Assembly (NCBI RefSeq): GCF_036785885.1
Contig: NC_092317.1
Coordinates: 5,396,501-5,460,500, forward strand
Direction: 5' to 3'
Length of the DNA: 64,000 nt
DNA from: Coffea arabica
Lineage: Eukaryota > Streptophyta > Magnoliopsida > Gentianales > Rubiaceae
In this document: piece after piece, positions 1 through 64,000 of the stretch
Numbering within the stretch: position 1 is the stretch's first letter
Layout: each line of letters begins with the position of its first letter
Program-made: the position numbers and the translations under genes
The notes under the pieces: model-generated
What the model was told of the DNA's origin: nothing
The model's database searches: none
What the model saw: only the letters and a program-made list of their open reading frames with translations

Positions 1-569
1 GCATGCCCATATCAAAGTCCAACTCAAAGCACATTTCCAAAGCGACCCTGAACTAGTTTCTAACCGATAAGCTATACGTAGCACCCATTTTATATGAAAT
101 AGAACACGAGCATAAATACCAACAAACTCCTTCACAAAATTCCCAGAGTTGAAAAGTTCCCTACTTTATTCTAGTTATTTATCCTCTGCCTATACTACAA
201 TATCAAGTGTTTGTGCATCAAAGCTAAGACCTTGGACGAATAAATCAAGCAACCTAACCATTTCAATTTTTCAAACTCAGAACACATTAAGCAATTCAAT
301 TTTAGAAGTATTTCAACATTCAACCTACAAGTCAAAATTGCTGAAACATCTACTCTTCTTTGACTAGTCCTAAAAACTCTAGCTAATCATAATTTTGCTC
401 CTAAATATGCAAGTCTACAGCTGAAATGCAAGCAAGTTCTCCGCAGAATTCCGCTAATGTGTAAATTAATGCATAATTCACCAAAAAATAAATAAATAGG
501 ATTATAAGTAGTTATTGTTTCTAATTGTCCCGTAACTGGCATAATCATACTCATGGGTGCATAGTTCAC

Positions 570-722
570 CTGCTTGAGGACATTATCGGCGATGCGATAG
601 TAGAATCCCAGAGCGATTCGATTGTTGACGTCTAGTTTCCGAGCACTGGAGGCGATGTTGATCCTCACCGCCGCCGTCGACGACGATGACGACGACCGAG
701 TCATCATGCTTCTGCGCTTCAC
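570..722 (-). CDS. AMSH1: AMSH1-like deubiquitinase, first exon only (partial)
   Basis: This is the N-terminal exon of a plant AMSH-like ubiquitin thioesterase. That family is a JAMM metalloprotease acting with ESCRT-III to remove K63/K48 ubiquitin from endosomal cargo. The translation has a Ser-rich leader, then INIASSARKLDVNNR and FYYRIADNVLKQ, which match the start of the MIT-like domain of plant AMSH1/AMSH3. The exon ends in a clean AAGCAG/GTGAAC donor at 570/569. The next expected exon and the catalytic MPN domain are not between 1 and 568, so the gene must continue past the left edge. Two further Met codons (707, 704) could be the true start. The Ser run comes from a GAC/GTC-type triplet repeat. 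The family call rests on about 30 residues remembered from the family, so the paralogue number is less sure than the family. Confidence 0.72.
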
Positions 723-2084
723 TGTTTACCTTTCTTTTCTATTATTGGGTTATGGAGGAATCGTTGGTGGGCAAGGGCGAAGAGCATGTTCAGGGTCGGA
801 TCGGAGAGTTCTGGTGGGCTATGTACCCGATTTCTCAGCGGCGGAGCTCCAGATCGCTCTAAACGGCAGAGCTGGGGGAGTATTTGGGCTGCGACAGGTC
901 AGCAAAGACGTAGAAGGGTAAAAATGGGTCACAAAAGATTACGTACAACAGACAATAAGCAAGAAACAAACCAAGAAATTCTTAAAATCATAAATCACTC
1001 AAAAAAAAAACCCAAGAAACCTCGTCAGCATAAATCACTCACACAACGACGACCCAAAAAAAAAATCACTCAAACAATAACCCAAAAAAAAAGAAAAGAA
1101 AAACCCCAAGAAAGCCTCGCCATCATAAATCACTCAAACAATAACAATAAAAAATGGGTTAATTTCACATACCTCTCCCCTGAGGTTTTTAACAATTGCA
1201 GAAAACTTCCCTCAATTTCTAAAAATTATACCTACCTCCCATATTTTCACTATTTAAGTAACATTCTAGACCCAAAAGGTTATACTTTTTTCCAAAATTC
1301 TTATAATGCCCTTGAATTATAATTCACAACAAAAATGTAAAGGAAAAAAATAGTTTACAGTTTCTATTTTATTTATATTTATTTCTTACCACTATTACCT
1401 ACTTATCGACATCTAAATCACCACTAAATAAATACTTATTTTTGTTTTAATGTTCCGCTTTTACCTAAAAATTTTTGATGCAGACCATTGTATCAACTAT
1501 AAATGCTACATCATATATCCAAAAATTTACCTACAATTTTATAACAATATCAGATTTTACTTAATATACTACAATATTCATCAATATTCCTAAATTTCAA
1601 TTCCATGGCTGCCACCTTTTTAATACAAAATAATCTAAACCATCACTACTAATATCAGTATCCAATATATTCCATTGGCACAGAGTTCAAAATCTATCAA
1701 ATTCTCTCTATAGGAATAATATCAATAATTGTAAATAAAAAATAGAAACACAATGCAGTTATAAATATATATCAAAAACATTTTTTTCCATGATAACCAT
1801 AACAGTATAACCTATATTTAGTTCCTATTCCACTTCTTATCCTTAATTTTTATTTTTTATCACTGTCACTATGTTTATCTCCATCTAATTTGATAATGAA
1901 ATTAACACTCAATTTGTCATTTGGCAATTTCAATTTGCCAATACCTATCAAAAACTGGAAACAAAAATGGGCGCAAGGAAATTATTTACTAATAATAGAA
2001 AAAAGGGTCCAGGCAGTCACATACCTGCATAAGAAAAAACCCAGAGTCCCAAACAACTTACTTGTCCTTCCCCTCGTTGCAACC
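723..2084. other. Intergenic region upstream of AMSH-like and unknown gene
   Basis: This stretch separates two divergently oriented gene starts. The first 200 bases are the probable promoter and leader of the AMSH-like gene. Bases 930-1150 are A-rich with repeated 'aaatcactca' words. Around 1155-1260 is sequence resembling the ends of MITEs ('cctctcccctgaggtttt'), a motif that recurs in the MITE at 29216. The open frames here are low-complexity and show no protein similarity that I can see. Confidence 0.5.
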
Positions 2085-2558
2085 ATGGACTCTGGCATAA
2101 GTACATTCTTCTCCTCCTCTCCTTTTTTCTGTTTTTCTTTGGTTAATTTTTATTTCTTATTTTATTTTGTTTGGGGGTTTTAGATGATGAAGGCGGAAAT
2201 GGCGACGATCTTGAGAATCTTGTTGGTCACCAGGTTAGTTCATCCGAAGAGAGTTTAATTTTTTAAATTTAGTTGTATATGAATTTTGATCAGGTCTAGT
2301 CTTGTCAATTACAGCTTCATCACGGGGAATCAGATGGCGAAGAATGAATTTCAATTTGATATCTTGGACCCCGCACATATACAACTCAACATCTGTACAA
2401 TGCACAGAAACCTTCGAACCCTACTACAAGATTATAGTTCTGTCCATGAGGCCACTCAGCAAGTCTATGAGGACATTGAAAATATGAAGAAAGTAGCAAG
2501 AATCCTCCCACCTGGACTATATTTTCAAAAACATTGGGTTTATGTTTTCAAATTTTGA
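2085..2558 (+). CDS. Unrecognised short spliced coding fragment
   Basis: A three-exon model can be read here: 2085-2100 (ATG, donor GTACAT), 2184-2233 (acceptor TTTTAG, donor GTTAGT) and 2334 onward (acceptor AATCAG). The joins keep frame and give an acidic N-terminus (MDSGINDEGGNGDDLENLVG) followed by a helical, charged region with HIQLNICTMHRNLRTLL and YEDIENMKKVARILPPG. The frame then runs into LYFQKHW and a stop at 2556-2558, which may be an intron that I could not resolve or a truncation. I do not recognise the family. The composition is protein-like (amphipathic, no long homopolymers). The absence of further exons before the transposon at 3129 suggests a gene fragment or a truncated gene. 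Confidence 0.4.
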
Positions 2559-3128
2559 CATCGAGGTCTGATTATTTGCTTAAGAAAAAATTAATGGAAG
2601 AAATCAAACATGCAATCCCATGTGGCAGTTAACAAATCAATGGGTGTGATAGTTTCAAAGGTAGATGACGTAAGGTTGGTGCATTTACTCTTAAGGGAAT
2701 AGAGAATAGACAAAAGGGGATACTTTCATTATAATTGCTAGCACATATATTTTCACGCAGCAAAAGGAGATACTTTTATTAGTATAATTTACACTGATGA
2801 TGATATATATAGATAAGATTTATTCTATATTTTCTAGCATTATATATTTGGAAGATTAAATTAAAAAATCTTCTTACTTCATATGACTAAACTAAAGTCT
2901 TTAATTCAAATTGAGATTTTCTGTTAGGGACCAAATTGATACTTTCAGAGTATTTCAAAGGACCAAATAAAAACGTTTCCAATTTGACTCAATTAAATTG
3001 AGATTTTGGAGACTAAAGGAAATTTACCAATAGCCAAACTAGTTAGTTGACTTTCTTTAATAGTCATATTATGTGGGTCCCAAACTTTTATTACTGCCAT
3101 TGAATAGAGCCCCCGATTTCTAGTTTAT
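2559..3128. other. Intergenic, AT-rich, with repeat remnants
   Basis: No gene is visible. It contains 'ggaccaaa...gggaccaa'-type repeat words (about 2930-3010) that recur inside the transposon at 5150-5340. A stretch of about 34 bases (2724-2757) is nearly the same as 6445-6478 on the far side of that transposon. Confidence 0.4.
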
Positions 3129-5876
3129 GGGTTACGTCTACGGTGGAAACTTCACTTTTCTGCCCATAATAGGCAGAAGCAATGCAAGGAGGCCAACTGT
3201 GCTCTGTGGGGACTAGGCCAATCAAAGCTCGGCTCGAACTCGGTCAACACGAGCTCGAGCTGTTCGTTAATACAAATGAGGCGAGCTCGAGTCTTCGTTT
3301 TCTTAGGCTCGATAACTCGACGAGCCGCTCGTTAGGCTCGAGTAAATGCAAAATTATAAAAATACCCCTGAATCAATTAAAATTTACAACTTATTTTGTT
3401 TCTCACTTCCTCTATTAGGTTACCTAATTTTCCTTCCTCATTTTCTCCAATCGAATTTCTTCCTCCACCGACTGTCCCAGCTGCCAAACTCCTAATTCGT
3501 ATTTCCGCCACCGTCATCTTTGCTAGCTCCACCTCCACCACTTCCGCCAGCTCCTCAGCAACCTCCAAGCTTTCTCTGCTGACTGTCCCAAGTCCCAAGT
3601 CCCAAACTCCCAATTCCCACTTCCGCCAGCTCCACTTCAGCAACCTCCAAGCGGTGCAAGAAGCTGAGTTTCTTTGCTTTCTTTCGTCACAAATAATGAA
3701 AAAGTCAAAGCAGCAGACCTGCGCAGGGCTTCTTCCTTCAATAGCGGAGAACATGGCCAAAGCTCTGCTTTGTCTCACTACCTGGAGAGGCTTCTTCACC
3801 CGGTCTTAGATATCTAGCCGATGTCTTCTCACTCTATCTTGCTTTTCTTATTTTCCTTCTCTTTAACAACGAAGTTGCTAGGAAAAGTTCTAGATCCGGG
3901 GCGGGCTGATGGCTCTTGTGAATATGAGCAGAAGGAATTTAGAATCATCTTCAAAGAAGTTAGGCAAACCAAGTAGTGGCAGACAAACATTTGAAGTAGT
4001 GGCAGACAAACCAAGCAGTGGACTTTTTTTTGCTGGTATCTTTTGCTGGACTATCTTTTGTTTCTTTTGTAGACAAACACAAGCTGATTTCGAGCTCGAG
4101 CTCCTAACGAGCTAGAAATCTAGCTAAATTCGAGCGAAACGCGAGCCAGAAAATCGAGCGAAACTCAAGTTGCTCACAAGCCAGAATTTGAGCTAGGCTC
4201 GCGAGATATAAGCGAGTTGATCTCGAACTTGTCTTTTCCTAAATCGAGCCGAGCTCGAGCTTCATTTTACGAGGTCGAGCTCGAACTCGAGCTGGCATCT
4301 AAATAAGCCTAACTCGACTCGATAATTTTAAAATTTGACTCGACTCGACTCGTTTGCAACCCTAGTGAGGACACACAAAGAAGGATATCTGGGCACCACT
4401 AGAGAAAACCAGTCGTGCGTAGATGAAAAATGTAATATATTTTAAAATCACAACAAAAGTACTCTTAAAAATTTGTTTATCATCTAATGCCCAATACTTA
4501 TATTTGATAAATTAAAACAGTTAATTAAATATTCTATTATAATATAAACAACTATATGTCATTGAGTTGATTGACTAATATTTTCTTTTTCTTTTTTGGC
4601 ATTTCAACTAGTTATCAATTAAGTTTTAATTGAAATAAAGATTTTATAATTATTTAAATTATTCAATAAAATTATCAATTTAAGATGAACATAAATATAA
4701 ATACATTAAATTGTATTATTGAAATATTTGATTTAATATGAAGGAAAGATAAGAAGAAATAGCAAGAAATTTTTTAAAAATTCATGTGAGTACTTTATAT
4801 TGATAATCACGTTTACTTGTTATTGTAATTACAATACCTAATCATAACCGATTGAAACTCATATCCACAAGTCGTGCAACGATTTTGTGTTATACTATTT
4901 ACAATTAAACATACTATATACTCAAATTAAAATTCTCTTTTTTCTACTAAATTTTCTTTTATATATGATTTATATGTTATCATTTGTTTGTAATTAATTT
5001 AATAAAAAGATGCTCTTTAGGGTAAATGATATGTTTTGACAATGTGGATTACTTTTAAGGATTTTAATGAGATTTATAACACATTTTTATGCATTTAATC
5101 TAATTCACATTTTTATTTCATTTGAAATATAATTATTTAAAACATAAGGGATCATATTGATCAATTTTTCAATTATTAGGGACCAAAAAATATAAAGTCA
5201 AATTTTTGACTAATTTTAACTTGATTTTGACAGTTAGATATTGTAGTTTTCTATTAATTGTTCTCAATTTGCCTAAAATTAAAAATTTGGGACCATATTT
5301 TATTTGGTCAAAATATCAGGAACTAGTTTAACTCATAAACCAAACGTTGGAGGACTAAAATTGCATATCTTCCTTTATTTTAATCATGTTTGATATCCCA
5401 ACTCTTCGTTTCATATTTATGCTTCAATTATTTCAAATATCAAACTCAATTAAAAAATAAAAACTATTACAATATTTGTTTTGGCATGTACAAAATTCAC
5501 TAAATAATGTTAAAAATTTCACCTATTTTCCATTACAACAATTTCGTCTATCATTTTGTACATTTGATTTTCACGTTTCTTTGACATTCACTTTTTCGCT
5601 CTTCACTGTTCATTGGGAACCGTGTCTCGGTTGGAGTGTTCACAAAATATTTTCTAAGTAATAGGCATTAGATGATGAACAAATTTTTAAGAGGGCTTTT
5701 ATTGCAATTTTAAAATTATTGCATTGTTTTATTCAAGCACAATCGACTTTCTCCTGTGCCCGGTACATTATTTCTCTGCCCGTCTTTGTGCGTTCTCATA
5801 GAACACAGTTGGCCTCCTTGCATTGCTTCTGCCTACTGTGGGCAGAAAAGTGAACTTTCCACCGTAGACATAACCC
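3129..5876. mobile_element. Non-autonomous DNA transposon with ~210-bp terminal inverted repeats
   Basis: The two ends are inverted copies. The left end begins GGGTTACGTCTACGGTGGAA at 3129; the reverse complement of the right end (5876 backward) begins GGGTTATGTCTACGGTGGAA. The match continues through 'GCAGAAGCAATGCAAGGAGG' and resumes after the nested hAT insertion, from 4373 to about 4500 on the left, opposite about 5657-5876 on the right. The flanks 3121-3128 (tagtttat) and 5877-5884 (tagtctgt) match at 6 of 8 bases, a possible worn target duplication. Long TIRs suggest a Mutator-like (MULE) element, but the duplication length does not settle the superfamily. There is no transposase frame, so it is non-autonomous. 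The core is AT-rich. Confidence 0.8.
3214..4364. mobile_element. hAT-type element nested in the left TIR of the larger transposon
   Basis: It is flanked by 8-bp repeats GTGGGGAC (3206-3213) and GTGAGGAC (4365-4372), differing at one base, as expected for hAT. The ends are TAGGCC... and, reading inward from the right, TAGGGTTGCAAACGAG, with long GAGCTCGAG/ACTCGAG-rich subterminal arrays at both ends. Removing it restores continuity of the host TIR (…CTCTGTG-GGGAC-ACACAAAG… matches the right TIR). The interior holds short plus and minus open frames (about 3400-3800) that look Ser/Pro-rich or shadow-like. I see no transposase or BED/hAT domain. Confidence 0.82.
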
Positions 5877-5884
5877 TAGTCTGT

Positions 5885-6683
5885 GAATGTCCTATTTAAC
5901 ACCACATATGAATCCGTGTTTGTTGTGTTGTTTAGTTTCTAGTAAAAATGTGTTTACCATAAAAATGTCAGAAACTACTGCACCATTTTATAGAATTTAC
6001 CCGAGACTACAGGAAGAGAAGAATAAAGGAGAGAATAGACAAAAGATTACAAAAGCTCATTTGTCTATGCTCTATAATTCTTTTGCTTTATTGTCTAGAA
6101 ATTTCTAGCTTTCAGATGCGTCCACTATCTGATAAAAAATGATAAAACATTCCTTTTTCAATTCTTTCTTTCTTTTTCTGTTTTTCCTGAATATTCCTTG
6201 CTCCTAACCATTACGGATCCCCGAATTATTTCTAGAGTATCATTACTCTATCTTGAGCTATCTATCTATCATTTCATAAACTCATTAAATTAGCTAGCGT
6301 TTCTGGGCATATGGTATTAGTGTTTTCATTTAGACATGCAATCCTGATCCAACGACAATGCTTATGGCCCTCCCGTCTACTATTTTCATTAACGAAACAA
6401 GAAACTGGTAGTCTGTCACGTATCTAGGTACGGCAGCAAAAGCTCATTATAATTGCTAGCATATGTACTTTCACGCACAAAAGGAAAAAGAAAAAAAATT
6501 AAGCCAATAAAAATGTAAGCGCAGAACAGAACACTGTCATCATTGCAAGCCAATAAAGCCACTCCAGCATTACAACAATGACAGTATCCAAGACCAGAAT
6601 ACTTGTTCATCTATCCAGCCGATATTAACAACGTAAATTATCAAAAGCAACAACGACCTATCAAAATGATCAATACATATTTG
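5885..6683. other. Intergenic, downstream of helicase pseudogene
   Basis: No convincing gene. Bases 6440-6683 are probably the old 3' flank or UTR of the minus-strand helicase pseudogene. A short copy of this flank occurs at 2724-2757. Confidence 0.4.
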
Positions 6684-9436
6684 TTAATAACAGTAGGACA
6701 TCAATCCAAGCGTTATTTTAGGAATGCGCATCTCCTTCTTGGTCTGCTCTAGCTCTTTCTCCTGCTGCTCCTTCAGTATCTCAAGAACACACTTCGCCTC
6801 AAATCTTCTGCATTCCCCTCTCCTTTTCTCCTGCTGCTGCTTGTATAGTCTCTCAAGAAAACACTTAGCCAAATTGTTTTGCAACTTTGTGAGATCAAAT
6901 TGACGTGAGGTTAAGTCGGCCAACCATATCCCACGAACATCCGTTACCATACGGATAAACTTCTTTCTTCCAGTAGTTGATAAATAATCAAAATAAACAA
7001 CCCACTCGGCTTTGTGGCCGAGGCAATTTGAAGGGTGCAATTTAACTATTTGGTTGACAGTCAGTCAAGTAGTAGCCAGTTAGGTGCTCCAAGCGAGCCA
7101 CCTACGTGATATAGCCAGCTAAAATGGCTTTTCTAATGTTGATATAATAGTTAGGGCTGTTGACGTCTGTGCTACATAACTTAAGTCCAGACCTGACCAT
7201 GATGCGAGATAGGTGCTCTCTTGCATTTTCAGCATCTACAAGTACTCTGTGATTTATAAAATTTCTTTCACACCAAAACAGGTCCTCCTTGTTCTGCCTG
7301 TATCCATTATAAACATTTAACAGCATAAGATAATCCCCATCACCATGAGCGAAGCAAGCTCTTGCATCATCTGCAGCAATTAAAGCCTCTTAAGGCCGGA
7401 TAAAGCAATTTGGAACCAGAAGCATGGCAGAAACAGAGAGGTTCATTGGAGCAGTTAAAACCTAAGCTGACAACAAGCATTTTAGCCATATTTGGATCCA
7501 CGGGAAATTCACTCAGAATCTCACCCAGTCTGGTCATGTTCCCATCATTATCCAAGGCATTCAAGTACTTCAATACCTCTACTGCGCTCATTAATGACTC
7601 CCGGGCTGGAGGGTCCATGAAATTAAAATGGACTATATCATCTATCCCAAGTTTCTTCAAAGTAAGAACAATGCTTACCATATTAGATCGAGTTATTTCT
7701 AGTGTTGTATGTGGCTCGAGGTCATTGTGAAAGTTTTTCTCTATGTAGAGCCTAAAACATTTCCTGGTTGTGTTCTTCCAGCACAACTGGATATTTGGTA
7801 AACACTTGCCTTTGATATCCAAGAAACAAGGTACTCTGTGCCTACTCAAGGGTGCACTTTTCGCTTGGAGAGACCTAAATCTACAACATAAACTATCCCA
7901 TCTATGGCCAAAGAAGTTTCAACAATATTTGCAGAGACAACAATCTTCCTTCCAGCAGTGCCACCTTTCAGCAGTGAAGCAGGAGCAGGTTCAAAGACAT
8001 CTTGTTGCATGGCCAGAGGAAGTGTAGAGCAAAGAGGAACAACTTTTATAGGTCCAACCTGACTTCCTAAATTTACCATTTCCAAGGCAATCCTACGACA
8101 AACATCTTAAATCTCCTCTTCTTCCTCATTGAGAAAAACAAGTATGTCTCCAGGGGGTTCAAAACTATGAATCTGCGAAAGAGTCTAAATAACTGCCTCC
8201 AGGTGATTAGTCTCAGGCTGCTGCTCCTGAAGTGAATAGACGATATCTATAGGGTGAAGCCTTTGAGGGACTTCCACGACAGATGCATCACAAAAATACC
8301 TTCTAAACTTTTCAGCTTCGAGATTAGTGGCACTCATAACCATTAGCTTGAGATCATCGAGTCTTTTTTTCTGCAGTTTCTTAAGTAGCGCAAGGAGAAC
8401 ATCTATTTCCAGCGTTCGTTGGTAGGCCTCATCAACAATGATCATTTTGTACCTTTCCAGCAATGGATCTGTCATAGCCTCTCTCAGAAGCATATCTGTT
8501 AAGTAGTTCAAAACAGTAGTTGCACTAGTGCAGTTTTCAAAACGAACAGAGTAATCAACTTCCTCTCCAAGGGTCATATCCATCTCTTTAGCAACTCGTT
8601 GAGAAGCAGACATCGTAGCAACCCTTTGAGGCTGGGTGCAGCCAATCATGTACTTGCTCCCCTGACTCTCTGAGGTGGTGGTCTGGGTATCATTAGTAAC
8701 AGCCTCCAGCACAAATTGAGAAACCTGTAAGAGAGAAGTGGATAAGAAACAGATGTACTAGTAGGTCTTAAAGCACAAAAAACTCAACTAACATAGAAAT
8801 ACACATTAGGGAGCTAAACAAAGAAAAAAAAATGCCAGTACTTTGTGATTAGGAAAAATAGCTGACACCAACAAAACAAAGGAAAACAGCAAAACCTAAT
8901 GAGGGGTCCAATTCTAGCTCGTTACCAATCACAAACTCTATAGATGGCTCCCAACAACACAACAAACCAACCATACAAGAGTCAGTAAATCATGTAATGC
9001 TATTAACCCAACCAATTGAATTTACGGGACCGTATATACATAGTCCTATAGGCCAGTAGGTAGAGGGTTAAAGAAACAGAAGGCTGAGGCAGAGTCAAAA
9101 AATTAACTCGATCGCAGAATCCTTGAAAGAAAGACATAACACTAAGGTCTGCAATATAAAGTAGTAAAAATCTAGATAACCGAGAGCTAGACAGAGACAT
9201 ACCTGGGTGGATTTGCCGCTACCAGGTTCAGCGACCAAGATTAGGGCTTGATGTCGTGTAAAGACCTTCAGGAACTCATCCTTGTGCTGCCAAATTGGGA
9301 GACTACCCCTCTTCCCCAGAATCTCATTGTGCAGGCCCCACCTACTACATCTCCGGCCAAAGTTTCTAGTCGCCTCCACCACGTGTCCACCCTCGCCGAC
9401 CAACTTCGCAAGTTCAATTTCCGTCCCAATTTCCAT
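6684..9436 (-). pseudogene. Decayed DEAH-box RNA helicase (DEAH2/3, Prp43-like)
   Basis: Intact relatives are DEAH/RHA RNA helicases of about 700-730 aa that act in spliceosome disassembly and ribosome biogenesis. Here the N-terminal exon (9436-9203) carries a motif I variant, AEPGSGKS, and ends at a good GTATGT donor. The next exon starts at 8724 (VSQFVLEAV). Downstream the frame shows family landmarks: GCTQPQRVATMS, LLEAEKF-type motif III context, ETSLAIDGIVYV, KCFRLY, LTLKKLGIDD, NYYINIRKA and HPSNCLGHKAEWV. Damage is clear. Motif II reads DEAY instead of DEAH, MSAT is followed by an extra Asn, and there are in-frame stops after HLEAVI (about 8185) and after EEEEI (about 8109). Motif VI (QRxGRxGR) is missing where the frame breaks near 7850. 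More stops and shifts lie between 7330 and 7090. The lost motif VI and multiple stops argue against helicase activity. Expression is unknown. Confidence 0.88.
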
Positions 9437-11379
9437 CTGATACAAACACGCCCCTAAAACCCTTAATAGATAGAGAGAATAAATTGATGACTCTTGATCA
9501 GCAAGAGATGACTGACCATACTCAATTACTACTTTTGGAGACAAAACCTAAATTACTACTACGATGATAAGAAGGTTACAGAAAAAGATATATGTATATA
9601 TACAGGGTAGTGAAGTTCTTGAATCCTGGAAGGAATAAGGTTCGTCCGCCGATTCAATTTTCAACCCGGAAGAGGACGTGGAAATTTCAGAGAAGTACAG
9701 AAACTCGACAAACACGTCATTTTCTGAAAGACAACGAGAAAAAAAAATGGAAAATTGCAGCGCTTAATCTGGGCTTCGACAGCCAAGTCACACTGGTTAC
9801 AAACAGAACACGCCTACCGATTCATTCAATCATCTACCCATGTGTTGTTAATTGAACCGACCTATAAGTTATGGGCTTTGTTGTTGTGCCCAATTACTCC
9901 TGTTGCTGTTCCATTTTCTCAGCCCCTTTTTGGTGGAAAAGAAAATTTGTTCGAAATAAGTCCAAGGCAATAGCATTTTGTCTGTGAACCAAACAAACCC
10001 ATAAAATTTGATGTTAATCTATGGCGGGCAATTTTAGAACTCCTATCTATATCTTCAGTCATAAGGGTAAAGTGGTCCAATTATTTTGAAAAATGAAGCG
10101 CTTTCTAAATTAGAATATTTTTTATTTGCATTCAAATTACCCTAATATTCATAACTATTTCACTTTTCCATTTCTCAATTCCATGCTATAATTCCTGTAC
10201 AATTTTAATTCCAAAGTCTTCACAATTTTTTTTTTACTTTCTACAATCTTGAATCTCCTTCCATTTTGTTATCACGTACAAAATGTTTTAAGGGTAATAA
10301 TTGTTATCGTATGCATTCAAATTCACATAGTGGGTTGAGTGCGATTTAGACATATTAATGATTAACTATTACACACCCATTAAAAAAATATCCATTATGA
10401 TACATTTCCACAAGTAATAAATTCATTCTAAATAAATATCTACCGTAGTAAGGAGGTTATAAAACAATTGTTCTAATTAATTAGTAAAAGATTTGTCTCA
10501 GTTCATTTATAGTTTCTTAACTGCATTTTGGCCCCAATAATATGTTAGTCTAAAAAATTCTCTATCCAAACAAAATCAAAAGGGACGTCCCTAACTTTTT
10601 TAAAAAGTTAGGAGTTAATCGAGTGTGTTTGGATAGAGTATTATTTAAAATAATTATTGTAATATTTTTTGTGATACGATGTATGTGAAATGAAAATATA
10701 GTTAAAAAATATAAAAAAGATAAGTTAAAAAATGTATTTATAATGTAAACGAAATATTATTTAAAAAAAAATTAGCTATCCGAATTATTATTAGCTACCC
10801 CTCTACTTTTCTTTTCTTCTTCTTCTCTTTTTTGATTTATCAAAATCTAGACTTTTTTTTTTTGTTTTTTTGAAGGAATCAAACGCTAGACTTGAACCGA
10901 GAATGGATCAAGTTGGAATTATCAAGTAGTCCAATTCCAACTTGCATTTGAAGTGTATGATTGGACAATAAAACGTCACCTGCTTTGACAACCCGACTTG
11001 TATTGGTCGATGAAACATAAAACTTACTGCCAAGTGCCACTGCCAACCAACCCAATCCGGCAAACTAGTACAGAGTATAGACAGCACAAGGAGAAGGTCT
11101 GTAATTCTTGGACATCTGAAAAGTCAACGGGAAAGTAAATTGTGTAAACGTGTCCAGAACTTCAAATTATACATTCATCCCGGTCCCGGGAAACTTCTGA
11201 GTACAATTCAAAACCAAACTATCTTAGTTGTCTATCTTCGTTGTCTCCATTCATCTTCTCTTCTCATTCTTAGCCGTTACTGTTGTTGGGTTCTCAAAAT
11301 TTTCTAAAGAAGTACAGTAGTATGGAGAGTAGATTCTTGTCCTAATTTGGAGTTGCAGGGATTCTTGATTCAAGTCTAC
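9437..11379. other. Intergenic region upstream of the kinase gene
   Basis: It holds no supported gene. About 10615-10785 looks like a MITE end ('tgtttggatagagtattatt', 'gtgatacgatgtatgtgaaat'), a type of repeat common in plant introns and spacers. The last 150 bases (C/T-rich, about 11220-11340) are probably the promoter and 5' leader of the kinase gene. Confidence 0.4.
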
Positions 11380-14422
<3,043 letters not shown>

Positions 14423-15100
14423 AATATGCGTGAGCTTTTTTTCATTTTATTTTTCCAGTATAGACAGGATAGCTTTTCTCCCTTCTTCCTCCTTTTTCCT
14501 CTCCCTCGCACCGCCGTTCGCGATTTGTTTCCTTTTCGAGTTATTTTGTAGAATGTTATCATTCATTCTTTCTCAGTATATCCCCCCTCCCCCTCCCCCC
14601 AAAGTTCGTTGTTTATACTACTAGAAGAAGATGTACAATATTTGATATTGTCTAGGAAAGCTGGCTTGTCCTCTGGTTAACTGATTATTATAAATTCTGA
14701 TTTTGGGTAATAAATTTTTTGTAATATTCTTGTTTACTTTTATATTTAGATTATAGTTAAAAAAAATTAAAATTCATAATCAACCGATCAGTAGCTTTTG
14801 GTGATTGTAATTATTCTCCCTAATCACTTCTCAGATTTTCCAAAATTTAAAAGCAAACAAGAACAAGGCTATGCTGATATATTACCTAGCTTTTGTATGC
14901 TAAATTAAATTGTTCACCAATAGTTACTTCTCATCCATGCAAAGGAAGAGTAACTATGAAGTTCAATATTCCAGTTCAACGTGTTTTCCTGATCTCCTTC
15001 TAATCAGAAGAATGCAACTGATACTAAAAAAAGACTTTTTAATGTTCAAAGTCACAACTTTCTACAGATTACAAATTTACAAATTTTTTTTTTTTTTTTT
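14423..15100. other. 3' flank of the kinase gene
   Basis: Probable 3' UTR to about 14720 (contains TAATAAA-like signals), then AT-rich spacer. No gene seen. Confidence 0.4.
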
Positions 15101-15305
15101 ACACTTTCTATTTTCAGCTGAAGTCTATATCAGCTCTTTGATCTGATATTCTGAAAATCAACTTCCTCACTTTTGGAAGATAAATTAAAGTAAACAATAA
15201 TACAATTTTTTATTTACTTTTTATTTTCAACTGAAGTCCATATCAGCTCTTTGGTTTGATATTCTGAAAATCAACTTCCTCAATTTTGGAAGACAAAATA
15301 AAGTA
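15101..15305. repeat. Tandem duplication, period 113 bp, two copies
   Basis: The block beginning 'ttttcagctgaagtctata' near 15111 is repeated at about 15224, with about ten differences across the 80 best-matched bases (for example CAGCTGAAGTC versus CAACTGAAGTC at 15115 and 15228). It is non-coding and lies beyond the kinase 3' end. Confidence 0.7.
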
Positions 15306-15519
15306 TCAAGATTTTATTATTACGATTAAAATGGCAAGATTTGGTCAAATAACCCTTCAACAAATGCTAGAAATTGGTCGAAAACAAGACAATTGATGTA
15401 ATTTTCCTAGTTGGGCGGTGCAGCAGTCAGGAACACCGTTCCCGCTGCCCATTTCGCGTCAGTACAAAAAATTAATACCGCGCGTATCTCTAGTTAGCTT
15501 AGGAATCTGTTTCAAAGAA

Positions 15520-16031
15520 GAGAAAATTGCAATTTTGGTATCAAATGTTTGGAGCATCCACGATTTTAGTCCTTAAAATTTGGACAAAAGCAAATGTAGT
15601 CCTAAATGTTTCAGTTTGCAAGCGTTTTTTATTTCCGCAAATTGTTACCAGAATTTGATCAAGTCAGTAGCAAGTGTCGGCGGCTAAATTTTGAAAAAAA
15701 AATTAGGAAAAAATGAAGAAGTACTGGTAGCCATAATCTAAAATTAAAGGGCTCTAATTAGTCACATTCTGAGTAATTAATGTTTATTCTTTAGCCATAT
15801 GACTACTCTGCATACTAATAATTAATACTCTTTAATTATAAATTATGATCACTAAAATTTTTTTTTTATTTAAATTTAGTTGCCGATGCTACTTATATGA
15901 TCGAATTCCAGTAACTGTTTGACAAAATCATAGGAATTAAAATATTTAAAACTAGTTTTGCTTTTATCCAAACTTTAAGAACTAAAACTGCCAATGTTCC
16001 AAACATTTGATACCAAAACTGCAATTTTCTC
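15520..16031. mobile_element. MITE with ~80-bp inverted ends, probably Mutator type
   Basis: The left end starts GAGAAAATTGCAATTTTGGT. The reverse complement of the right end starts GAGAAAATTGCAGTTTTGGT, and the similarity continues for about 80 bases (ATCAAATGTTTGGA…). Flanks 15511-15519 (ttcaaagaa) and 16032-16040 (tttaaaaaa) match at 7 of 9 bases, compatible with a worn 9-bp target duplication. At 512 bp and without a transposase frame it is non-autonomous. Confidence 0.65.
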
Positions 16032-16305
16032 TTTAAAAAATGTATTTCACTTTTTCAGCTCAACTCCCAAAAACACCCACTTCAATAGATCGTTCTTCAG
16101 TTTAACTGAACTGAGCAACTGCGGTGTGAGCACCACAGTTTCCAAATCTTCAAACAAAGGAAGCACTACTGACCAGTATTTAGTTTGTAGGAGAAGCCCA
16201 GCTGGGCTTCTTCTCAATTTGAAGAATATAGTTATATGCTTGGGTGCCGATTGCTACGTACTAGATTAATACTAGCGTAGTAAAAGGATTTTGTACTGAT
16301 ATTCA

Positions 16306-18536
16306 ATGGCCAATTGGGAGTTGAAGCATTGCTGCAACCATGAGCAAGTGGTCTTCCTCACCTTTCTTGGTGTCTGTAGTGTTGTCATCCTTGCTGTACT
16401 CATCTCTCTCTCCCTCTCTGTTTCTCTACCTCACACACACACGAAAACGCAGGGTTGATTCTTAAATATGCTGTGAATGGAATAAAGTTTATTAATTTGT
16501 TAAAATGCACTTCATTTTTGTGGTCCATTTGATGGGTTTCTTCTGAAAAAATGTAAAAAGGTTTATACTTTAACCGTTTTTGTGCATCTTTTGGGCTAAA
16601 AATTGTAGTCCATTAACTGGTGTTTCATGGCCTTCCTAAGAATTATTATTACTTTATCTGTCCTTGTTTATCTAGTCATTACAATCAATTATCTAGTCCT
16701 TGTTTATCAGTTTGTGAATACTTTATCTGGACTGCAGCTTTGGAGGACTGTATTGATGATGCCGTTCAAACTTATAACTGTCTTTATTCACGAAGCTAGC
16801 CATGCCATTGCTTGCAAACTTACTTGTGGCCATGTAAGAACTGATTCTCTCTCTGTCATATTTTGAGTTTCGACTTGAAAGGATACCCAAAAATCTTGAC
16901 CATAGCGTGTAGATTACTGATTTGGCAACCTGGCATTTGAGTACTAAGTGAAAGATGGATCCCAAAGTTCATGGCAACTTGTTGCAGTAGTTACTTCGAC
17001 CTTTTTGGCAACGCTGTGGTACAATGTTACCATGTTCATCATATGAGGTTCCTGTGCTGGTCTATATATGATTTACCTGTATGAGAATAGTTGTGTGTGT
17101 TGCTATTCAGGTGGAAGGGATACAGGTTCATGCTGATGAAGGTGGCGCTACACATACACGTGGTGGAGTATACTGGTTTATCCTGCCTGCTGGATGTAAT
17201 TCCTCTCATATTCTTGATAACGTCTTCTAACTCGAAAATTGTAAGATATAGTCGTTGATTATGTAACAATATGATGGAATCAAAATACGTTCTTTGGCTT
17301 CTACAGATCTTGGTTCGTCATTTTGGGGAATGGTTTTGATACTTGCTTCTACAAATCTTCTTACAGCTAGAATTGCTGCTGGATGTTTAGCTGTAGCTTT
17401 AGTCATTGTACTTTTTATTGCAAAGAATGTAAGTGATTAATGATTTCAATAAGTTTCTCTGTTATGCATATGATGCTGCAGCGGCTTTTGGACATTGCAT
17501 GTTGCTCTTAGTTTCTAAGCCTAGATCTGCAAAATCTGCATGGTGGGACTTTGCACCTGAATGAGCTAAACTGAGAATGAAAAGCATGTCTTAATGGTAA
17601 TGAGAGAACATTGTCTGAATTGATTTTAGGAAGATAGGAATGTTGTTTATTTGCATGTACAGTAAGCAGGAAGCTTGTTCATTGATGAAATTTGTGATCA
17701 TTCGTCTCGTTTGCTTATGATTGCCCTTTAGAGTCATCCAACCATATGTAATCCACTAATTATGGCTATTTTATTGGTTAACAGTGGACACTTCGCGGGC
17801 TTTGTATTGGTAAAACCTTTCAGATCTGGCAGATATTCCATCATCTGGAACTTAAAAAAGTACTGATCTTACTGATATCTTCGATTCAAATTAACAGGAT
17901 TTATAATTTTCATTGTTATTGTCTGGGTTCTGCAAGAAACAACAAGGATTCGCATTCTTCGGTACATCATCCTATTCATTGGTATGTGTGTTTTCCTTGC
18001 ATTTCCTGCTTAAGATAACTCATGTAACTGCCCTATCCTCCCCTGACCGTAGACACGCACAGAACTCAGAGAGAGACTTCTCCATACTGTGGCGATATGA
18101 CATTTGATTACTTTGTTTGGCAAAATGCAGGTGTCATGAACAGCTTGTTTTCCATTTATGGTATGATTTACACATATAGAAAACTCATAACACGTGCACC
18201 AAATGCTGGATAATTATAGGTTCTCATATTGGATTTTTGCAGACATATATGGTGATCTGATATCTCGTAGAGTCCACATTAGTGATGCTGAGAAGTTTGC
18301 TGAGGTGTGCCCATGTCCTTGCAATGGCGTTGGTTGGGGTGTCATCTGGTGAGCATAGTTGTTAGCACCCTGTAGGAACATCAATCAGAAGATCTTTCTC
18401 CCTCACTAGTTTTAAAGTTTTTAGATTGATGTTACATTGCTGACTTCAATCATTCAAAAATTTCATTTTCAGGGGATTTATTTCTTTGCTTTTTCTTTGT
18501 GCGGCTGCATATCTTGGTATGGTGATCCTGTCCTGA
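16306..18536 (+). CDS. Peptidase M50B-like multi-pass membrane protein
   Basis: A nine-exon gene: 16306-16395, 16738-16833, 17111-17195, 17307-17428, 17785-17809, 17898-17981, 18131-18160, 18243-18348 and 18473-18536, giving 233 aa. All donors are GT, all acceptors AG, and every join keeps frame. The protein opens MANWELKHCCNHEQVVF and has several hydrophobic segments (about residues 14-30, 84-110, 116-150 and 212-232). An HEASH metal-binding motif (HExxH, residues 48-52) sits at the edge of a membrane segment, as in the plant 'peptidase M50B-like' family (Pfam 13398 type). The CPCPCNGVGWGVIWG segment near the C-terminus is also typical of these proteins. Family function is poorly known; intramembrane zinc protease activity is an inference from the motif. 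The gene looks intact; exons of only 25 and 30 nt explain why no long open frame shows. Confidence 0.88.
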
Positions 18537-20056
18537 GGTATGGCTAAAGCTCTATAGAAGTTCTGAACACTTCACCAAAACTGCTTGCTACACAACATAG
18601 ACATAAAACAAGTAAACAGGTGCATAATGCACACATTGCATTTACTGATCATAGAATGCAGGAGAAAGTTTTAGATATCTTTTGTGCTTATTCATGTGCC
18701 ATGTTTCTAATACTATTTTGCTGGCTGGATCTATGCACACATATATAGGCAGAGCTTATTCCCTGCCAACATTTGTATTCACCAACTCTCCCAAAAGGTG
18801 CTAATCCCCTTAGTAAATTCCACTAACGTGAAAACACACTTTCTCCAAGGACAAGAGAATGGGAGAAAAGCAGGGATAGAAAGTTAGGGACCCTGCCATT
18901 CATAGGCAGAACTGTCATGTTTCTGGGTTTTATCTCCATTTTGACATGAGATTTTTCTCCTGCAGCCTTGTCAAACCAACCCTTTATAGACGCAAGTGAC
19001 AACTGTGAGACAAAGGAGCAACACGGGTGCACTTCCATGAAACTGTAGTACAGGGTCAAATGCAGATACAAGATTCCAGAATCAAGTTTATACTCTTCTG
19101 GACCTCATGAAGAAGCTCAATATCTGATCTTTGAGGAACATTCATTGGATACCGTAGCCGTGTTACAAAGTTAATATGCCAACATTCTAGGGAACCACGA
19201 GTTGGTTGTTTGCCAAATTGCTGTGCCTTGTAGCTTTCATGATGGATTATACTAATTGTTTGACATCATATGCCACGGGCTAGTTATTATCTCGTGTTTA
19301 TACAGATGCATATTTAGATGCAACTACAACATAATTATTAAGTCTCTCGTGCTCTTTATCTTCCGAACTTAGCGTTTTGTCTCCATACTAACGTATTTGC
19401 TAATTTGAATATTGGAAAAATCATGCCATTTCGATAAAAACTAATGCAAGGCGAAGAAATACAAGGGATCAAATGTATCAAAGGAGAAGAATTTTCTTTT
19501 TCTTAACTTTGGGTGACAAGAAGATCGCGAACTAAGACTCAGAACAGAACAAGGAACTTGAAAGTGACACCACTAGAAAACCTAGGGCATTAAATCTAGA
19601 TTGAGACTCTATCAAAGACTTGGACATCGGATATCAGAATTTGCAGGCATCTTGCATGGATAATTTAATAAATTGACAAATAAAGATCCGAGAGGGCATA
19701 ATAATCTCAGCAGACATTTTTGGCTTGAGAGCAGAACGATACAGATTGAGAACCAACATTTCATACTTTTCCACGAAACTCGGAACATCTTCCATACAAC
19801 ACAAGCACTGTACCATCCAAGTATATAATATTCAGCAGTGAGAGGTTTGCCTGACGATTCCATTGCAAAGAATTGAAAAACTTCTTCAACCATTCAGAAT
19901 CCCAGAACAACCGCTATATATTGAAAAGAAAGAAAACTCGTTGGCAAGCGTCACAAGTTCAGCATATTCTAAAACATAAATTTGAGCGTCAAAATTTCAA
20001 AAGAGTTGCACCAAGTAGGATCTTAAAGATCTACACAAAATAATCTGGTACTAAAT
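18537..20056. other. Convergent intergenic region between M50B-like gene and eS7
   Basis: The two genes face each other. The left part should hold the M50B-like 3' UTR and the right part (about 19850-20056) the eS7 3' UTR. The minus-strand frames around 18823-19071 and 19612-19893 have no recognisable similarity and no supporting splice structure. Confidence 0.4.
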
Positions 20057-21668
20057 CTAAGCTTCCGCCATTGGGAACTCAAACACGACATCTTTGCCAG
20101 AAAGCTTTCTGTAAACAGCAGCAAAGGTCTCTAGCTTGTATTCTGTGTTGTTTCTTTCCTTGGGGTCCAAGAAAACCTGTCAAGAAAAGCAACAAATAAG
20201 GGCTAATCTTCTAAATTTTGATTATTAAACAAACATTATACTGTACACCATTACTGTGAACCATACTCATGCTCCACAAGAAGGAAAAGTGTCAAAAGCA
20301 AGAAAAGACTTCATAAATAAAAATCAGAAAGCCTCCAAAGTAGAGTCTTTATGTCATACTTTTTAGAGTAAACGAAAGATGCATATACACTTCAAGTCAA
20401 AGAAAAATTATGACAGTGACTACTTTTGACTGTCGTCAATTGTGCATCTAATCCCACTACACCAATTAACTTGATCACTAAACAACCAAAAAACTGTACA
20501 GAGGTATGCTAATCATTACCAAACACATACCTTCATTATCTTAGATCCATCAATGCGATACCTAACACGCTTCCCAACAATCTCAGCAGGGACAACAACA
20601 TCCTCTAGCATGGCATCATGCACAGCAGTTAGAGTCCTGCTGCGGGGGCGCTGAACAGCAGAACCTTTCTTTGGGGGCCTCAGAATCCTACGGGTTGCAA
20701 TCAAAATCACATCCTAGAAGTCATAGTTCACAGTTAGGACGGCATTACAGAAAGAGCTTCAAGTTATGCACACACAAATCAAATGTTATGGTTCAATAAG
20801 CAACCCAGAATGTTGTTCTTATACAGTACAAAGAGAGGGAGTTATGATAAGGACAGCCACTTCAGAAGCACTCCAAATTTTACAAAATATAGTATAATTA
20901 GAAATAAATGCTCGAACTCATTAATTAATGCCCTCCACAACAAAACTTTTATTAGTCATAAAGCCTCGAGCCAAAATGTAAGCTCAGAAAGATGTTTAAT
21001 CAGTTCAATTCCCTGACCTAGGAAGGTCTCATAATGAGCTGGAATTAACACTTATCATCATTGCCACATCATATGATCTAGTGGAGAAGAGAATTGTTCC
21101 CACAAAGGTATCATACGTATGTTGAGCAGTGAACATATATGCACAAGACAATGTTCAAGGAAATATGTGACTCACTCTGAATGACCTAAAATATTTCAAG
21201 TAGAAAAAGAAAGGCAAAATAATACAGGTACCTTCCCACTGAACTTCTTCTCCAGCTCCCTGACAAGCCTAACGTGAATCTTTCGGAAAGCTTTTCTCAG
21301 TCTGTAAGGCACATGGATTACAACAGCTTTCCTATTTCCTGAGACATCAATTTGGCTGCAGAAAGACGACAAGGAATTAAACATCAGAACCATTCAAAGG
21401 CCAAATACCTTCAAGTGGCTGCAAATATTAAGCTATTCTTACATAGCTGAATTGATGTACAAATCCTTCAAGTCACTTTTGAGCTCTTGGTTGGTGTTCT
21501 CCAAATCAAACAAGGCCTGCATTAGAAAGTTGTCAAAACCAGTATGCCCAAATGCACAACTAACAAATTTGGCTTAGCAAAAAGCAAAAGAACCTGTGCC
21601 ACAGACTCTTCAAATTCTGAAGGTTCAGCATCCTTATCCTTGTGGATCTTTTTCCTCGATGTATACAT
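20057..21668 (-). CDS. RPS7: 40S ribosomal protein eS7 (RPS7)
   Basis: A structural component of the small ribosomal subunit. Coding exons on the minus strand are 21668-21594, 21516-21443, 21355-21232, 20713-20531 and 20176-20057. They join in frame to 191 aa, the usual length. The protein runs from [20 protein letters not shown] through [39 protein letters not shown] and [19 protein letters not shown] to an end in FEFPMAEA. All are diagnostic eS7 blocks and no residue looks damaged. The start ATG lies 10 nt inside the second exon, after a leader intron whose acceptor AAATAG is at 21679-21684. Expected to be highly and constitutively expressed. Confidence 0.96.
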
Positions 21669-21678
21669 CTTCACAGAC

Positions 21679-22728
21679 CTATTTGAAATGATTGATTGCG
21701 AGTCACAAGTACATTCAAATGGAGAAAAGAAAACCAGTATAAAAGAAGGAAGGTCCATTCTTGTTCAGAGACTATGTAGGAAAATAGTCAAATATTGCCT
21801 AACAGAAGCATTCATGGAAGCACAAAAACGAGTAAGTGGGTTTACTTTTGCATTTAGCTTTAGCTCATCTACAACTAGTCAAGATAACCGAATAAGCTCC
21901 AGATGAAGATGTACAAAAATCATGAACTTGTCCTCTAAGTTTCAAAACATAGGATCTACTTAAAGAATCACACTTGTCAGCCATAACTTACGAACGGCCT
22001 TTTCTAATATAATGAAAAACTAAGAGCACAAGCAAAAGTAAAATGAAGTGCTCCAAAACATCTTGGTAGCAGAAGAGACGCTGAAATGCTCGTGTTTTGT
22101 GCAAAAAGAAAACAAGCCCAAGGAACTCTAACCTAATTCTTATATCGTTCAAAATAAGGCTTAAAAATTTAAATCAGCATTCTGAGGCAACAAAAAAGAA
22201 CTACTAAGTGTCACATCCCACATCAACATCCGAACTTAATCAGATTAACATTTTGCAACGAGTTCCATTAAACGCCCGTAAGCACAATTTCCCACACTTC
22301 CCCAGACAAACAAGCAACAAAATAAATGTATTCAGTACCAGATATAAGAGCCGAAATCAAACATTACCCAGCCATCCAGAAATGTTTCATCAATTAACCC
22401 CATGCAATAATAAAAGGCCCTATTTTTCCACGTAAACAGATAGAATTATCATAGTTTCTCACCTAGTTTAACACTTTTCTCAACAAGCAAAAATCAAAAG
22501 AAGCTCAACTTTTCTTCACGAAACAAACATCATTTACTTCTAAATCATTGGATGTAACAAAAACAGAGTAGAGGGTCTCTTTTATCTCATCATAAAACGT
22601 TAATTTCCATGCTTTCTCTTCTGCCATCTTCTTCCCACCAGAGGAAAACCCAAAAAATGGGGGCGTTGATTCGAGAAAAATATGGTTTTGACCAATCAAT
22701 AAATTGAGGTTGAGAAGTTATGTAGTAC
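21679..22728 (-). other. Leader (5' UTR) intron of eS7
   Basis: The untranslated first exon ends CCCCAGAAG with donor GTACTAC at 22728-22727. The intron ends TTTCAAATAG before GTCTGTGAAG-ATG. Its length of about 1.05 kb is typical of long leader introns in plant ribosomal protein genes. Open frames inside it, such as the minus frame 22505-22699, are intronic. Confidence 0.75.
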
Positions 22729-22860
22729 CTTCTGGGGAAGAGAAGAGAGAGAGCAGATCTGCTAATAAGCCGGAGGGAACGGCAAAGCCCAGCTCTTATT
22801 CTGTCTTCAGAAGTGAAACTGAAAGAGAAGACTAGGGTTTAGAGGGATGATATATATTCA
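22729..22860 (-). promoter_or_regulatory. eS7 5' UTR exon and core promoter with telo-box and TATA
   Basis: Reading the minus strand, TATATATC lies at about 22857-22850. It is followed by the telo-box AAACCCTA (22840-22833), a hallmark of plant ribosomal-protein and translation genes, and then a C/T-rich tract (TCTTCTCTTTCAG) that probably contains the start site (about 22815-22825). The untranslated exon then runs to 22729. Confidence 0.7.
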
Positions 22861-24324
22861 TCTCTGGTGGAGAATCAACGGTGGGGATCGCGTGGGCTTT
22901 AGTGAGTAAGAATGGAAGCAACTCATGTGCCATATTTTGTGGATGAGGATGACGGATGGTCCGATTATATTTTTCCAAACACGCCCAAAGAAGTTTGAAT
23001 AGGTCCTAATGCAATAATTGTGAGGCCCAGAATGCGTTCAAGGTTTCCAAAAGTAGTTCCACAGTCTTGGAAGAGGCCCAATTGCACAGGTTTTTTTTCA
23101 TAATGGATTTGGTGTTTTTTGGAATTGATCTCTATTGGTTGTTTTTTTTTCCCCACTTTTCTTGATGCATAAGTATAGTGGCCCTTAAAATTTTCATATT
23201 GATCGTTGTCCATTGACAAATTGCGTCCCTAAAATGGTTAACCTCTCAATGATATGGTAAATTCGTTGAAGATGAGTTAGTTAGAAATGGTTAATTGAGT
23301 TATTGTTGTTTAACCATTATATTATAGTACCATATTGGGTCTCTTGAAAGGATTATGAAACTGCAAATGTCGGAAAAAGAGTAATTCAAATGGCAGTGGC
23401 CAAATGACAAGAAAATTGTTAATCAAGCAACAAGTGAGCAATCACTAGGTCTTGGTCGAAGTATTGGTCAGTGTTGATTAGAGTTTCAAAAACAAAAAAA
23501 AAAAAAAAGAAGAAAAAAAAGCAAAGAGTAGCAAGTGAACCAATTGACGAAGCCCATGTTTATCTGGTTTTGTTCAAACCACTCAAGACATCGTACTGGG
23601 GCTATTTTGTTAACCAAACTTGCAAGTCCAAACCACTTAATAACCCATCTCACCCATGGACAAATCCACTTAATGAACTAGGACAGTCCAAATTCAGCAA
23701 AGGGAGACAATGAAAAGAAATGGAAAAGCCCAAGAGAGTTTTTTTTTTTTTTTTGGCAGGGGCAGAAAAAAGAGGGGGTTGTGGTGGGAATGCCTCCATA
23801 TAATAAAATTTGAATATATAATGGACCAATTTTGTGCTTTTATGAAGCCTAACATAATAATTTCTTTTTGGAGCCTCCCTCGAGCTAAACAACCAAAAGA
23901 AAAAGCCTAGAAACAAATTGTCTCGTGATAACGCATAAAAACATTAAAGAGGTACTCTAAATCAGGTGGGATTCTCGATATCACTATTTGGTGTCAAATC
24001 GAGTGTCAATCTCACTTATCATGTAAGGGTAAAAGAAAATTTGAATTAAACCAAATCAATTTGAATTATTAAAAGATTAAAGAGCACTTGACAATTTAAA
24101 TAAATAAGATAGGTTGCATAAATATAGAAGTCGCACTGAGTTGTCACTGAAAAGTGACACTGAAGAACCCACGCGACGACTGTAAATAGCTAATTATTCC
24201 AACAACTCTTCTTGATTGATCAGGTCAAATGAATTTCTTCTTGCGATTATGATTTCATGGCAAGTTTCACAAGGAAAACTTCCTTTTCCACCAAAGCCAT
24301 GAGGAAACAATAAGACCACTCATG
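22861..24324. other. Intergenic, no gene seen
   Basis: It holds A/T homopolymers (about 23490-23520 and 23740-23755) and remnants of unknown repeats. The frame at 23471-23713 is an A-run artefact. No coding region can be supported. Confidence 0.4.
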
Positions 24325-25570
24325 AAAATCCAGAAAACCGATCTTGGAGTCCACAAGATCATCATGAAGATAGAAAACAACAATGCGCAAGTTGGCCACT
24401 GAGAAGACCTTCGAGAACTGCATGCATATTCTTAGACGGAGTCACACTTCAGTCTGTCGTCTACATTCTGACGCTTCTTCAGACAGAACACAAGCTGTGT
24501 AGTAGCACATTGTAACAAAAGATTATTTCGTCTAGCAAAATCAAAATCTTTTGAATGAGCTTTGCAATTATTACCTCGTAGAAATTAATTCGGCACGACA
24601 ATTCCTACAAGTTGAAACTGCGACGTCAGGAAAAAGCAGGTCCCAGTATCCAAAAGTTCTTGCAGGGCACTAAATGAGGCTGCCTGAATCAGCATTTTGA
24701 CTATATTCGACACCAAAGCCTAGTCGTGTTAATCGACTCTCACCCTTTCATATACTCCTTTTGTTTTTCTTTTCATAGTATATGATACCTAGTTTCGCAT
24801 GATATAATGGTATTACGCAAATCTTAACCTACAATCATTCTTGTTAGGCATGTAGATGTACAACTCTAAACTGCAAAATCCTGCCTCATTCAACTTTGGG
24901 TCAATAAAGATGATTTAAATAATAACTCATCACGAGTCTAAAAGACCTATGTCATCAAGATGAAACCGAATGCAAAATGAATTGTTGCTAATAATTTCTT
25001 ACCTCAATAGCTCTTGCAATTAGACCGACAAAAGCTTTATCCGGGTTGACATTGGATTAGGAGGCTCTTCATTCATCTCTCCGTTTATTCATATCTAGAT
25101 TATTCATATGATCTCTATTGATCTCTAGACCAAGATTCTAAACAATGATATTCTTCTGAAAATATTTTAGCATTTGATTTACAAAAAAAAAAAATATTTG
25201 AATGGTGAAAAATAGGTTAAAATTGTAACAAAATTCGTAACAATTAATCAAGTAGCAAACCCTAATCAATTTTATGTATAAGTAAAAGAATTAATGAAAT
25301 ATATTATGAACGGTGTTATTTTTAAATTAATTTTTTGAGGTGTAACGGGGGAAATTTTGTCTAATTTAATTCTTTTTAAAAAAAGTCTAGTCCGTTGACA
25401 TTCCTATTTTTCTGAACATTTTGGTTGGTTAGTATGACTTCCAAATGGGGTTGTTGGGGTTGACAATTAAATCGTTTTCCAATTTTATATCTGAGTTCCA
25501 TTTATGTTATGACTTGTAAGGTCACACACATGGTATTCAACGATCCATCCTGAGCGTTATCATCTTTCCA
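24325..25570. repeat. Segmental duplication, copy A
   Basis: Many blocks match copy B in the same order and orientation: GAGTCCACAAGATCATC (24348) with GAGTCCAAAGATTATC (26544); CTGCATGCATATTCTT with CCGCATGCATGTTCTG; AATTCCTACAAGTTGAAACT (24600) with AATTCCTAAAGTTAAAATT (27573); GAGGCTGCCTGAAT with CAGGCTGCCTAAT; and GGGGTTGACAATTAAAT with GGGGTTGACATCGATTAT. I estimate about 75-80% identity in matched blocks. It is non-coding as far as I can see. Confidence 0.7.
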
Positions 25571-26016
25571 AGTCAACTTTAGTTTATTCTGAAAGTTTAC
25601 GTGAATAAATTTTTTTTTTCAAACTCATTTTGCGAGATAACGTTGAAGGACAAATATTAGTGCAGCAGGTTCTGTAAGGTTTGAATTCAAAGTAATATGT
25701 TGCAACATAAAAAGTTCGAAATAATTTAAGTTACTTGAAGGCATTAATTAATGCTCTATGCCAAACGATGGCTCAATATAATAAAGTCATGATTTACTTT
25801 TACATAACCGACCGACTTGTGGAGAAATATGCTATTGCTAGCATAATGGTTGTGATGTCGTTTCAAGAATGTGAGCATTGTGCATGGCGGTTCGTTGCCA
25901 TTGGGTTAGTGTTTTGGCGATAACGTTTGAGCGATTTTTTTTTTACTTTCATTTATGTGTTCTTTTTTAAGATTTATTATTTAATGTCTCTACCTATATA
26001 AGAATTCTACGCTTTT
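25571..26016. other. Spacer between duplicated segments
   Basis: AT-rich, with no gene seen. The short frame 25735-25923 shows no recognised motif. Confidence 0.3.
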
Positions 26017-26406
26017 TGATTGAGTTCAAAATCAGTGGTTTTGAAATGAGAAATCTCAAAATCATAATGTATCCTAATTCGACTATTTCTAAGTCGAAAC
26101 ATCCGAATATTTGACTGAATTCTGACTTACTGATTTCAAATTTTTTTGATCAAGTTTGAAATCAGTGGTTTTGAAATGAGAAATCTCAAAATCGTAATGT
26201 ATTCTAATTCAACTATTTCTAAGTCGAAACATCCGAATATTTGACTGAATTCTGACTTACTGATTTCAAATTTTTTTGATCAAGTTTGAAATCAGTGGTT
26301 TTGAAATGAGAAATCTCAAAATCGTAATGTATTCTAATTCGACTATTTCTAAGTCGAAACATCTGAATATTTGACAGAATTCTGACTTACTGATTTCAAA
26401 TTTTTA
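26017..26406. repeat. Three tandem copies of a 130-bp unit with inverted ends
   Basis: The marker ATCAGTGGTTTTGAAATGAG occurs at 26031, 26161 and 26291, an exact 130-bp period. The copies are nearly identical; copies 2 and 3 differ at only a few sites. Each unit begins GAAATCAGT and ends ACTGATTTC, which are inverted repeats, and contains an internal dyad (TTGAAATGAG/AAATCTCAAAA). Each copy is therefore a small palindromic, MITE-like module in head-to-tail array. Confidence 0.85.
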
Positions 26407-26720
26407 AATTCACTGAGTAAAGAAAAAACCCTTAAATTCCTAAAGAAAATATTGGAATACGTTGCCTAAAAAGGGTACAATTGAAATATAAAATAAGCTA
26501 TCAAATGAATTGATCATTAATGAAATTTCAGAAGTTGATAACGGAGTCCAAAGATTATCAAGAAGATAAAAAGCAGTAACGTGCAAGCTTGTCATCAAGA
26601 AGACCTTCAACAACCGCATGCATGTTCTGATTTTCCTTCAGAACAAATTGCAATGTGCTAAAACATGCAATAAGATGCTCAGAAACGCTAGATTTTTGTC
26701 TAGCAATATCAATCCATTGA

Positions 26721-27526
26721 GGGTCTGTTTGGTTGGAAGTAAAATATTTTCCTTGGGAAAATATTTTCCGTGGAAGTAATTTTCCATGAAAATCATTTCC
26801 CTTTCATCATTTTCAGGTGTTTGGTTAGCTTATTGAAAATATTCTCTTACTTCATTTTTCTGGTGTTTGTTTAACTTTTGAAATATTTTCACTTTTATCT
26901 CTATCTTTACTTTCTACACATTATAACTACATACTTCTTCCCATGCAAAATAAGAAAATTTATCTCATTGTTTAACTTTAAAAAATCTTGGAGAAATGTA
27001 TATATGAATAAAAAATATCTCCTTAAGCAATAAACAAATCGCTGGCCATTTAGTGTCAAATATCAATCACATGCAATGCTTATTGTGACATATATCTTGC
27101 ACTCTCACTGCTGAAAGTTTCTCTAGAAAAGAATGTCCCTATTATGCATAATTAATTACTAGCATAGGATAAGCAGGATGAGGTTTTTTTTTTATTTTGA
27201 ATATACTAGGGGAGGGTTGGGTTGGGTTGGGTGGTACGGGGGAGGGAGTGTAAGAAAGAGATTTTGGGTTCGAATCCTCCTATTTACACTAAAAAAAAAA
27301 AAGAACATACTACAAGATGTTTTCAGTAAGTTTGGAACATACTACAGGCGGGATGTATGCATTTCGGAAAACAACTTCAGTAAGTTTGGAAGGGGAGTTG
27401 TTTTCCATAAGATGGGTGAAAATATTTTACATATGAAAATGTTTTCAGTAACTTTTGTGCAACCAAACACGGGAAATTAGGAAAATATTTTCCTGGAAAA
27501 CATTTTCACCCGAAACAAACGGACCC
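26721..27526. mobile_element. Tourist/Harbinger-like MITE with TGA target duplication
   Basis: The left end is GGGTCTGTTTGGTTGGAAGT; the right end, reverse-complemented, is GGGTCCGTTTGTTTCGGGTG. Both run into 'AAAATATTTTCC'-rich subterminal sequence. The 3-bp TGA occurs on both sides (26718-26720 and 27527-27529). Copy A of the segmental duplication has a single TGA at the same place (CTTTTGAATGAGC, near 24557), so it preserves the empty site. It has no transposase. Confidence 0.82.
27203..27302 (+). mobile_element. Short tRNA-type SINE copy inside the MITE
   Basis: It contains a pol III B-box GGGTTCGAATCC (about 27268-27279), an A-box-like TGGGTGGTACGG about 45 bases upstream, and ends in an A-run. 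The same arrangement and much of the sequence (TAGGGGGAGG, AAGTGTAAG, GGTTCGA/AGTTCGA, then TACACTAAAA/TATACTAAAA) occurs at 37722-37825 on the minus strand. Target duplications are not clear. Confidence 0.55.
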
Positions 27527-28345
27527 TGAACGAGCTTTCAAATCATTACCACACAGAAATTACTTTGGTATGACAATTCCTAAAGTTAAAATTGCGACCT
27601 AGGGAAAATAGCAATGTAGACTACCCTTTGTTCCTCTCTTTCTGGTCCAAAAGTACTTGCAGGTCACCGAGTCAGGCTGCCTAATTTGGTATTTTGACTA
27701 GCCTCATCGCGTTAAATGACTCTTACTCCCTGATCATATGCTCTTTTAAATTTCCTTTTAGTCCCATATAATAGTAATAGATGCAATGAGCGTGACCCTA
27801 ATAACCTAAAGACCCCTGCAAATTGAGTAATACCTATTTTAGCATATGATATAATGGTACAATTCCAATTTAAACCTAAACCTACTACAAAAAAATGAAC
27901 CTTGAATCAAAGTAGTAAGGCATGTAAACACACTATTCTAATAAGTAACTGGTTGCAAAACCTACTTCTTTCCACTTCGGTTCAGTAAAAAAAAATTAAA
28001 AAAAAAAAAAAAAAAAGTCATAAAAGATCTATTCATCGAGGATGAAGCCAAATCCAAAATGAAAATGTCCCTCGTGATTTCTTATCTCAACATCCCGTCT
28101 AGTAGACCAACAAGGCTTTCTAGCTAGCCATCTTGGTTGGCAACTCTGACGCACGCTTATTTGTCTCCGCTTTTCACTTGTTTAGTACGATTTCCAAATG
28201 GTGATTGGGGTTGACATCGATTATTTTCCACTCATATATGATATATCTCCCCTTAGGTGTGTGTTGTGACTTGGAAAGGTCAAAGATAGTATTCAGCCGT
28301 CCCAACACAAATGCTGTCCTCTTTCAATGTCACCTCTTTAGTTTT

Positions 28346-29206
28346 TCCAATGCCCATAGAGGAAAAAGTTGTGAAATTCAGACGGGACAATATGGTAGTT
28401 GGCTTTAATAGTTTAAAGTCGTAGTCTTTGCTTGCAAGAAAAAAACTTTGAATTTGTTTCAGTTTCTTAAATTGTTCATATTGAATACGAATTAATCCTT
28501 TTTACACTCATAAGGTATACATAAGGAGTCTAACTGCACTGCAAGATGCACAAAATTTGGAATTCAAATTTAAATATGACGTGCATGCATCTCTTCTAGG
28601 CGCATTAATATATATGAAAGATCAATCATTTGAATATTTACTTGACATTCTAATTTCCTCATAATATCTAGTAAAAACGTTTCTTTTATTTGATAAAACC
28701 TTCGAAAACTTAATAAAGTTTGCTCAACCAAAAGGAAATTAAACTCCTTTTTTGAAGTCATGATTTCCTCCCACTTAAAATTGCATGTGGACCATATGGA
28801 ATTATATGAAGGTTCCCAGGAGCAGCAGGAGGGCAGTAATAGAAGAAAGTCAATTTCTCCATTCATGCATCTTAACTCGGATCCACCGACTTCTGTGAAG
28901 AAATCTTTGTGTTGCTGCAGAAGGTTGTTTCAAGAAATGTGAAAACGTGATGGCTTTTCGTTGCTTTTGGGCTTCAGAAGATTGTGAGCACTAAAAAGTA
29001 AAAACTGCAGAAGAAGACGGATCATGAGAGTTCAGTCTTATCACGGATTTGGGATTGCGACAATAGAATGAAGTAGGTTATTCGAAACCCACGAGGGAGC
29101 CGCTTCGGCAATTCCATTTTTATTATATTACACACAATTTGTCCGTGCAGCTTAGTGGCCGAGAAGATGAAACGTCGGCATTCTTATTTGCTAGCATTAA
29201 TTTTGA
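28346..29206. other. Intergenic, no gene seen
   Basis: Short open frames on both strands around 28570-28942 show no recognised protein and overlap one another. Nothing else is apparent. Confidence 0.35.
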
Positions 29207-29215
29207 TAGTTTGAA

Positions 29216-29762
29216 GGATAATATCAGAAACCTCCCTCCTGAGGTTCTTCTTAATATCACTTAACTCTTTCAAAGTTTTTAAAATATCACTAGTACCAAT
29301 TCATTTTATATGTTCAAATTTGATTTTTTATGAGCCTGATTTTTTTCCACCAACCTCTTCTCGATCGACCCATGGCCAAACTTTTAGATTGTGCTAAATC
29401 ATTATAAAAATCAGATTAAAATAAATATAAAAATCATACGCCACTCTATTATAATTACAAAATGAAAAAGGCGAACAAAATTCAATTTACTATAATTTAC
29501 AAATAAAAGATAGCATGGTTATCCAAAAAAATGAGTCAGAAAGAGTGTTGAAGAAAGGCAAAAAGAGAATCAAGAAAGTGACTTTTGTTTCTTTTTCTTT
29601 AATTTTTTAAGCTTCATCTCTTTGATATGTGAATTATGTATCGAATGAGGGTTAATATAATCATTTTACAATTATTAGGAGGACGTAAGTGATTAATTTA
29701 AAACCTCACAAGCGATAGGTGATATTAGGAGAAACCTCAATGGAGGTTTTTGATATTATCCC
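29216..29762. mobile_element. Mutator-type MITE with perfect 9-bp target duplication
   Basis: TAGTTTGAA is found immediately outside both ends (29207-29215 and 29763-29771). The ends are GGATAATATCAGAAACCTCC and, reverse-complemented from the right, GGGATAATATCAAAAACCTC. Similarity then continues (GAGGTT…CTTAATATCACTTA / CTCCTAATATCACCTA). At 547 bp it has no coding capacity. The right flank and internal GAGGTT words recall the repeat near 1180. Confidence 0.85.
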
Positions 29763-29771
29763 TAGTTTGAA

Positions 29772-30782
29772 ATCACCTAAGAAGAAAATGGTAAATTGTT
29801 GTTTGATCTTTACACCATCGCTGGGGGACTTTTCACAATTCTCAATACTTTGGAATCTTGAAGATGTGTTTGTTTAACGTGATATTAGTCTAAAGAAATT
29901 TTTGTGCGTTGTGAAATGAGACAGTAGAATGTAACAAGCATGATCAACGTTTTTACCGTTTATTATTGTTTTCACCTACATGATGTTGTTGGTAGAGTAA
30001 TTGTTACCTGTTTTCTAATCTTTCACTCCACAAGTCCACTATAGACTAAGTCGATTTTTAATTTGTGACCCATGGTCATGCAGAAATGTCACCAAATTCA
30101 ATTCAAATCAAATCTAAACTTTGGTGGGTCATCATCCTATTCCAGTGAAAGCTACCTCATTCCATATTTGAGATTTTTCTAATTCTGGGAACCCGATTCT
30201 CCATGGTTTTATTCTACAACGAACAAGGATTGATTTGTCAATTTTTCTCCAGTGCTGGCAGCCACCTATCCTTTTCAACATCTACCAGTCCAACTTGACC
30301 ATTATCAGTTATCAAGATCAAGATCAACTTTTAATAGCTTGAAAACAAGAAAGACACTGAAAACGTGATTTGTGAATGCAAATAAAAAAAATCGAAATGA
30401 AGTTGTTTGTGAAAAATCACTTGACCTTTTTGGTTAGATTAGATAAGATGGATGGGATCAACGATTGCTTTAGCCTTAAGGGTGCCTCTCAGCTTTCTGC
30501 TTGCCAATGAGCATTCTCCACTAATGCATGACGATTGATAATACTAATAATCTATGGATTACCTGAATATATTGGTCCAACTTACTATTCGGTAGCAAAG
30601 AATAGGAATTTTATTAATTAGATTGTTGAAAATCGTCCAGCACAATTCATTTGACAAAATTTGGAAAAAAAATTTCACAGGGGTCAACAATTAATGTCTT
30701 CTGATTTACTGTTAAAACTTAAAAGCCAACCGCAAGATGCAATATTTTCATCAACTCCAAATGGTTGCAAAAGCTACTCAGC
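29772..30782. other. Intergenic, no gene seen
   Basis: AT-rich spacer with no repeat structure that I could establish and no coding region. Confidence 0.35.
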
Positions 30783-30801
30783 AAATGAAACATGTAAGCA
30801 A

Positions 30802-30938
30802 CATCGGCTTCTCCGTGCATCTAACGTGCTAGGTCTGGTTGGAGCGCTGGGCCGGGCCGAAGTGGGATTAGTCGGGCCGCCTTTACGGACTTGACCCGAA
30901 CACCCACTCCGTCGACAAAAAAAAAAAAAAAAAAAAAA
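30802..30938 (+). mobile_element. 5'-truncated SINE with ~18-bp target duplication and poly(A)
   Basis: AATGAAACATGTAAGCAA occurs on both sides (ending at 30801 and 30957). Between them is a GC-rich body of about 110 bases (GGGCCGGGCCGAAGTGGG, GGACTTGACCCGAACACCC, CCGTCGAC) followed by about 25 A. Poly(A) plus a long exact target duplication is the mark of LINE-mediated retroposition. The GC-rich body resembles plant tRNA-derived SINE tails, though no complete A and B boxes are visible. Confidence 0.8.
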
Positions 30939-30957
30939 AAATGAAACATGTAAGCAA

Positions 30958-31349
30958 TTAGTTAAGACGAACTAAACTAGCTTTCGTATACTTTGACAGA
31001 ATATTAACTTACCAAACGAAAAGTCTGTGGTTACTAAGTAGTGCACACGTGGTGCAATGAGTGCCGGTAATACATAGCCTCCAGTGAAGGCCTTTTTTTT
31101 TTTTTTGTCGCCTAGCAGCGAAGAATTATACTACGGCTGTAGAAACTTACACCATTTCAATCATCAATATCTTGGGAAATTTTGAAAAAAGAAAATAAGG
31201 CGATTAAAAATTCATAAGTAGGATATGACTATTAAAAATTTTTAAAATGAAATATGGATTACCGTTCAGAAATTGTAAAAAAAAAAAACATCATACATGC
31301 ATAATTTAGTATACATATGTGCACATATATGGGTTTGAACATGCACATT

Positions 31350-31382
<33 letters not shown>

Positions 31383-34300
31383 TTATGTGCGCGCATCAAA
31401 ATGCAAATTTTTATTTATTAAGTTGAGTAACCGTGCAGTGTTATTGAACAGGGTACACATTATTACAAGGGTGGTCTAGTCATTTAATGGTAAATTTATT
31501 ACCTATTTAAATGTGCGAATAATAACCCATTCCCATTCACAAATCTATCAATAGACAAGCTACACTCTTCTTAATTATGACTATTTCATTTTCCTATTCC
31601 CATTTTTCAAAAATTTCCGAGTAATTTTACCAATTGTGTTCCAATTACAGTTCAAGACGCGTCACTCTGAATCTCTCATACGAATTACTGAGTCTATTAC
31701 GGTGAAATACTAATTAATTGCCTGATATGATATAATCATCAGTCATCACTCGCTTTTCTTGGTTAGTACATCTTTCATTCTTTACAGAATTATTCGCCGC
31801 AAATGAAGTACATATTCAAACGAATATTAGACTAAAATTACAGCGGTTTCTCCACTTAAAATCTAGATTGATAGTACTTCATGTTGTCACATTAACGCTC
31901 CATAGCTTCAAATTTCAAGCATCATTATTAAGTTGGTATGTTCTTCACCAGCAAGCTTATCTGTTATTGGTGTTTTAAGATGACGTATCACTGGAAGTCA
32001 AAATATAACTATCAAACAGTAAAGAAATTGTGTTTTTTTTCAAAACAAAAAGTCAATGGTTGGAAAGGAGCTCGGTGTGTTATTTGAATACTTCAAACGA
32101 GATTCGGGTTGAACTGGATCGATTTTCTAATTTATCTAATTTTGACATGGTTCAGTACTACTTTTCCACACTCCACATTCGAGGGATTCGAGTGGAGAGG
32201 TGAAAAAAGAACGGCAAGGTTAGGAGAGAACGAAAAAGAGGACCAGGGAGTTGAAACTTTAAGTGTAAAATTATACAAACATTGATATTGGCACTTAGTT
32301 AAGAGGCCAACAGTCTTCCATTCTTAATTATTTGATTGAGCGCATTTTCTTTCGTGTGATTAATTACTTGAGATATAATAGGTTTTTTTGTTATACTCTA
32401 ACTTGAATTTAGCCAAATTTTGGCTAAATTTCATTTTGGTCCTTTAAACTATTGAACCACTTTCATTTTATTCCTTTACTTCAATTTTGGATATTTTATT
32501 CTCTAAAGTATGAAATCCGTCCTGTTTTAGTTCTTAAACTTTGAGAATCGTTTACTTGTCATTCTGTTAGTTTTGACAATTTTATGAGATTGATTTCATA
32601 CTTTAAGGAATACAATATTCAAGTGAAGTTTACGAACTAAAATGTGATAGATTCCATATGTAACCTATAAGTACAAAGACCAAAGTGAGAGACTGCATCT
32701 TTAGTTTAAGCAGCCAAAGTAGAATTTGCCCAAATTTCTGACCTAAGTTGTTGACATAGTGTGTTTTGATCTGCACGCTTAGATCACATAAAACAAGTTT
32801 TAGCCCAAAAGATAGACCATCAATAATTGCAATTCGTAAATTTAAACCCGTAAAGACAAATAATTTATGTTAGTCCACCATGAAGGAGTGGTTTGCAGAA
32901 GTGCTTGTGTTGGACCATTGGTTGGATAATTCAATTCCAGGGCTTAACGTGTTATTTCATGGCCATTTGGCTAGGTGAATTGTTATATATAAGATGAACT
33001 ATATATATATATGAGCCATTGAACACGGTCGTCACTTAACCCATGTTTAATAATCCAATTCAATTCATCACTTCAGATCTTAACATATTCAGACGCGTTT
33101 AATAATAAAAAATTGAACATCATTAAGTGACACTAAATTTTCTAGGCAAAACTTGCTCTCAAAATTAAGTGATAAGTTATTCACTTATCACTGAATGTAA
33201 TATAAACTCAAATATATTAGATTTAATACTTAATAATTAAATGGATTCAGACTTCAAGATTTCAGACTTCAATTTTATCAAACGCACCTTTACTTTGGAG
33301 GCAGACACAATTCAAACATACATATTGCTTTTTTTTTTTCTAGCAGAAAATAGAATGTATATTATTCCAACCAAATCCTCTAAACTTCACATGCATCATG
33401 TAATGATGATTTATTTGCATCAAAGTTTGTGATTAACGTGATGTCACAATTAATCATTAGTTAGACCACGATGTTGACTATCCCCATTAACGAAATTCGT
33501 GAGGTAACATGTGCAATGTTCGCCGCGCCAAAGCAAATAAAAAACACAGGCCAAACCAAGGAAAAAAAAAAACCACTCACATACTTAATTCCAATCTTTT
33601 CAAACTCGAATGTGTTCACAAGCCGAATTCTTAAAGATATTGTAACTTCGGACTTTTTCTTCGTTCTTCTTATTATCACACCAAATTTCTCCGTCGTGGT
33701 TATCGTTCTGGAAAGCCTTTCATTTTTCAAAGAATGCGGAGTCTGCGGGAAAAAAAAAAGTCTCTTATGTAGTGGAGGTGGTGATGATGATTACCGGAAA
33801 TGAGATCCTTGTTTCCTAGGATTGGTCCCAGGAACCTAAATAATGAAGTTGGGAAGCATTATCTTACGTACTAACATATGATTGAGACTTTAACAACAGT
33901 TATAAGTTAGCTACGTATCCGTCCAGTGATTGCTGAGAACTCTTAAAATTCTCTCTATTGCCAGTTTTAGAATCTGAATTTTAGTTTTTAAGTTCACATT
34001 TGAAATCTACGTTTAATAGTTAAGGTTAGGAAATCACTGGGATTGGTCTAGTAATTCGGAAAAACTCTTCAGGATTTGAATTCTAGTTTTTAAGTTTAGG
34101 ATCCGAAACCTAAACTTAACCATTGAGGTTAGGAACTAGGAAGGGTGAGAGGTAAATAAAAAGGAAAAAAAAAAAAAACGTATCACTTGTCGTGGGGCTG
34201 TTAGGACTCAAGATTGTGATCAAACATTGCTACTTGACAACATACCAAAATTTGATTGTTGGCTAAAAGACAGAGAGTAAAAAATTTCTAAAATAAAACC

Positions 34301-34759
34301 GAGAGACAATTCAGATAATTTATTTAGATGAGTGGGAGTAGTTCAATATCAACTGGTTTTAATTGTTGAATTTTGCTAAATAAGACTTTCTCTTTATATA
34401 TATTTTTTAAAAAGCTGGTTATAACTGGGCAGGAATTGAAACTGGCACCCGTTTCCAGAAAAAAATTATGATTTATTGATTCTTACCAAGTCAACTGAGA
34501 TTGTTACACTAAAATGTGCTTTAGTTCCCAAAATCCCGCAAACTAGTAATTTCCCTGCTCGTGGATGAAAATCTTTGATTGAAACTTGGTAAATATGAAT
34601 AGTAGCCGGAAGAGGGAAAAAACTTAAATAAGACAATAACCACAATAATCAAATGAAGCACAAATAAAGCAGCCTATCTCTCCCTCTCTCTCTCTCTCTC
34701 CAAAATTAGCTCAATTTGCCTACATATCATTGTTCATAATTCTTTTTCTTTTTTTTTGA
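30958..34759. other. Long intergenic region with microsatellites and repeat remnants
   Basis: It contains a (CA)n(TA)n microsatellite at 31349-31382 and a CT tract at about 34674-34700. Around 32405-32745 is a possible MITE with weakly matching inverted ends ('GGCTAAATTTCATTTTGGTC' on the left, and 'GGGCAAATTCTACTTTGG' as reverse complement on the right). Frames at 33471-33803 on both strands mirror each other and are not supported. No gene is seen. Confidence 0.4.
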
Positions 34760-34764
34760 TTAAA

Positions 34765-34882
34765 TCTTATATACACTGACAGTGTATACACTATCATCAT
34801 TGGATTTATGATACGTGTACAAAAGTTGAATTTCAAATTCAAATTTTGTATAGTTTTGTATACATTGTCAGTGTAGAAAAGA
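34765..34882. mobile_element. Small MITE flanked by TTAA
   Basis: Inverted ends TCTTATATACACTGACAGTG and (reverse-complemented) TCTTTTCTACACTGACAATG bound 118 bp. TTAA stands at 34760-34763 and 34883-34886. The superfamily is not settled. The 'tacactgacagtgtat' core is itself palindromic. Confidence 0.65.
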
Positions 34883-35028
34883 TTAATCCTTTTTTTTTAC
34901 TCCCAATCATGTATATAACAATTATTTAGAAAAAAAAACAATTATTTACTCCCAATCTTGAAAGATTAATCCTTTTTTTTTTTTTGCTCCCAATCTTGAA
35001 TATAACAATTATTTAGAAAAAAAAACTT
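34881..35028. repeat. Tandem duplication, period 83 bp
   Basis: GATTAATCCTTTTTTTT followed by CTCCCAATC and ATATAACAATTATTTAGAAA appears at 34881 and again at 34964. The duplication starts in the right flank of the TTAA-type MITE. Confidence 0.7.
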
Positions 35029-35324
35029 ACTTTGAAAGAACAGTTCTACAATTCCTATACAAATTATTTCTCCCAATCTTATTTTATACACATAATGCAA
35101 AACAGACAACCCACATGTGTTACGGGATTTTTGGACTCTCTGCTTAATGTCCAAAGCTCGAAAGGAATCTCCAAATCATCAGTGAAGTCTTTCTGTCTAA
35201 ATCTGTATTCTACATTTAATCGTCCTCATCTTGTATGTTGCGTAAAGAAAAATATCACTCTGCTTAAAAAATATCTAATCATCCCTATAAACGACAAATT
35301 TGCTTTACTGGGATTATTTCACGA

Positions 35325-36668
35325 TCAAATCTGAGTGCATCTTTCTTGCGATTGCTTCAATTGCCAGAGATCATCCATATTCCACAAGCAACATCCCAGA
35401 TCATCACTCAGCCAATTGTTTTGTGCACAGTAGTTATCACCAGCTGGCCCTGTAGAGCCGCCCATCGCTGTAACAGGTGCTGCTGAGCTCAAATTTTCCA
35501 TATCTTGATAACTAGTGCTGTCAACATTGTAAAATTCATTTTGAGAATGACCATAGGAATTGTTGGGAGCCATGTCATAAAAGGGATTTTCTATGTATTC
35601 GGAAAATTGAGGGACCGGAGAGATATTCGTGGATTCTGATGAAGACATGCTTGATGGGCTGCTGCTAATCATGTTTCTCTGATGATTATCCGGAAAACTG
35701 TATGGTAACTGTTGCGGTTGTTTTGCTGCCAGTGAACTGCTAACTGCTGCCTGAATTTCAGCTAAATTGTCATGTTCTGATGAGTCCCAATATGCTATAT
35801 TTCCTTGTACCTTTTGAAGCAACCGAGGAATCCAGACACGGCGAACTAGTTCTTGAAACTCACTGCTGTTGGAGTCTATCTTCAGATGGCGGGCCTGCTT
35901 TTGTACTCTTGTTCTCCAGTAGTTCTTGATTTCATTATCTGTTCTTCCCGGAAGATGTTGTGCAATCTTTGACCACCTTCATTATCATTTATGAGAAACA
36001 AATTAGCTTCATCGGCGTCCAAATTCAGTATTAGGAAGCAAATTGAATTTGAATCGTGTCCTTTTAATTTTCTTTACATCCGAGTACAACTTCAACTTCA
36101 GAATCCAAAATCATATGGGACTGGACAAGTATGAATGCAGAAGGTGAAACATGCAATGGTAGGGATGAGGATGCAAATTCGGGCCCAAATCTGCACAAAT
36201 TTCATCTAAACAGACTTAAAAGTGTGCATTTGAGCGCAAAAAGCCAATTACCAAATGAATACCTGTTGCCCCACTTGGAATGAAGCTCAAGAATCAAGAG
36301 CTGTTCCTCTGGACTAAGATTTCCTCGTTTAACATCCGGTTTAAGATAGTTGAGCCATCTCAATCTACAACTCTTGCCAGTTCTATTCAATCCTATGTGT
36401 ACACAACACGAAATTTCAGCAAAACTGTACAGTTGAAACTTTGGATGAAAAGAAACATTGATTTTGAGCTCAGCTTTCGTGGCAACGAACATATGTGCTT
36501 ACCTGAACGTTTCGCTAGCAAGTTCCATCGGCCTTCACCATGAGCAGCAATGTAATGAACAAGAAGAGAATCTTCTTCAACAGTCCAGGGACCTCTCCTG
36601 AGCTCACCACCTGCAGCATCATCATCACTACAACTGCTTGTAGTTGTACTCTTAGACAGGGAACACAT
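35325..36668 (-). CDS. R2R3-MYB transcription factor, subgroup 20 (MYB62/MYB116/MYB108 clade)
   Basis: Minus-strand exons 36668-36503, 36392-36263 and 35976-35325 join in frame to 315 aa, with both introns at the conserved R2R3-MYB positions. R2 carries Trp28, Trp48 and Trp68 ([31 protein letters not shown]). R3 has Leu80 at the first position, then Trp99 and Trp118 ([20 protein letters not shown]). After the DNA-binding domain comes KQARHLKID…VWIPRLLQK, the W-x-PRL block of subgroup 20, whose members act in stress, phosphate/gibberellin and jasmonate responses. The tail is Ser/Gln/Asn-rich and ends LWNMDDLWQ, an acidic amphipathic stretch also at the C-terminus of MYB62/MYB116-type proteins and a candidate activation domain. 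The protein is nuclear by class. The gene looks intact; the exact orthologue is not certain. Confidence 0.93.
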
Positions 36669-36792
36669 GGCTGGCTTCTATTTTGAGTAGGGTATCGAGA
36701 ATTTTGAGAAATTTCAAGACAAACTGATAATTGGGCTTACGAGTCTTAAGCTTTGAAGGCGAAGCACTGACGCAACAGCAGCAAATCCATGA

Positions 36793-36800
36793 TTTATAAG
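36793..36800 (-). promoter_or_regulatory. TATA box of the MYB gene
   Basis: CTTATAAA on the minus strand lies about 125 bases upstream of the ATG. This puts the start site near 36765 and gives a 5' leader of roughly 95 nt. Confidence 0.55.
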
Positions 36801-37065
36801 GTACGAGGTCTTAGTACTCTAATCCACTGTTCACATGTTACTTTTCAAAGGAAGTAGCCGCGAAAGCAGACTTTAAAATGCACAGCTTCTTTTCTTTTCC
36901 CTATTCTGTTTTATTGGTCTATGTGGTATAGGATTTCTATTGGAATTTTTACTCTCCTTTAGAATTTCAACCAGTCAAAACATAAGAAATCACTGGAATA
37001 TTGTACCTATAACATCGGGGTAATTTTTCTTTTATTCTTCTACATCGAGAAATTAAGGACTGAAA

Positions 37066-37480
37066 TAGGGGTGGCCATGGCTTAGGTTTAAACCAAAATC
37101 GGACCGAAATCAGCTCGACGGTTTGTTGAATTAGATTTTGGAAATCGAAACCGAAATCATAACCATGACTAAAGGTTCAAGTTTAGATTCACTAAAATTT
37201 TGAACCAGAATCGGCGGTTTAGAATCTGTTCAAATCGTCTAAAAAAAATATTTGCTAATTAAAACTGTTTGTCTTGTTTAGAGTCCACTATCAATAGTTA
37301 GCACCTAATACCAGTAATTCCAGTCCTAATCTAATAACCTACTGTCCCATTCTTTTAGTAAGTCTATAACCAATGATTAACCTAAATGTAAAACCAATCT
37401 AATCTAATCAATAATGTGATATTTTTCAAAAAATTTGCACATTTTTTCTTTTTCATCGCACATGATAATACAATAAGCAT

Positions 37481-37532
<52 letters not shown>

Positions 37533-37652
37533 TTCAAAAATCGCAACCGTAACCGTCCCTTTAAGGGCTAATTCAAGTTCTACCTTTCAAAAGAATCGAA
37601 ACCCTTGGTTTTTAAATTGGAACCAATGGTTTTGGAACCGTGACCATGTCTA
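37066..37652. mobile_element. hAT-type non-autonomous element containing a TA microsatellite
   Basis: The ends are TAGGGGTGGCCATGG and (reverse-complemented) TAGACATGGTCACGG. Flanking 8-mers GACTGAAA (37058-37065) and GATTGAAA (37653-37660) differ at one base. Subterminal regions are rich in 'AACCGAAATC/AATCGAAACC' motifs in opposite orientations. A (TA)n run of about 47 bases lies at 37483-37529. It is 587 bp with no coding capacity. Confidence 0.75.
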
Positions 37653-37721
37653 GATTGAAATATGAAAATAGTTGTGCTTTTAGTAGAGTTCCACCATATG
37701 CCAAGATAGAGTAGTACAATT

Positions 37722-37825
37722 CTTTTTTTTTTTTCTTTTTAGTATAATTGAAAAGGTCTCGAACTCGAAATTTCCCACTTACACTTCCTTCTCCCCATAC
37801 CACCTAACTCTTTCCTCCCCCTAAT
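37722..37825 (-). mobile_element. Second copy of the tRNA-type SINE
   Basis: On the minus strand it reads TAGGGGGAGG, TTAGGTGGTATGGGG (A-box-like), AAGTGTAAG and GAGTTCGAGACC (B-box), then an A-rich tail. It is related to the copy at 27203-27302. Target duplications are not clear. Confidence 0.5.
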
Positions 37826-38887
37826 ATAATGTGTGTGTATATGTTTTTTTTTAAATAATATGTTTTGAATATATTTTTCAACCATTTTTAAATTTTAATT
37901 CTAGCAAAACCTTATATTTTACAATACGAAGATACCTAATATTTTCCCCTATGTAGTGAAGTTGAGAACTAAAACTTTACATGCACGTTTAATGGAATAC
38001 AATAATTTTTTAGAGACAATTAAAATCCCAGTATGCCACCTTAAAGAAAATCTCAATATGCCATCCCCGTAAGTAACACAGAGTACCAATATCAAGGAAC
38101 AAAAGTAGGGTCGATTAAGGTGGCCGGATCAGGACTTTTACCTTGTAAAGTAAATGATCAAAATAGCTTTTGGTCTTCTTCAATATGGTAAAGTCAAGCT
38201 CAAACCATTTTCTTGAAAAGAAAATTGGAGGAATCGGGTGATTTTGCGAAATTGTTAAATAAGCTTAGATACCACGAGGCTTGGGGTTCCTTTTTAATTA
38301 CATCATAGGTCTACTAAAAAATAATTCTCTAGTCCTAAAGTTCCTACATGGAAAAAAAGATAATACCCACCGTTATCAATGAAGAGCTAGATCATCAAAG
38401 AAAAGGCCGTTTTGACAAAGAAATTGAAGGCAACACAGCATTCTTGACAATGACAATTACAAAATCTTGAATCGATCGTTAGAAGGAATTAGTTTTTAAA
38501 AACTTCCACGGTTTGTTATTTCTAGTTTCTTCCAATTATAAAAAACGTACTTGACTAACCAAGATGAAACCCTGAATCAAAACCAAAACGTGCGTTAATT
38601 TATGTTCGTCTAACTAATAGGGGCGGCAACCATATCTCTAGGCTTCTAGCTTTTGCTTGGAATCTTAAAACACAGTTCCCTTTTCCAATTGCATGGCTGT
38701 CATCTGATTTTCTGTCAATTTTGCTTAAGAGTTGTAGTTTTCTTTTTCAAGTAGAAGTGGTACATCTTTTAAGTATTTGGTACTTGACTTCTGGTTTCTC
38801 CAGAGTACATCCATCCATTTTGGAAACACACTAGGAGTTGGACAATTGTAAGAGGCTGCTAATGCTTAATGCAGCTAAATTTGACTT
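37826..38887. other. Intergenic, no gene seen
   Basis: AT-rich spacer. No repeat or gene could be established. Confidence 0.35.
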
Positions 38888-39265
38888 TTATAGTCCACAT
38901 CTTGCCTCCAATATATGTTTCGGGTTGATGACTCCTTGAATATCAGGAATCCCTTGGATGCGATGAAGAAGCTGCTCATGAAGGTTCTTGTATTCTCTTA
39001 TTCTCTGCTGATATGCTCTTGCCATAATAATAATATTCAGCCTTCTTTTAATGGAAGCCAGTTGTTTTAGTGACGGTGGTATTATTTCTGCCATAAATGT
39101 AATTACTAGTATTTTACGTTGAGAGCCCGAGTACGTACAGGTCACATACTGTTCGCAGAAGGGCTGCAATTCGTCAAGATTCAGGGCAAATAGAATATAA
39201 ACATCTGACGACAATCCTAATGGAATATATAAAGAATGAGCTGATTCTATGCTTCTAGATGCCAT
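38888..39265 (-). CDS. Hypothetical open reading frame of 125 codons
   Basis: The longest uninterrupted frame in a spacer of over 5 kb. The second half is basic and helical (SLKQLASIKRRLN, QQRIREYKNLHEQLLHRI) and could form a coiled coil; the first half is mixed hydrophobic. I recognise no family, and no introns, promoter elements or polyadenylation signals stand out. It may be a chance frame or an exon of a lost gene. Confidence 0.25.
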   Translation of the reverse strand: MASRSIESAHSLYIPLGLSSDVYILFALNLDELQPFCEQYVTCTYSGSQRKILVITFMAEIIPPSLKQLASIKRRLNIIIMARAYQQRIREYKNLHEQLLHRIQGIPDIQGVINPKHILEARCGL

Positions 39266-42200
39266 TCAATGCTTCACACAAAGCTAATATATCCAGCGCA
39301 GAACAACTTTAGAGTCTCCTGATTCTAGTCAAGGTTATGTTAACTTAATAACTTAAAAACCAAAAAAAAAAAAAAAAGAGAAAGGAAGAAAAACAATTAG
39401 GACATGCTAGTGCAAAGCAATCAAATTCTCACGTTTTTTTTTTAGAAATTTTCAATAATAATAATAATAAAAGAATTCCTCATGTTTCCTCGATCTTACT
39501 TGAGAGTCAGCGATTGGAATTATTCGGTTGGACTGATGGAAGCGGGTCGTGGTTCTCTTCATTGCATTTCTATTTTTAATTTCGTACCACTTTTTACTTA
39601 TAATTTATTTTTGGTAAGACAACATGCTCCCCCCCCCTTCACAACTCAGGAAGAAGAATAATTGGACTTACGTAGCAGTTAGCACAACATTCTTTTTTTT
39701 TTTTTTGTTTTTGCTTTTTTTAATTGAGGAGGAGAACTTATCAATTATCATCATCGTAGTGGTACTTGTGACTTCTACACCTAGCCATTGATATCAGCTT
39801 AGAAACAAAAAAATTTTTTTTTAACCGTAAATCAAATTTAACAACTAGTTTGCCAGTCAATAATATTTGATGAGAAAAGAAAAAAAAAAGTGAGAGAAAT
39901 GGAACATTTCATCATTTAGCCAGTTTTTTCAAGATTAAAAAAAAAGGGCTTGATTTGGACGAGTTGATTATAATTTTAAAAGCTTTCCGCCCATTTATGG
40001 ACTGATTTGGACAAAAAATTGGAGAAAGCCTTATACAATTTTTTCAAATACTAATAATGCATTCCTTAGATGACCACTAAACAAAATTTCAATAGCGTAT
40101 ATACATCTCTTCTCTTTCTTTTCTTATTTGTCCCTTTTTTTCCTTCTCTCTCATAAAATTTTCTCTTCTTTTCTTTTCTATCCTGAACTCCCAAACTGGC
40201 CGTGAGTGAGAACTGTCATCTACTTATCCATTACCCGCAAAAAAAAAAAAAAAAAAGCCTGTAACTGGTTAGTCTTAAAGCTGAGTTGTTGGACACTTGG
40301 ACTCAAGAGCCCAAGACTTCTCTCCCCACAAAACTATGTTGTGGTTGGTAATTCTAGAATAGATTATTAGTTCCCTCAAGTTGAGAAGTCCAGCAGAGCC
40401 TATTTTAATACAAGCCAGGGTATGAATGGAAGAATGATGGATGACCGGATAAGATTACTTAATATACTACTACTATTATTAATCTTTCAGAAGAATTTAA
40501 GAAGAACAGAAAGGCAAAGATATTTATATCATATCAAATTCCAATTGGCTCAGAAGAAAGATAGCAAAAACAGCTTTGACTTCATTTCAACACGATGGCC
40601 ATCACCTCCAATTACGTTGCGTTACGTTTCCAAATGTTGTCTTGTGATTTATTGGTTTGGTATCGAAGTGCAACTCTGATCTTCCAGAAGTTTGGACTTT
40701 TTTTTTTTTTTTGTTTATTCGCATTTCTCAGTAATTTCTCTCTCAATTTGTACGGTCCGCAACTATATATAATATAACTAAATTAAATATTTTTTTTTGG
40801 GATAGAAAATGCAAAACCAATAATATGTTATTAATGAGTTGGGTAGAAATCGTTCAGGACAATTTGCTTGACAAAATCATGGAAACTCCATAGAGAGATT
40901 CAGTCTAAATCAAATAGTTTTGGGACTTCATGATTGTTGAAACTTCACCAGAAAATTGATGTTAGAAATTTTAACAGAATTTGATAGGTGAAAGAAACCT
41001 ATTGTTCCAATACCACGTGAATAATTGGATTAGATTAATAATTTTCGAATATAAGTAGGCGTAATCCTGACAAAATTTGCCAGGTTTCAATTTTCGAATA
41101 TAAATGCTCACAAAATCTTAATTTATTTATTTTTATGGGATATCGTTAAAATCATAATCTTAGCCGCTGGAAACATTTGCTTTATACAGAACTATATATA
41201 TATATAGTACATATTAAACAAAACGAGTTATTGTTATCTTTGAAAGTTTACATAGTAGAGATCGAGACTCCACCAGTCATTTCAAACAATCATGAAATAT
41301 GACTAGGAATGTTGAAGATTTGATTAGTAGCTAGGAAGAAAGGATGGCCTGGCCTGGAGTCTCAAGTCAGAAGTTGTACAAAGACCACAAGAAGACCACG
41401 CAATCCATGGATGAAGATTAGCAATTTCTTTCTTTCTTTCTTTTTTTTCTTCTAACACCAATTGGATGAAGATAATGAAGTTTAAGGATGAGAGTCAAGA
41501 TAATCAATCATGCGCGATCAATGGCGCAATCGTGATTGTATTACTTGAGAACTAAATGAAATCAATGACAAAATACTGCACTGTTTCCTTATAGTGACTG
41601 TGTCATCACAAGAAAATAAGTTGTATACGGCAAGAATTTGTTAATTCTGAGATTATCTTGATGCAGATGGCCAAATTCTGACACTACGTACATGGCCAAT
41701 TTCTTTGTTTTTTTTTTTTTTTTTAAAAAAAATTTTTTTTGTTGATGTCAAATTCCTGCATTTGCACAATTGCACATTAATTGGCTTATATCAAATTGAA
41801 CAATTCCACGTTTGGTTTTTTCAATTTCTATTCAAGTCCACCAGGCATGCCTGAGGTCTTCTCTGTTTCTTTGAAGGAGGTAACCGGTGCGAAGTGAAAA
41901 AGGAGGACCTCTGGGCTTTGATGAGAGAATCATTCAAGTATTACCAGCAAATTAAAACGAAAATGACGAGCAAAGAAAAATCAAACGGATGGACCTAGCT
42001 CTCAAAATATGCATAACTTAGGTGGTTATGGATATGGTAAACAAAATCAATGGTAAAAGGGATCTGCTTCAGAGAAAATTCAAATGAAGAAAGTTGCATG
42101 TGGTTTCTAACTTTCTAATAGGGAGGTGCGAACTTCTTAAACTCTAGCGGCTGCTTCCATGAACTAAATTTTAGAGGAAAAAAAAAAAAAACTCTTATCA

Positions 42201-42321
42201 TCTAAAACTCTTCCATCATGCAGACAATTATATATCCCATGTTTACTTTTACAAATGATTATCAAGTCTCTCAGCTACTGCCCCTCATCAAGAAGCAAAA
42301 TCCTACAGGAAATGGAGTTCT
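39266..42321. other. Long intergenic region, no gene seen
   Basis: AT-rich, with many homopolymer runs (about 39361, 40240, 40700, 41710) and short microsatellites (AAT at 39454, TTTC at 41430). Frames around 40422-40777 are not supported by any motif. Confidence 0.4.
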
Positions 42322-42329
42322 GTTGAGCC

Positions 42330-42739
42330 CATGGTTCAAAGTCACGGTCGCAGTCGCGGTCGTGGCCCGGAACGTTCTATATTGGTCTCGGCATATCGGT
42401 CGCGGTCTCGGTGAGACGCAAATTTTAAAGTATTTAATATTCTAAAAATTGTTAATAATATAAAAAAGTATGCTAAATAAAAATAATTAAAAATAGCAAA
42501 AGAAACGGCCAAGTCAATCCGTCGCGGTGTGACTCGGCTGATTTCTCGTCTTGACTCGGGATAACTCGGAGTGACTCGGTGTGACTTGGCCTAGTCAATC
42601 CGTCGCGGTGACGACTCGGTCGATTTCTCGGCGAGTCAAGTATTTCGGTATCGTTTTGTCACGGTATCGTATCGGTAGGGGCCGAGACGGTGACGACTCG
42701 GCCGAGTCGTCTCGGTCTCGGCTGAGACTTCGAACCATG
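42330..42739. mobile_element. hAT-type MITE with perfect 8-bp target duplication and CG-rich core
   Basis: GTTGAGCC is present on both sides (42322-42329 and 42740-42747). The ends are CATGGTTCAAAGTC and, reverse-complemented from the right, CATGGTTCGAAGTC. The body is 410 bp, dominated by variants of CGGTCGCGGT and GACTCGG on both strands, in sharp contrast to the AT-rich surroundings. Confidence 0.82.
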
Positions 42740-42747
42740 GTTGAGCC

Positions 42748-44128
42748 TCATCTTTCTTTGATGGCACGTCAGAGATTTAGCAAAATTAGTTAAATATCTC
42801 CGCTTCTAAAGTCAGATCACAAGAATGTGTCATGATAATGACAATAATTGAACCAAAAAAAATTCCATCCACTGCAAACACCTCATTAATGCATTATTCG
42901 AAGGAAAGGGAACTCTACTGATTAAGCTCACGAGTCCTTTTGATGGAGAAATTGAAATTGATGTAAACCATTAATTTTTTCTTTCCAAGATATTCATCAA
43001 ATTACCATTTCTTGATCCAGCTCATCCTTGAGATGTCTCTCTCTTTAGGATGCTACTGCAGATGAGTACCTATTGGATTTACAGTTGCTTCGTAAATAGA
43101 CTTGGGATTATTCTCTTTCAAATTAGCCTTACCAATGAGACTCCATCTTGATCAGCTTATTGGACGAGGTGTATGACTAAAGTTGTATGGGACGAGGTAT
43201 ATACTGGTAATGCAGCAAGGGTTGTCTTTAGCAGCAAATCTTGATCAGCCAAAGTAGCAATGTTTTCTTGCACCCTCTGGTTCTGTGCACCTTCTCCTTA
43301 TAAAACAGTTAGCATCACTCTACATCTACCTAAAGTTGAGTCTCTTTCTGCTAAAAATTCAAGTTTAGAGTTAAGACATCTACTTTTATGCACCATTGAA
43401 CTTGCTCTAAAGGGCTTTACTTGATGTCTTGCTGGAAACTTATTGTTCAACACATTTAAATCTGCATTGCTGTCAAGACTTGTTTAAATTCGTAATTGTC
43501 CTTCATATTATGATGCAGTTCTCGTCCCTACTGGACAAGGCATTTGTACTAGCATAGCTGATGATTCTTGCATTGATCTTTTTCAACTTCAAAATGCCAA
43601 CAACTCAATGAGGTAATGATCCATGGAACATTATATGCTGTTTCTCAATCTTTTCAAGATATAAGCGTGAATGCATAAGTTTCTTAATTGAACAGACTAA
43701 AGTACGCAAGTGAGGTTCTTCTTTTCTCATTTGTCTTCTACATCTGCCATTTATGTTCTAATTCATGTGGAACTCCCTAGGCAAATAAGCAAGTGTAACA
43801 TCTATACGAATATATTTGAGAGCTTGAACAAGAGATGCGAGGAACTGATATACCTGGCATTAAATGAAACTGCTATACGATACATGATGGAGAGAACTCA
43901 TACTGCCAAGGGCAAAACAGCTCAATGGAGAACGGAGATAGTTTGTCAAGGCTCTAAGCGTGTTACACATTTTATTATCACAAAATAGTTGTCATCAGCG
44001 GAAAATGTGTACAGAACATGGATATGCTGGTACTTACAAACTCAAATTATTAAGAAAAAGCCAGAACAATAAAGTCATAGTAATTTTGGCACCCATGCCT
44101 GCTCTTGCATTACTTAGCCAGTAACGAA
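42748..44128. other. Spacer with exon-like remnants
   Basis: Near 43521-43614 a plausible exon (acceptor ATGATGCAG, donor GTAATG) reads VPTGQGICTSIADDSCIDLF and continues to NNSMR. Near 43790-43988 another open frame reads FESLNKRCEELIYLALNETA. I do not recognise either and cannot join them in a sound model. They may be remains of one old gene on the plus strand. Confidence 0.25.
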
Positions 44129-44846
44129 TCATCGAGCTGGGACCTTTATCCAACCATTAGCAAAAGCAATGGCCAGGATTACAAAGGGTGTCGACATACC
44201 AAATATGATAATGTAAGGTAGAGGCGTCTTCATGGGATTCTCCCCTTCCCTTTCCCCTGCTGTCTGCCAATACCTACACTTAGCAAATACCTTATGCCAA
44301 TTAATCCCCTCAACAAAAATACTGCTATGAAAAGTTAATGCTATATCCAAATACTTTATTTATATACATTGTTGAAACTAACTAATCATAATCCTATTAG
44401 GTCGCCACAGCTGCCAATGTGGACAAGGAAAGTGAGCCAGGAAAAGGCTATCCCTTCATGGAAGATAAGTAAATGAGTGGTTGAGAGTTTTGAGAGGCTT
44501 ACTCTGTTGGTTCTTCTTCTTTAGTGATGAATTTCTTCTTCCCTCCCTGCTTGACTTCTCCCTCCTCTCCTCCTAATCAGTATCAAGGGGAAAAGGTCAT
44601 CAAGTTAAAAGTTAGCCTCATTCCAATTACCACATAAAAACAGTCATAAATTAGTAAAACATAAAAAATCAAAAAAAAATGTATAAGCAACTCTTCACCC
44701 TTACCCAATTTTGCAGATATTTGGACAGAATTTTGCCTTCTCTTTGATGAGCTGAAAGCATTAGGTTGAGAAGATGGAGACAGGAGCTTGTGGGATGGTG
44801 CAAATTTTGTGACTAGAGCAGAAGAAATTGCCACCTTGGCTGCCAT
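44129..44846 (-). CDS. Small predicted chloroplast single-pass membrane protein (family not recognised)
   Basis: Minus-strand exons 44846-44705, 44572-44503 and 44273-44129 join in frame to 118 aa. The first about 45 residues are Ala/Ser/Lys-rich without acidic residues (MAAKVAISSALVTKFAPS…), a typical chloroplast transit peptide, with a likely cleavage near VQISA. The mature part has a basic Gly/Lys segment (GEEGEVKQGGKKKFITK) and EEEPTEYWQTAGEREGENP. A single hydrophobic helix follows (about residues 92-110; YIIIFGMSTPFVILAIAFANG), ending IKVPAR. The layout fits a low-molecular-mass thylakoid protein, perhaps an accessory subunit of a photosynthetic complex. That is inference from shape only. 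The conserved-looking splice sites and strict composition argue that the gene is functional. Confidence 0.78.
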
Positions 44847-46055
44847 TGCTGCAGCAAAATACCAGCACTAGGAGTTATTTTTCAAGTGGATATTATAAGT
44901 AGACCATCAAAATCAAACGTATATCTGGAATCTATCTCGTTAGCTGTGGATATGATTGCTGTTATATCTGATATCTTCTTCTATTTTACAATATCTGGAG
45001 TCCAGACAGAAAATTGCCTCATCCATACATCAGTTTGTGTTGAGCACGTGGCGCACATTCACATTATGGGCTCTTTGAAAATCTGTTGTCCTCTGCTTGA
45101 CTTTGAAGTTGGACCTAATAAAGTGATTGCTTCCAATTTTGCCCTTTTGCTCAGCCAACCCAAGAGGAAACCATATTACCATACTATTAGCAAATATATA
45201 AACAACTAAGCCCACTATTTTTCTGTATACTTACTAGCTTCTATTTTTTAAGATATAATTAGGACTGCAATAATATCACAGTTCAATATATTTATCAACC
45301 ATTCATTAACCTTACTACAATTGATTAAGTCGAAGTTTTCACACGACCTAAAAAAAAGGCGTGAATCAACAAGGAATTGTCATTTTGAAATACATCATTA
45401 TGGAGGTGATGCATCAGTCCTTATCTAGTGAAGATTTGCACTTTGAGGGATGAGATATAATGCTAAAAGATTTATTTATTTATTTAAATTAGAATTACTA
45501 ACCTGTATGCGAGTACCCAAGTGTTGATGATCAGATTCGTCTCGTGGATACTGTGGTAAATAACTATACTAACCAAAATCCAAAAAAGGGGTGAGAAAAC
45601 TAGTCTACAGGACTGTATATTGTTGGTGCTCATACTGCAAAAGCAAACAAACTTGAGGAATAGCAAGTGCTCATACAAACTTGGGCAAGCTAAACTGCTG
45701 GCAAGTAGCTCGTGAGCAACTTGGTCATACACTCGGTTCAAACTCAATTTCATATATATAATAAGTCGAGTTCGAGCATTAGTATTTAGCATTGAATGTT
45801 CGACAAGCCTAATTGAGTAGTTATATTATTTATATAATATATATTTTTTAATTATGAATTAACTATTATATGTTCATGTCTTAGCAAAAATCGAGCTCGA
45901 ACTCGAAAAGGCTTATAATATTCTCAAGCTCGAACTTAATTACGATAGCCTTGATTCAAGTTCGACCTTAATGTTACGTACTTGTCAGTAGCACTAGTAT
46001 CGACCGTGTTTAAACTCAAGTATAGCGATACTCAAACTTCACTAGATTTGATAGC
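44847..46055. other. Intergenic with GAGCTCGA-rich repeat remnant
   Basis: From about 45690 to 45965 are scattered TCGAGTTCGAGC / CGAGCTCGAACTCG words like the subterminal arrays of the hAT element at 3214-4364. This suggests an older relative whose ends I could not define. No gene is seen. Confidence 0.35.
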
Positions 46056-46215
46056 ATCCCCAGTTCATACTGCAAAAAACATACAAATTTGAGGAACAAC
46101 AAGTACCAAATCTCAGCAAGTGCTAATACTACAAAAGCATACAAAGTTGCCGAACAGCAAATACCAAAAAAATAAATTAATACACACTTGAGGAACAGCA
46201 AATACCAAAAAAAAT
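46056..46215. repeat. Degenerate short tandem repeats next to the tRNA gene
   Basis: The phrase TTGAGGAACAGCAAATACCA (and variants: TTGAGGAACAACAAGTACCA, TTGCCGAACAGCAAATACCA) occurs about three times between 46088 and 46208. A related TTGAGGAATAGCAAGTGC lies at about 45652. Confidence 0.6.
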
Positions 46216-46224
46216 GAATTTATA

Positions 46225-46248
46225 CGCTAGAAGGAGGGCTTGAACCTC

Positions 46249-46281
<33 letters not shown>

Positions 46282-46298
46282 AACTGAGCTATTCCAGC
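46225..46298 (-). tRNA. tRNA-Asn(GUU): tRNA-Asn (anticodon GUU)
   Basis: A complete 74-nt cloverleaf without intron or CCA. Acceptor stem GCTGGAA pairs with TTCTAGC (one G-T), with discriminator G. The D-arm contains AGCTCAGTTGGTTAGAGC, which is also the A-box. The anticodon loop is CTGTTAA (GTT), and the T-arm GGAGGTTCAAGCCCTCC contains the B-box GGTTCAAGCC. A run of T follows the 3' end (about 46216-46209 on the minus strand) as pol III terminator. It looks like the standard nuclear plant tRNA-Asn and is probably functional. Confidence 0.97.
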
Positions 46299-47629
46299 TT
46301 TGTTTTTGGCAGGTCAAATTTATATTTATTAAATTAGTAGACAGGGCTGTATGAAACTCCTATTTCCAGCAAAAAAAAAAAAGAGGCTTCGGTTAGATAA
46401 AGCCATAAAGGCTCAATTATGTCAAGGTTCCTCAAAACAAGAAAGAAGTTATGTAAAGTTTTAACAATGAAAAAAAAAAATTTCAAAGAAATTCAAGTTA
46501 TTGCATACAAAAATTGCACTCACATATTGCATCAGGAGTCAAACATTAGGCAAATGAAATTACAGAGGGCGGCCCCAGAAAATTCATCTAAAAAGTGAAT
46601 ACTCAACGTGGAAACAAGAAAACTGAAGAAATAAAAAGAAACAACTCGTTTCTGCTAGCTAATGATTCTTTGATCCAGTTTTTAAAAGGAGCCGACTGAA
46701 AAGTAGCTCTTGCCTCTGAATATGTTAATTTCTGATCGCTTTTTAACAATATTTGTTAGATGGGTTGAACCCATTGGGTTTCTTTAAAAGTTGAAGGCAA
46801 ATGAAAATGAAACATCTAATCTTTTATCTCATTCCACTAGAAATCTTTTCCCTTTTACTGGTCATAAGCAAACAACCACTTGCATTTAGTGAAGAGTGGG
46901 AAATTGTGGTGAATCTTATCTCATGTCTGTCTGATGAAAGATCATTTTCACCAATGTAAATAATTTTGGTCAATCAAAATTCAATCTGTAGTCCTCAACC
47001 ACTTCTGAAAGCGATTGCTAATAACCAAATGAATTGCATACTAATCATTCTTATGGTCTCACCTCATCCGTGAAATGAATTATTCTGATGCTGTCTGCAA
47101 GATTTCCACACAGAATAGCACTAAGATGGTTCAGTTTTAAACGTAGCAAAAGGAACTGCCTACCAAACCACTGTTTTCCAGGATAGGACCATATCTTGCT
47201 TTTACACTTGTCCACAACTTTTGATCATCTTCAGATCAGAAAGGAGTAAAAATTATTCAGCTGATCTTTCAAATTGTGATGTTTCCATTACCACTTTCAC
47301 TGATGATATTCAGCCGCAAGGATGCGTCTCCCTCAACTTAAATTGTGCCCCAAAAGAAACAGTTGGTTAGACTTCTTCTTAATGATGTTTGTTACCTTGC
47401 AAGTATGTTTTTCTGATATGGAAAGCTCAAAGGGAAATTGATGGGTCCAGATTAATTGGATATATATCTCCTGAAGATGGTCCTACCCGGGGAACAAAAC
47501 TACAGAGACTCAAAAAGCCACGCGGCCCTCTAAAATGCTGCACCATTCCAATCTTCTAATGCTATAGAAAATAGTACCGTAAAAAAAAAAAAGTAGTAGC
47601 AGTAGTAGTAATCAGTAGTATTTCTCCGC
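46299..47629. other. Upstream region of the bHLH gene
   Basis: No gene is seen. It contains A-runs near 46368 and 47581. The AGT/AGC-rich triplet stretch at 47592-47622 lies just before the TATA box. Confidence 0.4.
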
Positions 47630-47640
47630 TATATATAAGG
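47630..47640 (+). promoter_or_regulatory. TATA box of the bHLH gene
   Basis: TATATATAAGG lies about 60 bases before the ATG. This implies a start site near 47662 and a short leader of about 35 nt. Confidence 0.7.
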
Positions 47641-47696
47641 CACTGACTCCCCCACTACCAAAAGAACTGCCAATACAATATATTCAATAATCTTTC

Positions 47697-49349
47697 ATGG
47701 CTCAACACTTCATTTCGGATGTGCAAAACATCAGACAATCATTCTCCTTATCTGATGTTGATCCAAACATGGAAATGATGAGTCAGTTTCCAGAGTTGAA
47801 TCCAGGAGCTTTAGATTCCTCAAACTTTACGAACGTGCAGCCTTCAATGGGATTTTCTTTCCATGAAAGTAATATCAGTCAACTCCTTGATCAGTTCCCC
47901 GGAAATTTAGCAGAAAACTTCCCTGGCATTTTCCCTAGCGATTTCAAGAACGTCCTCTCACTTCCTGATCCCATCTGTTCTTCTGCATATGATCATACCC
48001 TTCATGAAGGTAAGAAAAGGAAATTAACAGACACCCCGGAAAGTAGTTCAGCTAATTCATCTGCTCAAATCTCCGAAAATGGAAGCAGAACAAAAAATGT
48101 AAGGCTCTTAGGTCTCTCAATACTTCAATGAATCATCGTATTTCTTAACATTCTAGAATTCAATCTTTTTCATAGCCATTTATTTGAGGTAGAATTGACA
48201 TGTTTATATTGCCTTCAGTGTTCACAGATTACAGGAAAAGGAAAAAGGATAAGAAGCAATAGGAAGGATGAAGAGAAACCAAAAGAAGTGGTACATGTTA
48301 GAGCTAAAAGAGGCCAAGCTACCGATAGTCACAGTTTAGCAGAAAGGGTAAGTTTTCGAAATGTAATTTTGACCAAATTCCCCATTTTGGATAAGTCAGA
48401 GGTTCCTTTTCTTTTACCTTTTTCTGCCCTTTTCTTCAACAATGTCAATGTCTGCTAGAAGCTAGTGTCACTCGACTCATCATAGAGAATAACAATTTTG
48501 TATTATGAGTCCAACACATTTGTCGATTGATCAGGTCAGAAGAGGAAAAATCAATGAGAGGCTTAGGTGCTTGCAAGACATTGTTCCAGGCTGCCACAAG
48601 GTATATGTCTCTTTAATTGTATTATATTGCTCTATTTCTGATTTTAATTCAATTAATATGCTAAAAAAAAAGGTGCAGTATTAATTAAACCTACGGTGTA
48701 CGTCATTGAATTGCAGACAATGGGCATGGCAGTGATGTTGGATGAGATAATTAATTACGTGCAGTCCTTACAAAATCAAGTTGAAGTGAGTTGAAACAAA
48801 TTAATCAAGTATTACACAATTTTAGAAACAAAAAACAAAGCACTAACTAGTTTAATTAATTTGGTCGGTTTCAGTTTTTGTCCATGAAGCTTACAGCAGC
48901 AAGCAACTTCTACGACTTCAACAGAGAAACAGACACCATAGATACACTCCAGGTGCTTTGACTATTTGGAGAAATTTGAACTATCGCATTGCATAGCTCA
49001 TTAATTTTGCTTATTAATTAAAGCTTGCATGCTCCTTTTATACTTGCAAGAATATAAATATCTCAAATTCAAGTCCCATATCAATGTTGTTGGTAAACCC
49101 AAATATGTATTGATTCGTGCCACATTATATATGATTTAGTCCAAGTTATATAGTTAAAAGTACCAAATTTCAGTGCATTTCCTCGAGTGTCTAATGAGAA
49201 TGTTTTTTGTTTATCAGAGAGCAAAGGCATTTGAAGCAATGAAGATGCAAAAGCTAATGAAGGAGGACTTTGATGGGGTTCCTTCCACTCAACTTGGACC
49301 TCTTGACCAGACTTTTGGATGCTATCCTTCACTGCCATTCAACACATGA
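47697..49349 (+). CDS. BEE3: bHLH transcription factor, BEE1/BEE3-like (brassinosteroid-enhanced expression)
   Basis: Six exons: 47697-48098, 48228-48347, 48535-48600, 48717-48785, 48875-48952 and 49218-49349, joining in frame to 288 aa. The N-terminal half is Ser/Asn/Phe-rich. The bHLH block is [31 protein letters not shown] (about residues 157-187). His169, Glu173 and Arg177 are the E-box contact residues. It continues through DIVPGCHKTMGMAVMLDEI and NYVQSLQNQVEFLSMKL, diagnostic of the BEE/CIB/HBI group. BEE proteins are nuclear growth regulators induced by brassinosteroid and acting in elongation, flowering and shade responses. The exon 2 acceptor is ambiguous: two AGs nine bases apart (48218 and 48227) are both in frame, so CSQ may be inserted. 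Family canonical GCYK is GCHK here, probably neutral. BEE1 versus BEE3 orthology is not settled. Confidence 0.92.
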
Positions 49350-51002
49350 AGATGTTCCATGTTCCCTAATCAAATTTGTCCCACTTGTTATAGCAAATCC
49401 AAGAAAGGAGAAGAGAATTGCCCCCACTTGATTCTATTCAATTTTACACAAGCTGATATGAAAATTATACTTGCATGATCATGCCTCCTCACAAATGTAG
49501 CAAATTAACCAATAATTAATGAAGTGTACAATCTCATTTTTCTTATTCCTATGTTGCTTGATGACACTTGATTGGAATGATTTAAACATTGAAATGAGTG
49601 GTTGGTTCCCGACAAGTTGATAATGTGTATTACAATCTTGCCTTCCAATCCAATGAGTGATTAAACACCTAATGGCTTTAATCAGTGGTGGACTACAACA
49701 AGAAGTCAAGAAATGCTTACAATGTCTTCTCAACTCAAATGCCGACTGCATACCACCTAAACATGTTTTTGACTTTAAACTCCAATAATTTCCCATTAAG
49801 CATGAAATGGGCACAACTATTGAGCAATAGCGTTAAATGTTTTGTCATTTGGTTTTGGCCTTTATCAAAGATTAGTGGTGATCCTTTGCTTTCTGATTTT
49901 GATAGCAATGATTAGACTGATGTAATTGCTTCTTTGTCTTCGTCAAGGAATGCCATCACTTGTTGGATAGAAATATAATAATCGAGGGATTGTTGGTAAT
50001 ACAAGATAATAATGACTTGTATTTTGTCAGCATCACAGGTTATACATCACTAATTCTCTCAAATGCCTGTCAAAAATAATAAAGAAAGATGAGTAAAATA
50101 AAAACTGCAGTCATAGTTGTGGCTCTTTCGTTCTTCTTGAAGACGTGAGAATCATAGATCAATGTCACCAAAAAAAGAAAAAAAGAAGAAGATTTTTTAA
50201 TTTCCCATCGTTTGTGATTCAGAATTGTCAGTCTTGGCATACATTAAAGAGGTGAAAAAGAGGCCTCTTCTATAATTCATTTTCTTTTAAGGTTTACAGA
50301 GAGAAGCAGCCTTTAAATTCATGTCTTGAGGCATTATATGATATTATTTAGCTACTTCACCCGTTCTTGACAGATCTTATAAGTGTTATGATGTGATGTA
50401 TCTAATTAACTCTTTTCCTAAAAGCGAACCTAGTAAATCAAGCAGATACAATTTGTTTAATTAAGAGAATTAGAATATCATATACGATTTGCTTGTTTTG
50501 TCAAATTTTATAGAACTTACTATTTATTTTTTGTATTTTATTTTTTTTACAAGTCTTAAAATTTTATTATTCTATGTTTCCTTCCAAAATAAATTGTATT
50601 TTTTTCCTTTCAATTTGCCATCTTATGGGCAAAATAGTTCCAATTTCATAATGGTCCTTCTTTATTTTTTTTTTTTTTGGGTTAGCCGTAATGATCCTAT
50701 TTTGATTTGGTTTAGAATTTGGGAACCTGCTACTCTTTATAGTTAAAAAAAAAAAGAAAACAATAAGTCATTTTAGGAACATTGACAATATTATGTATCT
50801 TCTTTTAGACAAAGCGAGAGACAATAGCACAAAGTTAGCCACATTTTTGTTCTTATTTATAAGAAAAAGAATTATTAGATTTCTAAACATATGTAAAAAA
50901 AAAAAAAAAAAAGATAACTACACTTAAAAAGGAAAAGACAAAAGAAGGGATTGAATCTAAAGTAAAAATAACCGTGTCAAATTTTCACTATTTATGTTAG
51001 TT
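49350..51002. other. 3' flank of the bHLH gene and spacer
   Basis: Probable 3' UTR to about 49480, then AT-rich spacer with homopolymers. The frames on both strands at 49479-49915 are not supported. Confidence 0.4.
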
Positions 51003-51011
51003 TATTTGAAA

Positions 51012-51758
51012 AGGTAATGTTTTTTTCACTTCCCATATGTTATTTACACTCCCACTATTCTATTTTCATTTGATGAGACCATATTACCCCCTCCCTAATT
51101 TCATCTCCTTGCCTATGAGTTAACTTTACTAGATTTTCTCTTACATATTAAAATCAATTGATTATTCCATTACACATTAAATGGCTAATTTAAAATTGTC
51201 ACTAATATGTATTTATGTATTTTTCTACAAAACTTCGCAAAATTATATGATGCCAAAGATCAATCTAAAAATATAATATGAACAGATTCCAAACTTCAAA
51301 CCTAAAAAAAAAATAAATAAAAAATCCTGAGCATCAAAGATGACCAAAAATTGAGTATAACTACAATATCTCATAAATAAAACACTAATACTTTAAAAAG
51401 TCTACTAAGAATAAGTCATATAACCACCATAGAGGGAGTGAAACTTTCTAATATATTTCAACAAAAGCATAACAACATCTAATATCCAGATGATGCAATG
51501 GAACCTCAAATGTCTTCGTAAAAAATCTACAAAATTGAAATTGAAATAATAATATGAAAAATAAATTAAAAACAATTATGTAGAATTAGAAAAAAAGAAG
51601 CAAAAGTTAAATTTTTTTACTTTTTAGACACGTACGACAATTGTGCCTAACTTCCTTGGACGTGAACACAAGATAAGGTAGGAAAAGAAATTAGAACAGG
51701 GGTAATATGGTTTCATCAAGATGAAAATGGGATAGTGGAAGTGCAAATAACATTACCC
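51012..51758. mobile_element. Mutator-type MITE with perfect 9-bp target duplication
   Basis: TATTTGAAA flanks both ends (51003-51011 and 51759-51767). The ends are AGGTAATG… and, reverse-complemented, GGGTAATG…, with inverted similarity of about 80 bases (ATTTACACTCCCACTATTCT versus ATTTGCACTTCCACTATCCC; ACCATATTACCCC in both). It is 747 bp and AT-rich inside, with no coding capacity. Confidence 0.85.
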
Positions 51759-51767
51759 TATTTGAAA

Positions 51768-54200
51768 TAGTCTTTTTTTCATTTAAAAATTTTTTTCCTT
51801 TCCAAAACTTTTCTAAATTAAATATATTGCCCCTTGAATTCTAAAATGCTTCGTTTATAGTAACTTTATCCACATACATAAGTGCCCATTCAGTGCCTGC
51901 CGACCAAACCATTATTCATATAGTACTTCTTTTTTAAAATGTAATGTATATGAAATAAAAATATGATTGGAAATGTATTTTGTGATTAATAAGAAACCTT
52001 CTTTTTCCAAGTAGTTCAATCCAGACGAACTCCATAGTTTTCCAATACGAAGTCGGCATCGACAAATGCAATATCTGAACAATGTGAAGATAAAGCACGA
52101 CTTATAAATAAGCCGTTTTATCACGCAGACCCCTTAAGTTGAAGGGCAGGGCAAATGGATAAAAGTTCAATTAATATCTCAGAATTATTAGTAGGGCCAA
52201 ATTTAACAACAACTTGAAAAATCTTGTTTGTTGTTGTAATCAAGCAACTCTATCTTGTAGCACTCCCAAATTAAGGTCCTGATTCAATGGTGCTAAAAAT
52301 GAGTGTCTATTCGAGGAACAACAACATTTCTTGTAACATGAAACACTTGACAAATCCACTTCGGCTAAAGAAAGCAAGTGGTGCCCACGAAATAGATGGA
52401 TACACCAAATCTAATGGATGTTGCCAATTCATCAAATGCATGATTGATAAAGGGAAAATTTTACGAGACAAAACAGCTTTTTTTTTGTCTAATATTTTAC
52501 ATATACTTTCACTGGTGGCTTGTGGGTTCTAAAATTTATTATTAGGGAAAATTGTTTTTGGTACAGATTCAATGCATCCGTCAAGTAGAGAGAGCAAGAG
52601 GAAGACAGCTTACATGGGCCAAAGCATGCCCAAAAGAGGATGGGGCAATGGGCAAAAATTGTGGGTTCTCCAACTTATTACCCTTCCAAAATGATATGAT
52701 GATAAGAGCTTATGAATGAACATTTAAAGCAACTTTTGTTTCTCTCTTGGTAACTCAATCTTTCTGTTTTGACCCCCTTTTGACTCATTTTCTTTGCCTG
52801 TTTCTTGGAGCATGCATGAACAAGGGAAATCAATGGGTCCCTATCTATTGAATTGAATGCAAATTGGATATAGTCATACTCCCAATATAGATTGAGGATC
52901 ACACATGCACACACATACATTTGCCCAGTAGGTGGATTCTTGGGACAGACTGGGAGTTAACTAATATGGGCAAGTTCAAGGATCCAAACTACAAAAGTTT
53001 TATCATCAATTCTTGGAGATGGTGGAGTTTGTTAGCCAGTCATGAACCTTAATGTACAACTATAATATATTGCCCAGAAGGCAAAAAGTTCTTGTAGTGC
53101 TAGTAGATTATATGTATTGTTTGGTGGAGATAACAGCAGCCATTGTTACCAGTTTATTCACAGAAGATCACAACAGCAGCACAAGCGCGATTTTGTATTC
53201 CCACTCTCATTTTACTTTGTCAAATTCTTCTGCAATCACCTTTCTTTTTCCGTCTTTTGATTCATCTAAATATATACCTATGTCCCTTCCAAAAAAAAAA
53301 AAAAAAAAACTTACTATTGTAGGATAGCACATGACAAAGTAGTAAAACAAATGATTGGTTGATACTTAAAACTCGTGGCGTCTGATGTACTACTAAACAC
53401 ATTCACAACTAGCTGGCTATTGATTCTTTGCTTGCATAAATTAATTGGTGATCTCTGGTTGGTTCAAATTTTGGTTAAATTAAAGTATTATGGTACTTTT
53501 TTTTTTGGCATTTTTGGCCCCCCATAAAAGACGAAATAAGCTTGGGGTACAAACTTGAGCTAATTCCCATGATTCATTCCATTGACCATAACTTATATGT
53601 AGCTGCTTCATTAATCTGTACAAGAAAAAAGAAAGCGACTGTATTAATGAACTCCTGTATCAACATAAACAAGAACAAGAAGTAGCTGGCTTGTTATTAT
53701 AAATATCAAAATTAGGCAACTGATTGAATTCAGTAGAGCAGATTGTACGAGGATTAGAAAAGATTATTATGGCCTTTCGCATTTGATAACTTGATTTGCT
53801 GTCGGATGCTGACAACTTTTTACAACAAGTCTGTAGTTTAACCAACATGCTAAGTGTAATTAATACGATTGGGATGGGAGACAATCTATACGTTAGGTAC
53901 AGTATTACTACTTTTGTCATGGCAAAAAGACGAACATTAAAGCTACTAGTTATATACTTACAATGTAACTTTGTCTACTCGTTGGGTTACAAATTAACCT
54001 AACAAAGTGTATGCTAAACATTAAAAATTCTCTCTAGGCAAGATGAGCAATAATTTCATGGCAATACCAAGAGTCAAATCCACAAAAAAAAATATTTTTT
54101 TTTGCGGCCACCTTTTGAGATTTTGGTGACAAGAAAGATTAATTCCAATAAATTAATGCCATTATATACTCCAATAACTCTCTCAATTGATAAAGATTGG
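51768..54200. other. Intergenic, no gene seen
   Basis: AT-rich with A-runs (53289-53309). Short frames on both strands (for example 52287-52532 and 53660-53920) show no recognisable motif. Confidence 0.4.
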
Positions 54201-54207
54201 AACAAAG

Positions 54208-54369
54208 TTGGCCACCAGATGAGGGAATAAGTCCTTCCTAGGTGGAGGTAAACGGGTCGAATCCCCTTGATTGTGTTTCCTCACTCACTTGGCCACTAGA
54301 TGAGGGAATAAGTTCCTCTGTAGGTGCAGGCCAAGGGGTCAAACCCCCCTTTATTGCGGAAGAAAATCT
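54208..54369 (+). repeat. Two tandem 81-bp SINE-like monomers with B-box motifs
   Basis: TTGGCCACCAGATGAGGGAA (54208) recurs as TTGGCCACTAGATGAGGGAA (54289). Each is followed by 'ATAAGT…CCT…TAGGTG' and a B-box-like motif: GGGTCGAATCCCC (54254) in the first and GGGTCAAACCCCC (54336) in the second. This looks like a duplicated tRNA-derived SINE head. No A-tail or target duplication is visible. Confidence 0.55.
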
Positions 54370-55162
54370 CATTGAAAAGTATTCATTGCAAATACATTTC
54401 ATTTATTCTTTTTTTGTTTGTTTTCCTTTTGTGCGTGTGTGTGAAGGAATGTTCTCAAATTTGAACAGCAATAATAGTTACGTATGCAGAGGTCATTGTA
54501 CCTAAGTGATGAATGGGTACGGGTTTAGGATGGAACAGTGTGATTTATGCCACTAGGTAGCTACTATGAAAACTGATCTCGTTATGAAATGACTCGCTCA
54601 AACATAATAAACTGGGAAGTACAAGTTGTTCAACTTTATATCAAATTCATTTTGATCAGGGTAAAATAAGGAATAAGAAAGTGGTAATTACGTTTATTTC
54701 TTGTGTACTACTGCTAGCACATGGTTTTTTTTTTTTTTTTTTTTTGTTTACACTAATAGTAGACATTTGTACATTCATGTGAATTGTGTACATAATTTAA
54801 AGAAAATTGTACTTTTTCATCTATTTTTCGGTATAGATGTCAATTTAATTCACCCATATTTACCAGATAATCAACATCAATTTTCTTGGTCCTTGATACA
54901 GATTGTGCTAAAAAACAGATCGTCACCAAAGGAAGTAAAGGAAAAAAAGAAAGTAATGAAGAAAAGAGTCTGGTGGTGAGACGGGGAATGATTGCAGGGT
55001 TAGTGGCTGTATCTGGTTTTGACACGGATTCATGCCTTATACATGACTGATCATGTTTTTGGTTAACATCACTTCTTAAATATTCATCTCCACCAGACTC
55101 TTATACTTGTTTAAGTGCCATCTCTGAGATACCTTGAAGGCCTTAATCTAATTGTGTTGATG
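54370..55162. other. Intergenic, no gene seen
   Basis: It holds a T-run at 54725-54745 and no supported gene. Confidence 0.35.
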
Positions 55163-55165
55163 AGT

Positions 55166-56180
55166 AATCTAAGGTGGTGTTTGGTTCGCATGTTGGAATC
55201 GGATTCGGATTCGGATTTAGAATCATTCATTCTGGATTTGGAATGGAGTCAATCATTCCAATACATTTGTTTGGTTCAGTACCAGGAATGTATATCATTA
55301 CTATAGTCGATGTTTGGTTCGTTGGCTCTTTGTAAATGGGATATAACAAATTTTCACTCATTAAATATATTAGTATAAATGTATTAGTAAATTTAGTATA
55401 ACTAATTAATAATTTATATTTGTAAACATGTATAATCATTAGTATAATTGATAATATCAATTATATTATATAGATTAGTATACATTATATAATACATATA
55501 ACTAATAACATCATTATTATAAGTTTGTAACTAATTAAATTAAATAATTTATATATATAATTATACAAATGTTATAATATAAATATATAATTATAATTAT
55601 ATAATACATATAAAGATTAATTATACTAATATTTTATATAATTATAATGTATGTTATGTATTAAATATAATAATTATTATATATTATTATAATAAATAAA
55701 ATTATAATAATATAATTTATTAATATTATATACATGTATATATTATAATTATAATTATATGCACATATAATATATATTTATAAATATACATATATAATAT
55801 AAATATATTATTATATAATATTAATAAATTTATAATATATATTATATAAATATAATTATATTAAATTAAATAATTATAATACATATATTTATAATATATT
55901 ATTTAATTATACTAATATTATAATAAAATATATAATTATAATTATAATATACATTATATACATAATTATATATATGTATATAATTATATATTACTTTTTT
56001 TAATGGGTGGCGGGACGGGCCCATTTCTAAATGGAAATCAGACTTGGGTTTTGTCCAAAACCCTCCAAGTTACTAGGGAATTGAGGAATTCTAAATTTTT
56101 ACATATGATTCTAAAATCCCAATTCCGATATTAGTAATCCAAACAATAATTATGGGGTTTATTCCAATTCTCCATTCCGA
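55166..56180. mobile_element. AT-rich element with imperfect inverted ends
   Basis: The left part reads GGTGTTTGGTTCGCATG…GGAATCGGATTCGG, and the right part ends …TCCCAATTCCGATATTAG…CCATTCCGAAACC. This arrangement is typical of 'tttggttcgg…ccgaaccaaa' MITEs with GGAATC repeats. The centre (about 55360-55995) is over 600 bases of nearly pure A/T, full of short TATAAT/ATTATA palindromes. The exact borders and target duplication could not be fixed. Confidence 0.45.
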
Positions 56181-56248
56181 AACCCTCTTATCAAATGCCA
56201 CTGCACCGAAACCGGCTTTTCCCGTCAAACCATGTTTTGGAACCGGCC

Positions 56249-56596
56249 TCAAAACGGATGCATTCGTTGCAAAATATCATAATCCTGCATCACAAAGTTA
56301 TGCTGAAACCTCCACAATCCCCCAGACCTTTGCTTATCACGAATAACAGTTGGGTCTACCCCTAAATCCTTTTCTTGCATAAGAGAAAACACGGCACTCC
56401 AATCTTTCAAATGATTCTTAAATAGCGATTCTAAAAACATATTTATACTAATGAAATGCAAAGGTCTCTCCATCTTCAGATATTTTTTATAGAAATGATT
56501 TTCTAGGAATGGCAAGTGGTGCTTATGGAAGAAAGATGGCAAATCAGAGACACTCTCAGGTCTCAAGTTACCAGCATCCTTCGCGAAACTCTCCAA
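56249..56596 (-). pseudogene. Exon-like coding fragment (115 codons) of unit 1, unknown family
   Basis: The frame starts after a good acceptor (TTTAACCAG/AT at about 56604) and reads LESFAKDAGNLRPESVSDLP, then FFHKHHLPFLENHFYKKYLK and DWSAVFSLMQEKDLGVDP, ending RMHPF-stop. The composition is that of a real protein. The copy in unit 2 (59989-59642) differs at about three residues over 115. I do not recognise the family. With no complete gene around it, a captured or stranded internal/terminal exon is more likely than an active gene. Confidence 0.45.
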
Positions 56597-56848
56597 ATCT
56601 GGTTAAATTATAGGAATTATCGTCAATAATCAAAAAACATATAGAACTTGAAAAAAAAATCCGAGATAAAGATGGAATTGAAAAGCTACTTTATCTGTCT
56701 AAAACCAGATAAAGATAGAATTCTATGAAAAGGATAAATTCTTGTGCTACAAGTTAAGACAAGTTGGAAATATTTGAATAATTTGCTATTTGATTTGGTT
56801 TCCAATCAATTACTTGAGAAACATTAAATCGTATTCCTGATAAACAAA

Positions 56849-57315
56849 GGCCCTGTTTGGAACCACAGTTTTTTTTGCGAGTTTGTATGCTAATAGTGTG
56901 TCGCGCGACCAGATTGCAGTTAAGGGAGGGGGAGATAAAAAGCTAAAAAAAAAAATCCATGGCTACTTAATCTCTGGCGTCGGAGGGTGAGGGGGAGGGG
57001 AGAGAAGAGGGAGAGGGAGAGGGGGAAGAGGGGAAGAGAAAGGAAAAAAAAATTGCGGGTTGGCTGCTGGGTGACCAGATCGCAACTAGGGGGAGGGTGG
57101 CGGGAAAGGGGGAGGAGAGTGGGGTGAGAAAAAGCAAAAAAAAAAAAAAAAATCCATTGCTGCAAGTTCTTTGGCGTCGGAGGGCGACGGGAGGGGGAGA
57201 GGGAAAGGGAGAAGAGGGGCAGAGAAAAAGGGAAAAAGGGAAAAAAAATTGTCTTACAACTTCTACAGTAAAATTTTAGACAAACACCCAAAAAATTCAC
57301 CTTCCAAACGATGCC
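56849..57315. mobile_element. GGCCCTGTTTGGAA-ended MITE-like block, unit 1 (short form)
   Basis: It begins GGCCCTGTTTGGAACCACAG and ends with the inverse of GGCATCGTTTGGAAGG. The inside has two related segments (each with ATCCATKGCTGC/ATCCATGGCTAC, CTGGCGTCGGAGGG and a G/A-rich tract, then GGTGACCAGATCGCAACTAG). Equivalent blocks are at 60243-60689 (short) and 58073-58894 and 61447-62207 (long, starting GGCTCTGTTTGGAACATC); a fifth starts at 63538. Similar ends in all copies suggest a transposon, but no clean target duplication can be read. Confidence 0.5.
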
Positions 57316-57491
57316 AAAAATATAATAAATACTTGCTAAATATAAGTAAACTCGAAATAGGAAAAGGAAAATCGTCTGAAGTTACACAAACTCTACCGGT
57401 ACTGCTGAAAAGGAAGAAAAAGACATCTATTATGATACAAACTCCAATCACCAATATAATTGGAAAATCAACCAGAAAACACTTCACAAAT

Positions 57492-57642
57492 TAGGCTGCT
57501 TCCATTTCTGATACTCAGCATCAACTTTTAATTTCTCCGTAAAAGATCGGCTATTAATCACAGGCACCAAGCTCCTAGCTATACGGTTCTTGCAATTCAT
57601 GGTGTGGAGGATTAAGCATCCAGAGCTTAAGTTGTTCTGCAT
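57492..57642 (-). pseudogene. Exon-like fragment A (N-terminal, presequence-like), unit 1
   Basis: The minus frame reads MQNNLSSGCLILHTMNCKNR, then ARSLVPVINSRSFTEKLKVD and AEYQKWKQPNL followed by a stop. The start is rich in Arg, Ser and Leu, like a mitochondrial presequence. Further versions lie at 59249-59010, about 61012-60865 and 62544-62360; in the second and fourth the frame continues as LWS(T/A)FWLIFQL. It may be the first exon of the gene whose later exon is at 56249-56596. Confidence 0.4.
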
Positions 57643-58072
57643 TTCGAAAGTTGAGCTAACAGATCTTAAGTTGAGGGAAACACAAAACTCAACACTACAC
57701 TCTTAGGCTCTTACATTGTGAGTTTAAAGACCGTTCATGTTGTTTGATGACCGAGTAGAAATAGAGATCGGGTGAAATATGAGATGAATTTGAGCGATCA
57801 CCCTTTAAACCGTAATATTTGCTCTGTATTAATGGAGAAAAAAGATCATGCGTGGTTTGATAGATTCAATTTTTCGGTGGTAGACAGTCAGGTGAAAACC
57901 CTCGTTAAGAGCATATTTTCTCTTATTGGATCGACGCTGTCAAAATGGATGAGTCGGCGTTGATGTCAAAGTGTGCCTCTTTTTGAGGAGTCCAACCACC
58001 CAAATAATAAAAAAAAGAAAAAAGAAAAAGCGCCCACATTAACGTTCATTGCGCGTTGAGTCGTGGGATAAT

Positions 58073-58894
58073 GGCTCTGTTTGGAACATCGGTTTTTTTA
58101 CAAGTTTGTATGTTACGAGTTTTTTAACAACTTTAGCTATAGGAATCCCAAAATATTTATCGAAATTTTTAACCTACACACTTCAAAATATCTAATACAC
58201 AAAAACTTTCCTTCTTTTTCCTCCCGCACCCAATCTACCACGACCTTTGTCGTCAGCCACCACTTCCACCACCGCTCTTGGCGCCGATCACCTATTTCGG
58301 CACTAAAATCAGTGCCGGCCTTCCTCTTTTTTTTTTCTCTCCCTCTCCCTCATCCCCTATCCTCATCTCCTCCCCTCCCCTCTTCCTCTCTCTCTCCACC
58401 GCCATTTTCCCCTCCTACTAGCGGCGATCTGGTCACGCGACCAGATCGGGAAGGGGGAGGGGGGCTGCGATCCTGTCGGGGGAGGGCGGCGGGGGGAGGA
58501 GAGGAGAGGGAGGGAGAAAAAGTTTAAAAAAAATTCATGGCTGCTTAATCTCTGGCGTCGGAGGGCGATTGGGAGAGGTGAGGGAGAGGGAGAGGGAGAA
58601 GAGGGGAAGAGAAAGGAAAAAAAATTGCAACTTGGCTGCGGGGCGACCAAATCGCAACTAGGTGGAAGGTGGCGGGAAAGGGGGAAGAGAGTGGGGGGAG
58701 CAAAAAGGAAAAAAAATAAAATCCATTGCTGCAAGTTCTCTGGCGTCGGAGGGCGACGGGGAGGGGGTGGAGAGGGTGAGAGGGAGAGGGAAAGGGAGAA
58801 GAGGGGCAGAGAAAAAGGGAAAAAAAATTTTCTTACAACTTTTACAGTAAAATTTTAGACAAACACCCAAAAAATTCATATTTCAAACGGGGCC
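58073..58894. mobile_element. GGCTCTGTTTGGAA-ended MITE-like block, unit 1 (long form)
   Basis: The right end is the inverse of GGCCCCGTTTGAAA. It contains a pyrimidine-rich half (about 58320-58410, CTCTCCCTCT) opposite purine-rich halves (58440-58620 and 58680-58820), giving strand-switching polypurine/polypyrimidine tracts. The long frames through it are pure Arg/Glu/Gly/Lys or Pro/Ser/Leu translations of these tracts and are not proteins. Confidence 0.5.
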
Positions 58895-59009
58895 AAAAAT
58901 ATAATAAATACTTGCTAAATATAAGTAAAACTCGAAATAGGAAAAGGAAAACCATCTAAAGTCACACAAACTCTACCGCTACTGCTGAAAAAGGAGAAAA
59001 AGACACCTA

Positions 59010-59249
59010 TTATGATACAAAGTCCAACCACCAATATAATTGGAAAATCAACCAGAAAGTACTCCACAAATTAGGCTGCTTCCATTTCTGATACTCAGCA
59101 TCAGCTTCTAAATTCTCCCTAAAAGACCGGTTATTAATCACAGGAACCAATCTCTTAGGTATACAGTTCTTGCAATTCCTGGTGTGGAGGATTAAGCGTC
59201 CAGAGCTTAAGTTGTTCTGCATTTCGAAAGTTGAGCTAACAGATCTCAA
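59010..59249 (-). pseudogene. Exon-like fragment A, second copy in unit 1
   Basis: The frame reads MRSVSSTFEMQNNLSSGRLI, then RLVPVINNRSFRENLEADAE and YQKWKQPNLWSTFWLIFQ. It is diverged from the 57.5-kb copy (for example CIPKRL in place of RIARSL), showing that the half-unit duplication is older than the whole-unit duplication. Confidence 0.4.
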
Positions 59250-59623
59250 ACTGAGGGAAACACAAAACTCTAAACTACACTCTTACGCTCTTACATTGTG
59301 AGTTTAGAGACCGTTTAAGTTGTTTGATGACCGAGTAGAAATGGAGATCGGGTGAAATATGAGAGGAATTTGAGCGATCACCATGTAAACCGTCACATTT
59401 CCTCTGTACTAATGGAGAAAAAAGATCATGCGTGGTTTGATAGATTCAATTTTCGGTGGTAGACAGTCAGGTGAAAACCCTAGTTAAGAGCATATTTTCT
59501 CTTATTGGATCGACGCTGTCAAAAATTGATGAGTCGGCGTTGACGTCAAATTGGGCTCCTTTCTGCGGAGCCCAACCACCCAAATAATTAAAAAAAAGGA
59601 AAAAGAAAAAGCGCCTGTCCAAC

Positions 59624-62600
59624 CATGTTTTGGAACCGGCCTCAAAACGGATGCATTCGTTGCAAAATATCATAATCCCGAATCACAAAGTTATGCTGAA
59701 ACCTCCACAATCCCCCATACCTTTGCTTATCACGAATAACAGTTGGGTCTACCCCTAAATCCTTTTCTTGCATAAGAGAAAACACGGCACTCCAATCTTT
59801 CAAATGATTCTTAAATAGCGATTCTAAAAACATATTTATGCTAATGAAATGCAAAGGTCTCTCCATCTTCAGATATTTTTTATAGAAATGATTTTCTAGG
59901 AATGGCAAGTGGTGCTTATGGAAGAAAGATGGCAAATCAGAGACACTCTCAGGTCTCAAGTTACCAGCATCCTTCGCGAAACTCTCCAAATCTGGTTAAA
60001 TTATAGGAATTATCGTCAATAATCAAAAAACATATAGAACTGGAAAAAAAATCCGAGATAAAGATGGAATTGAAGAGCTACTTTATCGGTCTAAAACCAG
60101 ATAAAGATAGAATTCTACGAAAAGGATAAATTCTTGTGCTACAAGTTAAGACAAGTTGGAAATATTTGAATAATTTGCTATTTGATTTGGTTTCCAATCA
60201 ATTACTTGAGAAACATTAAATCGTATATTCCTGATAAACAAAGGTCCTGTTTGGAACCACAGTTTTTTTTGCGAGTTTGTATGCTAATAGTGTGTCGCGC
60301 GACCAGATTGCAGTTAAGGGAGGGGGAGATAAAAAGCTAAAAAAAAAAATCCATGGCTACTTAATCTCTGGCGTCGGAGGGTGAGGGGGAGGGGAGAGAA
60401 GAGGGAGAGGGAGAGGGGGAAGAGGGGAAGAGAAAGGAAAAAAAAATTGCGGGTTGGCTGCTGGGTGACCAGATCGCAACTAGGGGGAGGAGAGTGGGGT
60501 GAGAAAAAGCAAAAAAAAAAAAAAAATCCATTGCTGCAAGTTCTTTGGCGTCGGAGGGCGACGGGAGGGGGAGAGGGAGAGGGAGAAGAGGGGCAGAGAA
60601 AAAGGGAAAAAGGGAAAAAAAATTGTATTACAACTTTTACAGTAAAATTTTAGACAAACACCCAAAAAACTCACCTTCCAAACGATGCCAAAAATATAAT
60701 AAATACTTGCTAAATATAAGTAAACTCGAAATAGGAAAAGGAAAACCGTCTGAAGTTACACAAACTCTACCGGTACTGCTGAAAAAGAAGAAAAAGACAT
60801 CTATTATTATACAAACTCCAATCACCAATATAATTGGAAAATCAACCAGAAAACACTTCACAAATTAGGCTGCTTCCATTTCTGATACTCAGCATCAACT
60901 TCTAATTTTTCCGTAAAAGACCAGCTATTAATCACAGACACCAAGCTCCTAGCTATACGGTTCTTGCAATTCATGGTGTGGAGGATTAAGCATCCAGAGC
61001 TTAAGTTGTTCTGCATTTCGAAAGTTGAGCTAACAGATCTTAAGTTGAGGGAAACACAAAACTCAACACTACACTCTTAGGCTCTTACATTGTGAGTTTA
61101 AAGACCGTTCATGTTGTTTGATGACCGAGTAGAAATAGAGATCGGGTGAAATATGAGATGAATTTGAGCGATCACCCTTTAAACCGTAATATTTGCTCTG
61201 TATTAATGGAGAAAAAAGATCATGCGTGGTTTGATAGATTCAATTTTTCGGTGGTAGACAGTCAGGTGAAAACCCTCGTTAAGAGCATATTTTCTTTTAT
61301 TGGATCGACGCTGTCAAAATGGATGAGTCGGCGTTGATGACAAAGTGTGCCTCTTTCTGAGGAGCCCAACCACCCAAATAATAAAAAAAAGAAAAAAGAA
61401 AAAGCGCCCACATTAACGTTCATTGCGCGTTGAGTCGTGGGATAATGGCTCTGTTTGGAACATCAGTTTTTTTACAAGTTTGTATGTTACGAGTTTTTTA
61501 ACAACTTTTGTTATAGGAATCCCAAAATATTTATCGAAATTTTTAACCTACACACTTCAAAATATCTAATACACAAAAACTTTCCTTCTTTTTCCTCCCG
61601 CACCCAACCTACCACGACCTTTGTCGTCGGCCACCACTTCCACCACCGCTCTCGGCGCCGGTCACCTATTCCGGCACTAAAATCAGTGCCGGCCTTCCTC
61701 TTTTTTTTTTCTCTCCCTCTCTCTCATCCCCTATCCTCATCTCCTCCCCTCCCCTCTTCCTCTCTCTCTCCACCGCCATTTCCCCCTACTAATAGCGGCG
61801 ATCTGGTCACGCGACCAGATCGGGAAGGGGGAGGGGGGCTGCGATCCTGTCGGGAGAGGGTGGTGGGGGGAGGGGAGGGGAGGAGAGGGAGAGGGAGAGA
61901 GGAGGAGGGAGAAGAGAGGAAGAGAAAGGAAAAAAAATTGCAAGTTAGCTGCTGGGAGACCAGATCGCAACTAGGTGGAGAGTGGCGGGAAAGGGGGAGG
62001 AGAGTGGGGAGAGAAAAAGCAAAAAAAAAAAAAATCCTTTGCTGCGAGTTCTTTAGTGTCAGAGGGCGACGGGGAGGGGGAGGAGAGGGAGAGAGGGAGA
62101 GGGAAAGGGAGAAGAGGGGCAGAGAAAAAGGGAAAAAAATTTTTCTTATAAATTCTACAGTAAAATTTTAGACAAACACCAAAAAAATTTACATTCCGAA
62201 CGAGGTCAAAAATATAATAAATTCTTGCTAAATATAAGTAAAACTCGAAATAGGAAAAGGAAAACCGTTTAAAGTTACACAAACTCTACCGCTACTGCTG
62301 AAAAGGAGAAAATGACACCTATCCACCAACATAATTGGAAAATCAACCAGAAAGCACTCCACAAATTTGGCTGCTTCCATTTCTGATACTCAGCATCAGC
62401 TTTTAATTTCTCCCTAAAAGACCGACTATTAGTCACAGGAACCAATCTCTTAGGTATACAGTTCTTGCAATTCCCGGTGTGGAGGATTAAGCGTCCAGAG
62501 CTTAAGATGTTCTGCATTTCGAAAGTTGAGCTAACTGATCTCAAGTTGAGGGAAACAGAAAACTCTACACTACACTCTTAGGCTCTTACATTGTGAGTTT

Positions 62601-62920
62601 AGAGACCGTTTAAGTTGTTTGATGACCGAGTAGAAATGGAGATCGGGTGAAATATGAGAGGAATTTGAGCGATCACCATGTAAACCGTCACATTTCCTCT
62701 GTACTAATGGAGAAAAAAGATCATGCGTGGTTTGATAGATTCAATTTTTCGGTGGTAGACAGTCAGGTGAAAACCCTCGTTAAGAGCATATTTTCTCTTA
62801 TTGGATCGACGCTGTCAAAAATGGATGAGTCGGCGTTGATGTCAAATTGGGCTCCTTTCTGCGGAGCCCAACCACCTAAATAATAAAAAAAAAAGAAAAA
62901 AGAAAAAGCGCCCGTCAAAC
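59624..62920. repeat. Tandem array, unit 2 (3297 bp)
   Basis: Same order as unit 1: 115-codon frame (59989-59642), MITE-like block (60243-60689), frame A (about 61012-60865), long MITE-like block (61447-62207) and diverged frame A copy (62544-62360). The first 1.7 kb is nearly identical to unit 1, with only scattered substitutions and one deletion of about 20 bases at 60488, so the duplication is recent. Confidence 0.85.
59642..59989 (-). pseudogene. Exon-like coding fragment (115 codons) of unit 2
   Basis: Near-identical copy of 56249-56596. The visible differences are RSGG to RYGG and VMQD to VIRD, and the frame remains open. The same acceptor context precedes it. Confidence 0.45.
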
Positions 62921-64000
62921 CATGTTTTGTAACCGGCCTCAAAACAGATGCATTCGTTGCAACATATCATAATCCCGAATCACAAAGTTATGCTGAAACT
63001 TTCACAATCCCCCAGACCTTTGCTTATCGCGAATAACAGTTGGGTCTACCTCAAAATCCTTTTCTTCCAAAAGAGAAAACACGGCACTCCAATCTTTCAA
63101 ATGATTCTTAAATAGCTATTCTAAAAACATATTTATGCTAGCGAAATGCAAAGGTCTCTCCATCTTCAGATATATTTTATAGAAATGATTTTCTAGGAAT
63201 GGCAAGTGGTGCTTATGGAAGAAAAATGGCAAATCAGATACACTTTCAGGTCTCAAGTTACCAGTATCCTTCGCGAAACTCTCCAAATCTGGTTAAATTA
63301 TAGGAATTATCGTCACTAATCGAAAAACATATAGAACTGGAAAAAAAATCTGAGATAAAAATGGAATTGAAAAGCTACTTTATCTGTCTAAAACCAGATA
63401 AAGATAGAATTCTATGAAAAGGATAAATTGTTGTTCTACAAGTCAAGACAAGTTGGAAATATTTGAATAATTTGCTATTTGATTTGGTTTCCAATCAATT
63501 ACTTGAGAAACATTAAATCGTATTCCTGATAAACAAAGGCCCTGTTTGGAACCTCAGTTTTTTTTTTGCGAGTTTGTATGCTAATAGTTTGTCGCGTGAC
63601 CATATTGTAACTAGGGAAGGGGAAGGGTGGCAGGGGAGTGGAGAAGAGGGGGAGAGAAAAAGCTAAAGAAAAAAAAATCCATGGCTGCTTAATCTCTGAC
63701 GTCGGAGGGTGAGGGGGAGGGGAGGGGAGAGGGAGAAGAGGGGAAGAGAAAGGAAAAAAATATTGCAAGTTGACTGCTGGGCGACCAAATCGCAACTAGG
63801 GGGAGGGTGGCGGGAAAGGGAAGGAGAGTGGGGAGAGAAAAAGCAAAAAAAAAAAAAATCCATTGCTGTAAGTTCTCTGGCATCGGAGGGCGACGGGGAG
63901 GAGGAGGAGAGGGAGAGGGAGAAGGAGAAGAGGGGCAGAGAAAAAGGGAAAAAAAAAAATTTTCTTACAACTTCTACAATAAAATTTTAAACAAACACCC
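62921..64000. repeat. Tandem array, unit 3 (partial, runs off the window)
   Basis: It begins with the same marker (CATGTTTTGTAACCGGCCTC) and repeats the exon-like frame in more diverged form. It then enters a MITE-like block at 63538. The frame is broken here (for example a stop within the stretch corresponding to 63115-63125), so this copy is older or decaying. Confidence 0.8.

Follow-up and report, generated by a model that had tools for sequence, protein, structure and literature searches.

The right end of a 64,000-nucleotide stretch of Coffea arabica DNA (contig NC_092317.1, here C8; the whole stretch is called the window) holds head-to-tail repeats that carry both exon-like protein fragments and transposon-like blocks. 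The original prediction offered a transposon that had captured parts of a host gene and then amplified, or a young satellite forming from a gene fragment. Judged from sequence comparison, the array is very probably a tandemly duplicated pseudogene fragment.

The "at least 2.3 units" first seen, said to continue past the window, resolve into three head-to-tail units spanning 56221-66262 (Table 1); the window stops inside U3 and the array ends ~2.3 kb beyond it. Every unit consists of two related half-units, as predicted, and over three units there are six copies of fragment A, three of the region with the 117-aa frame, and seven element blocks. Overall identities are 96.4% for U1/U2, 91.4% for U1/U3, and 91.3% for U2/U3, all well above chance, in keeping with the description of the third unit as diverged. 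The near-identity of U1 and U2 was likewise correct, whereas its length of 1.7 kb was an underestimate: it reaches about 2.1 kb (34 of 2119 sites differ from 56231 to 58370). Divergence is higher beyond, at 52 of 463 sites in what is left of the polypurine block and at 32 of 701 in the second half-unit; compared with that half-unit, the first 2.1 kb has fewer differences (Fisher p = 3e-5). Assembling tandem repeats of 3.3 kb carries a known risk, and the units were judged here from assembled sequence rather than reads. That units were artefactually collapsed or expanded is nevertheless very unlikely, given overall unit differences of 3.6-8.7%, indels that differ between units, and a published C. 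arabica assembly of matching size that was built from HiFi reads (PMC11018527).

Table 1. Putative features of the array and its left flank (window numbering)
Feature	Position	Strand	Remarks
Array unit 1 (U1)	56221..59613	-	3393 bp
Array unit 2 (U2)	59614..62910	-	3297 bp
Array unit 3 (U3), first part	62911..64000	-	whole unit 62911-66262 (C8:5462762), 3352 bp
Exon 2, 5' part, U1	56199..56598	-	117-aa open frame; acceptor AG 56600-56599; left end is the presumed inversion breakpoint
Exon 2, 5' part, U2	59617..59991	-	117-aa open frame, truncated at unit junction
Exon 2, 5' part, U3	62914..63288	-	internal stop codons
Exon 1 copy A1	57504..57799	-	donor GG, not GT; 5' limit is the start of the retrocopy match
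Exon 1 copy A2	59084..59379	-	donor GG
Exon 1 copy A3	60878..61173	-	donor GG
Exon 1 copy A4	62379..62674	-	donor GG
Intron-1 MITE-like element i1	56849..57315	.	GGCCCTGTTTGG ... CCAAACGATGCC; absent from homeolog intron
Intron-1 element i2	60243..60689	.	
Intron-1 element i3	63538..64000	.	ends at 64026, beyond window
Junction element c1	58073..58894	.	left flank like upstream element t, right flank like intronic i
Junction element c2	61447..62207	.	flanks as c1
Dispersed AT-rich element	55173..56200	+	terminus GGTGGYGTTTGG; right end abuts broken exon 2

On its minus strand, each unit is the 5' part of one host gene: the frame first called A is exon 1, and the frame first counted at 115 codons is the start of exon 2, an exon that elsewhere extends into a domain that is RNase H-like (RVT_3). 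The exon 1-2 border is fixed because three spliced retrocopies (L012-L014, at C8:42.94 Mb and C7:45.44/45.46 Mb) all join the two exons exactly there, CAGAAAT to ATTTGG. L012 also lacks the later introns, for which alignment with C7:5.67 Mb shows GT...AG borders; the joins of exons 2, 3, and 4 were aligned in L012, and the frames of L013 and L014 end in the same spliced sequence. This precise loss of introns marks all three as retrocopies, and no clear poly(A) tail lies directly 3' of the exon-4 match in L012. The parent so reconstructed is a multi-exon host gene with exon 1, an exon 2 carrying its own N-terminal part plus RVT_3 (Pfam E 2.1e-14 in L012 and 2e-13 in L015), a 43-nt exon 3, and exon 4. 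That the units contain host-gene exon fragments is thus borne out, the borders being set by the spliced retrocopies and the homeolog.

Pfam gave no match for the 117-aa frame or the first exon-1 frame, and a single one for the second exon-1 frame (E 0.019), below the curated cut-off. Searched against PDB sequences, the 117-aa frame hit two chains (E 0.24 and 1.3). For the RNase H part, the best PDB matches were SmG chains (E 0.017), which were dismissed as chance, and the NCBIfam RNase HI matches lay far below their cut-offs (best E 8.8e-07). The C7 exon-2 frame gave a poor structure when predicted from its single sequence (mean pLDDT 52.7), and the model was given no weight. Among the matches listed in literature searches on coffee MITEs or pseudogenes and on RVT_3 pseudogenes, no title concerned this locus.

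The copies share disabling lesions. All six exon-1 copies of the array have a dead splice donor, GG, where the homeolog reads GTAAGC, and all three exon-2 copies have a 1-bp deletion that is absent from an inverted exon-2 copy, the homeolog, and the three retrocopies. It follows that the fragment was already broken when it was amplified. The ends of the 117-aa frames are set by this deletion, which all three units have. They are open in two units, as first noted, and together with exon-like borders this might be taken for a living tandem gene cluster with a MITE in its intron. Since U1 and U2 differ so little, however, their open frames are no evidence of selection, and living genes are highly improbable in view of the lost donors, the common frameshift, the stops in U3, and an RNase H part that has no match in any array unit. 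A functional gene family whose normal introns contain the blocks had been foreseen as an alternative; one block does occupy a normal intron, yet lesions are present in all orthologous copies found in the assembly, and none of them is intact.

The homeologous chromosome retains the gene at the syntenic place, but without the array and without these elements. C7 is collinear with C8, most blocks of at least 2 kb being about 90-96% identical; matches of at least 200 bp were taken between C8 and C7 and of at least 600 bp in the other comparisons there, while matches of 100 bp or less were excluded from the all-against-all comparison. The polypurine blocks are, by their sequence, seven MITE-like elements placed in intron 1 (i) and upstream of exon 1 (t), or combining the flanks of both (c); on C7 the intron lacks i and the 5' flank lacks t. 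The transposon blocks of the original prediction are real. Termini GGCYCTGTTTGG flank gene pieces within each unit, much as if a Pack-type transposon had captured parts of a host gene and been amplified in tandem. Capture is, however, scarcely credible: the gene pieces sit at their own syntenic locus rather than enclosed by element termini at an unrelated site, and the elements interrupt the intron and upstream region of a gene whose homeolog keeps empty sites. Further, the unit junction falls outside the elements, with exon 2 on one side and upstream sequence on the other, and exon 1 is not dispersed along with the element family; an assembly search found it outside the array only in the homeolog and the three retrocopies. 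The suggestion of a young satellite fails on this distribution too, and on a count of three units where satellite DNA forms long arrays of many.

The element blocks measure 447-892 bp and end in terminal inverted repeats, e.g. GGCTCTGTTTGG ... TTTCAAACGGGGCC in c1, the left terminus of t being eroded. TIR pairs were recognised in three of eight retrieved element copies; the other five had no recognisable pair. Related matches occur on many contigs among the 84 reported. With TIRs, a short, putatively non-coding body, and many copies, the elements resemble PIF/Harbinger-type MITEs. Target duplications of 3 bp were seen at the intron site (TTT, relative to the homeolog) and at L044 (GCA), whereas L040 showed one mismatch and L043 no duplication; the C7 site of t is simply the two flanks joined, so a target duplication is not proven there. 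An assignment to hAT was dropped, as an 8-bp duplication was not seen. PIF/Harbinger-type (Tourist-like) MITEs have short TIRs, a non-coding body, and a 3-bp duplication, canonically TWA; the elements described here share the TIRs and, putatively, the non-coding body, and 3-bp duplications were seen at some sites, but these are not canonical TWA and not present at every site.

The two ends of an inverted C8 segment carry inverted duplications, one of exon 2 and one of C7-segment 49319-49657. In the compared C7 segment each piece is present once, whereas C8 has opposite-orientation pairs: the exon-2 copies of the array are on the minus strand, and another, 14 kb away at 70311-70684 (window numbering), is on the plus strand. 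Duplications at both breakpoints, found only in the inverted arrangement, are the mark of a staggered-break inversion, with C7 taken as the probable ancestral order, and indicate a cut through the gene within exon 2. The C7 locus, which stands in for the ancestor, has rearrangements of its own: a tandem duplication of its 3' part, an exon 2 without roughly the first 110 bases, and a 1.1-kb insert in the exon-1 region. Small matches of 82-86% suggest that an older tandem copy of the gene exists upstream, and this complicates the inversion account. The opposed exon-2 copies could in principle make the locus a transcribed inverted repeat from which small RNAs directed at the gene family arise, but with arms so far apart and 91-96% alike, and an intact orthologous target not found in the assembly, this is most improbable. 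That the array and the exon-2 copies in both orientations are transcribed and feed small RNAs acting on distant RNase H-like family members is also very unlikely; if true, inversion and amplification would have made a regulator out of a broken gene.

Spliced retrocopies, the homeologous locus, common lesions, flank patterns, and junction sequences together support a history of the pseudogene array, in which we infer the order of steps. An inversion on the C8 subgenome would have cut the gene within exon 2, duplicating ~0.3-0.4 kb at each breakpoint and leaving exon 1, intron 1, and the 5' portion of exon 2 cut off on the minus strand. The fragment would then have lost its splice donor and one exon-2 base, a step that we place, by inference, before the half-unit arose. 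Two related MITE-like elements, one intronic and one 5' of exon 1, may next have recombined unequally, duplicating exon 1 to form the half-unit. In junction elements c1-c3 the left flank matches that of t and the right flank that of i, and the half-units are compatible with recombination between i and t. This step rests mainly on the flanks, because the polypurine part inside the junction elements does not separate t-like from i-like sequence and the right ends speak against it: c1 and c3 read GGGGCC like t, and i1-i3 read GATGCC. The GGGGCC ends fit element recombination only if i changed afterwards. The 3.3-kb unit has a single junction type with CCC microhomology (3 bp) and an identical breakpoint at both unit junctions; end-joining there, of upstream sequence to mid-exon 2, would have created the tandem unit, and unequal crossing-over or gene conversion could have brought it to three. 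Growth by unequal recombination, as first proposed, is upheld. The ~2.1 kb shared by U1 and U2 would reflect later homogenisation, in a tract that ends in the polypurine block.

Arrays of tandem (non-processed) pseudogenes are known in plants. The C8 locus resembles them in its head-to-tail partial-gene copies with disabling mutations in common, and differs in that its unit appears to have been built in two steps, first a half-unit delimited by MITE-like elements and then an upstream/mid-exon junction. It is ordinary genome decay, well preserved and unusually readable, rather than a new kind of transposon, and it leaves knowledge of the established systems unchanged. As a record of how a tandem array originates in a plant it is legible because homeolog, retrocopies, and common lesions are available, so that most steps can be ordered at one place. 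In raw sequence, transposon ends together with exon-like open frames can mimic gene capture when a gene decays in situ, as this locus also illustrates. A review (PMC9659126) treats repeat arrays that transposable elements seed by non-allelic recombination; C8 is alike in that element-to-element recombination was the likely start of tandem repetition, and unlike in that its unit is largely gene-derived and present in three copies only. Inverted duplications also mark the segment ends in staggered-break inversions described in Drosophila (PMC5080602), whereas the C8 inversion is small, lies in a plant, and has further duplication inside.

With the sequence beyond the window end included, the tandem array put forward in the original prediction proved to be real, with three units lying head to tail (56221–66262). 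Fragment A occurs six times here and the exon-2 region three times, along with seven mobile-element blocks. The array is a tandemly duplicated pseudogene fragment made by known processes, and its worth lies in how fully the steps of its formation can be read. Genome-wide searches were performed against an assembly of 131 contigs (1,197,963,845 bases), in which the window occupies C8:5396501-5460500; an excerpt describing the Coffea arabica HiFi assembly gives 1,198 Mb in 132 scaffolds, with 22 pseudochromosomes (PMC11018527).

Positions of the array units and the two exon-2 copies on C8
Feature	Position	Strand	Numbering
Unit 1	56221-59613		window
Unit 2	59614-62910		window
Unit 3	62911-66262		window; ends past window
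Exon 2, array-side copy	56199-56598	-	window
Exon 2, inverted copy	70311-70684	+	extended window

Fragment A and the exon-2 frames are both on the minus strand. The two fragments are fused without sequence between them at C8:42.94 Mb (L012) and, on the homeologous chromosome, at C7:45.44 and 45.46 Mb (L013 and L014), the join being exactly CAGAAAT|ATTTGG in all three cases. The fused fragments continue into a frame matching Pfam RVT_3, as checked in L012 and in the homeologous copy at C7:5.67 Mb (L015). L012 also lacks the later introns, whose GT...AG borders are visible at C7:5.67 Mb; a 43-nt exon is present between the positions of these missing introns, and in L013 and L014 the frame finishes with the same spliced sequence. 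Because the fragments are fused at an exon border and the later introns are gone, L012–L014 are retrocopies of a spliced transcript. These retrocopies identify fragment A as exon 1 of a single host gene whose exon 2 starts with the 117-aa frame. The retrocopies sit within a larger complex tandem repeat (L013 and L014 with L025 and L026, C7:45438000-45477999; L012 with L029, C8:42934300-42954299), where many 1–8 kb blocks of 95–99% identity recur at spacings of ~8 to 20 kb on both homeologous chromosomes.

Within the array the acceptor AG is kept, and the splice donor GT has become GG in all six exon-1 copies (GTAAGC in the homeolog). A 1-bp deletion, common to the three array exon-2 copies and missing from the other five aligned copies, causes the frame to stop at ~115 codons; exon 2 of unit 3 carries stop codons in addition. 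A search of the assembly with exon 1 gave 11 matches (11 of 11 candidates scored), namely six in the array, the homeologous copy in two pieces, and the three retrocopies. The exon-2 frame gave 12 rows (16 of 16 candidates scored), comprising three array copies, the inverted copy, the homeolog, and the three retrocopies (one as two rows), the rest being distant paralogues, three in number, at 33–37% identity. For the RNase H part there were at least 56 matches, among which distant relatives may be missed because 150 of 1829 candidates were scored; among the matches listed, the first seven rows belong to the host gene's family and the remaining 49 show at most 44% identity. Every orthologous copy found carried lesions. 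In the homeolog, exons 1 and 2 each contain one stop codon, exon 2 is truncated, and a 1.1-kb insert is present. A TAG is common to the retrocopies at C8:42.94 and C7:45.44, the third has deletions plus several stops, and the inverted copy is missing the start of exon 2 along with most of the RNase H region. Among the distant paralogues, which correspond to the N-terminal region of exon 2, one (L049 181-588, C7:7571380-7571787; 7.57 Mb) stays open over 135 aa in the part that was read; the others have one stop (C8:7132055) or are broken (C15:44948988).

The element blocks start with GGCYCTGTTTGG or a variant and finish with CAAACGGGGCC, CCAAACGATGCC, or a variant; related sequence is found on many contigs (at least 84 matches, 40 of 1425 candidates scored). 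The homeolog intron is without the element and reads ATATTTTTGTTTATC; in the array the element stands between ATATTTTT and TTTGTTTATC, with TTT duplicated. The upstream element is likewise missing from the homeolog. A recognisable TIR pair was present in three of eight additional copies fetched: one with a clean 3-bp duplication (GCA), one with a near match, and one without duplication. We class the elements as MITE-like, probably of PIF/Harbinger type going by the traits of that superfamily.

Each unit has one intronic element (i) and one junction element (c); a third element (t) lies where the array as a whole ends on its upstream side. All c elements have the left flank of t (GGGATAAT or GGGATAGTA) and the right flank of i (AAAAATATAATA), the product expected of unequal recombination between t and i, which would have generated c and duplicated the exon 1 between them. 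Over the first 300 alignment columns c1 is 81–90% identical to t, with i largely missing there; in columns 800–900 c is nearer to i (96–98%) than to t (69–70%), and the polypurine middle does not discriminate t-like from i-like sequence. The right ends count against this recombination, c1 and c3 having GGGGCC as in t but i1–i3 having GATGCC, so that a later change in i would be required. The unit junction reads GCGCCC|GTCAAACC, with CCC common to the two parent sequences and the breakpoint identical at both junctions. Up to 58370, units 1 and 2 are mismatched at 34 of 2119 sites, compared with 32 of 701 for the second half-unit (p = 3e-5); this shift falls within the polypurine block, which suggests later conversion or crossing-over between the two units there.

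C8 and C7 are collinear on either side of the array-bearing segment, which is inverted on C8. Exon 2 occurs at both ends of the inverted segment in opposite orientations, and so does the C7 segment 49319-49657, the same pattern as in the staggered-break inversions of PMC5080602. A dispersed AT-rich element (~55173-56200, starting GGTGGYGTTTGG) has its right end against the array-side copy of exon 2. Three other copies fetched, 83–86% like the window copy, have TAA at both ends, TTA at both ends (with one-base ambiguity), and nothing clear, respectively. In the window copy TAA is present at the left end alone, which suggests that the flank on its right was replaced; CAC is shared at the join. 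We read the left inversion breakpoint as lying at the end of this element, which may be either cause or effect. The ancestral order is inferred rather than observed because the C7 locus carries its own rearrangements. There, the insert in the homeolog's exon-1 region (L015 253-1352, C7:5672252-5673351) has ends that are inverted (GGGATAATTTCAGA...) and is flanked by a repeat (TAAGAGAAA), which points to a DNA transposon that left a 9-bp duplication, and the 3' part of the gene is tandemly duplicated (L015 3685-7302) at ~2.0–2.1-kb spacing. A 6.4-kb block on C8 (77710-84076, extended window numbering) shows 98.4% identity between homeologs, and neighbouring blocks show 82–94%. Elsewhere in the window, a 130-bp unit is present in three copies at 26013-26405 (96% match).
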